Below, in pieces: positions 1-64,000 of a DNA stretch of 64,000 nucleotides. The first letter of the stretch is position 1. Every line of letters begins with the position of its first letter. The stretch lies in contig NZ_JOMH01000001.1 in the NCBI RefSeq assembly GCF_000711245.1, positions 3,466,830 through 3,530,829 of the forward strand. The letters are read 5' to 3'. This stretch comes from Polycyclovorans algicola TG408 (GTDB lineage Bacteria > Pseudomonadota > Gammaproteobacteria > Nevskiales > Nevskiaceae). The notes beneath the pieces are model-generated. The model saw only the letters and a list, made by a program, of their open reading frames with translations. It was not told the origin of the DNA and did not search any database. Made by a program: the position numbers and the translations under genes.

Positions 1-792
1 CACCTGTCCGATACGCTCGCGCAGCCAGTTGCGCAGCGCATCATGTCGGTCGGTCTCGACAAGGTGGGCGGCGGCGTCCAACGGCCAGCACGGCCCCCAT
101 TCGGTCTGACGTTCGACCAGGGTCACGGTCGGGGGTTTGCGCTCGGCCATCAACTCGGCCAATCGCCCCAGTGCGGCTTGGGCGGCCGGATAGCGATTTT
201 CGATTTCAGGCATCAATCGTTGCCGCAGCCAGACTCGCGTGAAGGTCGGATCTGCATTGTGCGGATCGTCAATCCAGCGCAACGCGTGAGCCGTCGCATA
301 GTCGGCAATCTGCTGCGGGGTGATGGACAGCCACGGCCGCCATAGCGGCGTGCCCGACACCGTTTTGCCGTGGCGGCGCATGCCCGCCAGGCCGTTGGGT
401 CCGGTACCACGCAGCACCCGCATCAAAACGGTTTCGGCCTGATCGCCGGCGTGATGGGCCGTGACGAGCACCGTATCCTCGGGAACCGCCTGGGCCAGCG
501 CCGCATAGCGTGCGCCGCGCGCATCGGCTTCCATGCCAGCCCCACTGGGATGCACGCGCACCCGCTGCAACTGCAAGGGCACCTGCCACGCGGCGCAAAG
601 TTGCGCGCAATGGGCGGCAAAATCGTCGGCGGCCGCCTGCAGGCCATGGTGGATGTGCACCGCGCTGATCCGACCCGGATACCGGACCTGCAAGGCGTGC
701 AACAAACTCACCGAGTCGCGGCCGCCCGACAGCGCCAGGATGAGCTTTTCGGCGGGCGGATCGTGCAGCGCCTGGGTCAGCACGTCGATCAC
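1..792 (-). CDS. tilS: tRNA(Ile)-lysidine synthase TilS (partial, C-terminus outside window)
   Basis: This enzyme converts the wobble C of tRNA-Ile(CAU) to lysidine, using ATP and lysine, so that the tRNA reads AUA. The minus-strand frame stays open for 264 codons from a GTG at 792 to the window edge. It shows the PP-loop SGGRDS (residues 22-27), the family signature HHAGDQAETVLMRVLRG near residue 140, and an NADPTFTRVWLRQRL stretch typical of TilS. The C-terminal tRNA-binding part lies beyond base 1. It follows accA by 22 nt, an adjacency common in gamma- and betaproteobacteria. The start is tentative: the frame is also open a little further upstream, but no better start codon is visible there. 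Confidence 0.93.
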   Translation of the reverse strand, partial: MIDVLTQALHDPPAEKLILALSGGRDSVSLLHALQVRYPGRISAVHIHHGLQAAADDFAAHCAQLCAAWQVPLQLQRVRVHPSGAGMEADARGARYAALAQAVPEDTVLVTAHHAGDQAETVLMRVLRGTGPNGLAGMRRHGKTVSGTPLWRPWLSITPQQIADYATAHALRWIDDPHNADPTFTRVWLRQRLMPEIENRYPAAQAALGRLAELMAERKPPTVTLVERQTEWGPCWPLDAAAHLVETDRHDALRNWLRERIGQV

Positions 793-814
793 CGGCCGGC
801 CGCACGGGGCTCGG

Positions 815-1780
815 TCAGGCCGGGACCAGCTCGAAGGCGCCGAAGCTCATCAATCGCTGGTGGCGCCGCTCGGCGAGCTGGGTCATCGGCGTGGCGCGCA
901 GGCTTTCGAAGGCCGCGCTGATCCGCGTGCGCAGCGCGTCCATGGTGGCCGGCACGTCGCGGTGCGCGCCCCCCAGGGGCTCGGGCACGATTTCGTCAAT
1001 GAGTTTGTGCCCCAGCAGATCTTGGGCGGTGATCTTCATCGCCTCGGCGGCCTCGGGCGCGCGGGCCGCGCTCTTGAACAGGATCGACGCACAGCCTTCG
1101 GGCGAGATCACCGAGTAGATACTGTTGCTGAGCATGATCACGTGATCGGCCACGCCGATGGCCAGCGCACCGCCGGAGCCGCCCTCGCCAATAACGGTAG
1201 CGATGATGGGCGTGCGCAGACGCGCCATCTCGAACAGGTTGCGGGCAATGGCCTCGGACTGGTTGCGCTCTTCGGCACCGATGCCAGGGTAAGCGCCCGG
1301 GGTGTCGATGAACGTGAAAATGGGCAAGTGAAAACGCTCGGCCAGCTGCATCAGGCGCAGCGCCTTGCGGTAACCCTCGGGCTTGGGCATGCCGAAATTG
1401 CGATACACACGCTCCTTGGCATCGCGACCCTTCTGTTGACCGAGCACCACACAGGCGCGGCCCTCGAAGCGGGCGACACCGCAAATCATGCTGGGGTCGT
1501 CGCGAAAATGCCGGTCGCCGTGTAGTTCTTCCCAGTCGGTGAACAGATGCTGCAGGTAGTCCAGCGAGTAAGGACGCTGCGGATGCCGTGCGACCTGAGC
1601 GACCTGCCAAGGCGTCAAGTTACCGAAGATCTGCACCGTCAGTTCGCGGCTCTTGGCTTCCAGCCGGGTGATCTCTTCGTTGAGGTCAACGCCGCGACCG
1701 GCGGTCGAAAAGCGCAGATCCTCGATCCGCTGATCCAATTCGGCGATGGGCTGTTCGAAGTCGAGGTAGGTTGGTTTCAT
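815..1780 (-). CDS. accA: Acetyl-CoA carboxylase carboxyltransferase subunit alpha
   Basis: With AccD it forms the carboxyltransferase that moves CO2 from biotinylated AccB to acetyl-CoA, giving malonyl-CoA for fatty acid synthesis. The 321-residue product matches the usual length of about 319. The crotonase-like core is clear: [18 protein letters not shown], then [20 protein letters not shown] and [16 protein letters not shown], which form the acyl-CoA and carboxybiotin pockets. I start at the ATG at 1780 ([12 protein letters not shown]), the conserved N-terminus. The open frame continues to 1858, but that part overlaps dnaE and has no family similarity. It lies 7 nt after dnaE, which suggests joint transcription. 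Confidence 0.98.
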
Positions 1781-1787
1781 TGGGCTA

Positions 1788-4700
1788 TTATTCCTCATCA
1801 TCGGCTGCGACGAAGCTGGCATTGCGCTGCCGCCGTCCCTCGACCACGGGCGCCACATAGGCGCGGTAACTGATCTCGACCGCGTCTTCGCCCAGCCACG
1901 ACACCAGCGACTGCATCAGCGCATCGGTGAGGCGCAGATGCCACTCGCGCGGCAGATCGAGTGTGGCCGTCCCCACCGGCAGGTCGACCTCGACACTCAG
2001 CGGCACGCCGGCCGGATCGCGCGCGTCGCTCAGCACCCGCCGCAGCGCCACCACCTCGCCAGCGGCGCGGCGCCAGCGCAAGGTCAGGCGCTGGGCATGA
2101 TCGGCATAGATCTGGTCAAGGGTGAAGAACTCGGGGTTGTACAGCCGCGGCTCGGACTCACGACCCTCCCGCGCCGGTGAGTGGCCAATCTCGGCAACCG
2201 TAAAAACCAGTTTGTCGACTTTGACGCGGTGCTGGTAGGCCGGCCAACGTTCGGCATCGACCCAGACGCTGATCTGCGCGCCCTGATCATCGAGCGTGAC
2301 CTTGTAACTGGCGCGCCCACCCCGCCCATCGGCACTGACATCGCCCTTGAAGAAGCGCAGGTCGGTGACCCACGCGGCAAACATGACGCGGGTCCGCGGT
2401 TGCCATGCCGTCTTGCCGTCGGGGCCAGGCGTTGGCGGCGCGCCCTGGGCGTCAAGCAACTCACGCAGGCGGCCCGAGCACACCTTGTCGACCAGATTGC
2501 GATACGCGTCGATCGGGTGACCGGACAGATAGAAGCCGAGGGTTTCGCGTTCTTTTTCAAGCCGCTGGCGCTCGTTGAAGTCGTCGACTTCGGTGGCGGC
2601 GACCACCGGCACGTGGGCGGCATCACCACCGCCAAACAGGTCGACCTGGCCGCTGTCGGCGGCATCGGCGGCCTGCTCGGCCATGCCGATGGCCGCCGGC
2701 AAGGTGGCCAGCAACGAAGCGCGGTTCAGGCCCAGGCCATCAAGACTGCCGCTACCAATCAGTGCTTCGAGCACCCGCTTGTTGGCGCGCTTGAGATCGA
2801 TACGGCGACAAAAGTCGAAGAGGTTGGTGAACGGTCCGCCTTCGGCACGCGCGGCAAGCATTGCCTCCAGTGCCCCTTCACCAACGCCGCGAATGGCCCC
2901 GAGGCCGTAGCGCACCTGCCGCGGGCCGGGCACCGAAAAGCGGATCTCGCTGCGGTTGATGTCGGGCGGCAGCATGTCGAGTTTCATGCGCAGCCCTTCT
3001 TCGCGCATCAGCACGATGGTTTCGGTGTGCGCCATTTCGCAGGACAACACCGCCGCCATGAACTCGGCCGGGTAGTGCTGCTTGAGCCACGCGGTCTGGT
3101 AACTGACCAGCGCGTAAGCCGCCGCGTGCGACTTGTTGAAGCCGTAGTTGGCAAATTTTTCCATCAGATCGAAGACGCCGGTGGCGATTTCAGGCGGGAT
3201 GCCGCGCTGCGCCGAACCCTGCTCGAAGATCGCACGCTGGGTGGCCATTTCGTCAGCCTTCTTCTTGCCCATGGCACGCCGCAGCAGGTCGGCGCCGCCC
3301 AGGGTGTAGCCGGCCATGCGTTGTGACATCTGCATGACCTGTTCCTGGTAAACGAAGATGCCGTAGGTGGGATTGAGTACCGGCTCCATCTCGGGGTGCA
3401 GATATTCCACCGGCGAGTCGCCGCGCTTGCGCGCGCAGTACTCGGGAATCAGGTCCATGGGTCCGGGCCGGTACAGCGACACCAGCGCGACGATGTCTTC
3501 GAAGCAGTCCGGCTTGAGGTCGCGCGCGGCCTTTTGCATGCCCGGCGATTCCATCTGAAACACCGCTGAAGTCTCGCCACTGGCGTAGAGCGTGTACGTT
3601 TCGGCGTCATCGATGGGAATCTGCAGCATGTCGAGCTGCGGACCGTTGCGGGCAATGGTTTGCACGGCCTCTTCAATGACGGTGAGGGTTTTCAGCCCCA
3701 GAAAGTCGAACTTGACCAGCCCGATGGTTTCCAGGTCTTTCATGTCGAACTGGGTGCGCAGGCCGCCGCCACCGGCTTCGCAGTACAGCGGGCAGTAGCG
3801 GGTCAGCGGCTCGGGCGCAATCACCACACCACCGGCGTGCACGCCAACACCGCGGGTCACGCCCTCAAGTGACAGGGCGAGGTCGAGCACCTGCCGAGTT
3901 TCGTCGTCCTGAGCGTAAGCCTGCTTGAGCTCCGGCACCTCGTCGAGCGCGTCCGCCAGCGTCGCGCCCGGCGTGCCGGGAATGAGCTTGGCCAGTCGGT
4001 CGCCAAACCCATAGCCGTGGCCCAGCACGCGGCATACGTCACGCACCACGCCACGCGCGGCCATGGTGGCGTAAGTGATGATCTGCCCGACCCGGTCACG
4101 ACCGTAGCGCTCGGCCACGTACTGGATGACCCGGTCGCGGTTGTCCATGCAGAAGTCGATGTCGAAGTCAGGCATCGACACACGCTCGGGGTTCAAGAAG
4201 CGCTCGAACAGCAGGTTGAACGGCAACGGATCAAGGTCGGTGATGCGAATCGCGTAGGCGACCAGCGAACCGGCACCCGAGCCGCGCCCTGGGCCCACCG
4301 GGCAACCGTTGTCCTTGGCCCACTGGATGAAGTCGGCCACCACCAGAAAGTAGCCGGCAAACCCCATTTTCTCGATGATGCCCAGCTCGTAGTCGAGCCG
4401 TTGGCGGTACTCGTCCTCGCGACCTTCGGGCAAGCCATTGGGAAAACGTTCGGCCAGCCCTTCTTCGGCCTGGCTGCGCAGGTAGGCGTCGGGCGCCCGA
4501 CCGTCCGGCACCGGAAAATTGGGCAGGTGGTAGGTGCCAAACGTCAACGTCAGGTTGCAGCGCCGGGCGATGTGCACGCTGTTGGCAAGCGCTTCCGGCA
4601 GGTCGGCGAAACGCTCGGCCATTTCCTCGGGTGACTTGAGGTACTGCTCGGCGGTAAAGGGGCGCGGCCGTTTCGGGTCGGCGAGCACGCGACCCTCGGC

Positions 4701-5381
4701 GATGCAGACGCGCGCCTCGTGTGATGCAAAATCGTCTCGGGTGAGAAAGCGAACGTCATTGGTCGCCACCACCGGCACGCTGCGCAGCCGCGACAGCGCC
4801 ACCGCCTGCTGCACCCAGTCTTCATCGCCCGGCCGGTCACAGCGGCAGATGTCGAGGTACAGCCGGTCGCCAAACAGTGCCTGCAGTTCATCGAGGGCCG
4901 CCAACGCCGGGCCCACCTGGTCGGCGGCGGCGGCGCGAAACACCCCGCCATCACGGCCGGTGAGTGCAATCAATCCGGCGTGATGCTGCGCCAACCGAGC
5001 ACGGCTGACGCAGGCACGGCCGCGCGTCTGGCCCTCGATGTGGGCGGCCGAGAGCAGCGCCGACAGGTTGGTAAACCCGGCATCGTCCTGGACCAGCACG
5101 GTCAGCCGCTCGGGCGCATCGTTGGCCACTTCCGGCGCAAGCCACAGATCGCAGCCCACCACCGGTTTGATGCCGACCGCTTCGGCGCCCTTGTAGAACT
5201 TGACGGTGGCATAGACATTGCTCGGATCGGTGACCGCGACCGCCACGAAGCCCAATGCCGCAGCCTTGGTCAGCAGGGTGTCGCCCTGTCCACCGCCCTT
5301 GCGCTTGGGTGGCTCCACACGAACCGTGCCGTCGGTCAGCGCGTACTCGGTGTGCAGCCGCAGGTGGACGAAGCTGGTCAT
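1788..5381 (-). CDS. dnaE: DNA polymerase III subunit alpha
   Basis: This is the catalytic subunit of the replicative DNA polymerase III core (1197 residues, within the DnaE1 range). An N-terminal PHP domain begins [15 protein letters not shown]. The palm carries [15 protein letters not shown] near residue 363 and the metal-binding [10 protein letters not shown] near residue 403. The tail has the helix-hairpin-helix, OB-fold and C-terminal regions expected of DnaE. The start is the ATG at 5381; the frame stays open to 5777, but that stretch is rnhB read in another frame. The ATG overlaps the rnhB stop by one base (TGATG), so the two are probably translationally coupled. Confidence 0.98.
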
Positions 5382-5956
5382 CAGGCCCACATCGCCCGCG
5401 CACGCTGGCACGGGGCAAAGCTCATGCGGTGCTGATCGCTGGGACCATGGTCCGCCAGCGCCGCCAGATGGCGCGCCGTGCCATAGCCCTTGTGCAGGGC
5501 AAAACCGTATTGTGGACGGTCTGCATCCAGCGTGAGCATCCACGCATCCCGGGTGGTCTTGGCGAGGATACTGGCGGCCATGATCGCCGGCCGCAAGTCG
5601 TCGCCGCCCACCCAACAGGTGGTGGGCCAGCCACCCTTGGGGTCCTGATTGCCGTCGACTTCGACCGCGTCGGGCACCCACGGCAAGGCGGCGACCGCGC
5701 GGCGCATCGCCAAGAGGCTGGCCTGCAAAATGTTGAGTGTGTCGATCTCGGCCACGCTGGCGTCGCCGATGGCCCAAGCCAACGCCTCGGCTTTGATCAG
5801 GTCCGCCATGCGGGCGCGCGCGCCAACGCTCAGGCGCTTGGAGTCGCGCAGGCCCTCGATGGGCTGCGCCAGCACCACGACCGCCGCCACCACGGGTCCG
5901 GCCAGGCAGCCCCGCCCGGCTTCATCGACCCCCGCCACCCGCAGCACCGACGTCAT
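5381..5956 (-). CDS. rnhB: Ribonuclease HII
   Basis: RNase HII cleaves the RNA strand of RNA-DNA hybrids and starts removal of single misincorporated ribonucleotides. The 191-residue protein has the [17 protein letters not shown] motif at the N-terminus (catalytic Asp-Glu), DSKRLS, the Asp of VEVDGN, and [13 protein letters not shown], all diagnostic of the type 2 enzyme. I start at the ATG at 5956 ([16 protein letters not shown]). It overlaps the lpxB stop by 4 nt (ATGA) and its own stop overlaps the dnaE start by one base. Confidence 0.97.
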
Positions 5957-7098
5957 GTTTTGGCGGCGGCCAGCCCGCCAAGAATTGCCCGCGCGGCCTG
6001 CGTCGCTGCATTGATGGCGAGCTGGCTGCGCACGTCGGCGAAGGCGTCGAGCTGGACTTGCCGGGCGGCCGGGTCGGTGAGCAGCGGCAGCAGGTCGGCA
6101 CTCAGCCGTTGCGGGTGACACGCCGCCTGCAGGCGCTCGGGCACGGTGGGCGCGCGGCTCAGCAGGTTGGGCAGGCTGACGTGGCGGGCCTTCAACAGGC
6201 CGGCCTTGAGCATCAGCCACGCCGTCAGCGGTGCCGTGCGGTAGCCGACCACCATCGGACGCCCCACCAGCAGGGTTTCCAGCGTCGCGGTGCCGGACGC
6301 CAACAGCACGGCGTCGGCGGCGGCCATGGCCATGTGCGCCTGCCCGTCGACCCGATGCCAGTCGGCCGCCGGGGCCCATTGGCGGATCTGCGCGTCCAGA
6401 ACCTCGCGCAACGCGGGTTTGGCCACCGGCGTGACGACCTGTAAGCCGGGCAGCGTCTCGGTCAGCCGGGCCACCGTCTGCGCGAACACCGGCGCCAGAT
6501 GCCGCACTTCGCCGCTTCGCGAGCCGGGCAGCACGGCCAGGGTGTAGCGGTCGGCAAGGCCCAGACTCGCGCGCGCAGTGGCGGTGTCTGGCACGGCGAC
6601 AATTTCATCGGCCAAAGGGTGGCCAATGAAGTCGGCCCGCACGCCGCTGCCCGCGTAATACGCGGGCTCGAAGGGAAACAGGCAGAGCATCTGCTCCACC
6701 GCCTTGCGAATGGTTTTGATCCGACCCGCGCGCCATGCCCAAATGGTGGGGCTGACCACGTGAACGGTGCGCAGACCGCGGTCGCGCAGGCGCTGCTGCA
6801 GGCCCAGGTTGAAGTCGGGGGCATCGATGCTGACGACCGCATCGGGTCGTTCGGCGACGATTTGTTCAATCAGCTCGGCGCGCAGCCGAAACAGCCGCGG
6901 CAGGGCCGGCAGAATCTCGGCCAGCCCCATCAATGACAGTTGCTCGATACTGCCGAGGCTGCGGCAACCAGCCGCGTCCATGCGCGGCCCGGTCAGGCCA
7001 ACGCAATCGATCTGCGGGTTCTCACGCTGCAGCGCTTCGATGATGGCGCCGCCGAGTTGATCGCCGGAAAGTTCGCCTGCAACAAAGACCAGCCGCAT
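5953..7098 (-). CDS. lpxB: Lipid-A-disaccharide synthase
   Basis: LpxB, a GT19 glycosyltransferase at the inner face of the inner membrane, joins UDP-2,3-diacylglucosamine to lipid X to make the lipid A disaccharide. The 381 residues match the family length. The N-terminus [17 protein letters not shown] carries the GE.SGD signature. [33 protein letters not shown] and [20 protein letters not shown] are further conserved blocks. The start overlaps the lpxA stop by one base (TGATG). Confidence 0.98.
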
Positions 7099-7898
7099 CA
7101 GCGCGCCAGCGGTCGCTTCCCGCCGTCCAGGAATTGCGCCATACGGCTGAGGACGTCATCGCCATTCTGCTCGACCGCCAAGGCGGCAATTTGCGCACGC
7201 ACCTCGGCCATCGGCGCGCCGGAGCGGTAGATGCGCTTGAAGACATCTTCAACCCGTTCGATCTGCTCAGCCGAAAAGCCGCGCCGCTTCAGGCCGGTCT
7301 TGTTGACGGTGCGCACCTTCGCCGGGTTGCCGTGCGCGAGCATGAACGGCGGGATATCGCCATCCACGCCGGCCGAAAACGCGGTGAAGGCATACGCACC
7401 GATGCGACAGAATTGATAGACCAAGGTGTACCCCCCCAGCCCGACAAAGTCGCCAATTTCGACGTGACCGGCAAGACTGGCATTGTTCGCCATGATGATG
7501 TCGTTGCCCAGCACGCAGTCGTGCGCGACATGACAGTAATTCATGATCAGGTTGCGCGAGCCAATGCGGGTTTGGCCCTGCTTGGTGTCCCACTCCTTCA
7601 TCGTGCCGCGCTGAATCGACACGTATTCGCGAATCACGTTGTCGTCACCGATCACCGTCGAGGTGGGATCGCTGCGCTTGGCCGAAATGTCCTGCGACAA
7701 GGCGCCGATGGAGGCAAATGAAAACACCTCATTGCGCGCGCCCAAGGTCATCGGACCATCGAGCACCGCATGACTGTGAATGATGCTGTCGGCACCGATG
7801 ACGACCTGGGGGCCGATCACGGCATAGGCGCGGACCTCGACCGAGGCATCAATCTCGGCGCTGCCGTCGACGATGGCCGTCGGGTGAATCTTCGCCAT
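7098..7898 (-). CDS. lpxA: UDP-N-acetylglucosamine acyltransferase
   Basis: LpxA carries out the first step of lipid A synthesis, moving a 3-hydroxyacyl chain from ACP to the 3-OH of UDP-GlcNAc. The 266-residue protein begins MAKIHPTAIVDGSAEI and consists of left-handed beta-helix hexapeptide repeats, followed by the C-terminal helical region that begins about VRTVNKTGLKRRGFS. The catalytic His lies in the NYCHVAHDC segment. The open frame reaches 7958, but those extra residues are fabZ read in another frame. The start overlaps the fabZ stop by one base. Confidence 0.98.
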   Translation of the reverse strand: MAKIHPTAIVDGSAEIDASVEVRAYAVIGPQVVIGADSIIHSHAVLDGPMTLGARNEVFSFASIGALSQDISAKRSDPTSTVIGDDNVIREYVSIQRGTMKEWDTKQGQTRIGSRNLIMNYCHVAHDCVLGNDIIMANNASLAGHVEIGDFVGLGGYTLVYQFCRIGAYAFTAFSAGVDGDIPPFMLAHGNPAKVRTVNKTGLKRRGFSAEQIERVEDVFKRIYRSGAPMAEVRAQIAALAVEQNGDDVLSRMAQFLDGGKRPLAR

Positions 7899-8353
7899 CA
7901 GGTGCCGTCCTGCATCTTGTCCGGGTGCCGCAACACGCACATCAGGTCGGCGCAGCACGCCAGGTCACTGCCGACACGGGCCTCGGCGGTGAATTTCCAG
8001 AGGTCCCGCTTCTGCTTGACCAATTTGACCTCGAAACGCAACTGGTCACCGGGGACGACCGGGCGCTTGAAGCGCGCGTTGTCGATGCCGGCAAAATACA
8101 GAATCAGTCCCGAGTCGGCGGTGACACCGCTGCGGATCACCGCCAGCAGACCGCAGGCCTGGGCCATGCCTTCGAGCATGAGCACGCCGGGCATGGTCGG
8201 TTCGCCAGGAAAATGTCCCGGGAAGAACGGCTCGTTGACGGTGACATTCTTGATCGCCACCAATGCGTCGTCGGTGTGGCTGAGCACGCGGTCCACCAGC
8301 AAAAATGGATAGCGATGCGGAAGCATTTTGATGATGTTGCGCGCTTCGATCAT
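7898..8353 (-). CDS. fabZ: 3-hydroxyacyl-[acyl-carrier-protein] dehydratase FabZ
   Basis: FabZ dehydrates beta-hydroxyacyl-ACP in fatty acid elongation and competes with LpxA/LpxD for the same acyl-ACP pool, which fits its place among lpx genes. The 151 residues form a single hot-dog fold. Visible are LPHRYPFLLVDRV, the catalytic His in PFFPGHFPGEPTMPG, and the catalytic Glu in VLMLEGMAQACG. The start ATG overlaps the lpxD stop by 4 nt (ATGA). Confidence 0.98.
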   Translation of the reverse strand: MIEARNIIKMLPHRYPFLLVDRVLSHTDDALVAIKNVTVNEPFFPGHFPGEPTMPGVLMLEGMAQACGLLAVIRSGVTADSGLILYFAGIDNARFKRPVVPGDQLRFEVKLVKQKRDLWKFTAEARVGSDLACCADLMCVLRHPDKMQDGT

Positions 8354-9402
8354 GTGGGTTCCCCTTCTTGTTCCGGTGCGGATTCGAGACCGAGTCTGGC
8401 CTCCAGCCTTTTGATTTTTGCTTCCGTGCGGTCAAGCCGGCGCATGCGTGCGACCTGCTTGCGCCATTCACGCGCGGGGACCACCGGCCATCCCGAGCCG
8501 TAGGTGCCCTTTTCGGGCAATGAATGCGTGACCATGCTGCGTCCCAGCAGCACCACATCATCGCCGATGGTGAGGTGTCCGGAAATACCGACTGCCCCGC
8601 CGATCAGGCAACGCGCACCGATATTGGTGGACCCCGCCATGCCGGTCTGCGCGGCGATGGCGGTTCGTGCACCGATACGGCAGTTGTGCGCCACCATCAC
8701 CAGGTCATCGAGCTTGGCACCCGACTCGATCACCGTGTCGTCGATCGCCCCGCGGTCAACGCAAGCATTGGCGCCGATCTCGACATCGTCGCCGATGACC
8801 ACGCGCCCGAGCTGCGGCACTTCTTCCCAGCCATCCGGCGTCGGCGCCAGCCCGAAACCGCGTGCACCGATGACGCAGCCGGCATTCAGTCGGCACCGCG
8901 CCCCGACGATACAGTTCGGGCCGATCCAGTTCCGTCCTTCGAGCCGCGTGCCCTCACCGATGACGACGTTGAGCCCCACATGACTGTGCGCGGCGATGCG
9001 CGCGCCTGCGCCGATCGTCGCACCGGCATCGATCACCACCAACGGGCCAATCTCGGCATCGGGATCGACCCTGGCCGTGGCATCGACCACGGCGGTCGGA
9101 TGGATGCCGGGCACGCACGCGGGTTGCACGTCGAACAGCGCGGAGATGCGGGCAAACGCCAGATACGGATCGCGTGCCACCAATGCCGTACCGCGCACGG
9201 TCTCGGCGTCACGCACACCGACCACCACCACCGACGCCGCCGTGTCGGCCAGCGCACTGCGGTATTTGGGATTGGCGAGAAAGCTGAGGCGTCCGGGGTG
9301 ACCGGGGGTGAGTGTGCACACCCCGGTCACTTCGGTCTGACCGTCGCCGCGCAGCGTCAGCTCGAATCGGTGCGCAAGCTGCGCGGCTGTCCAGACCGCC
9401 AT
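8350..9402 (-). CDS. lpxD: UDP-3-O-(3-hydroxyacyl)glucosamine N-acyltransferase
   Basis: LpxD adds the second hydroxyacyl chain, at the 2-amino group, in lipid A synthesis. The 350-residue protein has an N-terminal uridine-binding domain (with GRLSFLANPKYRSAL), a long hexapeptide-repeat beta-helix (about residues 100-300), and a C-terminal helix containing RMRRLDRTEAKIKRLEARL. The catalytic His is probably in MVAHNCRIGARTAIAAQ. I start at the ATG at 9402 (MAVWTAAQLAHRFEL). The frame continues to 9522, but that part reads through skp and looks non-coding. Confidence 0.97.
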   Translation of the reverse strand: MAVWTAAQLAHRFELTLRGDGQTEVTGVCTLTPGHPGRLSFLANPKYRSALADTAASVVVVGVRDAETVRGTALVARDPYLAFARISALFDVQPACVPGIHPTAVVDATARVDPDAEIGPLVVIDAGATIGAGARIAAHSHVGLNVVIGEGTRLEGRNWIGPNCIVGARCRLNAGCVIGARGFGLAPTPDGWEEVPQLGRVVIGDDVEIGANACVDRGAIDDTVIESGAKLDDLVMVAHNCRIGARTAIAAQTGMAGSTNIGARCLIGGAVGISGHLTIGDDVVLLGRSMVTHSLPEKGTYGSGWPVVPAREWRKQVARMRRLDRTEAKIKRLEARLGLESAPEQEGEPT

Positions 9403-9415
9403 CGCTCGCCGAGCC

Positions 9416-9931
9416 TCAGGGCTTGGCTTTGAGGCGTTGCAGCACTTCGTCGGTGATGTCCATGGCTTCGCTGGCAAACGCGGGATCCTGCACGACCAGG
9501 TCATAACCGAGCTCGCCGGCAACCTCGGTGATGACCGCGTTGATGCGCTCGCGCATGTCTTCGGTCAGTTCGCGGTCACGGTTCTGCATGTCTTCCTGAA
9601 GCTGGCGCTGCTGGAGACCCAGATCGATCCGTCGTGAATTCAGGTCCTTCTCACGGGTCGCACGGGCGTCATTGGCCATGAAGTCGGCCTCGCGCTGGAA
9701 CTTTTCGGCGTCTTCCTGGAATTTTTTGGCGCCGGCCTGCAAGTCGGCCTGACGGCGCTCGAATTCGGCCTTCATCCGCTCGGCGCCGGCTTTGAACTGC
9801 GGCGACTCCAGCACGATGTCGGCGGTGCGGATGGCGCCAATCTTCAGATCGCCCTGCGCGTGAACACTCAGAGGGGCAGCCGCCGCCAGTGCGGCAAACA
9901 GGATGGCAACGGTAAATGTCTTCTGAAACAT
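9416..9931 (-). CDS. skp: Periplasmic chaperone Skp/OmpH
   Basis: Skp holds unfolded outer-membrane proteins in the periplasm and delivers them to the Bam complex. The 171-residue protein starts with a Sec signal peptide (MFQKTFTVAILFAALAAAA, cleavage near VHAQG). A charged coiled-coil follows, rich in Lys, Glu, Gln and Arg (about residues 55-130), as in the tentacles of OmpH. It lies between bamA and lpxD, the standard gammaproteobacterial position, with 13 nt to lpxD. The frame is open to 10033, but only the ATG at 9931 gives a signal peptide. Confidence 0.94.
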   Translation of the reverse strand: MFQKTFTVAILFAALAAAAPLSVHAQGDLKIGAIRTADIVLESPQFKAGAERMKAEFERRQADLQAGAKKFQEDAEKFQREADFMANDARATREKDLNSRRIDLGLQQRQLQEDMQNRDRELTEDMRERINAVITEVAGELGYDLVVQDPAFASEAMDITDEVLQRLKAKP

Positions 9932-9986
9932 GGTCGTGTACTCGTTAATGAAAAGTAATGAAGGGTTGCAAGCGGCCACTCTGACC

Positions 9987-12290
9987 TCAGAACCCTGAAC
10001 CGAAGGAGATTTGGAAACGGTCCACCTCGTCACCCACCTCGTCGTTCAACGGGAAGGCGTACGACAGGTCCAGCAGACCCAGGAACGGGGTAAACCACTG
10101 GAAAGCGACGCCAGCCGACTGGCGAAGTTCACCGGCCTCGAAGTCACCCGGCTCGGCAAACACGCTGCCAATATCGTAGAACAATGAAAAACGTGTCGAT
10201 TTGCCGTCGGCCTCGAACGGCAGCGGAATCACGAGCTCGTTCTGCACGGTGGTGCGCATGGTGCCGCCAAACGGGTTGTTGAACGGCGTGTCGCGTGGCC
10301 CCAAAGAGCCGTCCTGGAAGCCTCGCACCGTGCGCGGCCCGCCGGCAAAGAAGTTGCTGTAAGGCGGGACCTGGCCGTCGCCGGTATAGCGGTCGATGAC
10401 CGCCGCGCTGCCATTGATTTCGAGAAACACGCCGCGGAAAATCGGCACGTACTGCTGCGCGCGATAGCTCAAGGTGTAGGTCTCGACATCGCTGCCGGGG
10501 ATCACCACATCCAGATTCAACTGGTGCAACGCACCGCGGTTGGCGAAGAAGGTCCGGTTACGGCTGTCGAAGGTCAGGCCGGTACGCAAGTCGACGTTGG
10601 TAAACTGCGTGCCGTTTTCGATGGCGAACTGGAGGATCTCGTCAGAGGACGCGGTCGGGAAGGTCTCGATTGCGGTCTGGTCAACGCCGGCACCGAGGCG
10701 CAGCGCCGAGTACTCGGAAAGCGGAATGCCGTACGTCAGGGCGGCCCCAATGACATTGGTGTTGAAGCCCGAGCTGAAGCGAATGACCGACTCGGACTCG
10801 CGGTAAAACGCCGAGATGGTCTGACTGATGCCGTCCTGGGTGAAATACGGGTCGGTCCATGAGCCGCTGACGCTCTTCGAGATCACATTCTGCTCTACGC
10901 CGACTTCGATCCGGTTGCCGGTGCCGAGGAAGTTGGTGTGAGTGACCTGGCCGGTGACCAAAAAGCCCTGAGAGCCGGAGAAACCGACGCCAAACTGCAC
11001 CGAGCCGGGCGGGCGTTCTTCCATACTGAAAACGATGTCGACCAGGTCTTCGCTACCGGGCACCGGCACGGTCTCGACTTCGACCGACTGCAGGAACGGC
11101 AGGCGAGACAGGCGGATGCGCGAGCGCTCGATGGCACTCTTCGAAAATGGGGCCGCTTCAAGCTGGCGCATTTCGCGGCGCAGCGTGCGGTCGTTGGTCG
11201 ACAGGTTGCCGCTGAACTCGATGCGCCGCACATAGGCGCGATTGCCGGGCTCAACCATGTAATTCAGGGTGACTTCCAGGTTCTCTTCGTCGACTTCGGG
11301 AATCGGGTTGACCTCGGCAAAGGCGTAGCCGATGTCAGACAGGGCCACCTCGATACGCTCGGCGCTTTCTGTGGCCTCGCGACGTGAGAAGCGCTGGCCA
11401 GCGTCGGTCGACAACAGACGTTCGAGGAAGCGGGTATTGATGATGGTTTCGCCGCTGAAGCGCGCTTCCTTGATGGTGTAGATCTCGCCCTCTTCGACAT
11501 TGACGGTGATGTAGATCGCGTCGCGATCAGGCGTCAACGCCACCTGTACCGAACTGATGTCGGCCGTGAGAAAGCCGCGGTCCTGGTAGTAGGACTGCAG
11601 GGTTTCAAGGTCGCCGCCCAGTTGCTGGCGCGAGTAGCGGTCAGAGGACTGGAACAACCGGCCATGCGTGGCCTTCAGGGTGAACTGGTTGAGCAGCTCG
11701 TCACGGCTGAAGGCTTCATTGCCGAGCAGGTTGATGCCACGAATACGCGCCTGACTGCCCTCGACGACATCGACCTTGATCGCGACCCGATTGTTGGGCT
11801 GGTAATCGAGCGTGGTGTCGATCTGGACGTCGTAATAGCCGTTGGAAAAGTATTGCCGCTCAAGCTCCTGCTGCACCTGGTCGAGCAGTTCGCGGCGGAA
11901 CAGTTCGCCCTCGGCAAGGCCCAGCTCGGTCAACGATTTATCGAGCTCGTCGCCGCCCACCTTGCTGTTGCCCTCGATCTCGAAGCTGACGATGGCCGGT
12001 CGCTCGGTGACGCGAATCACCAGCACGTCGCCGTCCTTGTCGAGCTGCACGTCTTCGAACAGGCCGGTGGCGTAAAGCGCACGAATCGCCTGCCCGGCGC
12101 TAACCGGGTTGATCTCGTCGCCCTCTGACAACGGCAGATACGTCAGCAAGGTGCCGACATCGAGACGTTCGAGCCCCTCGGCGCGGATATCGCGCACGAC
12201 ATAAGGCGTAAAGGCTTGGGCCATCCCTGCAAAAAACAGGCTGATCAGCGCAACAGCGCCACGGTTCGTAATATTTTTCATCAACCCCAT
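9987..12290 (-). CDS. bamA: Outer membrane protein assembly factor BamA
   Basis: BamA is the central beta-barrel of the Bam complex, which inserts outer-membrane proteins. The 767-residue precursor has a signal peptide ending near MAQAF, five POTRA domains (about residues 25-415) and a C-terminal 16-strand barrel ending in an aromatic residue (FQISFGSGF). The L6-loop VRGF motif is present near residue 653. The start at 12290 (MGLMKN) could instead be the ATG at 12281 (MKN), which has a GGGG run just upstream. It lies 36 nt after rseP. Confidence 0.97.
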   Translation of the reverse strand: MGLMKNITNRGAVALISLFFAGMAQAFTPYVVRDIRAEGLERLDVGTLLTYLPLSEGDEINPVSAGQAIRALYATGLFEDVQLDKDGDVLVIRVTERPAIVSFEIEGNSKVGGDELDKSLTELGLAEGELFRRELLDQVQQELERQYFSNGYYDVQIDTTLDYQPNNRVAIKVDVVEGSQARIRGINLLGNEAFSRDELLNQFTLKATHGRLFQSSDRYSRQQLGGDLETLQSYYQDRGFLTADISSVQVALTPDRDAIYITVNVEEGEIYTIKEARFSGETIINTRFLERLLSTDAGQRFSRREATESAERIEVALSDIGYAFAEVNPIPEVDEENLEVTLNYMVEPGNRAYVRRIEFSGNLSTNDRTLRREMRQLEAAPFSKSAIERSRIRLSRLPFLQSVEVETVPVPGSEDLVDIVFSMEERPPGSVQFGVGFSGSQGFLVTGQVTHTNFLGTGNRIEVGVEQNVISKSVSGSWTDPYFTQDGISQTISAFYRESESVIRFSSGFNTNVIGAALTYGIPLSEYSALRLGAGVDQTAIETFPTASSDEILQFAIENGTQFTNVDLRTGLTFDSRNRTFFANRGALHQLNLDVVIPGSDVETYTLSYRAQQYVPIFRGVFLEINGSAAVIDRYTGDGQVPPYSNFFAGGPRTVRGFQDGSLGPRDTPFNNPFGGTMRTTVQNELVIPLPFEADGKSTRFSLFYDIGSVFAEPGDFEAGELRQSAGVAFQWFTPFLGLLDLSYAFPLNDEVGDEVDRFQISFGSGF

Positions 12291-12325
12291 CGACGGGTCT
12301 TCGCTTTTATTGAGTGGATCGAACG

Positions 12326-13669
12326 TCAGGACAACAAGCGGGCGATATCGTTGTAAAACGCGAGACTCATCAGCCCTGCCAACATCAGCAGGCCCACTCG
12401 CGCTCCCATCTCCATGGTCTGATCGGAAACCGGCGACCCCTTCACTGCCTCAACCGCATAAAACAACAAATGACCACCGTCGAGCATCGGCACGGGCAAC
12501 AGGTTCAACACGCCCAAGCTGATGCTGACGATCGCCAGAAAGCCGAGGAACGACACCAACCCAACCTGTGCCGAGAAACCCGCGACTTGCGCAATCTGGA
12601 TTGGTCCGCTGACGTTCTTGACCGACACGTCGCCAGTGACCATACGGCCCATCATCTTCAGGGTCAGCGCCGACATTTGCCAAGTTCGTGCCATGGCAGC
12701 CTGCACTGATTCGACCGGACCGCGACGATGTTCAGCGCGCAAATCCTGCCACATCTCGGCAGACACGGCCACGCTGGCGCCGAAGCGCCCCACCGAATCG
12801 ACCTCGCCAATAATCACTTCGCGCTGCAGGCGCTGGCCCTGCCGCTCAAATTCGAGCTGGACCACTGCACCGGCGCGTTCCCGCACCCAGCTCGCCCAGG
12901 CCTGCCAGGACGCAATCGGTTCGCCGTCGACGCTGAGCAGACGGTCACCGGCCTGCAGACCGGCGCGCTCGGCGGCTTCTCCCGGCAACACCGATTCAAG
13001 GACCGGCGCGATGGGTGGGTCGTAGGGACGCAGGCCAAGGTCGTCAAACAGGTGGGCCGGATCGATGCGCGCGTTTTGCAGCGCCAGTTCGATCTGCCGG
13101 GTGGCGCCGGCGGCGGTGCGCACGTCGGCGATCACCGACTCGCCGTTCAGGGCCTGGTCGATCAGTTCGGTGTGCAGCACTTCCCAGGTGGCGATGTCCT
13201 TGCCGCCGAGGCGCAGGATCTCGTCGCCCGCCTGCAGTTGCGCCCGCGCGGCAATGCTGTCGGCAGCGGGCGCGGCGATGACCGGGCGCATGCCCTCAAC
13301 CCCCACCACAAAAATCAACCAGTAGAAAAATACCGCGAGAATGAAATTGAACACGGGGCCAGCCGCCACGATCAGCGCGCGCTTGCGAACCGGTTGTTGG
13401 TCAAAGGCCAGGTGGCGCTCATGCTCGGCCACCTCGGCTTCGCGGCTGTCCAGCATCTTGACGTAGCCCCCCAGCGGAATCGCCGAGACCACCCATTCGA
13501 CACCGTCAGCGGCGCGGCGCGTCAGCAGGGGCTTGCCGAAGCCGATGGAAAAACGCAGTACCTTGACGCCGCAGCGGCGGGCGACCCAGTAGTGGCCAAA
13601 CTCATGAAAGGCCACCAGCACGCCGATGGCGACCAGAAACCCTGCAATTGACCACATGACATCCATCAT
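12326..13669 (-). CDS. rseP: Regulator of sigma E protease RseP (site-2 protease)
   Basis: RseP is an inner-membrane zinc metalloprotease that cuts the anti-sigma factor RseA within the membrane and clears signal-peptide remnants. The 447 residues show the HEFGH zinc site (residues 22-26) in the first membrane helix, two PDZ domains in the middle (including LQAGDEILRLGGKDI and LQAGDRLLSVDGEPI), and the third zinc ligand in PVPMLDGGHLLFYAVE near the C-terminus. The start overlaps the dxr stop by 4 nt. Lying next to bamA, it links envelope stress to outer-membrane assembly. Confidence 0.97.
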   Translation of the reverse strand: MMDVMWSIAGFLVAIGVLVAFHEFGHYWVARRCGVKVLRFSIGFGKPLLTRRAADGVEWVVSAIPLGGYVKMLDSREAEVAEHERHLAFDQQPVRKRALIVAAGPVFNFILAVFFYWLIFVVGVEGMRPVIAAPAADSIAARAQLQAGDEILRLGGKDIATWEVLHTELIDQALNGESVIADVRTAAGATRQIELALQNARIDPAHLFDDLGLRPYDPPIAPVLESVLPGEAAERAGLQAGDRLLSVDGEPIASWQAWASWVRERAGAVVQLEFERQGQRLQREVIIGEVDSVGRFGASVAVSAEMWQDLRAEHRRGPVESVQAAMARTWQMSALTLKMMGRMVTGDVSVKNVSGPIQIAQVAGFSAQVGLVSFLGFLAIVSISLGVLNLLPVPMLDGGHLLFYAVEAVKGSPVSDQTMEMGARVGLLMLAGLMSLAFYNDIARLLS

Positions 13670-14844
13670 TCACCACTCCTGTTCCGCACACACACGGTGG
13701 CCCGCTCGCGTACTGCCGCGTCGAACGCCATCACCGCTTCCAAGCCAGCGACCTCGGCAGGCGCAACAGTTTCAAGCATCTCGCTGATCACCGCTGGAAT
13801 CCCCATGAAGGGCAGCCGCCCGGACAAGAACGCTTCGACCGCGATTTCATTCGCTGCGTTCAGTACCAATGGCGCAACGCCGCCCTGCTCCAACGCGGCC
13901 TCGGCCAGTGCCAGGCAGGGAAAGCGCTTGCGGTCAGGCGCCTCGAAGTCGAGCCGCGACAGCGCCAACAGATCCAGCGGCGGCACATCAACCGCCCAGC
14001 GCTCGGGCCATGCCAGCGCATGGGCGATGGGGATGCGCATGTCGGGGCTACCGAGTTGCGCCAGCGTCGAGCCGTCGACGTAGGTCACCATCGAGTGAAG
14101 GGTGCTTTGCGGATGGACCAACACCCGCAATTGCCCGGCACCGACTGAAAACAGGGCAGCGGCCTCGATCAGCTCCAGCCCCTTGTTCATCATGCTGGCC
14201 GAGTCCACCGAGATCTTGCGGCCCATCACCCAGTTAGGGTGTTTGATGGCCTGTGCCGGGGTCACTGAGGCCAGGGCGGACGCCGACCAGTCGCGGAACG
14301 GCCCGCCCGAGGCGGTCAGCGTCAAGTGGGCGACACCCGGCGGGGGGGTGCCGCAGCGATATCCCGGCGGCAGGCACTGGAACAGCGCGTTGTGCTCCGA
14401 ATCGATGGGCAGGATCACCGCGCCGCTGCTGCGCGCCGCCGCCATGATCATCGGTCCGGCCATGACCAGCGGCTCCTTGTTGGCGATCATCACCTTCTTG
14501 CCGGCAGAGACCGCCGCCAGGGTCGGTCGCAGACCGATGGCCCCAACGATGGCCGACATCACGTCGGTGGCCTCGGGCAATACCGCCATCACGCTGACGC
14601 CGTCCATGCCAGACAAGACCTCAACCGACCGGTCCCCCAGGGCATCGGTGAGCGCCTGCGCGGCAGCGGCGTCGGCCATCACCGCGTACCGGGGCCGGTG
14701 CTTCTGGCACAGCGCCGCCATGGCGGTCACGTCGGTGTGGGCGGTCAGCGCCAGGACGCGAACCCGATCAGGGTGCTGGCCCGCCACGTCGAGGGTGGCA
14801 CGCCCTACCGAGCCGGTGGCGCCGAGGACGACCAGTTGCTTCAT
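13666..14844 (-). CDS. dxr: 1-deoxy-D-xylulose 5-phosphate reductoisomerase
   Basis: Dxr (IspC) converts DXP to MEP with NADPH, the committed step of the non-mevalonate isoprenoid pathway. The 392-residue protein starts MKQLVVLGATGSVGRATLD, an NADPH-binding Rossmann loop. It has the metal- and substrate-binding blocks ILPIDSEHNALFQCL, LTASGGPFRDW, HPNWVMGRKISVDSASMMN and NAANEIAVEAFL. The isoprenoid product feeds UppS two genes downstream. Its start overlaps the cdsA stop by 4 nt. Confidence 0.98.
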   Translation of the reverse strand: MKQLVVLGATGSVGRATLDVAGQHPDRVRVLALTAHTDVTAMAALCQKHRPRYAVMADAAAAQALTDALGDRSVEVLSGMDGVSVMAVLPEATDVMSAIVGAIGLRPTLAAVSAGKKVMIANKEPLVMAGPMIMAAARSSGAVILPIDSEHNALFQCLPPGYRCGTPPPGVAHLTLTASGGPFRDWSASALASVTPAQAIKHPNWVMGRKISVDSASMMNKGLELIEAAALFSVGAGQLRVLVHPQSTLHSMVTYVDGSTLAQLGSPDMRIPIAHALAWPERWAVDVPPLDLLALSRLDFEAPDRKRFPCLALAEAALEQGGVAPLVLNAANEIAVEAFLSGRLPFMGIPAVISEMLETVAPAEVAGLEAVMAFDAAVRERATVCVRNRSGE

Positions 14845-15665
14845 GCCAGCCCCAGCGCCATCAGGCCCAGCACGAACAAGGGCATCGCGGCGACGACGCT
14901 GTCAATTCGGTCCAGCATGCCGCCGTGGCCCGGCAGGATATTGCCGCTGTCCTTGACGTTTGCGATGCGCTTGCAGGCGCTCTCGAACAGGTCGCCGACA
15001 ATCGAGAAAACCCCGATCACCGCGCAGAGCACGACAAAGCCCAGCGCCTGAAAGCCGGCCAAACCAAACAGCGCCACGCCGATCAGCGCCCAGAAGGTGC
15101 ACAGCAGCAGACCGCCGACGGCGCCTTCGCGGGTCTTGCCAGGCGATATCTGTAGCGCCAGCTTGTGGCGACCAAAGCGGCGCCCGGCGAAATAAGCACC
15201 CACATCGGCCGCGAACACCAGAAAAAACGCGAACAGTAGCCACCATGCGCCGTCTGGCTGGGCCTGCAAATGGCCACAGGCGACAATGGTCGGCACCACC
15301 AGCAAGAGCCCCTGCGCCATACCCCAGCGCGATTGCACGCACGGTCTGACGCGCTGCGGATACCCGGCGAGCGCCCAGCCCACCCACAGCCAGTGCAGCA
15401 GCGCCAAACCCAGCAGGGTCGGCAGCCACCACGCCGCAAAAAGATGGGCTTGCCACGCCAGTAGCACCAGCGCGAAACACAGGCCGGCATAGATCAATTG
15501 CACAGCGCGGGACGCGCCCCAGCGCGACAGCGCCGCCCATTCGCGGGCAGCCAGGCCCCCGACGGCGGCAAACACGGCGACCATCCACAGGCTCGGTGCC
15601 CAAAAAATCACCGCCAGCAGCAGCGGCAACAGCACCGCCGCAGTGAGGACACGCTGCAAAAGCAT
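14841..15665 (-). CDS. cdsA: Phosphatidate cytidylyltransferase
   Basis: CdsA activates phosphatidic acid with CTP to CDP-diacylglycerol, the precursor of all phospholipids. The 274-residue protein is highly hydrophobic, with about eight membrane segments. It carries the family signature near its C-terminus (GHGGMLDRIDSVVAAMP), preceded by SPGKTREGAVGG. I start at the ATG at 15665 (MLLQRVLTAAVLL), which overlaps the uppS stop by one base. The frame stays open to 15758, but that part is uppS read in another frame. Confidence 0.97.
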   Translation of the reverse strand: MLLQRVLTAAVLLPLLLAVIFWAPSLWMVAVFAAVGGLAAREWAALSRWGASRAVQLIYAGLCFALVLLAWQAHLFAAWWLPTLLGLALLHWLWVGWALAGYPQRVRPCVQSRWGMAQGLLLVVPTIVACGHLQAQPDGAWWLLFAFFLVFAADVGAYFAGRRFGRHKLALQISPGKTREGAVGGLLLCTFWALIGVALFGLAGFQALGFVVLCAVIGVFSIVGDLFESACKRIANVKDSGNILPGHGGMLDRIDSVVAAMPLFVLGLMALGLA

Positions 15666-16414
15666 CAGCTGCGCGCCGCCCGCGCCGGGACAGACTGCGG
15701 GGTGACCGCATGGCCTAACGGCACGGCCCCGAAGCGCCGCTGCCGGGTGGCGAACCACTGTAATGCGTCATCGAAAGCGGCATCGTCAAACGCAGGCCAC
15801 AGGGTGTCGGTGAAATACAACTCGGCATAGGCGGCCTGCCAGAGCAGAAAATTGCTTAGACGCCGCTCACCACCGGTGCGAATCAACAGATCGACATCCG
15901 GCAGGCCGGCGGTACTCAATCGGGCGGTCACTGCCTCGGGGCTCACCGCCAGCCCGTCGGTCACACACCGCTGCGCGGCCTGGCAGATGTCCCACTGGCC
16001 GCCGTAGTCGATGGCGATAATCACCTCCAGGCCGGTGTTGGCGGCGGTCAGCGCCTCGGCGCTGGCCATGGTCTGCAGCAATGCCGCGCTCAGGCGCGTA
16101 CGGGCGCCAATGAACCGCAGGCGGACCTGCTCACGGTGCAGCTCAGCCACTTCCTGGCGAAACGCGCGGGCGAACAGACGCATCAGCACCTGAATCTCGG
16201 CCTCGGGTCGCGACCAGTTTTCCTGCGAGAAGGCGTACAGCGTCAGCACCCGCACATTGCGTTGTCTGGCGAACTTGATTGCGGCTCGAACCGTGGTGCC
16301 GCCGACCCGGTGGCCGACCGTCCGAACTCGACCGCGGTCAGCCGCCCATCGGCCATTGCCATCCATGACAATGGCCACATGGCGCGGCGTCGCGGGGGTG
16401 GGTACATCGGGCAT
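15665..16414 (-). CDS. uppS: Isoprenyl transferase (undecaprenyl diphosphate synthase)
   Basis: UppS condenses isopentenyl diphosphate units onto farnesyl diphosphate to make the C55 lipid carrier for peptidoglycan and O-antigen. The 249-residue protein has the cis-prenyltransferase motifs: HVAIVMDGNGRWA (catalytic Asp), TLYAFSQENWSRP, and the C-terminal DLLIRTGGERRLSNFLLW followed by AELYF. It sits 11 nt after frr and overlaps cdsA by one base. Confidence 0.98.
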   Translation of the reverse strand: MPDVPTPATPRHVAIVMDGNGRWAADRGRVRTVGHRVGGTTVRAAIKFARQRNVRVLTLYAFSQENWSRPEAEIQVLMRLFARAFRQEVAELHREQVRLRFIGARTRLSAALLQTMASAEALTAANTGLEVIIAIDYGGQWDICQAAQRCVTDGLAVSPEAVTARLSTAGLPDVDLLIRTGGERRLSNFLLWQAAYAELYFTDTLWPAFDDAAFDDALQWFATRQRRFGAVPLGHAVTPQSVPARAARS

Positions 16415-16425
16415 GACGGGCGGAC

Positions 16426-16986
16426 TCAGACCGTCATCAGCTCTTTTTCTTTGGCGGCGCCAACTTCGTCCGCCTTGCTGATGTAGAGATCCGTCAGCTT
16501 CTGGATATCGGCCTCGGCGCGCTTCTCGTCATCTTCGGTCAGCGTCTTGGCCTTGACCGCGTCCTTGATCGACGTATTGGCATCTCGCCGAATGCCGCGA
16601 ATGGTGACGCGCGTCTGCTCGACCTCGGCCTTGACGACCTTGGTCAGGTCACGGCGGCGCTCCTCGGTCAGCGGCGGCATGTTGATGCGCATCGTCGTGC
16701 CGGCGGTGTTCGGGGTGATCCCCAGGTCGGATTTCATGATGGCCTTTTCAATCACGGCAATCATCGTGCGCTCCCAAGGGGTGATCGACAGCGTGCGAGC
16801 GTCTTCAACCACCACGTTGGCCACCTGTGAAATCGGCACGTCGGAGCCGTAGTAGTCCACCCGAACATGGTCGAGCAACGCGGCACTGGCACGACCGGTT
16901 CGCAGGCGCAGCAATTGCGAAGACAGCGTGTCAATCGATTTGGTCATGCGCGCTTCGATATCGCGCTTCATCTGGGTGAGGTCCAT
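16426..16986 (-). CDS. frr: Ribosome recycling factor
   Basis: RRF works with EF-G to split the post-termination ribosome complex. The 186-residue length is standard. The first helix (MTKSIDTLSSQLLRLRTGRA), the VDYYGSDVPISQVANVVV segment, ITPWERTMIAVIEKAI and INMPPLTEERRRDLTKVVK are all typical. It belongs to the rpsB-tsf-pyrH-frr group conserved across bacteria. Confidence 0.98.
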   Translation of the reverse strand: MDLTQMKRDIEARMTKSIDTLSSQLLRLRTGRASAALLDHVRVDYYGSDVPISQVANVVVEDARTLSITPWERTMIAVIEKAIMKSDLGITPNTAGTTMRINMPPLTEERRRDLTKVVKAEVEQTRVTIRGIRRDANTSIKDAVKAKTLTEDDEKRAEADIQKLTDLYISKADEVGAAKEKELMTV

Positions 16987-17050
16987 GTTTATCTCGGTTT
17001 CGTCACAAACATTCGGGTCGGCATCATCCGCGAATTGATCGCGAAAGTGT

Positions 17051-17773
17051 TCACACGCGCACGTAGGTACCGGTGTTTTCGTCGCCGTTGAGGATCTGCA
17101 TCAAGGCGCCGGCACGGGCCATCTCGTAGACGCACAACGTCATGCGGTGATCGCGCGCCATGACCAGCGCGGTCTGGTCCATGACGCCCAGACGGCGGTT
17201 GAGCGCCTCGTCGTAGGTGAGGGTGTGGTAGCGCGTTGCGGTCGGGTCCTTCTTGGGGTCGGCGTTGTACACGCCATCCACCAGGGTCGCCTTGAGCAGC
17301 AGGTCGGCGCCGACCTCCACCGCGCGCAATGCCGCCGCCGAGTCAGTGGTGAAGAAGGGGTTGCCAGTACCGGAGGCAAAAATCACCACCCGACCCTTTT
17401 CCAGATGCCGGATTGCCCTGCGACGAATGTAGTCCTCGCACACTTGGTTGATTTTGAGCGCGCTCATCACCCGCGCTTCCATGCCGGCGCGCTCGACTGC
17501 GTCCTGCAGCGCCAGCGCGTTGATCACCGTGGCCAGCATGCCCATGTGATCACCGGTGACGCGGTCCATGCCCGATTTCGCCAGCCCTTCGCCGCGGAAG
17601 ATATTGCCGCCGCCGACCACCAGCGCCACCTGCACGCCCGCGTCGATGGCGGCCTTGACCTCAGTGGCAATGAAGGTCGTGACATCGGCATCAATGCCGA
17701 ACGGCAGTTGGCCCAACAAGGCCTCGCCGGAGAGCTTCAGCAGAATGCGCGGGTAAACAGGCTTGGCTCTCAT
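17051..17773 (-). CDS. pyrH: Uridylate kinase
   Basis: PyrH phosphorylates UMP to UDP, is hexameric, and is usually activated by GTP and inhibited by UTP. The 240-residue amino-acid-kinase fold shows [13 protein letters not shown] at the start, [13 protein letters not shown], the [17 protein letters not shown] block and [20 protein letters not shown]. It lies between tsf and frr. A hairpin in the tsf-pyrH gap may reduce read-through from rpsB-tsf. Confidence 0.98.
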
Positions 17774-17802
17774 CGGTCAACTCTCCATGCGATACACACG
17801 AC

Positions 17803-17824
17803 AAGGCCCCGTTTCCGGGGCCTT
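17803..17824 (-). terminator. GC-rich hairpin between tsf and pyrH (attenuator or terminator)
   Basis: A perfect 9-bp inverted repeat (AAGGCCCCG / CGGGGCCTT, 4-nt loop) lies in the 79-nt gap between tsf and pyrH. On the transcribed minus strand it is followed by CCTTGTCGTG and not by a real U-tract. It is therefore better seen as a weak terminator, attenuator or RNA-stability element than as a strong intrinsic terminator. Confidence 0.6.
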
Positions 17825-17852
17825 GAAAACGTCTGGCAAGTGTAACGCCAGA

Positions 17853-18761
17853 TCAGGCTGACAAACCGGCCTGAGCCGCCACTTCGGCAGCAAAATCAGT
17901 GGCCTGCTTCTCAATCCCTTCGCCGACTGCAAAACGCACGAAGCGCGCGACCTCCGCCTTGTTGGCGTTCAGCACCTGGCCCACGGTCTGGTCAGGCTGC
18001 TTGACGAACGGCTGACCGAGCAGGGTGATTTCGCCCACCACTTTGCGGATCTTGCCTTCGGCCATCTTGGCGAGAATCTCGGCCGGCTTGGGCTTCTTGC
18101 CGTCTTCGATGTCCTGCGCCTGTTCCTGGGCAATCTGCGCGTCGATGATCTTGCGCTCGGACGCCAGCACCTCGGCATCGACATCATCGGCCGACAGAAA
18201 GCGCGGGCTGGACGCCGCCACGTGCATGGCGACGTCGCGAGCAACGTCCAGATCGCCCTGTTTGAGTGCCACCACCACGCCAATCTTCGAGCCGTGGAGG
18301 TAGTGCGCCAGCGCGCCACCGGCAGACTCGACAACCGCGAAACGACGCACGCTGATGTTTTCGCCAATCTTGGCGATCATCGCGCGGCGCTTGTCTTCCA
18401 GCGTGCGGCCGCCGACATCCAGCGCCAACAGCGCCGCAAGGTCAGCCGGCCGCTGCGCCAGGGCGAGGGCCGCCACTTCTTCGGCAAAGGCCTTGAACTC
18501 GTCGCCCTTGGAGACGAAGTCGGTTTCGGAGTTGATCTCGACCAGCGCCACGGCGTCGTCGGCAATCGCGCTGCCGATCACGCCTTCGGCGGCCACCCGC
18601 GAACCCTTCTTGTCGGCCTTGGCCATGCCGTCCATGCGCAGCTTTTCAACCGCCTTTTCGATGTCACCATCGTTGGCTTCGAGTGCTTTCTTGCAGTCAA
18701 TCATCCCGGCGCCGGTGCGCTCGCGAAGTTCCTTGACCAGCGATGCAGTCACTTGGGTCAT
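17853..18761 (-). CDS. tsf: Elongation factor Ts
   Basis: EF-Ts is the nucleotide exchange factor that regenerates EF-Tu-GTP. The product is 302 residues. The N-terminal domain reads MTQVTASLVKELRERTGAGM, then DCKKALEANDGDIEKAVEKLR. The EF-Tu-contact TDFVSK motif appears as NSETDFVSKGDEFK. The frame is open to 19028, but the extra residues are rpsB read in another frame. I use the ATG at 18761, one base after the rpsB stop, so translation is probably coupled. Confidence 0.98.
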   Translation of the reverse strand: MTQVTASLVKELRERTGAGMIDCKKALEANDGDIEKAVEKLRMDGMAKADKKGSRVAAEGVIGSAIADDAVALVEINSETDFVSKGDEFKAFAEEVAALALAQRPADLAALLALDVGGRTLEDKRRAMIAKIGENISVRRFAVVESAGGALAHYLHGSKIGVVVALKQGDLDVARDVAMHVAASSPRFLSADDVDAEVLASERKIIDAQIAQEQAQDIEDGKKPKPAEILAKMAEGKIRKVVGEITLLGQPFVKQPDQTVGQVLNANKAEVARFVRFAVGEGIEKQATDFAAEVAAQAGLSA

Positions 18762-18762
18762 C

Positions 18763-19665
18763 TTATTCCTCGTTGGTTTCGGGCTTGGCGTCAGCAACGG
18801 CCGGGGCCGCTTCAGCAGCAGTAGCGGGCGCGGCTTCGGCGGCAGGTGCCGGGCGGGCTGCACGCGGCGCGCCGCCGGAGGGCTTGCCACCGCCGTCACG
18901 ACGCTTGTCACCACCGGGGCGACGCGGGCGCTGCGAGCGGTCATCGGCCACCGGCTCCGGCGTTTCGCGGAACGGGATCGGGTTGGCGCCACGGGCGTAA
19001 ATGATGGCGTCAGCAATGCACTGGGCATACACGCGGACGGCGCGGGTGGCGTCGTCGTTGCCGGGAATCACGTGGTCCACGACGCTGGGGTCGTTGTTGG
19101 TGTCGACCACGGCGATGACCGGAATGCCCAGCTTGCGGGCTTCGAGCACGGCATTCTTTTCATAGCCGGTGTCGATGATGAACAGACCGTCGGGCAGGCT
19201 CGGCATCGCCTTGATGCCCCCCAGCGAGCGGCGCAGCTTTTCCAGTTCGCGCTGGAACATCAGCTGTTCTTTCTTGTTGAGGCGGCCGATGGTGCCGTCT
19301 TCAACCTGCTTTTCCATGTCGATAAGGCGCTTGACCGAGCCTTTCACCGTCTTGAAGTTGGTGAGCATGCCGCCCAGCCAGCGCTGGCTGACGTAAGGCA
19401 TGCCGCAGCGCTGGGCCTCTTCTTCGACGGCGTCACGTGCAGCGCGCTTGGTGCCGACAAACAGGATGCGACCACCGTTGGCGGCGAGCTGACCTGCATA
19501 ATTGCAGGCATCGCGCAGCATCGGCAGCGTCTGTTCGAGGTTGATGATGTGAATACGGTTACGGTCGCCGAAGATGAATTCATCCATCTTGGGGTTCCAG
19601 TAACGGGTGCGGTGACCAAAGTGGACGCCCGCTTCCAGCAGTTGCCGCATGGTGATATCAGCCAT
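18763..19665 (-). CDS. rpsB: Small ribosomal subunit protein uS2, with low-complexity C-terminal tail
   Basis: S2 is a 30S protein that helps hold S1 on the ribosome. The body (about residues 1-230) is standard: [33 protein letters not shown], then the [15 protein letters not shown] block. The total is 300 residues because of a C-terminal tail of about 60 residues rich in Ala, Pro, Gly and Arg (from roughly [20 protein letters not shown] onward). E. coli S2 has about 241 residues. I start at the ATG at 19665, about 10 nt after an AAGGA motif. In-frame ATGs at 19674 and 19686 place that motif badly. Confidence 0.96.
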
Positions 19666-19795
19666 GGGATTCATTCCTTCATTCAATGGGTTGATGGCAA
19701 ATCGCAGGCATGGACTCTTTGCTTTGTCAGCGCCGGGCCACCCTTGAAACCTGCGAATGGATTAGCCCCAAAAACAACCTTCGTTGCCTTTAAGG

Positions 19796-19832
19796 GGCGC
19801 GCTTTATACCATTGCGCCCCCTCGCGTCACAA
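19796..19832 (-). promoter_or_regulatory. Putative sigma70 promoter for rpsB-tsf
   Basis: Reading the minus strand upstream of rpsB, a TTGTGA -35 box (19827-19832) and a TATAAA -10 box (19803-19808) are 18 nt apart. Transcription would start near 19796, giving a leader of about 130 nt before the rpsB ATG. Leaders of this kind often carry S2 autoregulation sites, but I did not identify one here. map starts on the opposite strand at 19873. Confidence 0.5.
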
Positions 19833-19872
19833 CTTCCTGCCTTTTCGCGCGAGGGCGGAGCCCCACCCCCCG

Positions 19873-20655
19873 ATGTCCGTCACGATCAAAACCCCCGAAG
19901 CACAAGACAAGATGCGCGCCGCATGCCAGGCAGCCGCCTCGGTGCTGATCATGATCGAGCCGCACGTCAAACCCGGCGTGACCACGGGCGAGCTGGACCG
20001 CATCTGCCGCGAATTTATCGAAGGGCCGCTGGGCTGCGTGTCGGCCACCATCGGTTATACCGCCGGCGGTTCACGCCCCGGCTTTACCGGCGCCATCTGC
20101 ACGTCGGTCAATCACGTGGTGTGCCACGGCATTCCGGGCAGCAAAGTGTTGAAGAAGGGCGACATCCTCAATATCGATGTCACCGTGATCAAGGACGGCT
20201 ATCACGGCGACACCAGCAAGATGTATTTCGTTGGCGAGCCCACGGTGCTGGCACGACGGCTGGTCGAGACTTGCCATCAGGCGATGATCAAGGGCATCGA
20301 GCAGGTCGCCCCCGGCGCACGCCTGGGTGACATCGGTCACGCCATCCAGACGTTCTCCGAGGCCGCCGGCTACTCGGTGGTTCGCGAATACTGCGGCCAC
20401 GGCATTGGCCTGGTGTTTCACGAAGACCCGCAGGTGGTGCATTACGGCAAGCCTGGCACGGGATTTGAACTGAAAGAAGGCATGACCTTCACCATCGAAC
20501 CCATGCTCAACGCCGGCCGCTCGGCCGTCAAAGAACTGCCCGACCAGTGGACCGTGGTGACCAAGGACCACAGTCTGTCGGCGCAGTGGGAGCACACTGT
20601 GCTGGTCACCGCCAGCGGCCATGAAGTGCTCTCACTCCGGGACGGCGCACTTTGA
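19873..20655 (+). CDS. map: Methionine aminopeptidase, type I
   Basis: Map removes the N-terminal Met from nascent proteins. The 260-residue protein has the pita-bread metal site: DVTVIKDGYHGDTSKMY (Asp ligands), CGHGIGLVFHEDP (His ligand), FTIEPMLNAG (Glu ligand), and the last Glu in QWEHTVLVT. The loop before CTSVNHVVCHGIP reads YTAGGSRPGFTGAI, slightly longer than the E. coli form. I start at the ATG at 19873. The frame is open far upstream through antisense rpsB-tsf, but none of that resembles protein. Confidence 0.97.
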   Translation: MSVTIKTPEAQDKMRAACQAAASVLIMIEPHVKPGVTTGELDRICREFIEGPLGCVSATIGYTAGGSRPGFTGAICTSVNHVVCHGIPGSKVLKKGDILNIDVTVIKDGYHGDTSKMYFVGEPTVLARRLVETCHQAMIKGIEQVAPGARLGDIGHAIQTFSEAAGYSVVREYCGHGIGLVFHEDPQVVHYGKPGTGFELKEGMTFTIEPMLNAGRSAVKELPDQWTVVTKDHSLSAQWEHTVLVTASGHEVLSLRDGAL

Positions 20656-23348
20656 TCGACGCCCCGGCCGCGCGTCGTGACGACGATGACGACGGATCCG
20701 ACGCGGTGTTCTCTGCCGCCAAAGTCCGCGCCCGGCTTGCCGCCGGTCATTACGCCATTTCAGCCTTCCGCGACACGCTCACCTGGGGCCGAGAACGCCT
20801 GTTCGCCATGTTTGACGACGGTGGGCGTTCCGAGACCCTGGTGCATGCGCGCGCCCACCTGGTTGACGAATGCCTGCGTGCGGCGTGGAAGCTGCACTTT
20901 CCCGAGCCAACCCCCGGGCTGGCGATGCTGGCGGTCGGCGGATACGGGCGCGGCGAATTGCTGCCGCATTCCGATATCGACATTCTGCTGCTGCAGGAAG
21001 GCGACGCGCTGGCGCGGCACCGCGGCCAACTCGAGCGGCTGACGGCCTTTGGCTGGGACATTGGCCTCGAAGTGGGCCAGAGCGTGCGCACCCTGGCCGA
21101 ATGTGCCGACGAGTCCCGCAAAGACATCACCGTCATCACCAACCTGCTCGAATCTCGCCCGCTGTGCGGTGACACCGAGTTGTCGGCCCGACTCGATGCC
21201 GCGCTCTCGCCCGACAAGCTCTGGCCGGTGGCGGACTTTTTCGCCGGCAAGAAGGCCGAGCAGCAGGCGCGCTACGCCAAATTCGACGACACCGCCTACA
21301 AGCTGGAGCCCAACGTCAAGGAAGGCCCCGGCGGCCTGCGCGATATTCACACCATCGCCTGGGTGGCCAAGCGCCATTTCGGCAATCGCACCTTGCTGGC
21401 ACTCAAGGATGAGGGCTTTCTCACCGAGCAGGAGGCGCGTGAGCTGTTTGCCGGCCAGGATTTTCTTTGGCGGGTGCGCTTCGCCCTGCACATGATCGTC
21501 GGCCGCCGCGAAGACCGGCTGCTTTTTCATCATCAGATCAGGGTCGCCGAGCTGTTCGGCTTTGTTGACGACGACCGCAATCGCGGCGTCGAGCAGTTCA
21601 TGCAGCTTTACTACCGCACGATCAAAACGCTGTCGTGCCTCAACGACCTGCTGCTGCAACTGTTCGACGAAGCCATCCTGCGAGACGATGCGCGCGAGCG
21701 CATCACGCCGCTCAACGCCCGCTTTCAACAGCGCGGCGACACCATCGAAGCGGTGGACGACGACGTCTTCAAGCGCACGCCGTGGGCGCTGATCGAGATC
21801 TTTCGGCTGATGCAGGTGGCGCCCGGCATCAAGGGTATCCGCGCCGAGACGCTGCGGATGATTCTGCGCGACGGCCGACTGATGGACGCCGCGGTGCGCA
21901 GCGACCTGCGCGCCCGCACCTTGTTCATCACCATGATTCGCCATGGCGACGGACTGACCCGCAGCCTGCGTCTGATGAACCGTTATGGCGTGCTGGGTCG
22001 GTACCTGCCGAGCTTCGGCCACATCGTCGGGCTGATGCAGTTCGATCTGTTCCATACTCTGACCGTCGACGAACACGTGCTGCACGTGTTGCGCAACACG
22101 CGGCGTTTCCAGATGGATCGCTTCCGGGACGAGCTGCCCATTGCCAACAAGGTGATGGAAACCCTGCCCACGCCGGAGCTGCTGCACCTTGCGGCGCTGT
22201 TCCACGACTTGGCCAAGGGCCGTGGCGGCGATCACAGTGAGCTGGGCGCGATCGAGGCCGAAAAGTTCTGCCTCGATCATGGCCTCGCCCACTCCGAGGC
22301 CGAGCTGGTCGCGTGGCTGGTGAAAAACCACCTGGTGATGTCGCTCACCGCGCAGAAGCAAGACCTCAGTGACCCCACCGTGATCGCCACCTTTGCGGCC
22401 AGAGTGAGCAGCCGCGAGCGTCTGGATTATCTGTTTCTGCTGACCTGCGCCGACATTCGCGCCACCAACCCGGCGCTGTGGAACGCCTGGCGCGAAAGCC
22501 TGCTCACCGAGCTCTACCGCACCACAAAGCGTGCGTTCCAGCGTGGCCTGAGCAACCCGTTGACCGACGAGGAAGAGGTCCAGCTCACCCAGCAGGCCGC
22601 CGGCAAACTGCTGCAGGACGCAGGGGCCGACATGGCCGCGGTCAGCGCACTTTGGGCGCGTTTCGATGCCGACTATTTTTTGCGCCACAGCGTCGAAGAA
22701 CTGGTCTGGCAAGTGCCGGCCCTGCTCAGCGACGATGCCCGTCAACTGCCGCTGGTCCGCGTCGAAACGCTCGCAGACCGAGGCACCACCGTCTTTATCT
22801 ACATGCGCGACCGCGAGCGTCTGTTTGCGGTCACCACCGGCGTGCTGGCGCGTATGGGCCTCAACATTCTCGATGCCCGTCTGCACACCACCCGCGACGG
22901 CTACGTGCTCGACACCTACGTGATTGCCGAGGCCGACAACCAGCCGGTCGAAGCCCATATGCGCTTCAATGAAATCACCACCCAGCTGAAGCAGGCGCTC
23001 AGTGATCCCGAGTCCGGCAATGTCGCGGTCAACCGGCGCATTCCCTACCGGCTCAAGCACTTCAGCACCCCAACCCGGGTGCTGTTCCGCCAGGACGCAT
23101 CGCGCAATCGCACCGTGCTCGAACTGGTGGCCGCCGACCAACCCGGTCTGTTGTCCTTGATCGGCCGCATCTTTGCCAAACGTGGCATCTCAATCGATGC
23201 CGCCAAGATTGCGACCATCGGCGAGCGCGCCGAAGACGTTTTTTACCTGTCGGATCGCGATGGCCAGCCCATCACCGACCCCAAGGCGCTTGAAGCCCTG
23301 CGTGAAGTCATTGCCCGCACGCTTGACCGCCCCGAAACCGAAACCTGA
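20652..23348 (+). CDS. glnD: [Protein-PII] uridylyltransferase / uridylyl-removing enzyme
   Basis: GlnD is the bifunctional nitrogen sensor that adds UMP to PII when glutamine is low and removes it when glutamine is high. The 898 residues show the nucleotidyltransferase motif [15 protein letters not shown] (about residue 95), the HD-domain signature [19 protein letters not shown] (about 515) and two C-terminal ACT domains (from about 710 and 825). The start appears to be the TTG at 20652, overlapping the map stop by 4 nt; no better-placed ATG exists near the N-terminus. Confidence 0.96.
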
Positions 23349-23371
23349 ACCCTTTGGAGTTAGCCCCCGAC

Positions 23372-24196
23372 ATGACGCTGCAAGCCCAGCTCGACACCCT
23401 GTGGGACGCCCGCGCCCAATTTGATGCCCGCAACCCCGAGCATCGCCGCCCGGTTGAACAGGCCATTGCCCTGCTCGACGGCGGCGAAGCCCGCGTGGCC
23501 GAGCCCACCGCCGACGGCTGGGTCGTGCACCAGTGGCTCAAGAAGGCCGTGCTGCTGTCGTTTCGCCTCGCCGACAACGCGCCGGTCGAGATGGGCGCGC
23601 TACGCGGTTATGACAAGGTGCCGCTCAAGTTCGAGGGCTGGACCGCCGCCGACTTCACCCGCCAGGGCGCCCGCGTCGTGCCGCCCGCCGCCGTGCGCCG
23701 CGGCAGTTTCATTGCGAAGAACGCGGTATTGATGCCCAGTTACGTGAACATCGGCGCCTATGTGGGCGAAGGCTCCATGGTCGACACCTGGGCCACGGTG
23801 GGCTCGTGTGCGCAAATCGGCGCACGGGTGCATTTGTCCGGCGGCGTCGGGATTGGCGGCGTGCTCGAACCGCTGCAGGCCAACCCCACCATCATCGAGG
23901 ATGACTGCTTCATCGGCGCCCGCAGCGAAGTGGTCGAGGGGGTCATCATCAAGCGCGGCAGCGTGCTGTCGATGGGCGTGTTCATCGGCGCCAGCACGCC
24001 GATCTACGACCGCGAAACGGGTGAAACCACCTACGGCAAAGTGCCCGCCGGCAGCGTGGTGGTCGCCGGCAGCCTGCCGCGCAATGGCGGCCGCTATCAC
24101 CTCAACTGCGCCGTGATCGTGAAGAAAGTCGACGAGAAAACCCGTGCGAAAACCGGCATCAACGAATTGCTGCGCGAGGCCCAGCAACAGGGCTGA
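23372..24196 (+). CDS. dapD: 2,3,4,5-tetrahydropyridine-2,6-dicarboxylate N-succinyltransferase
   Basis: DapD transfers succinate from succinyl-CoA to tetrahydrodipicolinate in lysine and diaminopimelate synthesis. The 274-residue length equals that of E. coli DapD. The left-handed beta-helix is evident ([26 protein letters not shown]), with [16 protein letters not shown] and [17 protein letters not shown] choose the ATG at 23372, preceded by a TTTGGAG ribosome-binding site, over the upstream in-frame TTG at 23354. dapE, a later step of the same pathway, is the next gene. Confidence 0.98.
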
Positions 24197-24223
24197 GCAC
24201 ACGGTCGACGGAGAGAAACAATT

Positions 24224-24342
24224 CAAGGCAAAGGCGCAAAGGAAAAGAAAGGACGCGAAGGTAAGCAATGACAAAAAAAGGCACAGCGCCCATTTTAAAA
24301 AGCCTTTGCGTCCTTGCCTTTATCCCTTTGCGCCTTTGCGTT
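24224..24342. repeat. Long imperfect inverted repeat of G/A-rich units between dapD and dapE
   Basis: The left arm (24224-24262) holds CAAAGGCGCAAAGG followed by AAAGGACGCGAAGG. The right arm (24302-24342) holds the near-complement, including CCTTTGCGTCC and CTTTGCGCCTTTGCG. The arms are about 40 nt with a few mismatches and bulges, separated by about 40 AT-rich nt. It reads like a dispersed palindromic element and not a gene, and its purine bias is unlike the flanking coding DNA. It could fold into a long RNA hairpin between the two dap genes. Confidence 0.75.
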
Positions 24343-24404
24343 AGACGCTTTTCCAAAACCCGCACAAGCGGCGCTCACCCCCGTTCGCCGCTAATCTGCT
24401 CGCC

Positions 24405-25541
24405 ATGAACCCGACACTGGACCTGCTGAAAACCCTGATCGCCCGGCCGTCGAACACGCCGGACGATGCCGGCTGCTGCGAGGTGCTGATGCAGCGGCTC
24501 GCGCCGCTGGGCTTTTCAGCCGAATATTTCAACGCGGGCGGCGTCACCAATCTGTGGGCCACGCTGACGCGCGGCGAAGGGCCGCTTTTCGTGTTTGCCG
24601 GTCATACCGACGTGGTGCCTACCGGCCCACTGGATCAATGGACCAGCGACCCCTTCACCCCCACCGAGCGCAATGGCCTGCTCTACGGGCGCGGCGCGGC
24701 CGATATGAAATCGGGGATCTCGGCGATGGTCACGGCGGTCGAGCGCTTCGTTGCCGACACGGACTGGGCCGGCACCCTGGCGTTTCTCATCACCAGCGAT
24801 GAAGAAGGCCCGGCCACGTTTGGCACGCAACACGCCATTGCGCAGCTCAAGGCGCGTGGCGTGGTCCCGGATTACGCCATCGTCGGCGAGGCCTCCAGCA
24901 ATGTCGCACTGGGCGACCGCATCATGGTGGGGCGGCGCGGCTCGCTGAACGGCAAACTGACGGTGCTGGGCAAACAGGGCCATGTCGCCTACCCGCACAA
25001 GGTCGAAAACCCGGTGCTGCGCTTCGGCCCGGTGTTGGCCAAGCTGGCGGCCGAGGTCTGGGATGAGGGCAATGCCGACTTCCCGCCCACCTCATTCCAG
25101 GTGTCGAACATTCACGCCGGCACCGGCGCCACCAACGTGGTGCCCGGCACACTCGAAGTGGTGTTCAACTTCCGCTACTGCACCGAGTCCACCGCCGCGG
25201 GGCTGAAGGCGCGGGTGCACGCCATGCTCGACGCCGAGCAGGTTCGCTATTCGCTGGACTGGCAACTCTCCGGCGAGCCTTTCCTGACCCGCCAGGGGGC
25301 GCTCACCGAGGCGGCCAGCGCGGCCATCGAGGCCGAAACCGGGCTCACGCCGGAGCGCTTCACCGGCGGCGGCACCTCCGACGCCCGCTTCATCGCACCC
25401 TGGGGCGCGCAGACCGTCGAGATTGGGCCGATCAACGAATCCATCCACAAGCTCGACGAGCACGTGCGCATCGACGATTTGGCGCCGCTGTCACGTATTT
25501 ACCAGGGCATTCTCACCCGGCTGCTGGCGCGCGGCACCTGA
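24405..25541 (+). CDS. dapE: Succinyl-diaminopimelate desuccinylase
   Basis: DapE hydrolyses N-succinyl-LL-DAP to LL-DAP, using two zinc ions, in lysine and peptidoglycan precursor synthesis. The 378-residue M20-family protein shows FAGHTDVVPTGPLDQW (zinc His), GRGAADMKSGISAMV (bridging Asp), ITSDEEGPATFGT (catalytic Glu pair) and GGGTSDARFIAPWGAQ near the C-terminus. Translation starts at the ATG at 24405. It is separated from dapD by the inverted-repeat element. Confidence 0.98.
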   Translation: MNPTLDLLKTLIARPSNTPDDAGCCEVLMQRLAPLGFSAEYFNAGGVTNLWATLTRGEGPLFVFAGHTDVVPTGPLDQWTSDPFTPTERNGLLYGRGAADMKSGISAMVTAVERFVADTDWAGTLAFLITSDEEGPATFGTQHAIAQLKARGVVPDYAIVGEASSNVALGDRIMVGRRGSLNGKLTVLGKQGHVAYPHKVENPVLRFGPVLAKLAAEVWDEGNADFPPTSFQVSNIHAGTGATNVVPGTLEVVFNFRYCTESTAAGLKARVHAMLDAEQVRYSLDWQLSGEPFLTRQGALTEAASAAIEAETGLTPERFTGGGTSDARFIAPWGAQTVEIGPINESIHKLDEHVRIDDLAPLSRIYQGILTRLLARGT

Positions 25542-25592
25542 ACCTGCGCCCGTGGTTCGGGCGATGCCTCCGAGTGGCCGCGTGGACGTCCG

Positions 25593-26504
25593 TTAACCCT
25601 TGCGGACCGGATTGCTGACGCCCGACATCACGTGCCCGGTGGGCGCCACTTCGGCCGCAGATTCACAGTGGCGGGTCTGGTCATCAAAGAAAAAATCCGG
25701 GGCGAAGGCGCGCAAGAACGGCCCTTTGTCGAGCCCGCCGAGGAACATCGCCTCGTCGACCTCCAGCCCCCAGTCCATCAGGGTGCGGATGGCACGCTCA
25801 TGCGCCGGAGCGCTGCGCGCGGTGACCAGTGCCGTGCGCAGCCTCACCGGTCCGTCGTCACTCGCGCGTTGCAGTCGGTGCAGCGCCGCCAACAAAGGCT
25901 TGAACGGCCCGGGCGGCAGGGGTCGTCCCACGGCATCAACTTCGTGACGGGTGAAGGCGGGCAGGCCTTCGCGCTGGAAGACCTGCTCGGCTTCATCGGA
26001 AAACAGCACCGCGTCACCGTCAAAAGCGATCCGAATCTCGTCGGCCTTGGAACCACTGGCCGGCTTCGACAGCGGCATGACCTTGGCGGCGGGGAACCCG
26101 GCCTCCAGCGCCGCGCGCACGTCGTCGTCGTTCATCGACAGGAACAGGTGCGCCCGCAACGCATCCAGATACCCGAACGGTGGGCGGCCGCGGGTGAACA
26201 TGCCGCGCTCCAACTGCAGGCCGTGATGTGCCGCCGAGCGAAACGCGCGCAGCCCCGACACCGGGTCGTTGCGCGACAGCAGCACCACCTCGACGCGCGG
26301 GGTCTGGCCCCGATTGAAGGCCAAGAGCTTCTGCACCAGCGGGAACGCGATACCCGGACGCGCCGGAACATCAAGGCGGTCAAGCTGCAGCTTCATGTAG
26401 GCGCGGTCATCCTGCGCTTCGAACAGCTGATTTTCTTCCTCGAAATCGAACAGCGCACGCGACGAAAGCGCGACCACCAACCGCCCGTCCAGACTGACGC
26501 CCAT
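25593..26504 (-). CDS. 5'-nucleotidase family protein (cytosolic type)
   Basis: This 303-residue protein resembles the cytosolic 5'-nucleotidase family (Pfam 5-nucleotidase, NT5C1-like), which hydrolyses nucleoside monophosphates. Supporting segments are LVVALSSRALFDFEEEN at the N-terminus, VVLLSRNDPVSGLRAF, FLSMNDDDVRAALEAGFPAA, IAFDGDAVLFSDEAE and FLGGLDKGPFLRAFAPDFFFDDQ. The last pair fit a HAD-like phosphatase core with Asp-rich metal sites. It converges on dapE and diverges from the MFS gene, so it is probably transcribed alone. The substrate cannot be told from sequence. Confidence 0.8.
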   Translation of the reverse strand: MGVSLDGRLVVALSSRALFDFEEENQLFEAQDDRAYMKLQLDRLDVPARPGIAFPLVQKLLAFNRGQTPRVEVVLLSRNDPVSGLRAFRSAAHHGLQLERGMFTRGRPPFGYLDALRAHLFLSMNDDDVRAALEAGFPAAKVMPLSKPASGSKADEIRIAFDGDAVLFSDEAEQVFQREGLPAFTRHEVDAVGRPLPPGPFKPLLAALHRLQRASDDGPVRLRTALVTARSAPAHERAIRTLMDWGLEVDEAMFLGGLDKGPFLRAFAPDFFFDDQTRHCESAAEVAPTGHVMSGVSNPVRKG

Positions 26505-26608
26505 CCCCTGCTCCGCGCGAAACCTGCCAGCGGCAAGCCTACAGGCTCGACGGCGGCGTTGACGGACGGCAGACTCGCACCACTTTTGGTCGCGTGGCCT
26601 GACGCCCC

Positions 26609-27940
26609 TTGAAGCAGATACCCGAACACGTCTACCGCGACTCGCTCTACGAGAAGCTGTTCAACGACGAAGACGCGCGCGCCTGCCGCGACATCGACGA
26701 GGCCGCCTGCCGCGAGGTGCCGCACAACTTCCGGCGGCTACTCACCGGCCACGCCGCCAGCAAGCTTGCCGATGCCCTGGCCAGCCCAAAGACGGTGCTG
26801 ACCTGGCTGCTGACCGGTATCGGCGCGCCTGCGGCGCTGGTGGCTTGGCTGGTGCCGATCCGCGAGGCCGGCTCGATGCTGCCGCAGTTGTGGATCGGCG
26901 GCTGGGTGCGGCGCCTGCCGCTGCGCAAGCAGGTCTGGGCCTTGGGCTCGGTCGCGCAAGGGCTGGCGCTGTTCGGCATGGCCGTCACCGCTCTGTGGAT
27001 GGACGGCCTCGGCGGGGGGCTGGCGGTGCTCGGTTGGCTGGCCCTTTTCAGCCTGGCGCGCGCGTTCTGCTCGGTGGCCGCCAAAGACGTGATGGGCAAG
27101 ACCATGGCCAAGCAGCGGCGCGGTCGGGTGACCGGCATCTCGTCGTCGGTCGCCGGCGGTATCGCGCTGGGCGCCGGCGTGCTGCTGGCGGGACTCTCAG
27201 GGGCTGACGACCGGACCATGACCGTGTCACTGGTGGCCCTGGCCGGCGCGGTATGGATGGTGGCCGCAGCGGCATTCGCGCGCATCGAGGAAACGCCGGG
27301 CGAGACCGACGGCGGCATCAATGGCATCGCAGCCGCATTGAAAAGCCTGCGCTTGATCGTCGACGACCCACCGTTCCGCCACTTCGTGATCAGCCGCGCA
27401 CTGTTACTCGTATCGGCGCTCGCCGCGCCCTACTACCTGGTGCTGGCGCGTGAAACCGACACTGGCGGCACGCTGCTGGCCGGTCTGGGCAGTTTCGTCA
27501 TCGCGGCCGGTCTGGCCGATCTGCTGTCCAGCCCGTTCTGGGGCCGATTCGCCGATATCTCCGCGCGTCGCACGATGCAGTGGGCGGGTGGCTTCGCCAG
27601 CCTGTTGACCCTAGCGGTGGTTTCGGTGGCGGTGGGCGCCCCGGATCTTGCAGATCAGCCGGGCTGGTATCCGCTGGTGTTCTTTCTGCTCAGCGTGGCG
27701 CACGCGGGTGTGCGGCTGGGGCGCAAGACCTATCTGGTTGATTTGGGCCGTGGCAATCGGCGCACCGCCTACGTCTCGGTCAGCAACACGGTGATCGGGG
27801 CATTGCTGCTGCTGAGCGGTTTGCTAGGCCTTCTGACGGTGTGGATCGGCACCACCGGGCTGCTGCTGGTGCTCGCCGGGCTCGGGCTCGCCGGCGTGGC
27901 GATGGCACAGCGCCTGCCGGAAACCCAGCACGACGCATGA
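26609..27940 (+). CDS. MFS transporter
   Basis: This is a 443-residue integral membrane protein of the major facilitator superfamily. It has a soluble N-terminal part of about 65 residues, then roughly 12 hydrophobic segments. A charged loop GKTMAKQRRGRVTG falls between membrane helices, as in MFS loop motifs. The substrate is unknown. The start is probably the TTG at 26609 (MKQIPEHVYRDSLYEKL); no upstream ATG is available. The stop overlaps the next ATG by 4 nt, so it is likely co-translated with the GGCT-like gene. Confidence 0.85.
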   Translation: MKQIPEHVYRDSLYEKLFNDEDARACRDIDEAACREVPHNFRRLLTGHAASKLADALASPKTVLTWLLTGIGAPAALVAWLVPIREAGSMLPQLWIGGWVRRLPLRKQVWALGSVAQGLALFGMAVTALWMDGLGGGLAVLGWLALFSLARAFCSVAAKDVMGKTMAKQRRGRVTGISSSVAGGIALGAGVLLAGLSGADDRTMTVSLVALAGAVWMVAAAAFARIEETPGETDGGINGIAAALKSLRLIVDDPPFRHFVISRALLLVSALAAPYYLVLARETDTGGTLLAGLGSFVIAAGLADLLSSPFWGRFADISARRTMQWAGGFASLLTLAVVSVAVGAPDLADQPGWYPLVFFLLSVAHAGVRLGRKTYLVDLGRGNRRTAYVSVSNTVIGALLLLSGLLGLLTVWIGTTGLLLVLAGLGLAGVAMAQRLPETQHDA

Positions 27941-28284
27941 GCACACCCGTCGCGTTGTTCGCCTACGGCAGCCTGCGTGACCCGGCCATGCAGCGCTGGC
28001 TGTTCGGGCGTCTGCTGCCGCGCGATCCCGACCGGCTTGAGGGTGCGGTCTGCGACTGGATTGACGACATCGACCCCGATCTGGTGCGCCTCACCGGGCA
28101 ACGGGGCTACCCGGCGCTGCGCCGGGTGGCCGACAGGACGTTGGCGGTTGACGGTGACTGTCTGTGGCTTGACGGGCCGGCGCTGGCGCGTGCCGACCGT
28201 TACGAAGGTGACGGCTATCACCGCACGCGCGTCGCGCTGGCATCAGGGCGGATGGCGTGGGTTTACCTCGCCGAGCCCGAATGA
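27937..28284 (+). CDS. Gamma-glutamylcyclotransferase-like (AIG2/GGCT fold) protein
   Basis: This small protein of 115 residues has the GGCT signature at its start (VALFAYGSLRDPAMQ, matching the YGSL motif) and ends with a YEGDGYHRTRVAL strand pair and VYLAEPE. Members act on gamma-glutamyl amines or peptides. The catalytic Glu usually found in the mid-region may be E204-like in other members; here the candidate is within DRYEGDGYH. It overlaps the MFS gene by 4 nt (ATGA) and is followed directly by a strong terminator, so the pair forms a short operon. The exact substrate is not determinable. Confidence 0.82.
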   Translation: MSTPVALFAYGSLRDPAMQRWLFGRLLPRDPDRLEGAVCDWIDDIDPDLVRLTGQRGYPALRRVADRTLAVDGDCLWLDGPALARADRYEGDGYHRTRVALASGRMAWVYLAEPE

Positions 28285-28321
28285 AAAAACCCCGCCGGGC
28301 TCGTCGCCCGACGGGGTTTTT
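28285..28321. terminator. Bidirectional intrinsic terminator
   Basis: A stem with A-tract and T-tract flanks (AAAAACCCCGCCGGGC, loop, GCCCGACGGGGTTTTT) starts right after the stop of the GGCT-like gene. It lies between two convergent genes, that gene on the plus strand and class I aldolase on the minus strand. The flanking tracts let it terminate transcription from either side. Confidence 0.9.
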
Positions 28322-28332
28322 GAAGGCTGCGA

Positions 28333-29358
28333 TCAGCCGCCTTTTTCGAGGCCCTTGTTCCACTGTCCACGCGCGGCCAGCCCATTCATCTTGGCGCGAT
28401 GCAGATGGGCAGCGCGCGCCTTGTCGAGGTTTTCCGGCTTGCCTCCCCAGGCCTTGAGCGCCGCCGCCTGCAGGGCTCGCCCGTAAGAGAACGTCAGCAC
28501 CCACGGCAGGTTGCCGAGTTTGTTCATGGCATCAAGGTGCGCGGTGGCATCGACGTCGCTCTGTCCCCCCGAGAGGAAGGCGATACCCGGCACCGCCGCC
28601 GGCACGCGCCGCTTGAGCACCTTCACGGTGCGCTCGGCCACTTCAGCCACGCCGGCCTGCTCGGGGCACTTCTTGCCGGAAACCACCATGTTGGGCTTGA
28701 GGATCATGCCTTCCAGCGCAACGTCCTGGGCCGAGAGTTCGGCAAACACGGCGTCGAGCACCAGATCGGTGATTTCTTCGCAGACGTCGATCGGGTGATC
28801 GCCGTCCATCAGCACTTCGGGCTCGACGATGGGCACGATACCGGCTTCCTGACACAGCGCCGCATAGCGCGCCAGTGCATGGGCATTCACGTGGATCGCG
28901 TAGTCCGACGGGGCGTCTTCGGTGATGTTGATCACCGCGCGCCACTTGGCGAAGCGGGCGCCGGCGGCATGATATTTCTCCAGCCGGCCACGCAGGCCAT
29001 CAAGACCTTCGGTCACGGTTTCGTCAGGGTGCGCGTTGGCCAGTGGCTGGGCGCCCTTGTCGACCTTGATGCCGGGAATCACGCCCTTGGACTGCAACAG
29101 CTCGACGAACGACGGGCCGGTCAGTGACTTCTGGAACAGGGTTTCTTCAAACAGAATCACACCCGAGGTGTGCTTCTCGAAGCCCTCGGTGGTGAACAGC
29201 ATGTCGCGGTAGGTCTGGCGATTGGCTTCGGTGTTTTCGGTGCCGATGGAATCGAAGCGCTTTTTGATGGTGCCGGTGGATTCGTCGGCGGCAAGCAGGC
29301 CGCGACCGGGGGCCACCATGGCCTTGGCAATTGCGTTCAGGGCTTCAAAATTCATCAT
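28333..29358 (-). CDS. Class I fructose-bisphosphate aldolase
   Basis: This enzyme interconverts fructose-1,6-bisphosphate with DHAP and glyceraldehyde-3-phosphate through a Schiff-base lysine. The 341-residue protein is of the animal/plant-like class I type: GRGLLAADESTGTIKKRF at the N-terminus, AGARFAKWRAVINI, VPIVEPEVLMDGDH, LEGMILKPNMVVSG (with the Schiff-base Lys in LKPNM) and AFLSGGQSD near the C-terminus. Many gammaproteobacteria instead use the zinc class II enzyme. A candidate promoter (TTCGGA, 17 nt, TACAAT at 29389-29394) lies just upstream on the minus strand. Confidence 0.97.
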   Translation of the reverse strand: MMNFEALNAIAKAMVAPGRGLLAADESTGTIKKRFDSIGTENTEANRQTYRDMLFTTEGFEKHTSGVILFEETLFQKSLTGPSFVELLQSKGVIPGIKVDKGAQPLANAHPDETVTEGLDGLRGRLEKYHAAGARFAKWRAVINITEDAPSDYAIHVNAHALARYAALCQEAGIVPIVEPEVLMDGDHPIDVCEEITDLVLDAVFAELSAQDVALEGMILKPNMVVSGKKCPEQAGVAEVAERTVKVLKRRVPAAVPGIAFLSGGQSDVDATAHLDAMNKLGNLPWVLTFSYGRALQAAALKAWGGKPENLDKARAAHLHRAKMNGLAARGQWNKGLEKGG

Positions 29359-29381
29359 GCGGTCTCATCAGGATTGTCGGG

Positions 29382-29417
29382 GGCGGCAATTGTACTGAAT
29401 GCGCAGCGCCATCCGAA
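29382..29417 (-). promoter_or_regulatory. Candidate sigma70 promoter of the aldolase gene
   Basis: On the minus strand TTCGGA (29412-29417) and TACAAT (29389-29394) are 17 nt apart in the 82-nt gap between the aldolase gene and yciB. The -35 match is weak (3 of 6) and the -10 match is good (5 of 6). The start site would be near 29382, giving a 24-nt leader. Confidence 0.4.
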
Positions 29418-29440
29418 GGGCGCTCGTACAATGCTCGGCT

Positions 29441-29986
29441 ATGAAACAAGTCCTTGATCTCGGGCCCGCCGTGGCCTTTTTTGTCGCCTACTACCTCGGC
29501 GACATCTACACCGCGACGCTGACGGTCATCATCGCCTTGTTCGTCACCGTGGCGGGCTACTGGCTGCTCGAGCGCCGCGTGCACAAGCTGCACCTCGCCG
29601 CCGCGTTGGCGGCCCTGGTGTTCGGTGGCCTGACGCTTTACGTGCGCGACCCGACCTTCATCAAGTTCAAGCCGACGATGATGTACTGCCTGCTTGCGAC
29701 CGTGCTGCTCGGTTCGCACGTGATCGGCAAGAAGGTGCTGCTGCAGCGTCTTCCCCAGGCCATGGTGGTGATGCCCGACGTCAACTGGCGGCGGCTCAAT
29801 GCGGCGTGGGCCGTGTTCTTCTACGCGCTGGCCGGGGTGAATCTGTTTGTCGCCACCCAGTTCAGCGAAGAGGTGTGGGTGCAGTTCCGCACTTACGGGT
29901 ACTCGATCATCACCTTCGTGTTCCTACTGGCGCAGTTGCCGTTTCTGACTCGTTACATGCCGCAACAGGAAGAGGACAAGCCCTGA
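29441..29986 (+). CDS. yciB: Inner membrane-spanning protein YciB (septation protein A)
   Basis: YciB (IspZ) is a conserved inner-membrane protein linked to cell division and envelope synthesis. The 181-residue length and five or six hydrophobic segments fit. MKQVLDLGPAVAFFVAYY, the DPTFIKFKPTMMY motif and LNAAWAVFFYALAGVNLFVA are characteristic. I start at the ATG at 29441; the frame extends upstream to 29399 without family support. It heads a tight yciB-yciI-bolA operon, with the next start overlapping its stop. Confidence 0.96.
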   Translation: MKQVLDLGPAVAFFVAYYLGDIYTATLTVIIALFVTVAGYWLLERRVHKLHLAAALAALVFGGLTLYVRDPTFIKFKPTMMYCLLATVLLGSHVIGKKVLLQRLPQAMVVMPDVNWRRLNAAWAVFFYALAGVNLFVATQFSEEVWVQFRTYGYSIITFVFLLAQLPFLTRYMPQQEEDKP

Positions 29987-30288
29987 TGTGGTTCATGATT
30001 TTGGCGGACGACGCACCCGGCAATGCCGCCATCCGCCAGGCGCAACGCCCCGCGCATCTGGCGTATCTGCAAGCGCTGGTCGATGACAACCGCCTGCTGC
30101 TGGCCGGCCCGCGACCGCTGGAGGCAGGCAAGCCCTTGAGCGAAACCCCGATTCTGGGCAGCCTGATCGTCGCCGATTTCGACAGTCTCGAGGCCGCGCA
30201 GCACTGGGCCGCAGGCGATCCGTACGCGATGGCCGGCCTGTTCGCACAGGTGCGGATCGAGGCATTCGTCAAGGCGCTGCCGGCATGA
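29986..30288 (+). CDS. yciI: YciI family protein
   Basis: This 100-residue protein belongs to the YciI family (ferredoxin-like fold, dimeric alpha-beta barrel). It shows MWFMILADD at the start, the His of RPAHLAYLQALVDD (with the conserved Asp in the following strand), LLLAGPRPLEAG, GSLIVADFDSLEAAQHWAAGDPYAMAGLF and VRIEAF. The biochemical role is poorly known, though some members are YCII-type dehydrochlorinases or accessory enzymes. It follows yciB with an overlap, as in E. coli, where yciB and yciI are also linked. Confidence 0.95.
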   Translation: MWFMILADDAPGNAAIRQAQRPAHLAYLQALVDDNRLLLAGPRPLEAGKPLSETPILGSLIVADFDSLEAAQHWAAGDPYAMAGLFAQVRIEAFVKALPA

Positions 30289-30554
30289 GCAGCGAGCGCA
30301 TCGCCCGTATCGAGGCGGCCCTGACGGCGGCGCTGGCGCCCACCGAACTGCAGGTGCGCGACGACAGCCATCTGCACGCCGGTCACGCCGGGGCACGCAG
30401 CGGTCGCGGGCACTTTCATTTGACGATGACCAGCGCCGCCTTCACCGGCCTGACGCCGGTCGCGCGCCATCGCGCCGTCTATGCGGCACTGGGCACGATG
30501 ATGGACACCGACATTCACGCGCTGTCGATGACCTTGCGAACCCCGCAGGGCTGA
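30285..30554 (+). CDS. BolA family protein
   Basis: BolA proteins bind monothiol glutaredoxins and Fe-S clusters and affect cell shape and iron-sulfur handling. The 89-residue protein has the class II KH-like fold with DDSHLHAGHAGARSGRGHFHLTM, where the His residues may serve as cluster ligands, and RHRAVYAALGTMMDTDIHALSM at the C-terminus. Its ATG overlaps the yciI stop by 4 nt, so yciB-yciI-bolA is one operon. Whether it is BolA or an IbaG type cannot be settled by eye, though the HxxxxHxG pattern favours BolA. Confidence 0.93.
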   Translation: MSSERIARIEAALTAALAPTELQVRDDSHLHAGHAGARSGRGHFHLTMTSAAFTGLTPVARHRAVYAALGTMMDTDIHALSMTLRTPQG

Positions 30555-30561
30555 GCGCAGG

Positions 30562-31755
30562 TCAGGCCGGCAACACCCACCCTGTCTCGCGCGACGCCCG
30601 GGCCGCAGCCGGCTGCGATTCGGCGAGGCGACGACGCACGTCGGCCTCGACCTGGTCCGGCGTTCGACCCGCCACCGTGTCGAGGTGTGCCATCGCCACG
30701 CGGCTGATCACCGTGGCCGAGCGTTGCAAACCGTCGGCCACGTTGATCGCGCTGATCCGCGCCTGCAGGGTCGCCACGGCGGCCTGGGCCGCAGCGGCAT
30801 CAAGGCCGGTCCACAGCACGGCGAACTGGTCATCGCCGTAGCGGGCGACGCCACTGCATGCCGGGTCTTCGCGCTGCAGCTTCTGCAACTGCTCTGCCAC
30901 GGCGCACAACGCGCGATCCCCGGTGGCGTGACCGTGCTGCGCGTTGAAGGCGCTGAAGCGGTTGATGTCGATCAGGGCGATGCTCAATGGCTGCGATGTG
31001 CGCCGCGCTTCGGCCCAGGCCTGGGCGAGGCGGATGTTCCATTCATGGCGATGGGCCAGCCCGGTGAGGCTGTCGAGGCGGCTCAACAGGTTCTGCGACT
31101 GCTCGATCAACCACATCAGCCGCTGGGTCCGGTCCTGGTGCACGCTCAGTGTCGCCGCGATGGCGAACAGCAGCAGCGTCACCAAGGATTCGCGGTGCCA
31201 CAGCCCGGCGATGTCGGCACTCATCAGCGCATCCTGCAACAGCAGAATGACCGCGCTGATGGCGATACCCGGCAGCAGAAAATGCCAGCGATAGCGGCCG
31301 AAGGCGCTGACCAGAATCCACGCCGTGGCCAGCCAGATCGCCATCAGGTCGGCATCGCCGCCGCGCGCCATCAGCCACAGCCGCAGGCCGAGTAACCAGG
31401 TCACGGCAAGCGTGATGGCGGCGATCTGCAACCAGCGCACCGCGCGCTCACCCAGTCTCGGGGCACGGGCGACGACCCCGGCGGTCAGCAGCATTAGCCC
31501 GATGCTGGTGCCGGTGAGCAGGGTCAGCCACCCAGGGCCCTGCGTGGCGGCATCCCCTGCGGGTTGGCCGCTGACCGCCCAAAGCGCCAGCAACGGCAGG
31601 CACATCAGCAGCGCACGAAGGAGGCGTCCCTGACGACGCCGCGCTGCGGCGTAGGCCTCTTCCAGCAGCGGCGGAAAGGCCAGCGGCCAGCGTTGGGTCC
31701 GCTGGCTGAGCAGTTGCAGCGTGCGTAGCGAGTGGGTGACCGGCGTTGGTTTCAT
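30562..31755 (-). CDS. Membrane GGDEF-domain protein with a degenerate active site
   Basis: This 397-residue protein has about six hydrophobic segments (residues 45-205), a short coiled linker, and a C-terminal GGDEF domain starting at DSLTGLAHRHEWNIRL. The first metal Asp is kept (LIDINRF, D263). The signature loop reads RYGDDQF (residues 305-311) where active diguanylate cyclases have RYGGDEF. It is probably catalytically dead or weak and may act as a receptor or scaffold. I start at the ATG at 31755. A GTG at 31857, just after the ligA stop, is possible but adds 34 residues unlike real protein. Confidence 0.85.
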   Translation of the reverse strand: MKPTPVTHSLRTLQLLSQRTQRWPLAFPPLLEEAYAAARRRQGRLLRALLMCLPLLALWAVSGQPAGDAATQGPGWLTLLTGTSIGLMLLTAGVVARAPRLGERAVRWLQIAAITLAVTWLLGLRLWLMARGGDADLMAIWLATAWILVSAFGRYRWHFLLPGIAISAVILLLQDALMSADIAGLWHRESLVTLLLFAIAATLSVHQDRTQRLMWLIEQSQNLLSRLDSLTGLAHRHEWNIRLAQAWAEARRTSQPLSIALIDINRFSAFNAQHGHATGDRALCAVAEQLQKLQREDPACSGVARYGDDQFAVLWTGLDAAAAQAAVATLQARISAINVADGLQRSATVISRVAMAHLDTVAGRTPDQVEADVRRRLAESQPAAARASRETGWVLPA

Positions 31756-31857
31756 GGCGTCGTCTCTGGTGCTCGGCCCGTTATACGTCGCCGCATGCAC
31801 GAAGCGGGCCGCCAGGGTGCGGGGGGCCGAAGCCACCCGACAAGCGGGCGCGGTCAC

Positions 31858-34868
<3,011 letters not shown>

Positions 34869-34944
34869 GGTCAATGCCCCCGGAGCGTGTTGGTCTCGAA
34901 ATCTCGCCTGCGCGCATCAGCCCCCGGTCGGGCCGGTGTCGCGG

Positions 34945-37900
34945 TCATGTGGCTTGCGCCTCGCCGGTTTCGGTCAGGGCAACCGCCTGATCGACATCGA
35001 CGCTGACCAGTCGCGAGACCCCTGGTTCCTGCATGGTGACGCCGTGCAATTGCTGCGCGAGTTCCATCGTGATCTTGTTGTGCGTGATGATAATGAATTG
35101 CACGTTCTGCGACATTTCACGAACCACTTCGCAAAAACGGCTGACGTTGGCGTCGTCCAGCGGCGCGTCAACTTCGTCCATCAGGCAGAACGGCGCGGGG
35201 TTGAGCTCGAACAGCCCCAGCAGCAGCGCCACGGCCGTCATGGCTTTTTCGCCGCCTGACAGTAATTGAATGGTGGCATTGCGCTTGCCTGGTGGCCGCG
35301 CCATGACGCGCACGCCGGCATTGAGCAGGTCGTCGCCGATCAGTTCCAGGGTCGCTTCACCGCCGCCAAACAGCTTGGGGAAGCGCTCGCGGAACACGGT
35401 ATTGACGCGGTCAAAGGTGTCGCGGAACAGTGCCTTGGTGTCGCCGTCGATCTTCTGCATCGCGGCCTCCAGGGTTTCGAGCGCGCCGCTGAGGTCGGCG
35501 TGCTGGGTTTCGAAGTACTGCGCGCGCGCCTGCGCCTCTTCAAGCTCCTGAATGGCTGCGAGGTTGATGGCGCCAAGCCGCTCGATCCGTCGCAGCACGC
35601 TGGCCAGTTGCTCTTCGCAGACCGGCGGTGTGAGGTCCTCGGCAAGCGTGGCGGCGACCTGCTCGGCGGTGAAGCCGCTCTCGGCCAACTGTGCTTCCAG
35701 CGCTTCGCCGCGGGTTCGGCTGCTTTCAGCCTTGAGCAGCAGCGCCTGCACGGCCTCGTTTTCGTGCTCGCGTTGCTGCTCGGCCTGCTGCAACCCGACC
35801 TGCGCAGCCTGCAACTGATGTTCGGCGGCTTCGGCGATCCCGCGCTTGCCGCGCAGCGCGTCACGGCGTTCGGCCAGGGTCGTCTCTGCAGCGGTGACGG
35901 CGGCGGTCTGCACCGCCAACGGCTCGGTCCATTGCTCGGCCTGGGCGCCGCGCTCACCCACCTGCGCATCGAGCCGCGCCAATTGTTCGGTCAGCGCCTG
36001 CTGGCTGGCGAGCAGCGCCGCCAGGGTCGACTCGGCGCCGGCGCGCTCCACCGCCAGCCGCTGCACCTGTTGCGCTGCCAACTGGTGTGCGGCGCGGCTG
36101 CGCTGCAAAGCGTCGCGGGCCTTGGCGAGCGCCTGCTGATGATCGCCTCGGGTCTGGCGCAATCGCTGTGCATCAGCTTCGAGCGCGGCCAGCCCGGCGC
36201 GGGTGTCAGCCAGTTCGGCCTCGGCCTCGTTGAAGTGCTGTTCGGTCTCCTGCCGCTCCTGCGCCAACCGCGCGGCGCGCTGCTGGGTCTGTTCCAGCCG
36301 CACCTTGAGCGACTGCTGCTGCGCCAGCTTCTGTGCGTGTCGTGACTGCACCTGTTCGGTGGTCTGCGCGATACCGCGCCGCTCGGCCTCCAGCGCCTGA
36401 ATCTGCTCGGCGATGGCACCGACCCTCGCATCGAGTGCCGCCACATCAGCCTCGACATCGCCTCGGGATTGAACCAGAGTCTTGAGCTGCCGACGTCGTT
36501 CAATGACGCCGCTCTGCCCTTGGCCGCGCTGCGGGTAACGCACCCAGTCACGGCCCGCCCAGATGCCGTCGGCGGTAATGCACGACTGACCTGCCGCGAG
36601 TTGCGACCGGCGGGATGTGAGCGCGGCAAGGTCGGGCACCGCTTCAATGTCGCGCAGCCAGTCGCCAAGCACGGCCGGACCCCGCACATGCGCAGCCAGC
36701 GGCGCACCTGCTGCAGCCGCAGGCGCGGTCGCGCCAGAACGATCAAAGAGGATCACGGCGCCGCGTTCGGGCCCCTGCGTGGGCGGCGGACCCGCCGAGG
36801 CAACATCGCCGACCGGCGCGGCGAGTACCGCCTGCAGCACGTGCTCGACGGCGGCTTCCCAGCCGGCATCGACGTCAATGCGCTCGGCGAGCTTGGGCGC
36901 ATCGGCCAACCCGCAATCGGCCCACCACTGCTTGAGCGCGGTCTCGTCGTTACGCAGGGCCGCCGCCTGCAGCGTTTCGAGCGACGCCTGGCGCCCCTTG
37001 ATGTCCTGCAGTTGCTGACGGGCGTGATGCAGCGTCTGCTCGTCTTGTCGGCGTTCGTCACGCAGGACGGAAAGCTGCGACTCCATGGCGCCGAGCCGGG
37101 CGCGGCCTTCGGCCAGGCTTGCCGCCAGGGTCTCGGCGTCGTGATCGGCGCCGGTAAGCGCCTGCAGCAGGGCGTCGATGTCGAGCGTCGCGGCCTCGTC
37201 GGTCAACCGCTTGAGGCGCGCTTCGGACTGCAGCCGTGCGCGCTCCAGCGCCTGCACACGGACCCGCTCGGATTCGGTCTTGGCCAGCGGCGCTTCGGCA
37301 CTCTGCGAGAACTGCTCCCAGAGCTGCTGCGCTTCGGCCAACGCGAATTCCTGATGTTCGAGATCGCGCCGCGCCTCGGCCTCAAGCGCTTCAGCTTCGG
37401 CAAGGCGCTGCAGCAGCAGGGCGAGCGCTTTGTCGGCGTCGGCACGGCGGGCGGCCTCACGGTCGCGTCGGCCCTGGGTGTCGTTGCGGCGTCGGTCGAG
37501 CTCTTCACGCTCGCGGGTCTGCATGTCGCGCAGCGCCTGCGTATGCGCCAGGGTCTGCTGCGCCTGGGTGCGTTCCGATTCGGCCTCGAAGACCCGTGCC
37601 TGTTCGGCGTTGATGGCGGTCTCGGCCTCGCGCAGCGCACGTTCGGCCTGCTCGCGGGCCTCGCGGGCGGCGGCCAGTGACTGCACGGCGCTGGCCTGTG
37701 CGGCCTGCTGGGCAGCAATCTGCGTGGCGATCTCGGCCGACTCGTCAGCCACCGCGCGCACGCGCAGGTAGAGCAGTTCGGCGCGCAGACGGCGTTCGTC
37801 GGCCTTGAGGGCGGTGTACTTCTCGGCGTTGGCGGCCTGTTTGGTCAGCGCCTGGATGCGGCCGTCAATTTCACCGCGCAGGTCGTTGAGGCGGTCAAGG

Positions 37901-38472
37901 TTTTCGCGCGTGGCGCGAATGCGGCTCTCGGTCTCGCGGCGACGGTCCTTGTACTTGCTGATGCCGGCCGCTTCTTCGAGCCAAAGACGCAATTCGTCGG
38001 GCTTGGCTTCGACCATGCGGCTGACCATGCCCTGCTCGATGATGGCGTACTGATTTTTGCCGCCCAGACCGGTGCCCAGGAACAGGTCAGTGACGTCACG
38101 CTTGAGACATTTTCGGCCGTTCAGAAAGTATTGCGAGCCGCCTTCACGGCTGAGTTCGCGACGCACCGAAATTTCGCTGTAAGCGGCGTAGGTGCCGGTG
38201 ATCTGGCCATCGCTGTTGTCGAACAGCAGCTCGACGCTGGCACGACCAATGGGTTTGCGCGTGCGCGACCCGTTGAAGATCACGTCTTCGGCATCGGCAC
38301 CGCGCAGGTTCTTCATGCTGGACTCGCCCAACACCCAGCGCACCGCGTCGATGATGTTCGATTTGCCGCAACCGTTGGGGCCCACCACGCTCGTCAGGTT
38401 GGACGGCAGCAGAAGCTGGGTAGGATCAACGAATGATTTGAAGCCGGCGAGCTTGATCCCCGACAGACGCAT
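34945..38472 (-). CDS. smc: Chromosome partition protein SMC
   Basis: SMC is the ATPase that compacts and segregates chromosomes with ScpA and ScpB. The 1175 residues match the family. The N-terminal Walker A is GPNGCGKSNIIDAVRW. A long coiled coil rich in Ala, Glu, Gln and Arg follows (about 165-500). A hinge around 505-640 leads into the second coil (about 650-1000). The C-terminal lobe has the signature LLSGGEKAMTAVALLLG and Walker B FCLMDEVDAPLDD. Many gammaproteobacteria have MukB instead, so a true SMC argues against an Enterobacterales or Vibrionales host. Confidence 0.98.
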   Translation of the reverse strand: MRLSGIKLAGFKSFVDPTQLLLPSNLTSVVGPNGCGKSNIIDAVRWVLGESSMKNLRGADAEDVIFNGSRTRKPIGRASVELLFDNSDGQITGTYAAYSEISVRRELSREGGSQYFLNGRKCLKRDVTDLFLGTGLGGKNQYAIIEQGMVSRMVEAKPDELRLWLEEAAGISKYKDRRRETESRIRATRENLDRLNDLRGEIDGRIQALTKQAANAEKYTALKADERRLRAELLYLRVRAVADESAEIATQIAAQQAAQASAVQSLAAAREAREQAERALREAETAINAEQARVFEAESERTQAQQTLAHTQALRDMQTREREELDRRRNDTQGRRDREAARRADADKALALLLQRLAEAEALEAEARRDLEHQEFALAEAQQLWEQFSQSAEAPLAKTESERVRVQALERARLQSEARLKRLTDEAATLDIDALLQALTGADHDAETLAASLAEGRARLGAMESQLSVLRDERRQDEQTLHHARQQLQDIKGRQASLETLQAAALRNDETALKQWWADCGLADAPKLAERIDVDAGWEAAVEHVLQAVLAAPVGDVASAGPPPTQGPERGAVILFDRSGATAPAAAAGAPLAAHVRGPAVLGDWLRDIEAVPDLAALTSRRSQLAAGQSCITADGIWAGRDWVRYPQRGQGQSGVIERRRQLKTLVQSRGDVEADVAALDARVGAIAEQIQALEAERRGIAQTTEQVQSRHAQKLAQQQSLKVRLEQTQQRAARLAQERQETEQHFNEAEAELADTRAGLAALEADAQRLRQTRGDHQQALAKARDALQRSRAAHQLAAQQVQRLAVERAGAESTLAALLASQQALTEQLARLDAQVGERGAQAEQWTEPLAVQTAAVTAAETTLAERRDALRGKRGIAEAAEHQLQAAQVGLQQAEQQREHENEAVQALLLKAESSRTRGEALEAQLAESGFTAEQVAATLAEDLTPPVCEEQLASVLRRIERLGAINLAAIQELEEAQARAQYFETQHADLSGALETLEAAMQKIDGDTKALFRDTFDRVNTVFRERFPKLFGGGEATLELIGDDLLNAGVRVMARPPGKRNATIQLLSGGEKAMTAVALLLGLFELNPAPFCLMDEVDAPLDDANVSRFCEVVREMSQNVQFIIITHNKITMELAQQLHGVTMQEPGVSRLVSVDVDQAVALTETGEAQAT

Positions 38473-38617
38473 GCGATTTCCGTAAATTGAAGACTCGACG
38501 GTCGTCCCGCCGACGATCGAGAACGCCTGATGGCCGCAAAGACCGGCAAAGCCGCGCCGAATTGACGCAATAGTTTAATTTAGCGCGCCCTGCCCCGTCG
38601 CCCCGAACCTGTCGCCC

Positions 38618-39046
38618 ATGACCACGCAACCGTCAACGTCGCTCGAAACCTTTCCCAACCCGGCACCGTCGCGTGATTACACCATCCGCATGCGCCTGCC
38701 CGAGTTCACCTGCCTGTGCCCCAAAACCGGTCAGCCCGACTTCGCGACCCTGTACCTTGAGTACATCGCCGACCAGCGCTGCGTCGAACTGAAGAGTCTG
38801 AAGCTGTACATCTGGAGCTTTCGCGATGAGGGCTGTTTTCACGAAGCCGTAACCAACCGCATGCTCGACGATCTGGTGGCCGCAACCACACCCCGATTCA
38901 TGCGGTTGACCGCAGTGTTCAATGTGCGTGGCGGGGTGTACACCCACGTGACAGCCGAACACTGTGCGCCGGGTTATGTGCCGCGCCTGCCACCGCCGGC
39001 GTGGCACATCGACCCCACGGGCGCCGGACAAACCCCGGGCTTTTGA
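38618..39046 (+). CDS. queF: 7-cyano-7-deazaguanine reductase QueF (short type)
   Basis: QueF reduces preQ0 to preQ1 with NADPH, the step that commits the base to queuosine tRNA synthesis. The 142-residue protein is the single-domain type. It contains [20 protein letters not shown], where the catalytic Cys forms the thioimide, and [21 protein letters not shown], the substrate-binding Glu strand. It lies divergent from smc. Its presence shows that the host makes queuosine and would compete for the preQ0 that the island enzymes at 61-63.5 kb are predicted to make. Confidence 0.97.
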
Positions 39047-39057
39047 CATCGTGCCCA

Positions 39058-39843
39058 TCAGCCGGACTGCGATTGTGCAAGCAGGTTTGCCAGCACCTTT
39101 GGCGTGACCCACCTTGCGTCGCCGATGTCGCCGCGATAGACCCACACGGGGTCACCGGGCTCGCCGAGGCTGGAGACGACCATGCCCGCACCGGCGAAGT
39201 TTTGATCACGCGTGTCTTCGTTGATGGTCACCAGCGCTGCCAGGTCCGCCGCACGGGCGGCGGCCAGCCCCATGGCTGAATCCTCCACCGCGACACACTG
39301 CGAAGGCTTGAGGCCGAGTCGCTTCAGGGCCAACTGGTAGAGCATGGGGTGGGGCTTTTTGTGCATCACCTCTTCGCCGCTGGCGATGACCTCAATCGCG
39401 GATCGCAGCTCTGGTCTCAGGCTGTGTTCGAGCACCGGGTCCAGCGTCCGCCGCGATGCGTTCGAAACGATGGCCATACGAATGCCGGCGTCGCGAGCCT
39501 CGCAAATCAAGCGCGCAACGCCGGCGCGTAGCGGGATCTGTCCGGCAGCTACGCGATCGCGAAAGAAGTCGGACTTGAGGCGGTGCACCTTGGCGATCCA
39601 CTCATCCGGGTCGCGCGCCACCGCCGCCGATTCCGGGCCCAATTCGGGGTCGTAGGCATCGAGATAGTGGCGAATCCGCTCGCGACCACCGGGCTGCTGC
39701 AGCAACGTGCGATACAGATCGCGGTCCCAGCGAAAGGGCACGCCCAATGAGTCGAAAGCCTGGTTGTACGCGGGGTGGTGACCCAGCCCTTCTGTGTCGG
39801 CCAACGTGCCATCGACGTCGAACAGGATCGCTTCTAGCGTCAT
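39058..39843 (-). CDS. HAD-superfamily hydrolase (CbbY/beta-phosphoglucomutase-like)
   Basis: This 261-residue phosphatase-like protein has the HAD motif I LFDVDGTLADTEG at its N-terminus, motif II IVSNASRR, the lysine of MHKKPHPMLY (motif III) and AVEDSAMGLAAARAA (motif IV). The four-helix cap between motifs I and II fits the CbbY/Gph-type subfamily I. The likely substrate is a sugar phosphate or phosphoglycolate-like compound, but it cannot be assigned from the sequence. I start at the ATG at 39843 (MTLEAILFDVDGTLAD). The stop is 12 nt from that of convergent queF. Confidence 0.88.
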   Translation of the reverse strand: MTLEAILFDVDGTLADTEGLGHHPAYNQAFDSLGVPFRWDRDLYRTLLQQPGGRERIRHYLDAYDPELGPESAAVARDPDEWIAKVHRLKSDFFRDRVAAGQIPLRAGVARLICEARDAGIRMAIVSNASRRTLDPVLEHSLRPELRSAIEVIASGEEVMHKKPHPMLYQLALKRLGLKPSQCVAVEDSAMGLAAARAADLAALVTINEDTRDQNFAGAGMVVSSLGEPGDPVWVYRGDIGDARWVTPKVLANLLAQSQSG

Positions 39844-39927
39844 GACGCAAGCGTAGCTCGGCAAGTGACCAGGAACATGGGGCGATTACAGATGAATGGA
39901 CGCGCGGAATCTATCAAACTCTGCTGA

Positions 39928-40782
39928 ATGATCACCATCGGTCGATTCGCGCCCACGCCCAGCGGGCCCTTGCACGAAGGCTCGCTGCAAACGGCCACGG
40001 CCAGCTGGTTGAGCGCGCGGCGCCAGCAAGGTCTCTGGTTGCTGCGGATTGATGACCTTGATGCTGCACGCTGTCCGCCCGGCGCAAGTACACACATCCT
40101 GCAGCAATTGGACGCCTATGGACTGCACTGGGACGGGCAGCCGCACTACCAGTCGCAGCATCTTGCGGCCTATCGCGCAGCACGTCGGCAGCTTGAGCAC
40201 GCGGACCTGATTTACACCTGCGACTGCACGCGCGCGCAACGACAGGGTCGTCTCAAGGGCGCGCCTGCCGCCTATGATCAGCACTGCTGGCGCCACCCGC
40301 ATCCGCCAACACGTGCGCCAGCCTTGCGTCTCATCCTCGACGACGCTGCGCTGCACTGGCACGACCAGCGGCACGGGGCGCAGCGGCCAAGCCGCAATAG
40401 CCTTGGCGACCCGGTCATCTGGCGGGCCGACAACGTCCCGGGTTACGCACTGGCCTGCGCCGTCGATGAGGGCCAAATGCGCATCACGGAGGTGGTGCGC
40501 GGCGAAGATCTGCTCACCGAAACCGCGCCGCAGGTCTATATCAGCCGGGTGCTTGGCCAAGCGCTGCCGCAATATCGGCACCTGCCGCTGGTGATGGACG
40601 CGGCAGGCCGCAAGATGAGCAAACAGAATCACGCCGCGCCGCTAGCCGATGACCCCGCCGGACGGTCATCGACCCTGGCGCGCGCGCTCGAACGCCTCGG
40701 ATACGGCCTTCCCGACATGTTGCGAGGCGCCTCACCAGAGCAGCTACTCGACTGGGCGCTGCGCCAGACGCCGCACGGGTGA
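39928..40782 (+). CDS. gluQ: Glutamyl-Q tRNA(Asp) synthetase
   Basis: GluQ-RS is a paralogue of the GluRS catalytic domain that attaches glutamate to queuosine in tRNA-Asp. The 284 residues lack the anticodon-binding domain. Visible are the HIGH-like TPSGPLHEGSLQTATASW, the zinc-site Cys cluster YTCDCTRAQRQGR, the GDPVIWRADNVPGYALACAVD block and the KMSK motif RKMSKQNHA. Together with queF it shows an active queuosine tRNA pathway in the host. Confidence 0.96.
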   Translation: MITIGRFAPTPSGPLHEGSLQTATASWLSARRQQGLWLLRIDDLDAARCPPGASTHILQQLDAYGLHWDGQPHYQSQHLAAYRAARRQLEHADLIYTCDCTRAQRQGRLKGAPAAYDQHCWRHPHPPTRAPALRLILDDAALHWHDQRHGAQRPSRNSLGDPVIWRADNVPGYALACAVDEGQMRITEVVRGEDLLTETAPQVYISRVLGQALPQYRHLPLVMDAAGRKMSKQNHAAPLADDPAGRSSTLARALERLGYGLPDMLRGASPEQLLDWALRQTPHG

Positions 40783-40852
40783 GCCGTTTTGCCCTTCGGC
40801 GACGGCATCTGGCATCATGCGTTGATGCACTGCACAAAAATCGCCTGAGCCC

Positions 40853-41329
40853 ATGTCAGATCTCCGCATCATCAAGAAATACCCGAACCGCCGACTGTAT
40901 GACACGGCCATCAGTCGCTACATCACGCTGGAGGATATTCGCAAACTGGTGATCGGCGGCGTGCACTTTAAGGTCGAAGACAAGCGCACGCGCGACGATA
41001 TCACCCGAAGCATTCTGTTGCAGGTCATTGCCGAGCGCGAAGAAAACGGTACGCCGATCTTCACCGATGACCTGTTGCAATTCATCATTCGCTTCTACGA
41101 CGACCCAATGCAGACCAGCATCAGTCGTTATCTGGAGCTGTCGATGAAACTCTACTCCGAACAGCACCAGCATTTCACCGACCAGCTGCGCAACATGCTG
41201 GGCCAGGCACAGCAGCCGTTGCAGTTGCTCAAGGAAATGGCCGACGGCCAACGACCTTTGTGGCGCACGGTACGCAGCGAGTTCGTGCGCAGTCTGTCCG
41301 AGCGCGCCAAGGCCATCAAGCCCAAGTGA
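40853..41329 (+). CDS. phaR: Polyhydroxyalkanoate synthesis repressor PhaR
   Basis: PhaR represses phasin genes and senses PHA granules. The 158-residue protein has the conserved N-terminal DNA-binding domain (RIIKKYPNRRLYDTAISRYITLEDIR) and the PHB-accumulation-associated domain that follows (FIIRFYDDPMQTSISRYL). The C-terminal tail has helical segments (QLLKEMADGQRPLWRTVRSE). No pha biosynthesis gene is visible nearby. Three small-RNA genes lie directly downstream. Confidence 0.95.
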   Translation: MSDLRIIKKYPNRRLYDTAISRYITLEDIRKLVIGGVHFKVEDKRTRDDITRSILLQVIAEREENGTPIFTDDLLQFIIRFYDDPMQTSISRYLELSMKLYSEQHQHFTDQLRNMLGQAQQPLQLLKEMADGQRPLWRTVRSEFVRSLSERAKAIKPK

Positions 41330-41492
41330 GGCCTGGTTGTTGGGCACGGGCGTTGCTGATTCATTCGCAGAAGAACAGGCATGACGTCGACCGGCAAAGG
41401 CCTGACCGGATGCAAGCCCATTATCTTGCTGCATCGCAACATTAAAAGATGTATCTTGCTGATAACGTTATAAATATTTAAACAAGCACTGA

Positions 41493-41521
41493 TTGACAAG
41501 TTGCAATGTCGTCCTTATACT
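41493..41521 (+). promoter_or_regulatory. Promoter of sRNA copy 1
   Basis: TTGACA (41493-41498) and TATACT (41516-41521) are exactly 17 nt apart, a near-consensus sigma70 promoter. The same arrangement recurs before copies 2 and 3. Confidence 0.88.
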
Positions 41522-41527
41522 GCACTG

Positions 41528-41640
41528 CAACAAAGCTCAAAATTGAAGGTTCACAAGGGTTCCGGGCTTTAAACAGTCTCCTCCAGAAAGGCCACGCGCC
41601 TTTCTCGCACCTTGCCCCCGGTCTCCGGGGGCTCTTTTTT
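41528..41640 (+). ncRNA. Small RNA, copy 1 (divergent 5' part)
   Basis: This short transcription unit of about 113 nt has no convincing ORF. After its promoter it carries the shared 3' module: an unpaired TCTCCTCCA (anti-Shine-Dalgarno type), a small hairpin GAAAGGC/GCCTTTC (41586-41604), and an intrinsic terminator GCCCCCGG/CCGGGGGC (41614-41632) with a T-run. The 5' third differs from copies 2 and 3 and lacks their first hairpin. That conservation pattern suggests the 3' part carries the function. The start is inferred from the promoter. Confidence 0.75.
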
Positions 41641-41860
41641 GGGCGCGACAAATCGCCGAGTGGATGGGCCAAGCGCCGCCGTGCAGGCCGCGTGCAATTT
41701 TCCTGCAACCCACTTGAGTGGCACCCAGTGCGATGGAGGCGCCTGACGGCACGCTGCGGAAGATGGCAAGTGCCGTCAAATCACGAAAGATTGATTGTGC
41801 GACGCAGCATCAATACTTGTAACGCACTGATAAAAAAAGATTTTTTGTTCCATGCATTCG

Positions 41861-41889
41861 TTGACAACGCCCAAAGTCAGCTTTATACT
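41861..41889 (+). promoter_or_regulatory. Promoter of sRNA copy 2
   Basis: TTGACA (41861-41866) and TATACT (41884-41889) are 17 nt apart. The spacer differs from copy 3 at only a few positions. Confidence 0.88.
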
Positions 41890-41895
41890 GCACTG

Positions 41896-42010
41896 CAACA
41901 AAGCTCGGAAATAAAAAAACCCGACACGGGTGCCGGGCTTTAAACGGTCTCCTCCAGAAAGGCCAAGCGCCTTTCTCGCACCTTGCCCCCGGTCTCCGGG
42001 GGCTCTTTTT
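41896..42010 (+). ncRNA. Small RNA, copy 2
   Basis: This transcript of about 115 nt has three hairpins: CCCGACAC/GTGCCGGG (41920-41937 region), GAAAGGC/GCCTTTC, and the terminator stem GCCCCCGG/CCGGGGGC (41985-42003) with a T-run. A CGGTCTCCTCCAG segment lies unpaired between hairpins 1 and 2 and could pair with ribosome-binding sites. It is nearly identical to copy 3 throughout, in contrast with copy 1. Confidence 0.8.
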
Positions 42011-42069
42011 ATTGAGACTGCAGCATTCACAATCGGCCGTGGCATTTGGCCGCTGACCGGCGCCTCATG

Positions 42070-43443
42070 GGTCGTGTCCCACGATGTGGTGTAGGTTCTG
42101 AAGGTCACCGGTGGCTCTTGGTTTAGGTTTGGGTTTCGACGACCAACCTTCACTTAAGGAACCACCGATGACCGATGAGATGATGAACCTGCGGGCGCTG
42201 TTGGAAAAGAGTCCGGACGCCGATCTGCTGCGGGAGATGATTGGCTTTGCCAGCCAGCGGCTGATGGAACTGGAAGTTGGCGCGTTGACTGGCGCCGCTT
42301 ATGGCGAGAAGAACACCGAGCGTCTGGCGCAGCGCAATGGCTACCGAGAGCGGGACTGGCAGACGAGAGCTGGCACTGTCGAGCTGCGCATTCCCAAGCT
42401 GCGAAAGGGCAGCTACTTCCCGGGCTTTCTCGAGCCCCGGCGCATGGCTGAGAAGGCTCTGACAGCGGTCATCCAGGAGGCCTACATCCAGGGTATCTCG
42501 ACGCGCTCAGTTGATGACCTGGTGCAGGCCATGGGCGGCAGCGGGATCTCCAAGAGCCAAGTGTCCCGGTTGTGCGAGGAAATCGATGAGCGGGTCCATG
42601 CTTTTCTGGATCGCCCCATTGAAGGTGATTGGCCCTACCTGTGGATCGACGCCACCTATGTGAAGACCCGTCAGGCCGGGCGGATCGTGTCGGTAGCAGT
42701 GATCATCGCCGTCGGCGTCAACGCCGACGGTCGCCGCGAGATTCTGGGCATGGACATCGGCCCGTCCGAACACGAAACCTTCTGGAAAGACTTCCTGCGC
42801 AAGCTCGCCCGGCGCGGCCTGCGCGGCGTCAAGCTGGTGATCTCCGACAGCCATGAGGGCATCAAGGCCGCCGTCTCGAAGGTGCTGACCGCCACCTGGC
42901 AGCGCTGCCGAGTGCATTTCATGCGTAACGTGCTGGCCCATGCCGGCAAGAGCGGCCGGCGCGTCGTCTCGGCCTTCATCGCCACCGCCTTTGCCCAGAA
43001 TGATGCGCAAGCTGCCCGAACCCAATGGCGGCATGTTGCCGATCAGCTCCGCAGCAGCGTGCCGAAACTGGCCGCGCTGATGGATCAGGCTGAGCCCGAC
43101 GTGCTGGCCTACATGAGCTTCCCGGCCGCGCACCGCACGAAACTGCACAGCACCAACCCGCTCGAGCGGCTCAATGGCGAGATCAAGCGACGCACGGAGG
43201 TCGTAGGCATCTTCCCGAACGAGGCCGCCATCACCCGGCTCGTCGGCGCCATCCTGCTCGAACAGAACGACGAGTGGGCCGTACAGCGCGCCCGCTATAT
43301 GACCCGAGAGACGATGAACGAAATGATGATCGAACCCCCTGCCATAACCCTCCCGGCTATGGCAGCCTAAAAGCCGAAACCCAGACCAGCCAGTAGCCCA
43401 CCGTCAGATCAAAGAGCTACACCACGTCTAGGGACACGATCCG
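42070..43443 (+). mobile_element. IS256-family insertion sequence
   Basis: The ends are imperfect inverted repeats of about 25 bp. The left one is near 42070-42094 (GGTCGTGTCCC then GTGGTGTAG). The right one is at 43417-43441 (CTACACCAC then GGGACACGATC). CTCATG occurs immediately outside both ends (42064-42069 and 43444-43449), which may be what remains of an 8-9 bp target duplication. It carries one full-length transposase gene. It lies between sRNA copies 2 and 3 without breaking either. Exact boundaries are uncertain by a few bases. Confidence 0.85.
42168..43370 (+). CDS. IS256-family transposase (mutator type)
   Basis: This is a full-length, 400-residue DDE transposase of the Mutator/IS256 superfamily. 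The catalytic residues are visible in LWIDATYVK (D), [16 protein letters not shown] (D) and [13 protein letters not shown] (E). The CxxH-type element between the second D and the E appears as [12 protein letters not shown] start at the ATG at 42168, preceded by AAGGA, and not at the upstream in-frame start at 42111. The gene is intact, so recent activity is possible. Confidence 0.95.
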
Positions 43444-43613
43444 CTCATGTGGCCGGATTCTCCAACAGGTATCCGCAGCGCGCAATGCGCCTTGATGCTG
43501 CTGCGCGGCTCAAGCTTCGGGGTTGGCCCGAAGCCAGCAAGGCTTTTTGGTGCGCCGCAACATTGTTCTTCTCAACTGACTGATACGCATCATTTTTTAG
43601 TTGAACAAGTTAA

Positions 43614-43642
43614 TTGACAACGCCCAAGGTCATCTTTATACT
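43614..43642 (+). promoter_or_regulatory. Promoter of sRNA copy 3
   Basis: TTGACA (43614-43619) and TATACT (43637-43642) are 17 nt apart, matching the promoters of copies 1 and 2. Confidence 0.88.
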
Positions 43643-43648
43643 GCACTG

Positions 43649-43762
43649 CAACAAAGCTCGGAAATAAAAAAACCCGACACGGGTGCCGGGCTTTAAACGG
43701 TCTCCTCCAGAAAGGCCAAGCGCCTTTCTCGCACCTTGCCCCCGGTCTCCGGGGGCTCTTTT
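43649..43762 (+). ncRNA. Small RNA, copy 3
   Basis: This copy is nearly identical to copy 2 across promoter, CCCGACAC/GTGCCGGG hairpin, TCTCCTCCAG segment, GAAAGGC hairpin and GCCCCCGG terminator (43738-43756). After the terminator the two diverge. The near identity on either side of the IS indicates that copies 2 and 3 arose by a recent duplication or are kept alike by gene conversion. Confidence 0.8.
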
Positions 43763-43917
43763 ATATTTTCATCCCCCTCCAGAGACCAAATACTTAGTTT
43801 GGCCGCGCCTGCGCCATGCTTCAGCGCTTATCGCACCATTGTGGATCACCCTGCACCTTAATGCAACATGATCGGTCCGGCGGCAGCCTTCCCTTCCGGC
43901 GCACTCGAAACCACAAC
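43763..43917. other. Gap between sRNA copy 3 and the pnp terminator
   Basis: No gene or clear signal is seen in these 155 nt. The two short open frames here have no family features and overlap in composition with non-coding DNA. Confidence 0.5.
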
Positions 43918-43947
43918 AAAAAAACGGCCCAGCGGGCCGTTTTTTTG
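43918..43947. terminator. Intrinsic terminator after pnp (bidirectional)
   Basis: A-tract, stem ACGGCCC/GGGCCGT and T-tract form a clean hairpin 16 nt beyond the pnp stop. On the minus strand it ends the rimP-to-pnp operon. It also works in the plus direction. Confidence 0.92.
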
Positions 43948-43962
43948 TGTCCGGCAAGCCGG

Positions 43963-46062
43963 TCAGGCGGCAGCCACTTCGTCCAGCGCCTTCATCGAGA
44001 GCCGGATCTTGCCATCGCGGCTCACTTCGAGCACCTTGACGCGCACGGTCTGACCCTCCTTGACGACTTCCTCGACTTTCTCGACCCGCTTGTCGGCGAG
44101 CTGTGAGATGTGAACCAGACCGTCTTTGCCGGGGGCAATGGTCACGAACGCGCCAAAGTCCATGATCTTGGCAACTTTGCCTTCATAGATGGCGCCCACT
44201 TCGACGTCCTTGGTCAGCATCTCGATACGGTTGATCGCTGCTTGCGCCGCTTCGGTGCTGGTCGCGGCCACTTTGATGGTGCCGTCGTCGCTGATGTCGA
44301 TCTGGGTGTTGGTTTCGCGGGTAATGGCCTGGATGGTCGCGCCGCCCTTGCCGATCACTTCACGAATCTTGTCCGGATGAATCTTGATCGTGGTGATGCG
44401 CGGCGCGTGCTCAGAGACATCGGCGCGCGGTGCAGAAATGACTTCGTTCATCGCATCGAGAATGTGCAGACGCGCGGTCTTGGCTTGCTCCAGTGCCTTC
44501 TGCATGATCTCGCCGGTGATGCCGGCGATCTTGATGTCCATCTGCAGCGCCGTGACGCCGTTGGCCGTCCCGGCAACCTTGAAGTCCATGTCACCCAGGT
44601 GGTCTTCGTCACCGAGAATGTCGGTCAAAACGGCCCACTGGCTGCCTTCCAGAATCAGTCCCATGGCCACGCCGGCCACCGGCGCCTTGATCGGCACCCC
44701 GGCATCCATCAACGCCAGGCAGGCGCCGCACACCGACGCCATTGACGACGAACCGTTGGACTCGGTGACTTCGGAGACCACACGCACGACGTACGGAAAC
44801 TCCGAAACCAGGTCGGGCATGACCGCCGCCACGCCGCGCTTGGCAAGACGGCCATGGCCGATTTCACGCCGCTTGGGCATGTTCATGCGGCCGGTTTCGC
44901 CGACGCAGTACGGGGGGAAGTTGTAATGGAACATGAAACGCTCATGCCATTCGCCTTCGATTGCATCAATGATCTGGTAGTCCTTGCCGGTGCCCAAGGT
45001 GGCAACCGCCAGAACCTGGGTCTCGCCACGGGTGAACAGTGCCGAGCCGTGGGTGCGCGGCAGTACACCGGCGCCCACCGACAACGGGCGAACGGTGGTG
45101 CGGTCACGGCCATCTATACGCGGCTGGCCCTCAAGAATACGGCCACGGACCACCTTGGCTTCGAGTTCGTGCAGCGCATCTTTGACGTCCCGCTCACCCA
45201 GGGTTTCTGGCTTGGCGGCAACGGCGTCGGCACGGATGGCGTTGATCGCCGCCACGCGGACTTTCTTGTCGGTCAGCGTGTAAGCCTCGGCAATGCGGCC
45301 TTCGTAGGCTGCGGCGAATGCGGTCACGGCGGTGGTGTCGGACGCCTTCCAGTCCCACTTCGGCAAACCCGCTTCAGCCACCAGTTCGTTGATGGCAACG
45401 ATGGCGGCCTGCATCTGCTCATGTCCGAACAATACGGCGCCCAGCATGATTTCCTCCGACAACATCTTGGCTTCGGACTCGACCATCAACACCGCATCCT
45501 TGGTGCCGGCAACAACAAGATCGAGCTCGGAGGTTTTGAGCTGGCTTTCGGTCGGGTTGAGAATGAAGTTGCCGTCCTTGAAACCCACGCGTGCGGCGCC
45601 GATGGGGCCGGCGAAGGGCGTGCCGGTCAACGCCACGGCCGCCGAGGCACCGATCATGGCGGGAATGTCGCCGCTGATTTCAGGATTGAGCGACAGCACC
45701 GTCGCAGCAACCTGGACTTCATTGAAAAAGCCATCGGGGAAGAGCGGGCGCAGCGGACGGTCGATCAGCCGCGAAGTCAGCGTTTCCTTCTCGGTCATCC
45801 GGCCTTCACGCTTGAAAAAGCCACCGGGAATCCGGCCGCCTGCATAAAAGCGCTCCATGTAATCGACCGTGAGCGGGAAAAAACTCTGGTCGGGTTTGGC
45901 GTCTTTGCGAGCAACGACGTTCACCATGACCACGGTTTCGCCCATCGACACGATGACGCTGCACGCCTGCCGAGCAATGGCACCGGTTTCAAGCGTGACG
46001 GTCTGGTCACCAAACTGGAAGCTTTTCTTGACTGCCGTTGCCGGCGTGGCGGAAATGGCCAT
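43963..46062 (-). CDS. pnp: Polyribonucleotide nucleotidyltransferase (PNPase)
   Basis: PNPase degrades RNA 3' to 5' with phosphate and is part of the degradosome in many bacteria. The 699 residues contain two RNase PH domains (first with [13 protein letters not shown], second with [16 protein letters not shown] and the catalytic DxxxxxxD in [15 protein letters not shown]), a KH domain ([19 protein letters not shown], near residue 555) and a C-terminal S1 domain ([18 protein letters not shown]). It is last in the operon and separated from rpsO by a hairpin, as in E. coli. Confidence 0.98.
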
Positions 46063-46090
46063 TAATTATTTCTCCGTAAACAAATAAAGC

Positions 46091-46113
46091 GCCGCCGGAG
46101 AGACTCCGGCGGC
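46091..46113 (-). terminator. Hairpin between rpsO and pnp (terminator/attenuator)
   Basis: A perfect 10-bp stem (GCCGCCGGAG/CTCCGGCGGC, 3-nt loop) is followed on the minus strand by GCTTTATTTG. It corresponds in position to the E. coli rpsO terminator, which limits read-through into pnp. Confidence 0.8.
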
Positions 46114-46185
46114 GTCATGAATTCAACTTGTAACCGGCTGCTCGACACGTCGACCAGCACCACGGGACGCCAGGAACCGGGTCGC

Positions 46186-46455
46186 TTAGCGACGCAGGCC
46201 AAGATCGCCGATCAGCTTCAGGTAGCGACCTTCGTCCTTGCCCTTGAGATAATCGAGCAGGCTGCGACGGCGGTTGACCATCTTCAGCAAGCCGCGGCGG
46301 CTGTGGTGATCTTTCTTGTTCGCCGAAAAATGGCCCATCAGGCCGGTGATACGCGCGGTGAGCAAGGCAACCTGCACTTCAGGTGACCCGGTATCGTTGG
46401 CGGCACGCGCAAATTTGTTTGCAACTTCGGCCTTTTCGGCCACAGACATCGTCAT
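46186..46455 (-). CDS. rpsO: Small ribosomal subunit protein uS15
   Basis: S15 is a primary 16S rRNA binding protein of the 30S platform. With the ATG at 46455 the product is 89 residues, exactly the family length. It has [18 protein letters not shown], then [22 protein letters not shown] and [18 protein letters not shown] later ATG at 46449 would shorten it by two residues. The frame extends upstream to 46548 without support. Confidence 0.97.
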
Positions 46456-46563
46456 CTCGATTACTCCAGAACAGCGTTCATATAAGTCGTTAAGCAAGCC
46501 GCACATTGTAGTCAGCCTGCATAGGGTGGCGCAACCAGATTCGGCCAATCAAACACAGGTTAT

Positions 46564-47505
46564 TCAAATGCGGTCGCGTGCCAGCCAGCGCTTCGGCCAC
46601 AGCAAGCCATCGTCACGCAGCAGCGCCAGGCTGAGGACCTCGCCCTGCACGTCGAATACCGCCATCTCGGGCGCCGAGGCCTGGCACTCGCCGCCCCTGT
46701 CGGCCGGCGGTTCAATCGGTTGCCCGGCGCGAAGTTGCCCGGCCTGGGCCGGCGAGACAACCACACTGGGCCAACCCACCAAAGCCGCCGACAACGGCAA
46801 GAGACAGCGGTCCAGCGCCGCAAATCCCCCATCGGTCGCCAAGGTGCGTAGCGCGTCCAGGGCATAGGGCACCCCGTCAAACGGCGCCACCCACTGCCGG
46901 TGCAGCGCGCCCAGATGCGCCAGCGCACCGATCTTCGCGGCCAGATCTTCGGCCAATACGCGGATGTAGGTGCCTTTGGAGCACTGCACGTCAATGGTCC
47001 ATTGGTGCGGCTGCCAGTCGACCAGCGTCAGTCGATGAATGGTGATGTCTCTCGGCGCGCGTTCGACCTCAACGCCCTCGCGCGCCAGGGCGTAAAGCCG
47101 TTGACCTTCGTGCTTGAGCGCCGACACCATCGGCGGTACTTGCTGCTGCGGGCCGCAACTGGCCTGCAACAGCGCCGACAGGCGCTCGGCGTCATGCGCG
47201 GGGACCGGGGCCGATGCAATGACCGCACCGTCGGCATCGCCGCTGTCGGTTTTGGTACCGAGGCGGATGGTCGCGCGATAGGCCTTGTCAGAAGCCAACA
47301 ACTGGCCACTGAGCTTGGTGGCATTGCCGAGACAGATCGGTAGCAGGCCGGTCGCCATCGGATCAAGGCTGCCGGTGTGCCCTGCCTTGTCGGCCTGGAA
47401 TAGCCGCCGAACCTCCATCAGTGCCGCGTTGGAGGTAATGCCTTGCGGCTTGTCGAGCAGCAGAATGCCGTCCACCGCGCGTTTTGGACGGCGCGGCTTG
47501 CTCAT
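46564..47505 (-). CDS. truB: tRNA pseudouridine(55) synthase TruB
   Basis: TruB makes pseudouridine 55 in the T loop of elongator tRNAs and also helps tRNA fold. The 313-residue protein has DGILLLDKPQGITSNAAL at the start, the catalytic Asp in GHTGSLDPMATGLLPICLG (near residue 45), YRATIRLGTKTDSGDADG and CSKGTYIRVLAEDLA. A C-terminal PUA-like tail follows. Its start overlaps the rbfA stop by 4 nt. Confidence 0.97.
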   Translation of the reverse strand: MSKPRRPKRAVDGILLLDKPQGITSNAALMEVRRLFQADKAGHTGSLDPMATGLLPICLGNATKLSGQLLASDKAYRATIRLGTKTDSGDADGAVIASAPVPAHDAERLSALLQASCGPQQQVPPMVSALKHEGQRLYALAREGVEVERAPRDITIHRLTLVDWQPHQWTIDVQCSKGTYIRVLAEDLAAKIGALAHLGALHRQWVAPFDGVPYALDALRTLATDGGFAALDRCLLPLSAALVGWPSVVVSPAQAGQLRAGQPIEPPADRGGECQASAPEMAVFDVQGEVLSLALLRDDGLLWPKRWLARDRI

Positions 47506-47924
47506 TCGTCGCGGCGGACCTCGCCATGATCGGCGTCGGGTTCATCGGCCTGCTGGCGCGCCGCAGCGATTCGATCATCTGCCGCACGCGCCTCGCGAAT
47601 GATCGCGGCCATGCGGTCGCCCTCACGAAGGCCGCGGTCCGCGAGGAAGCGCAGCTCGGGAATGTAGCGCAGCGTCAACTGCCGACCCAGGTCGCGGCGC
47701 AATTTGCCGCCGGCATGGTTCAGCGCCTTGACCGACTGCGCCAGCGCCGCGTCATCAGCAAAGCTGCTGACCTTGACGTTGGCCGAGCGCATGTCGGCGG
47801 CCGCATCCACCGCGGTGACGGTGATGTCACCAATCCGCGGATCGCGAAGGTCACGGATCAGCACCGACAACACTTCTTGAAGCTGCTGGTTGATGCGCGA
47901 GGTTCGGGAAAATTCTTTAGGCAT
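47502..47924 (-). CDS. rbfA: 30S ribosome-binding factor RbfA
   Basis: RbfA is a cold-shock ribosome maturation factor that binds the 30S neck near 16S helix 1. The 140-residue KH-like protein shows RTSRINQQLQEVLSVLIRDLRDPRI, ITVTAVDAAADMRSANVKVS and RQLTLRYIPELRFLADRGLREG. The C-terminal tail is charged. It lies between infB and truB, the standard order, after a 47-nt gap from infB. Confidence 0.97.
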   Translation of the reverse strand: MPKEFSRTSRINQQLQEVLSVLIRDLRDPRIGDITVTAVDAAADMRSANVKVSSFADDAALAQSVKALNHAGGKLRRDLGRQLTLRYIPELRFLADRGLREGDRMAAIIREARAADDRIAAARQQADEPDADHGEVRRDE

Positions 47925-47971
47925 GGTGCGCCAGGCAGGGTGAGGCGGCGGTCATCGAGCGGCGGGGCCTA

Positions 47972-50674
47972 TTAAGCCGCCGCGCTCTTGACCGAACGCT
48001 TGACCTCAAAACGCTGGAAGCACTCGATCTGGTCGCCCACCTTGACGTCGTTGTAGTCCTTGACGCCGATACCGCATTCGGTGCCGGCCTCGACCTTGTT
48101 GACGTCGTCCTTGAAGCGGCGCAGCGATTCCAGCGTGCCTTCGTAAATGACCGTGTTGTCGCGCAGCACGCGAATCGGCAGGGCGCGTTGCACCGAGCCT
48201 TCCATCACCAGACAGCCGGCAACACTGCCGAGCTTGGCGCTGCGGAACACGTCACGAACCTGCGCAGTGCCGACGATCTGTTCGCGCGTCTCGGTGCCCA
48301 GCAGGCCCGAGATGGCGTCGCTTACTTCATCAAGCACGTTGTAGATGATCGAGTAATAACGAACATCGACGCCGGTGTCCTGAATGCGCTTGCGCGCGCC
48401 GGAGTCAGCGCGAACGTTGAAGCCGATGACGATGGCCTTCGAGGCCAGCGCCAGATCGATGTCGGATTCGTTGATGCCGCCGATGCCGGCCGACAGCACG
48501 TTGACCCGAACCTCTTCGCTCGGCAGGTTGCGCAGCGCCTCGGACAGCGCTTCGGCCGAGCCTTGCACGTCAGCCTTGACCATCAGGTTCAACTGCTTGA
48601 TCTCGCCCTCGCCCATGCGCGCCAGAATCTGGTCCATGCGCAGGGCCTGATTCTGCGCGAGGCGATGCTCGCGGGCCTTGCCTTCGCGAAGGTCGGCAAG
48701 CTCTCGCGCCTTCTTCTCGTCAGACACCACGACCACGTCATCACCCGCTTCCGGCACGCCGGAGAGGCCCAGTACCTGCACGGGAATCGACGGCCCGGCG
48801 GTCTTCACCGGACGCCCGGCTTCGTCAAACATGGCACGCACGCGGCCAAAATACTGGCCGGTCAGAATCACGTCACCCTGCTTGAGCGTGCCGCTGCGGA
48901 CCAGCACGGTGGCCACGGGACCGCGGCCCTTTTCCAGCGACGATTCCACCACCGTGCCACGCGCATCGGCATCAATCTGAGACGTCAGTTCAAGCACTTC
49001 AGACTGCAACAGAATCGCGTCGAGCAGTTTGTCAATGCCTTCGCCGGTGTGCGACGACACCCCGATGAACTGGTATTCGCCACCCCATTCTTCAGAAATC
49101 ACCTGCTCTTGCGACAGGTCGTTACGCACCTTGTCGAGATCCGCTTCCGGCTTGTCGATTTTGGTGATCGCCACAACCATCGGCGCACCGGCCGCACGGG
49201 CATGCTGGATGGCCTCTTTGGTCTGCGGCTTGACGCCGTCATCGGCCGCCACCACCAGCACCACCACATCGGTGATTTGCGCGCCGCGGGCCCGCATGCG
49301 GGTAAAGGCGGCGTGGCCCGGGGTGTCGAGGAAGCTAATGACGCCCTTGTCGGTCGCGACGTGGTAGGCGCCGATGTGCTGGGTGATGCCGCCAGCCTCA
49401 CCCGCCGCAACCTTGGTCTTGCGGATGTAGTCGAGCAGGCTGGTTTTGCCGTGGTCGACATGGCCCATGATGGTCACCACCGGCGGACGTGCGACGCGCT
49501 CGGCGTCGCTGATTTCAGCGACCACTGCCAGTTCAAGCGATTCTTCGGCATCGGTGGCCTTGACCAGCACCACGCGGTGGCCCATTTCTTCAACCATCAG
49601 CGCCGCCGTATCCTGGTCGAGGCTCTGGTTGATGGTCGCCATCAGCCCATTCTTCATCATCACCTTGATGAGCTCGGTGGCCTTGACCGCCATGCGGTTG
49701 GCCAACTCGCCGACGGTGATGATCTCGGGCACTTCAACGTCACGCACCACTGGCGCCGTGGGGCGCTCGAAGGCATGCTGGTTGTCGATTTGCACGCGAC
49801 CGCCACTGCTCTTGCGGCTTTTCTTGTCGCGCTTGCCGGACTTGCCCTCGGCAACGTGCAGTTCCTTGCGACCTTTGCGGTCGCCGTCGCGACGGTCGCC
49901 GCGACGCGCCGGGGCGGCTGCCGCCCCGGGTGCAGCCGCCGCGGCAGGTGCCGCAGCGCCTGCAGGGGTTCGCGCCACCGGCGCTGCCACAGGGGGCGGC
50001 GTGGCCGCGCGCATCTCGGCCGAACGACGCAGGTTTTCTTCGGCACGACGGCGAGACTGTGACGCCTCCCAACGCTGGCGATACAACAGGTCATCCTTGA
50101 GCAACCGCTCATGCTCAACCTTGTCCGACTTGGCCTTTTCCTCCGCATCGCGCACAGCCTGCTCTTCGGCTTCGGCCAGCTTACGCTCGGCGTCTTCCTG
50201 AGCACGTTTGGCCTCGGCTTCGGCAGCCTTGCGCGCCGCGACCCGTTCGGCTTCAAGCGCGCGTTCGGCGGCTTCGGCTTCACGCGCTGCAATTTCCGCC
50301 TCGGTAGGCTGCGGGGCTGCGACTGGCTCGGGCAGCTCGGTCGGCACGAGGGTGCGGCGTTTGCGCACCTCAATGCTGACCGTCTTGGTTGGCGCACCGC
50401 GCACGCCCGAAACCTTGAGTTCGCTGGTTTCCTTGCGTTTGAGCGAGATGCGACGGGCGCCTGCTTCCGCACCCGAGTCGGTCGCTTCCGCCGCTTGCCC
50501 GGAGGCACGCGCGGTTTTCTGACGCAGGTAGGTCAGCAGCGCAATCTTGTCTTGCGCGCTGATCGACGAAGACTCTTCTTTCACTGACACGCCCGCCTCC
50601 CGAAACTGCGACAGCAGCTCGGTGACGGGGCGGTTCAGCTCGTTGGCAAATTCAAGAACGGTAACTGTCGACAT
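47972..50674 (-). CDS. infB: Translation initiation factor IF-2
   Basis: IF-2 is the GTPase that delivers fMet-tRNA to the 30S subunit and promotes subunit joining. The 900 residues include an N-terminal IF2-N domain, a long charged linker rich in Ala, Glu, Lys and Arg (about residues 65-300), G1 [17 protein letters not shown] (near 405), G3 DTPGHAAF, G4 TKIDKPE, and the C-terminal fMet-tRNA binding domain. Downstream of nusA by 32 nt, it is in the conserved rimP-nusA-infB-rbfA-truB operon. Confidence 0.98.
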
Positions 50675-50706
50675 GCAAATCCTGTTGTTTCCGGCCCGAG
50701 CAGCGC

Positions 50707-52194
50707 TCAGGCGTAAACGCGACGGCGAGCCGCCATAATCAATTCTGAAGCGTCAGCCTCGTCCATCTCGACGCTTTCCAGCAGCTCATCGGTGGCCAGA
50801 TCGGCGAGATCGGTCGCGGTGTGAATACCCGCCTCGTTCAGCACCTCGGCGACCTGGGCATCAACGCCCTCTACCGCAAGAAGGTCATCCTTGTCGCTGC
50901 CATCGGCAGCCGATTCAGCGCTGGCGATGGCGCGGGTCAGCAGCACGTCCTGTGCTCGATTCTTCAGCTCGGTGACGATCTGGTCGTCAAATTCTTCGAT
51001 GCCCAGCATCTCTTCGTCGGCGACGTAGGCCACTTCTTCGAGCGTGGTGAAGCCTTCCTGGACCAGGATCAGCGCCACCTCGGCGTCAACGTCCAGGTCC
51101 GCCATGAAGGTCTGCTGGATCGCCTGGTTTTCGGTTTCCTTGCGCGCCTCGGCATCGGCAGCGGTCATCACGTTCAGCGTCCAACCGGTCAGCTCCGAGG
51201 CCAGGCGCACGTTTTGACCCCCGCGGCCGATGGCCTGCGCGAGCTTTTCTTCGGACACGCCGATGGTCATCGCGTGGGCGTCTTCATCAACCACGATGGT
51301 TTCGACCTCGGCCGGCGCCATGGCGTTGATCACGAATTGGGCGGTGTTTTCATCCCACAACACGATATCGACCCGCTCACCGGCAAGCTCATTGGAGACC
51401 GCCTGCACGCGCGAGCCGCGCATGCCCACGCACGCCCCGACCGGGTCGATGCGCTTGTCCTTGGCCTGCACCGCAATCTTGGCGCGCAAGCCAGGATCGC
51501 GCGCGGCGCCCTTGAGCTCGATCAGGCCCTGGGCAATCTCCGGCACTTCGAGCTTGAACAGCTCCATCAGCAGGCGCGGGTCGGTGCGTGAAACAAAAAT
51601 CTGCGGCCCGCGAATCTGCGCGCCAACGTCGTAAATAAAGCCGCGGACGCGGTCACCGGGGCGCAGCGGTTCGCGCTGAATCTGCTGATCGCGCGGAATC
51701 ACCGCCTCGACGTTGTTACCCAGGTCCATGATGATGGCGCCGCGTTCCATGCGCTTGACGATACCCGTCAACAGCTCGCCAACGCGGCTGGTGTAGGCCG
51801 CCACCACCATCGCCCGCTCGGCTTCGCGAATCTTCTGGATGATGACCTGCTTGGCCTTCTGCGCACCGATGCGGCCAAAGTCCACCGAGTCCACCGGGGT
51901 CTCGATGGCCTCAAGCGGCTGAATCTCGGGGTGATCCTTCTGCGCGTAAGTCAGCTTGATTTGCCGCTCGGGAAATTCAAACTCTTCGGAATCGTCCTCA
52001 AGCACCGTCCAACGCCGAAAACTCAGGTACTCGCCGGTTTCGCGGTCAATCTGCACGCGAATATCGGCCTCGTCGCCGTGGTGCTCCTTGGTGGCCGATG
52101 CCAGCGCTGCCTCCAGCGCCTTGAAGATGATTTCATGCTCAACGCCTTTCTCATTGGAAAGCACGTCAACCATCAGCAGAATGTTTTTATTCAT
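50707..52194 (-). CDS. nusA: Transcription termination/antitermination factor NusA
   Basis: NusA binds RNA polymerase and modulates pausing, termination and antitermination. The 495 residues hold an N-terminal polymerase-binding domain, an S1 domain (about 135-200), two KH domains (about 230-345, with the [16 protein letters not shown] and [14 protein letters not shown] loops) and two acidic C-terminal repeats (about 365-420 and 440-495). The two acidic repeats are the gammaproteobacterial form. The start overlaps the rimP stop by 4 nt. Confidence 0.98.
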
Positions 52195-52661
52195 GATTTG
52201 GCCATTTCACGGTCAAAATCGGGCACCAGACGGGCCCGCTCGATATCTTCGTACGCCACCTGCAGCCGCATTTCGGGGAGCGACACCTCAATTCCACTGG
52301 CATCAGCGGCCACCAGCACGCCCGAAAAGCGGCGCCGGTTGTCGCGCGCAACGTGCAACTGCAACTTGATCGTCTCACCCACAAACCGCTGAAAATGTGC
52401 CGGCTTCACCAGCGGACGGTCCATCCCGGGAGACGACACTTCCAACTGGTACGCCGTGCTGATGGGGTCTTCAACATCCAACAGCGCCGCTGCTTCACGA
52501 CTGACCCGCTCGCAGTCGCCCAGCGTGATCCCACCCGGCGAATCAATGAACAGCCGCAGCATGGCGCTGTGAGAACCGGCCGCAAATTCGATCAACACCA
52601 ACTCGTAACCGAGCGATTCGATCAAAGGCTCCAGCAGATTGGTAAGTTTTTGATTCAGCAC
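52191..52661 (-). CDS. rimP: Ribosome maturation factor RimP
   Basis: RimP is needed for 30S maturation. The product is 156 residues from a GTG at 52661 (reading LNQKLTNLLEPLIESLGYEL), close to the usual length of about 150. Diagnostic segments are FIDSPGGITLGDCERVSREAAALLD, YQLEVSSPGMDRPL and the C-terminal SH3-like part (FSGVLVAADASGIEVSLPE). The GTG fits the family N-terminus better than the upstream in-frame start at 52694, which lies in the tRNA terminator region. No strong ribosome-binding site is seen. Confidence 0.94.
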   Translation of the reverse strand: MLNQKLTNLLEPLIESLGYELVLIEFAAGSHSAMLRLFIDSPGGITLGDCERVSREAAALLDVEDPISTAYQLEVSSPGMDRPLVKPAHFQRFVGETIKLQLHVARDNRRRFSGVLVAADASGIEVSLPEMRLQVAYEDIERARLVPDFDREMAKS

Positions 52662-52696
52662 AATAAATCTGGTTAAACCCCTGCAGCACCGCAATA

Positions 52697-52719
52697 AAAA
52701 AGGCCCTCAGAGGGGCCTC
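52697..52719 (-). terminator. Hairpin between tRNA-fMet and rimP
   Basis: On the minus strand, AGGCCC/GGGCCT with a short loop is followed by a run of T. It sits 16-38 nt downstream of the tRNA 3' end and can end the tRNA transcript or allow partial read-through into rimP-nusA, as described for metY-nusA in E. coli. Confidence 0.8.
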
Positions 52720-52734
52720 GTTTTTGCCTCAAAT

Positions 52735-52811
<77 letters not shown>

Positions 52812-52848
52812 CCAGACCTTCAAAATGCCTCCGAGGCCATCCTCGAAG

Positions 52849-52884
52849 GCCGCGTATTGTATGGAGGCGGCGGCGCTTCCGCAA
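52849..52884 (-). promoter_or_regulatory. Probable promoter of tRNA-fMet and the rimP operon
   Basis: On the minus strand TACAAT (52856-52861) is preceded at 17 nt by TTGCGG (52879-52884). The start would be near 52849, 38 nt before the tRNA. It implies that the core DNA extends at least to about 52890 and that the island junction lies beyond. Confidence 0.55.
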
Positions 52885-53016
52885 GGGCGTGACCACAAAT
52901 ATATGAAGAACCGAAGATTTCTTCGTAGCGGTCACCACCGAGAACCTTGGAAGCAGGGTCCAAGGCGAGTTCGCTGCCGCTCTTCAGCCAGCGACATCGT
53001 CATGTCGCCAAATCCC

Positions 53017-53060
53017 TTTGTGCCCAATTTGTGCCCACATTGCGCCCACCCTGTGCCCAC
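53017..53060. repeat. Four tandem 11-nt repeats (TTTGTGCCCAC type)
   Basis: The units are TTTGTGCCCAA, TTTGTGCCCAC, ATTGCGCCCAC and CCTGTGCCCAC, joined without spacers, with a period of about one DNA helical turn. They lie at the integration end of the island, next to the regulator and recombination genes. They may be arm-type binding sites for integrase or excisionase, or an accident of the codons of a degraded integrase tail. Confidence 0.7.
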
Positions 53061-53093
53061 GAGTCGAAGCAGTGAGAGAAGAATGACCGTCGG

Positions 53094-53333
53094 TCACTTC
53101 TCCTCGTTTGTGCCATTCGGGACGTACTGAACAAGCTCCTGAATTTCGCAGCTGAAGAACGCACAGAGACGGTCAAGATTGTCCGTACCCGTGTTGTAGC
53201 CCCGCTCGTTCGCGATCTTGGACAAAGTCGCCCGATGAATACCCGTGCCCGCTGAAACCTCAGACAGGGTGATCACACGCCCGTCCTGGTATTCCTTGTT
53301 GGCCAACAGCTCCTTGAGCCTGAATCTGATCAT
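53094..53333 (-). CDS. Cro/CI-family HTH regulator
   Basis: This 79-residue DNA-binding protein has a helix-turn-helix at residues 22-42 (TLSEVSAGTGIHRATLSKIA), then a helix DNLDRLCAFFSCEIQELVQY typical of the HTH_26/XRE group. I start at the ATG at 53333; an in-frame ATG at 53345 is also possible. It is divergent from the excisionase-like gene, with repeated CATATGTCGTT sites and a long inverted repeat between them. That is the usual layout for a regulator of excision. The direction of regulation is inferred. Confidence 0.85.
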   Translation of the reverse strand: MIRFRLKELLANKEYQDGRVITLSEVSAGTGIHRATLSKIANERGYNTGTDNLDRLCAFFSCEIQELVQYVPNGTNEEK

Positions 53334-53342
53334 CACAATCCA

Positions 53343-53376
53343 CATATGTCGTTTTAACTTGTCATATGTCGTTGAC
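53343..53376. promoter_or_regulatory. Direct repeats upstream of the HTH gene (probable operators)
   Basis: CATATGTCGTT occurs twice (53343-53353 and 53363-53373), 20 nt apart and on the same face of the helix. They lie just upstream of the HTH gene start and of the -35 box for the divergent gene. They are good candidate binding sites for the regulator at 53094-53333. Confidence 0.65.
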
Positions 53377-53400
53377 ACACGACTCTTGGTGTGGTCTATT
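53372..53400 (+). promoter_or_regulatory. Promoter of the excisionase-integrase genes
   Basis: TTGACA (53372-53377) is followed at 17 nt by TCTATT (53395-53400), giving a start near 53407 inside the perfect inverted repeat. The -10 match is moderate. Confidence 0.6.
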
Positions 53401-53436
53401 AGTGTCATGCGTCGTGTTTGCACGACGCATGACACT
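53401..53436. promoter_or_regulatory. Perfect 16-bp inverted repeat (operator or leader hairpin)
   Basis: AGTGTCATGCGTCGTG and its exact complement are separated by TTTG. The repeat covers the predicted transcription start and leader of the excisionase-integrase operon, 24 nt before the ATG. It could be a repressor operator at DNA level or a strong hairpin in the leader RNA. Confidence 0.85.
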
Positions 53437-53460
53437 CACACTCAGCACCAGGAGATTAGC

Positions 53461-53700
53461 ATGCAGCAGACTTATCTAACTACGGAACAACTGGCAGGCC
53501 GCATCCACTACGACGCCCGAACGATCAGGGAGCGCCTTAAAGACTCAGTCCTACTCGAAGGACAGCATTACATCCGGCCCTTCGGTGGCCGGAAGCTTCT
53601 TTACATCTGGGAAGCCATTGAGCGCGACATGGTCAAGATGGCTGGCCAAGCTGATGTCAGCCGAATTCCGATGGCGAATGGAGCGGTCTGCCATGGGTAG
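53461..53700 (+). CDS. Excisionase-like HTH protein
   Basis: This 79-residue protein begins MQQTYLTTEQLAGRIHYDARTI, a winged-helix pattern (residues 6-40) like AlpA/Xis or MerR-type DNA-binding proteins, with GGRKLLYIWEAIERD as the wing and recognition part. A strong ribosome-binding site (CAGGAG) lies 6 nt before the ATG at 53461. Its stop overlaps the integrase start by 8 nt, so the two are probably translated together. It is likely the recombination directionality factor, but that is inferred from size and position. Confidence 0.75.
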   Translation: MQQTYLTTEQLAGRIHYDARTIRERLKDSVLLEGQHYIRPFGGRKLLYIWEAIERDMVKMAGQADVSRIPMANGAVCHG

Positions 53701-55000
53701 CATAAGGAAGCGGGGCGACAAGCTATTCATCGACTTCAGATATGAAGGGCATCGATGCCGGGAGCAGACCTTACTCCCCGACACCAAACCCAATCGCAAG
53801 CTGCTTCAACAGTTGCTCACCCGCGTCGAATCCGAAATCTCCCTCGGCACCTTCAACTATCTGGCCACCTTCCCAGGCAGCAAGACGGGCATCAAGCTCT
53901 CACAGCGCCGGGAGAGCGCTGACGTTGGCGAGACGTCCAGCTCTGCTGCGTTGGTGACGTCCGGCGGGGGCAGGCAGGGAGCTGGTGTTGCTGCCGTCGG
54001 TGATGCGGCAGCGGCCACCCCGCTGTTCCGTGACTTTGCTGAGCTGTGGGTGCAGGAGTGTGGTCTGGGTTGGCGGGATTCGCATCGGGCGACGGTGCGG
54101 TCGACTCTGGATCGTCATCTGATTCCGGCCTTTGGGGAAGTGCCGGTGGGCTTCATCAGCAAGGCCGACGTTCTGCAGTTCAGAACAGCACTGGCGAAAC
54201 GTTCCGGACGCAGCGGAAATGCAACCCTGTCGGCGAAGACGATCAATAGGGTGATCCAGGTGTTGGGTCAGATTCTGGATGAGGCGGTGGATCGCTTTGA
54301 TTTCGTCAATCCGGTGAAGAAGGTGAAGCGCCTGCGGCAGTCGCGGGTGGAGATTCATCCCTTTTCAATGGAAGAGGTGCAGTTGCTGATCCACACGGTG
54401 CGGCCGGACTACCGAAACTATCTGGTGGTGCGCTTCTTTACGGGCATGCGAACCGGTGAGTTGCATGGGCTGCACTGGTCACGAGTGGACTTCGAGCGAC
54501 GGCAGATTCTGGTTCGGGAGTCCTGGGTGCGGGGTCGGCTGGATGAGACCAAGACCGATGGCTCGATGCGGGACATTGCAATGAGTCAGCCGGTGTTTGA
54601 TGCCCTGATGGCGCAGCGGGAGGTGACCTACCAGCCCGGCGGGGACACGTTCGTGTTCGCCAACCGCAATGGTGAGCCCCTTGATGTGGACAACATCACC
54701 AACCGGGTCTGGTATCCCCTACTCCGACATTTGGGTCTGACGAAGCGGCGTCCGTATCAAACGCGGCATACCTTTGCGACCTTGTTGCTGGCAGCCGGTG
54801 AGAACCCTGAGTTCGTGGCTCGGCAACTCGGTCATGCGAACACGATGATGCTGTTCAAGACCTACAGCCGGTATGTGCCGAACCTGACCCGGCGAGATGG
54901 ATCAGCGTTTGATCGTCTGGTCACGGGGGCGATGGTGCCGGCCAATGGTCCGGAGCTGGAGTCTGGCGCCATGAATCAGGGGGTGTCCGATGCGGCGTAA
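53693..55000 (+). CDS. Tyrosine recombinase / phage integrase
   Basis: This 435-residue site-specific recombinase probably integrates and excises this island. The N-terminal arm-binding part (MGSIRKRGDKLFIDFRYEG) is followed by an Ala/Gly/Ser-rich insertion (residues 72-108), the core-binding domain (about 110-205) and the catalytic domain. The catalytic residues are R253 (TGMRTGELHGLHW), the RH pair at 358-359 (YQTRHTFATLLL), H381 (QLGHAN) and probably Y391 (KTYSRYVPN). The usual first His of the HxxR box is Tyr here. It appears intact. Confidence 0.95.
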   Translation: MGSIRKRGDKLFIDFRYEGHRCREQTLLPDTKPNRKLLQQLLTRVESEISLGTFNYLATFPGSKTGIKLSQRRESADVGETSSSAALVTSGGGRQGAGVAAVGDAAAATPLFRDFAELWVQECGLGWRDSHRATVRSTLDRHLIPAFGEVPVGFISKADVLQFRTALAKRSGRSGNATLSAKTINRVIQVLGQILDEAVDRFDFVNPVKKVKRLRQSRVEIHPFSMEEVQLLIHTVRPDYRNYLVVRFFTGMRTGELHGLHWSRVDFERRQILVRESWVRGRLDETKTDGSMRDIAMSQPVFDALMAQREVTYQPGGDTFVFANRNGEPLDVDNITNRVWYPLLRHLGLTKRRPYQTRHTFATLLLAAGENPEFVARQLGHANTMMLFKTYSRYVPNLTRRDGSAFDRLVTGAMVPANGPELESGAMNQGVSDAA

Positions 55001-55388
55001 TCGATCAGGGGGTGCCGCGAGGACGGCAATCGGCAACACAGGCGGTGTTGCTGAACAGTCGGCGCCAGTCACTTCAGCGACGAACATTCTGGAGCAGGTT
55101 GAATCCGAACTGGCTGCGGTTGCGCTTCGTCGTCGTGCTGCGCGCCTGACAGAGTCCTTGCTACCGCTCTTGACGGTGTCGAAAGAAGGCAAGGAGCTGT
55201 TGATCTGGATACGGGAGACAGCCGCTCGCGATAACTGCAGTGCACTCAGGCTGTGGGTGGCGGGGGAGTTGTTGGATCCCATGTTCGAGGTGGCCTGCGG
55301 CAGTGGGAGTGAGGTGACGGAGTTGTTGGGGCGTCTGGAGCGGCACTGTCTGTGGCAGGAAGCTGCGAATGACGAGCGCTGGGAATAG
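54990..55388 (+). CDS. Hypothetical protein downstream of integrase
   Basis: The 132-residue product is not recognised. It has a flexible N-terminus (GGAARTAIGNTGGVAEQ), a central helical stretch (VESELAAVALRRRAARLTESLLPLL), and helical segments with KEGKELLIWIRETAARD and VTELLGRLERHCLWQEA. It starts within the end of the integrase gene (11-nt overlap) and overlaps the next gene by 20 nt. That tight packing suggests it is real and co-translated. The repeated Leu/Glu/Arg pattern fits an all-helical small protein. Confidence 0.6.
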   Translation: MRRNRSGGAARTAIGNTGGVAEQSAPVTSATNILEQVESELAAVALRRRAARLTESLLPLLTVSKEGKELLIWIRETAARDNCSALRLWVAGELLDPMFEVACGSGSEVTELLGRLERHCLWQEAANDERWE

Positions 55389-56337
55389 CGCCATGCGCCT
55401 TGGGATACGGGCGGTCGAGGATGCTGCGCTTGAGGACTGTAAGGGTCTGGTCAGCGAGCGGTATCTGCTGACGGAGGTGCATCACTGCGTGAAGCAAGAT
55501 GGGGAGCGGTATCTGCGTTTGGTACTGGACCATGCCGGTGGGACGGTGATCGGCCTGCTGTGGTCGGAGCGGGTGCATCTGGCCGCGGGGCTGAGCCTGA
55601 TGGCGCCAGTTCAGGTCAGTGGCCGGGTGTTCACGAATGGTGGTGATCGGGCACTGAGTGTGGAGACGCTGTCAGCCGTTCCGATATCGGGGATTGAGGG
55701 GGGTGTGGCGCTGTTGCCTCGCCGGTTTTGTCCAGAGGTGGCGCAGGGGGCATTCGAGGCATTACAGAACTGGGCAGGCGCCCTGCCCTATGCGTTGCAG
55801 TGGTTCGTGGGCCGGGTCCTGCTGGATCCAAAGGTGAGTGTGGCCTTTTTGCGATGCAAGGCGGCTGCGCACTATCACCATGCCTACCGGGGCGGCCTGC
55901 TGGTGCACAGCACGGAGTTGATGGATCTGGCGGGGGTAATGGCACAGCGGTTGATGCCGGATGAGCCGCTGGCGGTCCCCCTCACGCAGATAGCGTTGCT
56001 GTTTCACGATCTGGGCAAAGTCGTGACAGTGGGAGAGGGTTCGGGCGGTCGACCGATTCGCGAGCCTGCGTTCGCTGATCAGTCCCACGAGCAGATCACG
56101 TGGCAGTTGCTAGCGCTGCACCTTGATGAGCTTGAGCCGTTGATGCCAGAGGCAGTAGCCGTTCTGCGATCAGCGTTCCGGCACATGGCCGAGCGCCGGA
56201 CGGGGGTGTTTGCTCAGACGCTCGTGGCGGATATCGCGAGGATGGTGGATCAGTTGTCGACGGCGATGGAGAGGGGGGTGGGGTTCGAGATGAAGTCCAG
56301 CCCCGAAATATCTTTTCTGTGCGAGAAATCGAACTAG
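55369..56337 (+). CDS. HD-domain protein with N-terminal OB-like region (YhaM/TraI_2-like)
   Basis: This 322-residue protein has a beta-rich N-terminal part (TVIGLLWSERVHLAAG... VSGRVFTNGGDRALSV) reminiscent of an OB fold, then an HD domain: HHAYRGGLLVHSTELMDLAG (His), ALLFHDLGKVVTVGEG (His-Asp), and a later His in RSAFRHMAERRTG. This arrangement is like the 3'-5' exoribonuclease YhaM and the relaxase-associated TraI_2 helicase/HD proteins. A role in nucleic-acid processing is inferred from the fold. I start at the ATG at 55369, which has an AGGA motif 8 nt upstream. Confidence 0.7.
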   Translation: MTSAGNSAMRLGIRAVEDAALEDCKGLVSERYLLTEVHHCVKQDGERYLRLVLDHAGGTVIGLLWSERVHLAAGLSLMAPVQVSGRVFTNGGDRALSVETLSAVPISGIEGGVALLPRRFCPEVAQGAFEALQNWAGALPYALQWFVGRVLLDPKVSVAFLRCKAAAHYHHAYRGGLLVHSTELMDLAGVMAQRLMPDEPLAVPLTQIALLFHDLGKVVTVGEGSGGRPIREPAFADQSHEQITWQLLALHLDELEPLMPEAVAVLRSAFRHMAERRTGVFAQTLVADIARMVDQLSTAMERGVGFEMKSSPEISFLCEKSN

Positions 56338-56602
56338 GCATAGCGGCTCTTCGATTCGTTCAGTTCGCGACTTCAAACAGCTTAAACCGTTCCGCTAGAC
56401 GGTCCCGGTCGGGCAGGTTGGAGTTCCGGAGCTTCTGTTGACATCCAGCCGCTAGGGCATTGGCACCGAGCGCCAATTGTACCGGGGGAAGCCCACTAGA
56501 AAGATCACCTTGTTGTACGAGCAGTGATTCAGCGAAAAGGGGCGACTGAGTGGCACCGTACTGACCTCAACGTGCCGACAATAACTGCATGGTGTATACT
56601 TA
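56338..56602. other. Gap before the DNA-modification operon
   Basis: These 265 nt have no convincing gene. The right end carries TATACT at 56595-56600, which could be the -10 box for the downstream operon, with a weak TGCCGA -35 at 56573-56578. The composition is more AT-rich than the flanks. Confidence 0.45.
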
Positions 56603-57553
56603 ATGAAGGTCGAAAATACTGCTGATATAGGTCTTTACGTCGTGAATTTTACTGCCGCAGTTGTCACAAGTTGCACTCAGCGGAAAGCTAGCAGCAATCG
56701 CGTGGACATCGGGCAACTTCCAGAGAGCGCGTCACTTTTTGGTTTGGCGCAGGACTGGCGCCGCGCTGTTGGCGAGGCCAGCGCCAACAGCGCCGCTCGA
56801 AACCTCTACCAAGGGCGATCGATTGCGGACTCGGCAGCAGTCGCAGCGACCTTGGGGGCTTCCTTGTATGTGGTGTCGGCCGGCTTAGGGCTTATCCAAG
56901 CCAGCCAACTCGTGCCAGCTTATGACTGCACAGTCGCGGCAGGCACGAATCTCGATCGCCGGTTGAGAGCCTTGGGAAGCAACCCTGCACAGTGGTGGAG
57001 CGCGTTGACTGGTGTTTCATCAAATCCTCTTTCCAGGTTGATAGGAAAAGGCCCGACACTGCTGGCGCTGCCCGGCAGTTATCTGCAATTGGTACATGAT
57101 GATCTGGCGCTGGTTACGGCTGCACAAGCCACATCCCTGCGGATCTTCACGTCTACCGCAGGTGCCAAGTATTTGCCGAATCATCTTCTGAACTATGTGA
57201 TGCCCTATGACGGAAGACTAGAGTCGGTTCCCGGCCATGCAGGAACGCAAGCTGACTTTGCTCAGCGCGCCTTGCGGCATTTCGTCGAAGTACTAGAAGC
57301 GACAGACAGGTCAGCAAAAGAAGCTCAGGCAGCGGTGGCTGAAAGCTTGGCAGATCATCACGGGAGACAGCGATCACTTGGTCGACGAATGACTGATGAC
57401 GAGATTCTGCAAGTATTAAGCGCGCAGTGGACTCGGCACTCGGGCAGCAGCACGAAATTGCTGCGCTATCTGCGACAAGAAGCAGGAATCTCCTGCGAAC
57501 AAAGAAGATTCAGCCGACTTTGGCGCGGCCTGGCCACAAAGATGCGGAAATGA
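56603..57553 (+). CDS. DUF6884/YaaA-like protein, possible base-processing enzyme of the modification operon
   Basis: The 316-residue product has a SCTQRK motif (residues 23-28) after a hydrophobic strand, LYQGRSIADSAAVAAT, then YVVSAGLGLIQASQLVPAYD (89-108). This set matches the CxxRK / SAxxGL / PYD pattern of DUF6884 and YaaA-like proteins. In known dpd systems an extra enzyme converts DNA-bound preQ0 to the amido form, and this gene is a candidate by position only. If the -10 box at 56595-56600 is used, translation may instead start at the GTG at 56642, just before SCTQRK. Its stop overlaps the next ATG. Confidence 0.65.
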   Translation: MKVENTADIGLYVVNFTAAVVTSCTQRKASSNRVDIGQLPESASLFGLAQDWRRAVGEASANSAARNLYQGRSIADSAAVAATLGASLYVVSAGLGLIQASQLVPAYDCTVAAGTNLDRRLRALGSNPAQWWSALTGVSSNPLSRLIGKGPTLLALPGSYLQLVHDDLALVTAAQATSLRIFTSTAGAKYLPNHLLNYVMPYDGRLESVPGHAGTQADFAQRALRHFVEVLEATDRSAKEAQAAVAESLADHHGRQRSLGRRMTDDEILQVLSAQWTRHSGSSTKLLRYLRQEAGISCEQRRFSRLWRGLATKMRK

Positions 57554-58707
57554 TGATGAAAAAAGCCAACAACGCAGTCACCGATCGAAAAGAGTTGGTC
57601 GTTCGCGCACTGCACACCACTCAGGGAGAGGGATTGGACGTTTACGCGTTCTTCATTAAGGGCAGCGACATACTCAATGTGGCAGATATTTCGCGGATAG
57701 AACGTGACGCGACTAATGACCTTAAGGGATTTCAGCGACCGGAAATCCGCCAGCATGTTAAGGGCATCGTGGACTACCTAAATCAGGGCGACGTACTCTT
57801 CCCCAACGCAATTATTCTGGCACTGGCACCGGACATCAAATTTGTTGCTTCCCGAGGTAGCAAGCCGGCAGGCGATGCGAGGATATCGGAGAGTGGCACC
57901 TTGACCATGCCGATCTATGCAGAGGGCCGGCGCGCAGCCTGGATCGTCGACGGGCAGCAGCGGTCAATTGCTCTGTCACAGGCGCAACACAAGGAATTGG
58001 CAGTGCCCGTGATCGGCTTCGTGTCTGAGAGGCTCTCGGTGCAGCGCGAGCAGTTCATCTTGGTTAACAAGGCCAAGCCCCTGCCAACCGGCTTGATCAA
58101 TGAATTGTTGCCTGAAACGGCGTCCTTCGTTCTGCCGCGAGATCTGGCGGCTCGAAAAATACCTGCCGAGCTCGTGAGCACATTGAACCAAGATCCTGCC
58201 TCGCCGTTCTTCCGGTTGATCAAGCGCGCGTCGGATGGGGGGTCGTCCGAGGCGGTCGTAACCGATACAGCTTTGCTGTCTTTAATTAGGAGCAGCCTGT
58301 CAAATCCCCTGGGAGCCCTAGCGCAGTTCAAGTCTGTCGGACAGGAGGGTGGCGGTGATGTAGCCGGGATGTATCGCATCCTGACGACATACTGGTCGGC
58401 GGTGAAGGCAGCGTTTCCCGATGCTTGGGGCAAGAACCCGAAGCAGAGTCGACTGATGCATAGCGCTGGCTTGATGGCCATGGGTTTGCTGATGGATGCG
58501 ATCTATGCGCGACTCCCCCCCCACTCGGAGGTAGCCGCCCTAAAACTCGAGCTCGAGAAGGTCGCGCCGTCGTGCCGTTGGACCAAGGGAACCTGGGAGA
58601 CGTTAGGCCTTGCTTGGAACGAAGTGCAGAACACCCCGCCACACGTAAAAAAACTACAAGACACGTTAGTGCGTGCCTACGCCGCCAGCAAGAACTTCTC
58701 GAACTAG
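57550..58707 (+). CDS. DGQHR-domain protein, first paralogue (DpdB/DndB-like)
   Basis: This 385-residue protein has the DGQHR-domain layout: LKGFQRPEIRQHV (58-70), PNAIILALAP (85-94), and the signature VDGQQRSIALSQ (133-144) in place of DGQHR, then FILVNKAKPLP and a long helical C-terminal part. Proteins with this domain (DndB in phosphorothioation, DpdB in deazaguanine insertion) bind DNA and nucleotides. It overlaps the previous stop (ATGA) and its stop is 1 nt before the DpdA start. It is clearly related to the protein at 60001-61080. Confidence 0.82.
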   Translation: MMMKKANNAVTDRKELVVRALHTTQGEGLDVYAFFIKGSDILNVADISRIERDATNDLKGFQRPEIRQHVKGIVDYLNQGDVLFPNAIILALAPDIKFVASRGSKPAGDARISESGTLTMPIYAEGRRAAWIVDGQQRSIALSQAQHKELAVPVIGFVSERLSVQREQFILVNKAKPLPTGLINELLPETASFVLPRDLAARKIPAELVSTLNQDPASPFFRLIKRASDGGSSEAVVTDTALLSLIRSSLSNPLGALAQFKSVGQEGGGDVAGMYRILTTYWSAVKAAFPDAWGKNPKQSRLMHSAGLMAMGLLMDAIYARLPPHSEVAALKLELEKVAPSCRWTKGTWETLGLAWNEVQNTPPHVKKLQDTLVRAYAASKNFSN

Positions 58708-58708
58708 C

Positions 58709-60004
58709 ATGAAGTTTTTGTACTCGGATACGCAGGACTATGTCGACCCAGGGTACGACTTTCTGAACGACCGCTGCCGTCCTGGCAGAGAGCGCTATTG
58801 GTCCGACGTCTATGCCCACGAGTTCATGGACCCAGCACCTTATGACGGGTTGCTGGTTTCGATGAGTGCCGTACGGCAGGCCGCAGGTGTGGCCACTTCC
58901 AAGGTTCGCTACTCCACAAGGGAGGAGCAGCGCTTGTTGCGAGATGGCGCTCGGCAGTTCTTGCGCTATGGTGGGCCGAGGTTCAAGGACACAATGCTAC
59001 TGGGGGACTGCGGCGCCTTTGCCTACGTGGAACATCCGGTCCCAGCCTACGCTCCGGAGGAGGTGGTGGAGTTCTATACCGAAGCCGGGTTTACCCATGG
59101 CATCTCCCCGGACCACATCATCTTTGCCTGCGACCTGACCAACCCTTCGGAGCAAGCGGTCGACGCCGCGACACGGCAGCGGTTCGCCATTACCCTGGCC
59201 AATGCTGAGGTATTCCTGGGACTTGTAAAGCGCGAGGGAATGCCGTTCGAGCCGCTCGGACCCGTGCAGGGGTGGTCACCCAAGAGCATGGCCGAGGCAG
59301 CACATCGACTCGAGCGGATGGGCTACCGATATCTGGCCATCGGGGGATTAGTTCCCTTGAAGGTCGACGCCATCAAGGCCGTCTTGACAGCAATCCGAGA
59401 GCGAATTCGTCCAGAGACAGAGATTCATCTGCTTGGCTTTGCAAAAGCCGACAGCATTCACGAGTTCACGGGCTTTGGGATTACAAGTTTCGATTCGACG
59501 TCGCCGCTGATCCGTGCATTCAAAGATGAGAAGGCGAACTACTACAGGGAAGGCTCAGACGGTCGACTGGAGTACTACACCGCTATCCGCATTCCTCAGG
59601 CCACGGAGAACGCACGCCTGATGCAAGGCATTAAGCGGGGTCAGTTCAGCGCAGAAGACCTGTTGCTACGAGAACGGCGGGCATTGATTGAGGTACGGGC
59701 ATATGACCGTGGGGCTTCGTCGGCAGAGGCAACGCTAGACGCGGTTATGGACTATCACCAGTTCCTGCTGCGCGGCGACGGAACGGGTGCCGCGCAGCAG
59801 GACAAAGCGCTGCGCAAGACCGCTGCGCTCGTGCAGCGCACGCTGAAACACCAGCCGTGGAAAGAGTGCGACTGTGCGGTATGCCGCGACATCGGTGTTG
59901 AAGTGATCATCTTCCGCTCGAGCAACCGCAATAAACGACGGGGAATGCACAATCTTAGCGTCTACCACCGTCACTTAAGCAAAACCATTCAGGGGACCGC
60001 GTGA
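58709..60004 (+). CDS. dpdA: DpdA-type 7-deazaguanine DNA transglycosylase (TGT-like)
   Basis: This 431-residue TIM-barrel protein is related to queuine tRNA-ribosyltransferase. It begins MKFLYSDTQDYVDPGYDFL, typical of DpdA and not of tRNA TGT. Visible sites are GDCGAF (99-104, base-pocket Asp), PVQGWSPKSM (185-194), IGGLVPLKVD (211-220), FDSTSP (261-266, candidate nucleophile D262) and a zinc site CDCAVC (387-392) with a His in 414-422. The family exchanges guanine in DNA for preQ0. It sits between two DGQHR genes, as expected for the DpdA-DpdB pair. I start at the ATG at 58709. Confidence 0.87.
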   Translation: MKFLYSDTQDYVDPGYDFLNDRCRPGRERYWSDVYAHEFMDPAPYDGLLVSMSAVRQAAGVATSKVRYSTREEQRLLRDGARQFLRYGGPRFKDTMLLGDCGAFAYVEHPVPAYAPEEVVEFYTEAGFTHGISPDHIIFACDLTNPSEQAVDAATRQRFAITLANAEVFLGLVKREGMPFEPLGPVQGWSPKSMAEAAHRLERMGYRYLAIGGLVPLKVDAIKAVLTAIRERIRPETEIHLLGFAKADSIHEFTGFGITSFDSTSPLIRAFKDEKANYYREGSDGRLEYYTAIRIPQATENARLMQGIKRGQFSAEDLLLRERRALIEVRAYDRGASSAEATLDAVMDYHQFLLRGDGTGAAQQDKALRKTAALVQRTLKHQPWKECDCAVCRDIGVEVIIFRSSNRNKRRGMHNLSVYHRHLSKTIQGTA

Positions 60005-61080
60005 CCACATACCGATTCACAGCAGTCCGGGCACAGCAGGCTCCAGGTCACGATGTCTTTGTATTTGCCGCCCACCCTGCCGATGTGCTGTCATTCGCCG
60101 CAATCGAGCGTGTGGCACGAACCGATGATGGGCAACTCAAGGGCTTCCAGCGGCATCAGGTTGCCTCTCACATCCGAGACATCCGCGACTACCTGACGCG
60201 AGAGGATGCCCTGCTCCCCAATGCAGTGATTATTGCCTTTATTGAAGGCGTGACGGTCAAAGACCTGTCCGACGGACTGGTTCAAGTCCAGATCGATGTC
60301 ACTCAAGATAGCCGCCCCGGTTTTGTAGTCGACGGACAGCAGAGGCTAACCGCTCTTTCGGGAATCAATAAGCCTGAATTCCAAGTATTCGTGTCGGCAG
60401 TGATCTGCAAGGACTACAACGAACTACGTCAGCAGTTCGTCTTGATCAACAACACGCGTCCTCTGCCGAAAACTCTAATCTACGAATTGCTTCCCAATGT
60501 TGAAGGCTTGCCCGAGCGATTCACTCAGCGCAAGTTCTCGGCCCGCATCGTCGACATGCTCAACTTTACGCGTGGAAGTTCTCTACACGGCGAGGTACGG
60601 CAGCACACTAATCCGACGGGCATGATCAGCGACACCGCGATGCAGCGACTGATCATGAACTCGGCCTCTGACGGTGCGATTCGCAGCCTGATGCGGTTCG
60701 ACGACCGCGAGGAGCGGGCGTTTCAGTTGGTTAGCGAGTTCTTCCATGCCGTGGCCAGGGTCTACGGCTCGGCCTGGTATGGCATGGCACCTCGCTTCTC
60801 GCGACTACGGCACGGCGCCGGAATCGTGGCCATGGGCTTCGTCATGGACCACCTGCATAGCCTTGAAGGGGCGAAAGAGCGGGGCCAGTTCGAACCTGGC
60901 TTGCGACTGCTGGCACCGCATACAGCCTGGACCAGTGGCCAGTGGCCCCTAGAGGCATGGGATACGCGCCCGTGGAATGGCATCCAGAACACACCGAGCG
61001 ACATCGATCTGCTGACGCGCTACCTCGTTAGCTCTCTCAAGAAGGCGCTGCGGAAGCCGCGTCGCATCGCCAATGGATAA
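60001..61080 (+). CDS. DGQHR-domain protein, second paralogue (DpdB-like)
   Basis: This 359-residue protein shares most landmarks with the protein at 57550-58707: [13 protein letters not shown] (47-59), [11 protein letters not shown] (73-83), [12 protein letters not shown] (110-121), [20 protein letters not shown] (146-165) and a [10 protein letters not shown] segment near the end. It starts with GTG at 60001, overlapping the DpdA stop (GTGA), and its stop overlaps the queC start by 8 nt. It is probably the functional DpdB partner of DpdA; which of the two paralogues is essential cannot be told. Confidence 0.85.
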
Positions 61081-61789
61081 CATCATGGAACGCAAAGCGC
61101 TGGTGCTGTTTTCCGGAGGTCAGGACTCGGCTACCTGCCTGGCCTGGGCGCTGGATCGATACTCTTACGTAGAGACGGTCGGTTTTGACTATGGGCAGCG
61201 CCATGCGGTGGAACTCGATTGCCGCAAGGTGATGCTGGAGCGGCTAAAGGCGGAGTTCCCGGCCTGGGGGCCGCGTTTGGGCGCCGACCACATGCTTGAC
61301 CTCGCACCGCTAGGTCAGGTCAGCGATACAGCCCTAACTCATGAACGCGAGATTGAATTCTCATCTTGCGGTCTACCAACAACCTTCGTTCCTGGGCGCA
61401 ACATGCTGTTCTTCACGTTCGCTGCCGCCGTGGCCTACAGGCGTGGTCTGTCGGTGCTGGTGGGCGGGATGTGCGAGACCGACTACTCCGGCTATCCGGA
61501 CTGCCGTGACAACACGCTCAAGGCACTGCAGGTGGCGATCAGCCTGGGGCTCGAAGCCCCGATGGTCGTAGAGACGCCGCTAATGTGGCTGGACAAGGCT
61601 CACACTTGGCGCATGGCGAAGGATCTGGGCGGTGCTGCGCTTGTGGAATTGATCCGCACGGAAACGCACACCTGCTACCTTGGCGACCACACAACCCAGA
61701 ACGCCTGGGGCTATGGCTGTGGGCAGTGCCCTGCCTGCGACCTGCGGCGCAAGGGCTACGAAATCTTCAACGCCGCGGAGGCCGCATGA
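61073..61789 (+). CDS. queC: 7-cyano-7-deazaguanine synthase QueC
   Basis: QueC converts 7-carboxy-7-deazaguanine to preQ0 with ATP and ammonia. The 238-residue protein has the PP-loop SGGQDS (14-19), the [13 protein letters not shown] block (38-50), [33 protein letters not shown] (134-146) and the four zinc Cys (C201, C216, C219, C222). The start at 61073 could instead be the ATG at 61085 ([12 protein letters not shown]), the better match to QueC. Within the island it supplies preQ0 for DNA modification. Confidence 0.97.
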
Positions 61790-62895
61790 GCACCACCCCT
61801 CTTTCGCTGTCGGTGCTGCATGCCGCCAGCTGCCGGTTCGAGGCCGCTCGGCAGGTCGACATGCTGCCGGCCGGGCATCGATGCCGCAACCTGCACGGTC
61901 ATGGGTTTACGGCCACAGCATATGCCCGCGTGCCGGCGGACTGGGTGACCTACCCCGGTGGTGAGGTGGCGGCCCTGCAGCGACAGGTCGATCGCTGCGC
62001 CGATCTGCTTAACTACGGGGTGCTCAACGACAAACTGGCCCAACCGACCGACGAGAACCTGGCGCGGTGGATTCGTGGCCGGTTGGATGCCCCGGGCATT
62101 GATCGAGTGTCCGTGCAAAGCACCCCTAATCAGGGCGTCGAGGTCGACGCCCGCGATCATGCGCATGTGTGGCGGCGCTACCGGTTCCAGGCGGCCCATC
62201 GCCTGCCGCATGTGCCACTGGGCCACAAGTGCGGACGCCTGCATGGTCATGGCTTCGAAGTCATCGTCCATGCCGACCAGGATCTGGCGGGAGCCGACCT
62301 GAGCATCGACTATGACCATCTGGACGACCTGTGGGAGCCGATCGCGGCGCAGGTCAACTATCGCTGCCTGAACGAGATCCCGGGCCTTTCCAATCCCACC
62401 AGCGAGATGATCTCGTCATGGTTGTGGGAGCGCTTGAAACCTGAACTGCCCGCGATGTCTTGGGTGACGGTCTACGAGACGGCCTCGTGCGGCGCGACCT
62501 ACGACGGTGCCAACTACCGGATCTGGAAGGACTTCACCCTCGACAGCGCGGTGCAACTCCGCCACGCACCGGCCAACGATCCGCGGCATCGGATCCACGG
62601 GCATACCTACACTTTGCGGCTTCACCTCGGGGCGCCGCTGGACCAAATCATGGGATGGACGCTGGACTTTGGAGACGTGAAAGCGGTATTCGATCCAATC
62701 TTCAAGTCTCTGGATCACCACCCACTGCATGAACAAGCGGAATTGGCCGACGGCGACACGACGACGATTGCGCGCTGGTTGAATGAGCGCACCCGTCGCG
62801 AACTGCCCCAATTGATCCGGGTCGACCTGTTCGAATCCGAAGGCTGTGGCTCGCTGGTGGGCTTGGACTTGGCGGGACCCGCCTTGCCGGTGTAG
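61786..62895 (+). CDS. Triple-module QueD-like protein (6-carboxytetrahydropterin synthase fold)
   Basis: QueD makes 6-carboxytetrahydropterin on the way to preQ0. This 369-residue chain holds three QueD-like modules of 110-120 residues. Module 1 (about 10-120) has [12 protein letters not shown] with Cys33 but lacks the first zinc His and the Asp-His pair. Module 2 (about 131-245) has [20 protein letters not shown] with all three His, Cys149 and Glu231, but NY replaces the Asp-His dyad (191-192). Module 3 (about 248-362) lacks the Cys (R267) and first His but keeps DHH (310-312) and Glu350. A normal QueD is one module of about 120 residues. The start overlaps the queC stop by 4 nt. Confidence 0.88.
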
Positions 62896-62898
62896 GAC

Positions 62899-63540
62899 AT
62901 GACGTACTCGGTCAAGGAGATCTTCTACACGCTGCAGGGCGAAGGTCTGCAGATGGGCATGCCGGCAGTGTTCTGCCGCTTTGCGGGCTGCAACCTGTGG
63001 ACGGGGCGCGAGGCGGATCGGGCGTCAGCGGTCTGCCGCTTCTGCGACACGGACTTCGTGGGGACCGATGGGACTCTGGGCGGCAAGTTCCAGACGGCCG
63101 AACGCTTGGCCGATAAGATCGCGGCGCTTTGGCCTGAGGACGACAGGCGGCATCGGCTGGTCGTGGCAACCGGCGGCGAACCGCTGCTGCAGGTCGACCC
63201 TGCACTGATCGATGCGCTGCATGCACGGGAGTTTCGGATTGCGATTGAGACGAATGGAACGATTGCGGCACCCGGAGGGATTGACTGGCTGTGCGTCAGT
63301 CCCAAGGCGGGAGCCGAGTGGGTGCAGCGACGGGGACATGAACTCAAACTGGTATTCCCGCAGCCGCGATTGATGCCTGACGCACTGCCCTGGTCGGAAC
63401 TTCAATTCGAACATCTCCTGCTGCAACCGATGGATGGCCTAGAAGCTACACGCAACACGGCGGCAGCAGTGGCCTACTGTCAGGCGCACCCCCAGTGGAG
63501 ACTATCGTTGCAGACACACAAGATGCTGGGAATCCGCTAG
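62899..63540 (+). CDS. queE: 7-carboxy-7-deazaguanine synthase QueE
   Basis: QueE is a radical SAM enzyme that contracts 6-carboxytetrahydropterin to 7-carboxy-7-deazaguanine. The 213-residue protein starts MTYSVKEIFYTLQGEG and has the QueE-type cluster motif C31-x14-C46-x2-C49 (the last Cys pair in CRFCD), VVATGGEPLLQ, IAIETNGT and VSPKAG. Three nt after the QueD fusion, with an AGGA motif before the ATG, it is last in the operon. queC-queD-queE together give the whole route from the pterin stage to preQ0, provided 7,8-dihydroneopterin triphosphate is supplied by a FolE elsewhere. Confidence 0.96.
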   Translation: MTYSVKEIFYTLQGEGLQMGMPAVFCRFAGCNLWTGREADRASAVCRFCDTDFVGTDGTLGGKFQTAERLADKIAALWPEDDRRHRLVVATGGEPLLQVDPALIDALHAREFRIAIETNGTIAAPGGIDWLCVSPKAGAEWVQRRGHELKLVFPQPRLMPDALPWSELQFEHLLLQPMDGLEATRNTAAAVAYCQAHPQWRLSLQTHKMLGIR

Positions 63541-63665
63541 AAAGGTTCGGCACCTAGGGGGGTGCTCGGTACTACTGCTGTCAGCGCTGACGATTCGCGT
63601 GGTTGAGTCCGCCATGATGATCGAGTCGTAACCGCAGCACTTCGCCGCCCCGCGCAGATTGTGTT
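63541..63665. other. Convergent intergenic region after queE
   Basis: No gene is seen in these 125 nt. A short stem, GGCACC/GGTGCT at about 63548-63566, could act as a weak terminator between the convergent genes, but it has no T-run. Confidence 0.4.
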
Positions 63666-64000
63666 TCATGGCGCCATACCATCGGTGGCCCACTTTTCTG
63701 CAGCGCTGATGATGCTGACGGCACCGGTACCTTGGACGTACACCAATCGATCTCGACAATCATCAAACGCCCGGTAGACGGCGTGAGAACTCGCCGCCCA
63801 CACGAAGAGGATTAGATCTGCTTCGGAGGCCCTGCGGGTTTGCCCGCCCTGCACCGTGCCATTCACAAGGACGACCTCGGCGCCGGTCCGGGCTATCAGT
63901 TCTGCTGCGGCCTCGCGGGCGCCGGTTTCCTGCAGCGACACGATGGCAATTCGCTTCAAGCCGGCTTGTGCCAGGGTGTCGATCGTCTCATCCGATTCGA
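63666..64000 (-). CDS. DUF2325-like protein (C-terminal part, N-terminus outside window)
   Basis: The frame is open from the window edge. A TTG at 63959 is one possible start, but the open frame continues upstream (reading SDETIDTLAQAGL), so the gene probably extends beyond base 64000. The C-terminal 97 residues read KRIAIVSLQETGAREAAAELI, VVLVNGTVQ, ADLILFVWAASSHAVYRAFDD and YVQGTGAVSIISAAEKW. This alternating pattern with SHAVYRAF resembles DUF2325 proteins, a small Rossmann-like family of unclear function. It converges on queE and may be another island gene. Confidence 0.6.
   Translation of the reverse strand, partial: ESDETIDTLAQAGLKRIAIVSLQETGAREAAAELIARTGAEVVLVNGTVQGGQTRRASEADLILFVWAASSHAVYRAFDDCRDRLVYVQGTGAVSIISAAEKWATDGMAP

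Follow-up and report, generated by a model that had tools for sequence, protein, structure and literature searches.

A complete Dpd restriction-modification system lies beside an integrase gene and a tRNA-Met gene in Polycyclovorans algicola TG408, and the seven genes at positions 56603-63540 of the window (the whole stretch of 64,000 nt analysed here) very probably make up its modification operon. The system is recognised by its genes, their order, their intact frames, their family membership and their conserved residues, while its chemistry and its restriction activity in this organism would follow those of the known family. Dpd islands are already published (PMC11888242), and as a gene cluster this is another complete one, of a known kind, whose two-DpdB core turned out to be the rule among the relatives that were fetched. 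The apparent reassortment of its modification and restriction halves is the interesting part.

All seven genes are intact ORFs in one direction, as originally described, on the plus strand, and they follow one another almost seamlessly in the order dpdC, dpdB1, dpdA, dpdB2, queC, queD and queE. The gene described earlier as DUF6884/YaaA-like is dpdC (56603..57553; PADLOC DpdC, E 1.3e-85, 285.6 bits), and its Pfam DUF6884 score of 27.5 bits is slightly short of the cut-off of 30. The true start of dpdC is probably the GTG at 56642, giving 303 aa: this ORF length matches L050-L053, and nucleotide similarity to Rubrivivax L049 begins at 56638. The DpdA-like transglycosylase and the two DGQHR proteins were likewise recovered, namely dpdA (58709..60004), encoding the DNA-guanine transglycosylase (NCBIfam NF041059, 534.8 bits, cut-off 200), and its upstream and downstream DGQHR-family paralogues dpdB1 (57550..58707) and dpdB2 (60001..61080), both with the motif DGQQR and scoring 448.7 and 377 bits with NCBIfam NF041060 (DpdB, cut-off 300). 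The expected preQ0 genes are queC, for preQ0 synthase (61073..61789; Pfam PF06508, E 6.9e-65, 218.9 bits, cut-off 22), queD (61786..62895), in which Pfam finds three PTPS/QueD stretches in one chain, a triple-domain nature that had been missed, and queE, for 7-carboxy-7-deazaguanine synthase (62899..63540; NCBIfam TIGR04508, 342.6 bits, cut-off 240).

Junctions had been described as overlapping or 1-3 nt long, which holds in general, with the correction that dpdB2 (stop 61080) and queC (ATG 61073) overlap by 8 nt. The dpdC stop (57551-57553) overlaps the dpdB1 ATG (57550 or 57553), the dpdA stop (60004) overlaps the dpdB2 GTG (60001) and the queC stop (61789) overlaps the queD ATG (61786); the dpdB1 stop at 58707 is followed by the dpdA ATG at 58709, and the queD stop at 62895 by the queE ATG at 62899. 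Promoter-like and terminator-like sites within 56340-63800 did not rise above shuffled sequence (1 vs 2.7 and 6 vs 5.6, respectively).

A spacer of 125 nt (63541..63665), at whose left edge similarity to L049 ends (63540), separates this operon from a convergent one on the minus strand. The 3' part of dpdD runs from 63666 to the window end (63998-64000) and continues past it (NCBIfam DpdD, E 8.2e-11), so the statement that the window shows no restriction or helicase genes has to be amended. The next 17 kb (L003, minus strand) are filled by dpdD-K-J-I-H-G-F-E, and the suggestion that restriction genes may lie beyond base 64000 proved right, with dpdI as the weak member. DpdD, E, F, G, H, J and K were found by both NCBIfam and PADLOC, although four of these seven score below their NCBIfam cut-offs: DpdJ (1020.2 bits, cut-off 800), DpdK (104.4, cut-off 100) and DpdG (81.2, cut-off 80) pass, while DpdF (548.1, cut-off 550), DpdE (411, cut-off 500), DpdH (263, cut-off 450) and whole-length DpdD (E 9.4e-39, 133.8 bits, cut-off 300; PADLOC 263.5 bits) fall short. 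The dpdI call was placed by position (NCBIfam E 0.006, with no PADLOC DpdI match).

Following the known family, host FolE together with the QueD, QueE and QueC of the island would make preQ0, and DpdA, aided by the DGQHR ATPases DpdB1 and DpdB2, would swap guanine in DNA for preQ0. DpdC would then turn dPreQ0 into the amide dADG, which the system is predicted to write, and the helicases and PLD-type protein of the convergent dpdD-K-J-I-H-G-F-E operon would attack unmarked DNA. The claim that the unit makes and inserts its own modified base therefore stands for the DpdA/DpdB transglycosylase unit with its own QueC, QueD and QueE, but not for FolE, whose single match in the genome lies outside the modification operon, elsewhere in the host.

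The order dpdB1-dpdA-dpdB2 was found in 78 of 80 named relatives' loci as judged by gene midpoints (77 loci with one intact DpdB1, and L071 with a split one), and DGQQR is kept in 83/83 DpdB1 rows and 87/87 DpdB2 rows, three of the latter being single DpdBs. The DpdBs fall into two old, separate lineages that each retain the motif, and their persistence on both sides of dpdA argues for two retained functions. The S. Montevideo system, which has been studied biochemically, has a single DpdB. It may be that the system is complete but that one DpdB is redundant or merely regulatory, with DpdA and a single DpdB sufficing as they do in single-DpdB systems; the Enterobacter plasmid L045 with its one DpdB, and the two loci out of 80 that have the downstream DpdB alone (L097 and L107), fit such a reading. 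Set against the flanking of dpdA in nearly all loci, the universal DGQQR and the separate lineages, redundancy appears doubtful, though it keeps appreciable weight. The preferred reading is that both DpdBs would be needed for the reaction, by analogy with the known family. Extra dpdB copies are already published (PMC11888242); the question raised here is why two anciently separate DpdBs persist flanking DpdA.

In gene content, the system matches the S. enterica serovar Montevideo-type Dpd islands, which carry dpdA, B and C plus dpdD-K, with dpdI a weak call here. The Enterobacter locus L045 shares the convergent operon arrangement, but it has one DpdB where two flank DpdA here, and its 25-kb stretch has no queC, queD or queE annotated, whereas all three stand in the modification operon here. 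BRIGADE, DISARM and Druantia have a YprA-type helicase (DpdJ in Dpd) in common with Dpd and other partner genes (PMC12458937); the helicase found here passes the NCBIfam DpdJ cut-off. Close likeness is also seen to islands of Comamonas testosteroni and other Burkholderiales (e.g. L049, L053, L054 and L067), which have the dpdC-B1-A-B2 core in common with the window. L067 is from C. testosteroni ATCC 11996, and at the species level C. testosteroni is listed among those whose islands modify DNA with dPreQ0 and dADG (PMC11888242). Rubrivivax L049 shows 86% DNA identity across the entire modification operon, but the restriction half of the Burkholderiales islands is much less alike (L049 DpdJ 33%), and at their loci a triple QueD, a single one or none was seen.

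The likeness of the two halves was also compared across the relatives. The window and 86 loci gave 87 rows, and Mantel tests were run on the 28 in which DpdJ reached 900 aa or more and DpdK 150 aa or more. L072, whose restriction half is nearest to that of the window, was excluded with a DpdJ cut by a contig end (675 aa); its DNA is 66% similar to the window across 57635-63314 and 73% similar across 63688-68205. Within halves, similarity covaried (r 0.77-0.93 in the 28 loci with both halves), while between halves it did not (DpdA-DpdJ r -0.18, DpdA-DpdK r -0.06), and the halves therefore seem to be traded as cassettes. Correlations of DpdA with DpdJ or DpdK remained non-positive when L045 was dropped (n=27), when four near-duplicates were removed as well (n=23), and within the clade of 20 rows that surrounds the window. 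Speaking against such independence, wider sets gave weak positive values for DpdB2-DpdJ (0.27, p 0.008, n=33), QueC-DpdJ (0.20, p 0.048, n=28) and DpdA-DpdF (0.16, p 0.02, n=23); DpdA-DpdD reached 0.30 (p 0.09, n=7), and the DpdD tests rest on only 5-7 rows.

The missing correlation between halves could instead stem from saturation or wrong homologue calls, as many DpdJ pairs are merely 25-35% identical and some DpdJ ORFs are cut at the end of the fetched stretch. This is improbable: DpdJ and DpdK covary strongly (0.83) in the same 28 loci, the NCBIfam models are matched by 27/27 comparison DpdK and 27/27 DpdJ proteins, and single cases are unambiguous, with L076 and L079 alike at 97.7% in DpdA but 33% in DpdJ, L053 and L095 at 49% and 79%, and L081 and L083 at 80% and 96%. 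Cassette exchange is the favoured explanation, and the comparison of relatives suggests, at second remove, that the modification and restriction operons are inherited as separate cassettes joined at the convergent junction, for which the spacer at 63541..63665 is the proposed site.

In classical restriction-modification, both activities must match in sequence specificity. A bolder and tentative proposal, to which I give somewhat less than an even chance, is that the modification (dpdC-B1-A-B2-que) and restriction (dpdD-K) cassettes are freely interchangeable, and that restriction would read the modified base, or its absence along extended DNA, rather than a motif shared with the DpdA of its own system. 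If true, such base-level recognition would separate Dpd from the classical systems. Independent assortment bears on what Dpd takes as self, and raises the question of how the host stays safe when the two halves seem to assort independently. Among the open-licence papers listed by the literature searches, no title or abstract opening reported Dpd cassette exchange, paired DpdB function or a triple QueD.

The original prediction had also considered a stand-alone modification system. The window itself holds no complete restriction gene, and some dpd islands without a restriction operon are on record (PMC11888242), but this reading was rejected as highly improbable on the gene content past the window, where dpdD ends on the other strand 125 nt past queE and the remaining dpdD-K genes lie beyond.

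Clustering of DpdA with tRNA TGTs had been named beforehand as part of what would speak against a DNA substrate, and model scores, used here without a tree, contradict such a placement: three tRNA TGT models give DpdA 14-29 bits, against 534.8 bits for the DpdA model. Comparisons with PDB entries agree, with E 2.9e-89 and nearly full-length alignment to the solved S. Montevideo DpdA (PDB 7ui4) and E 0.0026 to an archaeal tRNA TGT (PDB 1iq8). Without exception, 8/8 DpdAs keep D100, D262, C387, C389, C392 and H414, which occupy the two aspartate positions of TGTs and the zinc site CxCxxC...H, and I take these positions to be the catalytic ones from TGT enzymology. That this is a queuosine- or archaeosine-like operon with tRNA as the DpdA substrate is extremely unlikely and was rejected on the model scores, for although DpdA shares the TGT fold and passes the TGT Pfam cut-off too (31.8 bits vs 26.3), the host already has its own tgt elsewhere in the genome and the neighbours of dpdA are DpdB, DpdC and DpdD-K genes.

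The tRNA-Met (CAT) gene (52735..52811, minus strand, ARAGORN) borders the acquired segment on the left, and DNA common to a genome of the same genus (G370) reaches only 52887 on this side. It is followed by a small Cro/C1-type HTH protein, a possible regulator (53094..53435, minus strand; Pfam HTH_26, E 6.9e-11), a tyrosine integrase (53585..55000, plus strand; Pfam Phage_integrase, E 1.3e-20, and Arm-DNA-bind_2, E 1.3e-22) and an HD-domain protein outside the cassette shared with L049 (55369..56337, plus strand; Pfam HD, E 3.3e-4, 21.3 bits, cut-off 22). DpdA was found in 2/61 genomes (the window's own and G387) and in 0/2 other genomes of the same genus. The integrase near tRNA-Met and this patchy occurrence bear out the idea of an integrative island in part; a right end was not found, and no exact repeat longer than 14 nt was found to be shared by 51900-56600 and the 38 kb rightwards from base 63171. 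A tRNA-Leu(GAG) gene adjoins tRNA-Met in 3/5 relatives (G369, G376 and G378, not G370 or G374). Insertion at the 3' end of tRNA-Leu(GAG) was considered and is unsupported, that gene lying ~103 kb away in this genome.

The QueD of the island is a three-domain fusion with its active-site residues divided between domains 2 and 3 (AlphaFold2 model: pLDDT 91.4, pTM 0.89). In the dpd set, the full set of zinc histidines and catalytic cysteine occurs in domain 2 only (H138, C149, H153 and H155, 20/20), and the Asp-His relay is in domain 3 (D310 and H311, 20/20), with an Asp-His also in domain 2 in 1/20; a Glu is present in domains 2 and 3 in 20/20 each. Domain 1 has Arg in place of the first zinc His in 20/20, and in 13/20 it has a Cys that aligns with the catalytic one, including C33 of the window. 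Domain 2 shares 41-43% identity with E. coli QueD (PDB 4ntk/4ntm), with Z ~16 over 117-119 residues, but in contrast to this and other PTPS/QueD homohexamers, three domains are fused here and the conserved residues divided between two of them. How such a triple QueD works is a further question raised.

The triple QueD occurs outside dpd too, and the idea that it is a dpd invention was rejected: a match spanning most of it was found in 19/369 sampled genomes, and DpdA scored above cut-off in 2/369, both among these 19. Five non-dpd loci (L159-L163) were inspected out of the 18 other genomes, L159 being in a DpdA-bearing genome (G323) with no dpd gene within that 4-kb locus. In all five, domain 2 has the Cys together with the zinc His, domain 3 has Asp-His, and domain 1 lacks a Cys at the aligned position; Asp-His is in domain 2 also in 3/5, and domain 3 is without Glu in 2/5, so that the residue partition is looser outside dpd. 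Plasmids gave no match to the triple QueD at E 1e-40, and phage records gave one match at E 1e-20, to one domain. The host genome has its own folE and tRNA-type tgt elsewhere, along with a second queC and a second PTPS gene, which makes the island set an additional one.

The locus is a complete Dpd restriction-modification island, of a known kind, with convergent modification and restriction operons; its interest comes from comparison with its relatives, which reveals paired old DpdB lineages, a QueD with a divided site, and two halves that apparently assort independently of each other. Seven intact plus-strand genes fill positions 56603-63540, as seen in both the ORF table and the DNA, and curated models name their products, in operon order, as DpdC, DpdB, DpdA, DpdB, QueC, a triple-PTPS QueD, and QueE. 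The seven-gene 7-deazaguanine operon of the original prediction is therefore real, and its junctions are either overlaps, 1-8 nt long, or gaps of 1-3 nt. The suggestion that this might be a stand-alone modification system was wrong, as the 3' end of dpdD lies inside the window (63666-63998, minus strand, family-model match), and dpdD, K, J, I, H, G, F, and E follow on the minus strand within the next 17 kb of the genome, in which the window spans 3466830-3530829; restriction genes had been suspected there, beyond base 64000. These eight genes, assigned by NCBIfam, PADLOC, and position, complete the system: DpdJ, DpdK, and DpdG passed their NCBIfam cut-offs, DpdD, DpdE, DpdF, and DpdH fell below them and were backed by PADLOC, and DpdI, a weak match, was assigned by position. 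To the right of dpdE are the end of an AddA/UvrD-like helicase with a PD-(D/E)XK nuclease domain (L003:18037-18996, in the adjoining DNA) and a 906-aa PD-(D/E)XK protein (L004:2237-4957), which are either host recombination genes or additional island genes.

The DpdA of the window reached 534.8 bits with the DpdA model, whose cut-off is 200, but no more than 14-29 bits with three models of tRNA transglycosylases, and the solved S. Montevideo DpdA (PDB 7ui4) aligned with residues 8-439 of its 443-aa frame. D100 (in GDCGAF), D262 (in FDST), and the zinc ligands CxCxxC...H were invariant in eight DpdAs; their catalytic role is known from TGT enzymes. The island operon lacks folE, while folE, a second queC, a second PTPS gene, and a tRNA-type tgt are found elsewhere in the host genome; the probable source of preQ0 for DNA is therefore the island QueD, QueE, and QueC fed by host FolE, following the pathway in PMC11888242. 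The presence of DpdC predicts dADG in the DNA, because dADG in S. Montevideo requires dpdC according to PMC11888242. That source equates DUF6884 with the DpdC domain, whereas PMC12839542 terms DpdC DUF328, differing from both PMC11888242 and the Pfam match of the window DpdC. PMC11888242 also describes Dpd islands as a synthesis operon plus a restriction operon, with over half of the islands fully intact. In the portions of the literature searched, no report of paired DpdB lineages, a divided-site QueD, or independent assortment of the halves was found, except for a count of extra dpdB genes, dpdB having the most additional copies (801; PMC11888242), and a text search of the accessible part of PMC13329287 did not find 'dpd'.

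In a starting set of six plasmid loci and the G323 locus, DpdB occurred on both sides of dpdA in five of seven, with a single DpdB in Enterobacter and none in Acetobacter. Species genomes were then scanned with an alignment of eight DpdAs (the seven starting loci and the window), and among the best 80 of 300 stretches with a relative, 78 had dpdA flanked by DpdBs, of which the upstream copy most resembled the window DpdB1 and the downstream copy DpdB2. DGQQR was present in 83/83 DpdB1 rows and 87/87 downstream rows (window included, the split L071 DpdB1 excluded). A tree was built from 76 of 177 available DpdB sequences. Its 33 DpdB1 rows formed one side of a branch (100/99), and the other side held its 33 DpdB2 rows together with seven additional copies from Pseudomonas and two single copies, the Enterobacter DpdB being a long branch in between. 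This placement on opposite sides, under a midpoint root only, argues that the DpdB1/DpdB2 split predates the spread of these islands. In the favoured mechanism two non-equivalent ATPases, DpdB1 and DpdB2, would serve one DpdA; less probably, the second copy is redundant. The extra Pseudomonas DpdBs form one clade and are encoded on the opposite strand as a third DpdB gene in seven loci (L076-L081, L083), five of which (L076-L080) have a single QueD nearby.

PTPS matches at dpd loci comprised 20 three-domain proteins longer than 350 aa, including that of the window, and 42 shorter than 300 aa. Residues were placed by alignment with the solved E. coli QueD, and in all 20 triple proteins domain 1 had Arg at the first zinc His, Tyr at the relay His, and Ser at the Glu, domain 2 kept three zinc histidines, Cys, and Glu, and domain 3 kept Asp, His, and Glu without the Cys or the first zinc His. 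Each PTPS site sits between three adjacent monomers (PMC7546909, which cites a 1995 paper whose title names an intersubunit catalytic triad). An AlphaFold2 model of the fused chain (pLDDT 91.4, pTM 0.89) was compared with solved structures: a pair of its domains superposed on tandem tunnelling-fold uricases with Z about 11 and rmsd 4.4 across about 215 residues, and domain 2 by itself superposed on QueD with Z about 16. On this reading, one chain may imitate the trimer and keep one working site, formed by the Cys and zinc of domain 2 and the Asp-His of domain 3. Against a clean split, 13 of the 20, including that of the window, have Cys at the aligned position of domain 1, and the L096 protein has Asp-His in domain 2. 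The triple QueD is not special to dpd, as a long match occurred in 19 of 369 genomes, two of them with a DpdA above cut-off, and the core of the residue split is kept in all five triple QueDs examined outside dpd. Separately, 25 of the 42 single-domain QueDs (e.g. L044, L058, L117) carry Ser in place of the catalytic Cys and Arg where the Glu aligns, while keeping the zinc His and Asp-His, and may represent another variety of QueD in dpd islands.

The modification operon shares 86% DNA identity with a Rubrivivax locus (L049) across 56638-63540, a stretch nearly coincident with the operon, while the DpdJ of that locus has 33% identity to the own-genome DpdJ over 782 aa. A Rhizobium MAG (L072) showed the reverse pattern, with 66% in the modification operon and 73% over 63688-68205 (DpdK 87%, DpdD 75%). 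In Mantel tests on 28 rows containing both halves, DpdA similarity tracked that of DpdB1 (0.87, n=27), DpdB2 (0.93), and QueC (0.77, n=24), and DpdJ tracked DpdK (0.83), whereas DpdA did not track DpdJ (-0.18, one-sided p 0.97) or DpdK (-0.06, p 0.65). Nearest neighbours agreed within halves (DpdA-DpdB2 14/28, DpdA-DpdB1 17/27, DpdJ-DpdK 17/28) far more often than between them (DpdA-DpdJ 3/28, DpdA-DpdK 1/28), and the DpdJ and DpdK models each matched 27/27 comparison proteins. Larger, less complete sets gave 0.10 for DpdA-DpdJ (p 0.15, n=33) and 0.01 for DpdA-DpdK (p 0.38, n=36), but there DpdB2-DpdJ (0.27, p 0.008, n=33), QueC-DpdJ (0.20, p 0.048, n=28), and DpdA-DpdF (0.16, p 0.02, n=23) spoke against exchange of the halves as cassettes. 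Without the Enterobacter row, the complete set gave -0.10 for DpdB2-DpdJ (n=27) and -0.13 for QueC-DpdJ (n=24), and the 20-row clade around the window gave 0.09 (p 0.22) and 0.13 (p 0.12). The halves thus appear to assort independently among loci found by DpdA and probed with own-genome restriction proteins, a search that consequently misses very divergent restriction halves.

Upstream of the operon are a tRNA-Met (52735-52811) and genes for an HTH protein, an Arm-domain tyrosine integrase, and an HD-domain protein, and similarity to the same-genus genome G370 right of the tRNA ends at 52887. DpdA was present in two of 61 genomes searched, own genome included, and in neither of the two other same-genus genomes. 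Comparison of 51900-56600 with the 38 kb rightwards of base 63171 revealed no attachment repeat (no exact match longer than 14 nt), and a search for the right end of the island did not find it. The HD-domain protein (55369-56337, between integrase and dpdC) has weak YhaM similarity and lies outside the cassette common to L049. The two other same-genus genomes have 39-46 kb between rimP and tRNA-Met (G370 contig 25, 36449-83414; G369 contig 1, 2548310-2587536), and in both 16-22 nt of the tRNA 3' end also match beside rimP, so that this tRNA may be an insertion hotspot. The tRNA-Leu(GAG) that adjoins tRNA-Met in three of five relatives examined is about 103 kb away in the own genome (3415937-3416020), and the tRNA region has therefore been rearranged.
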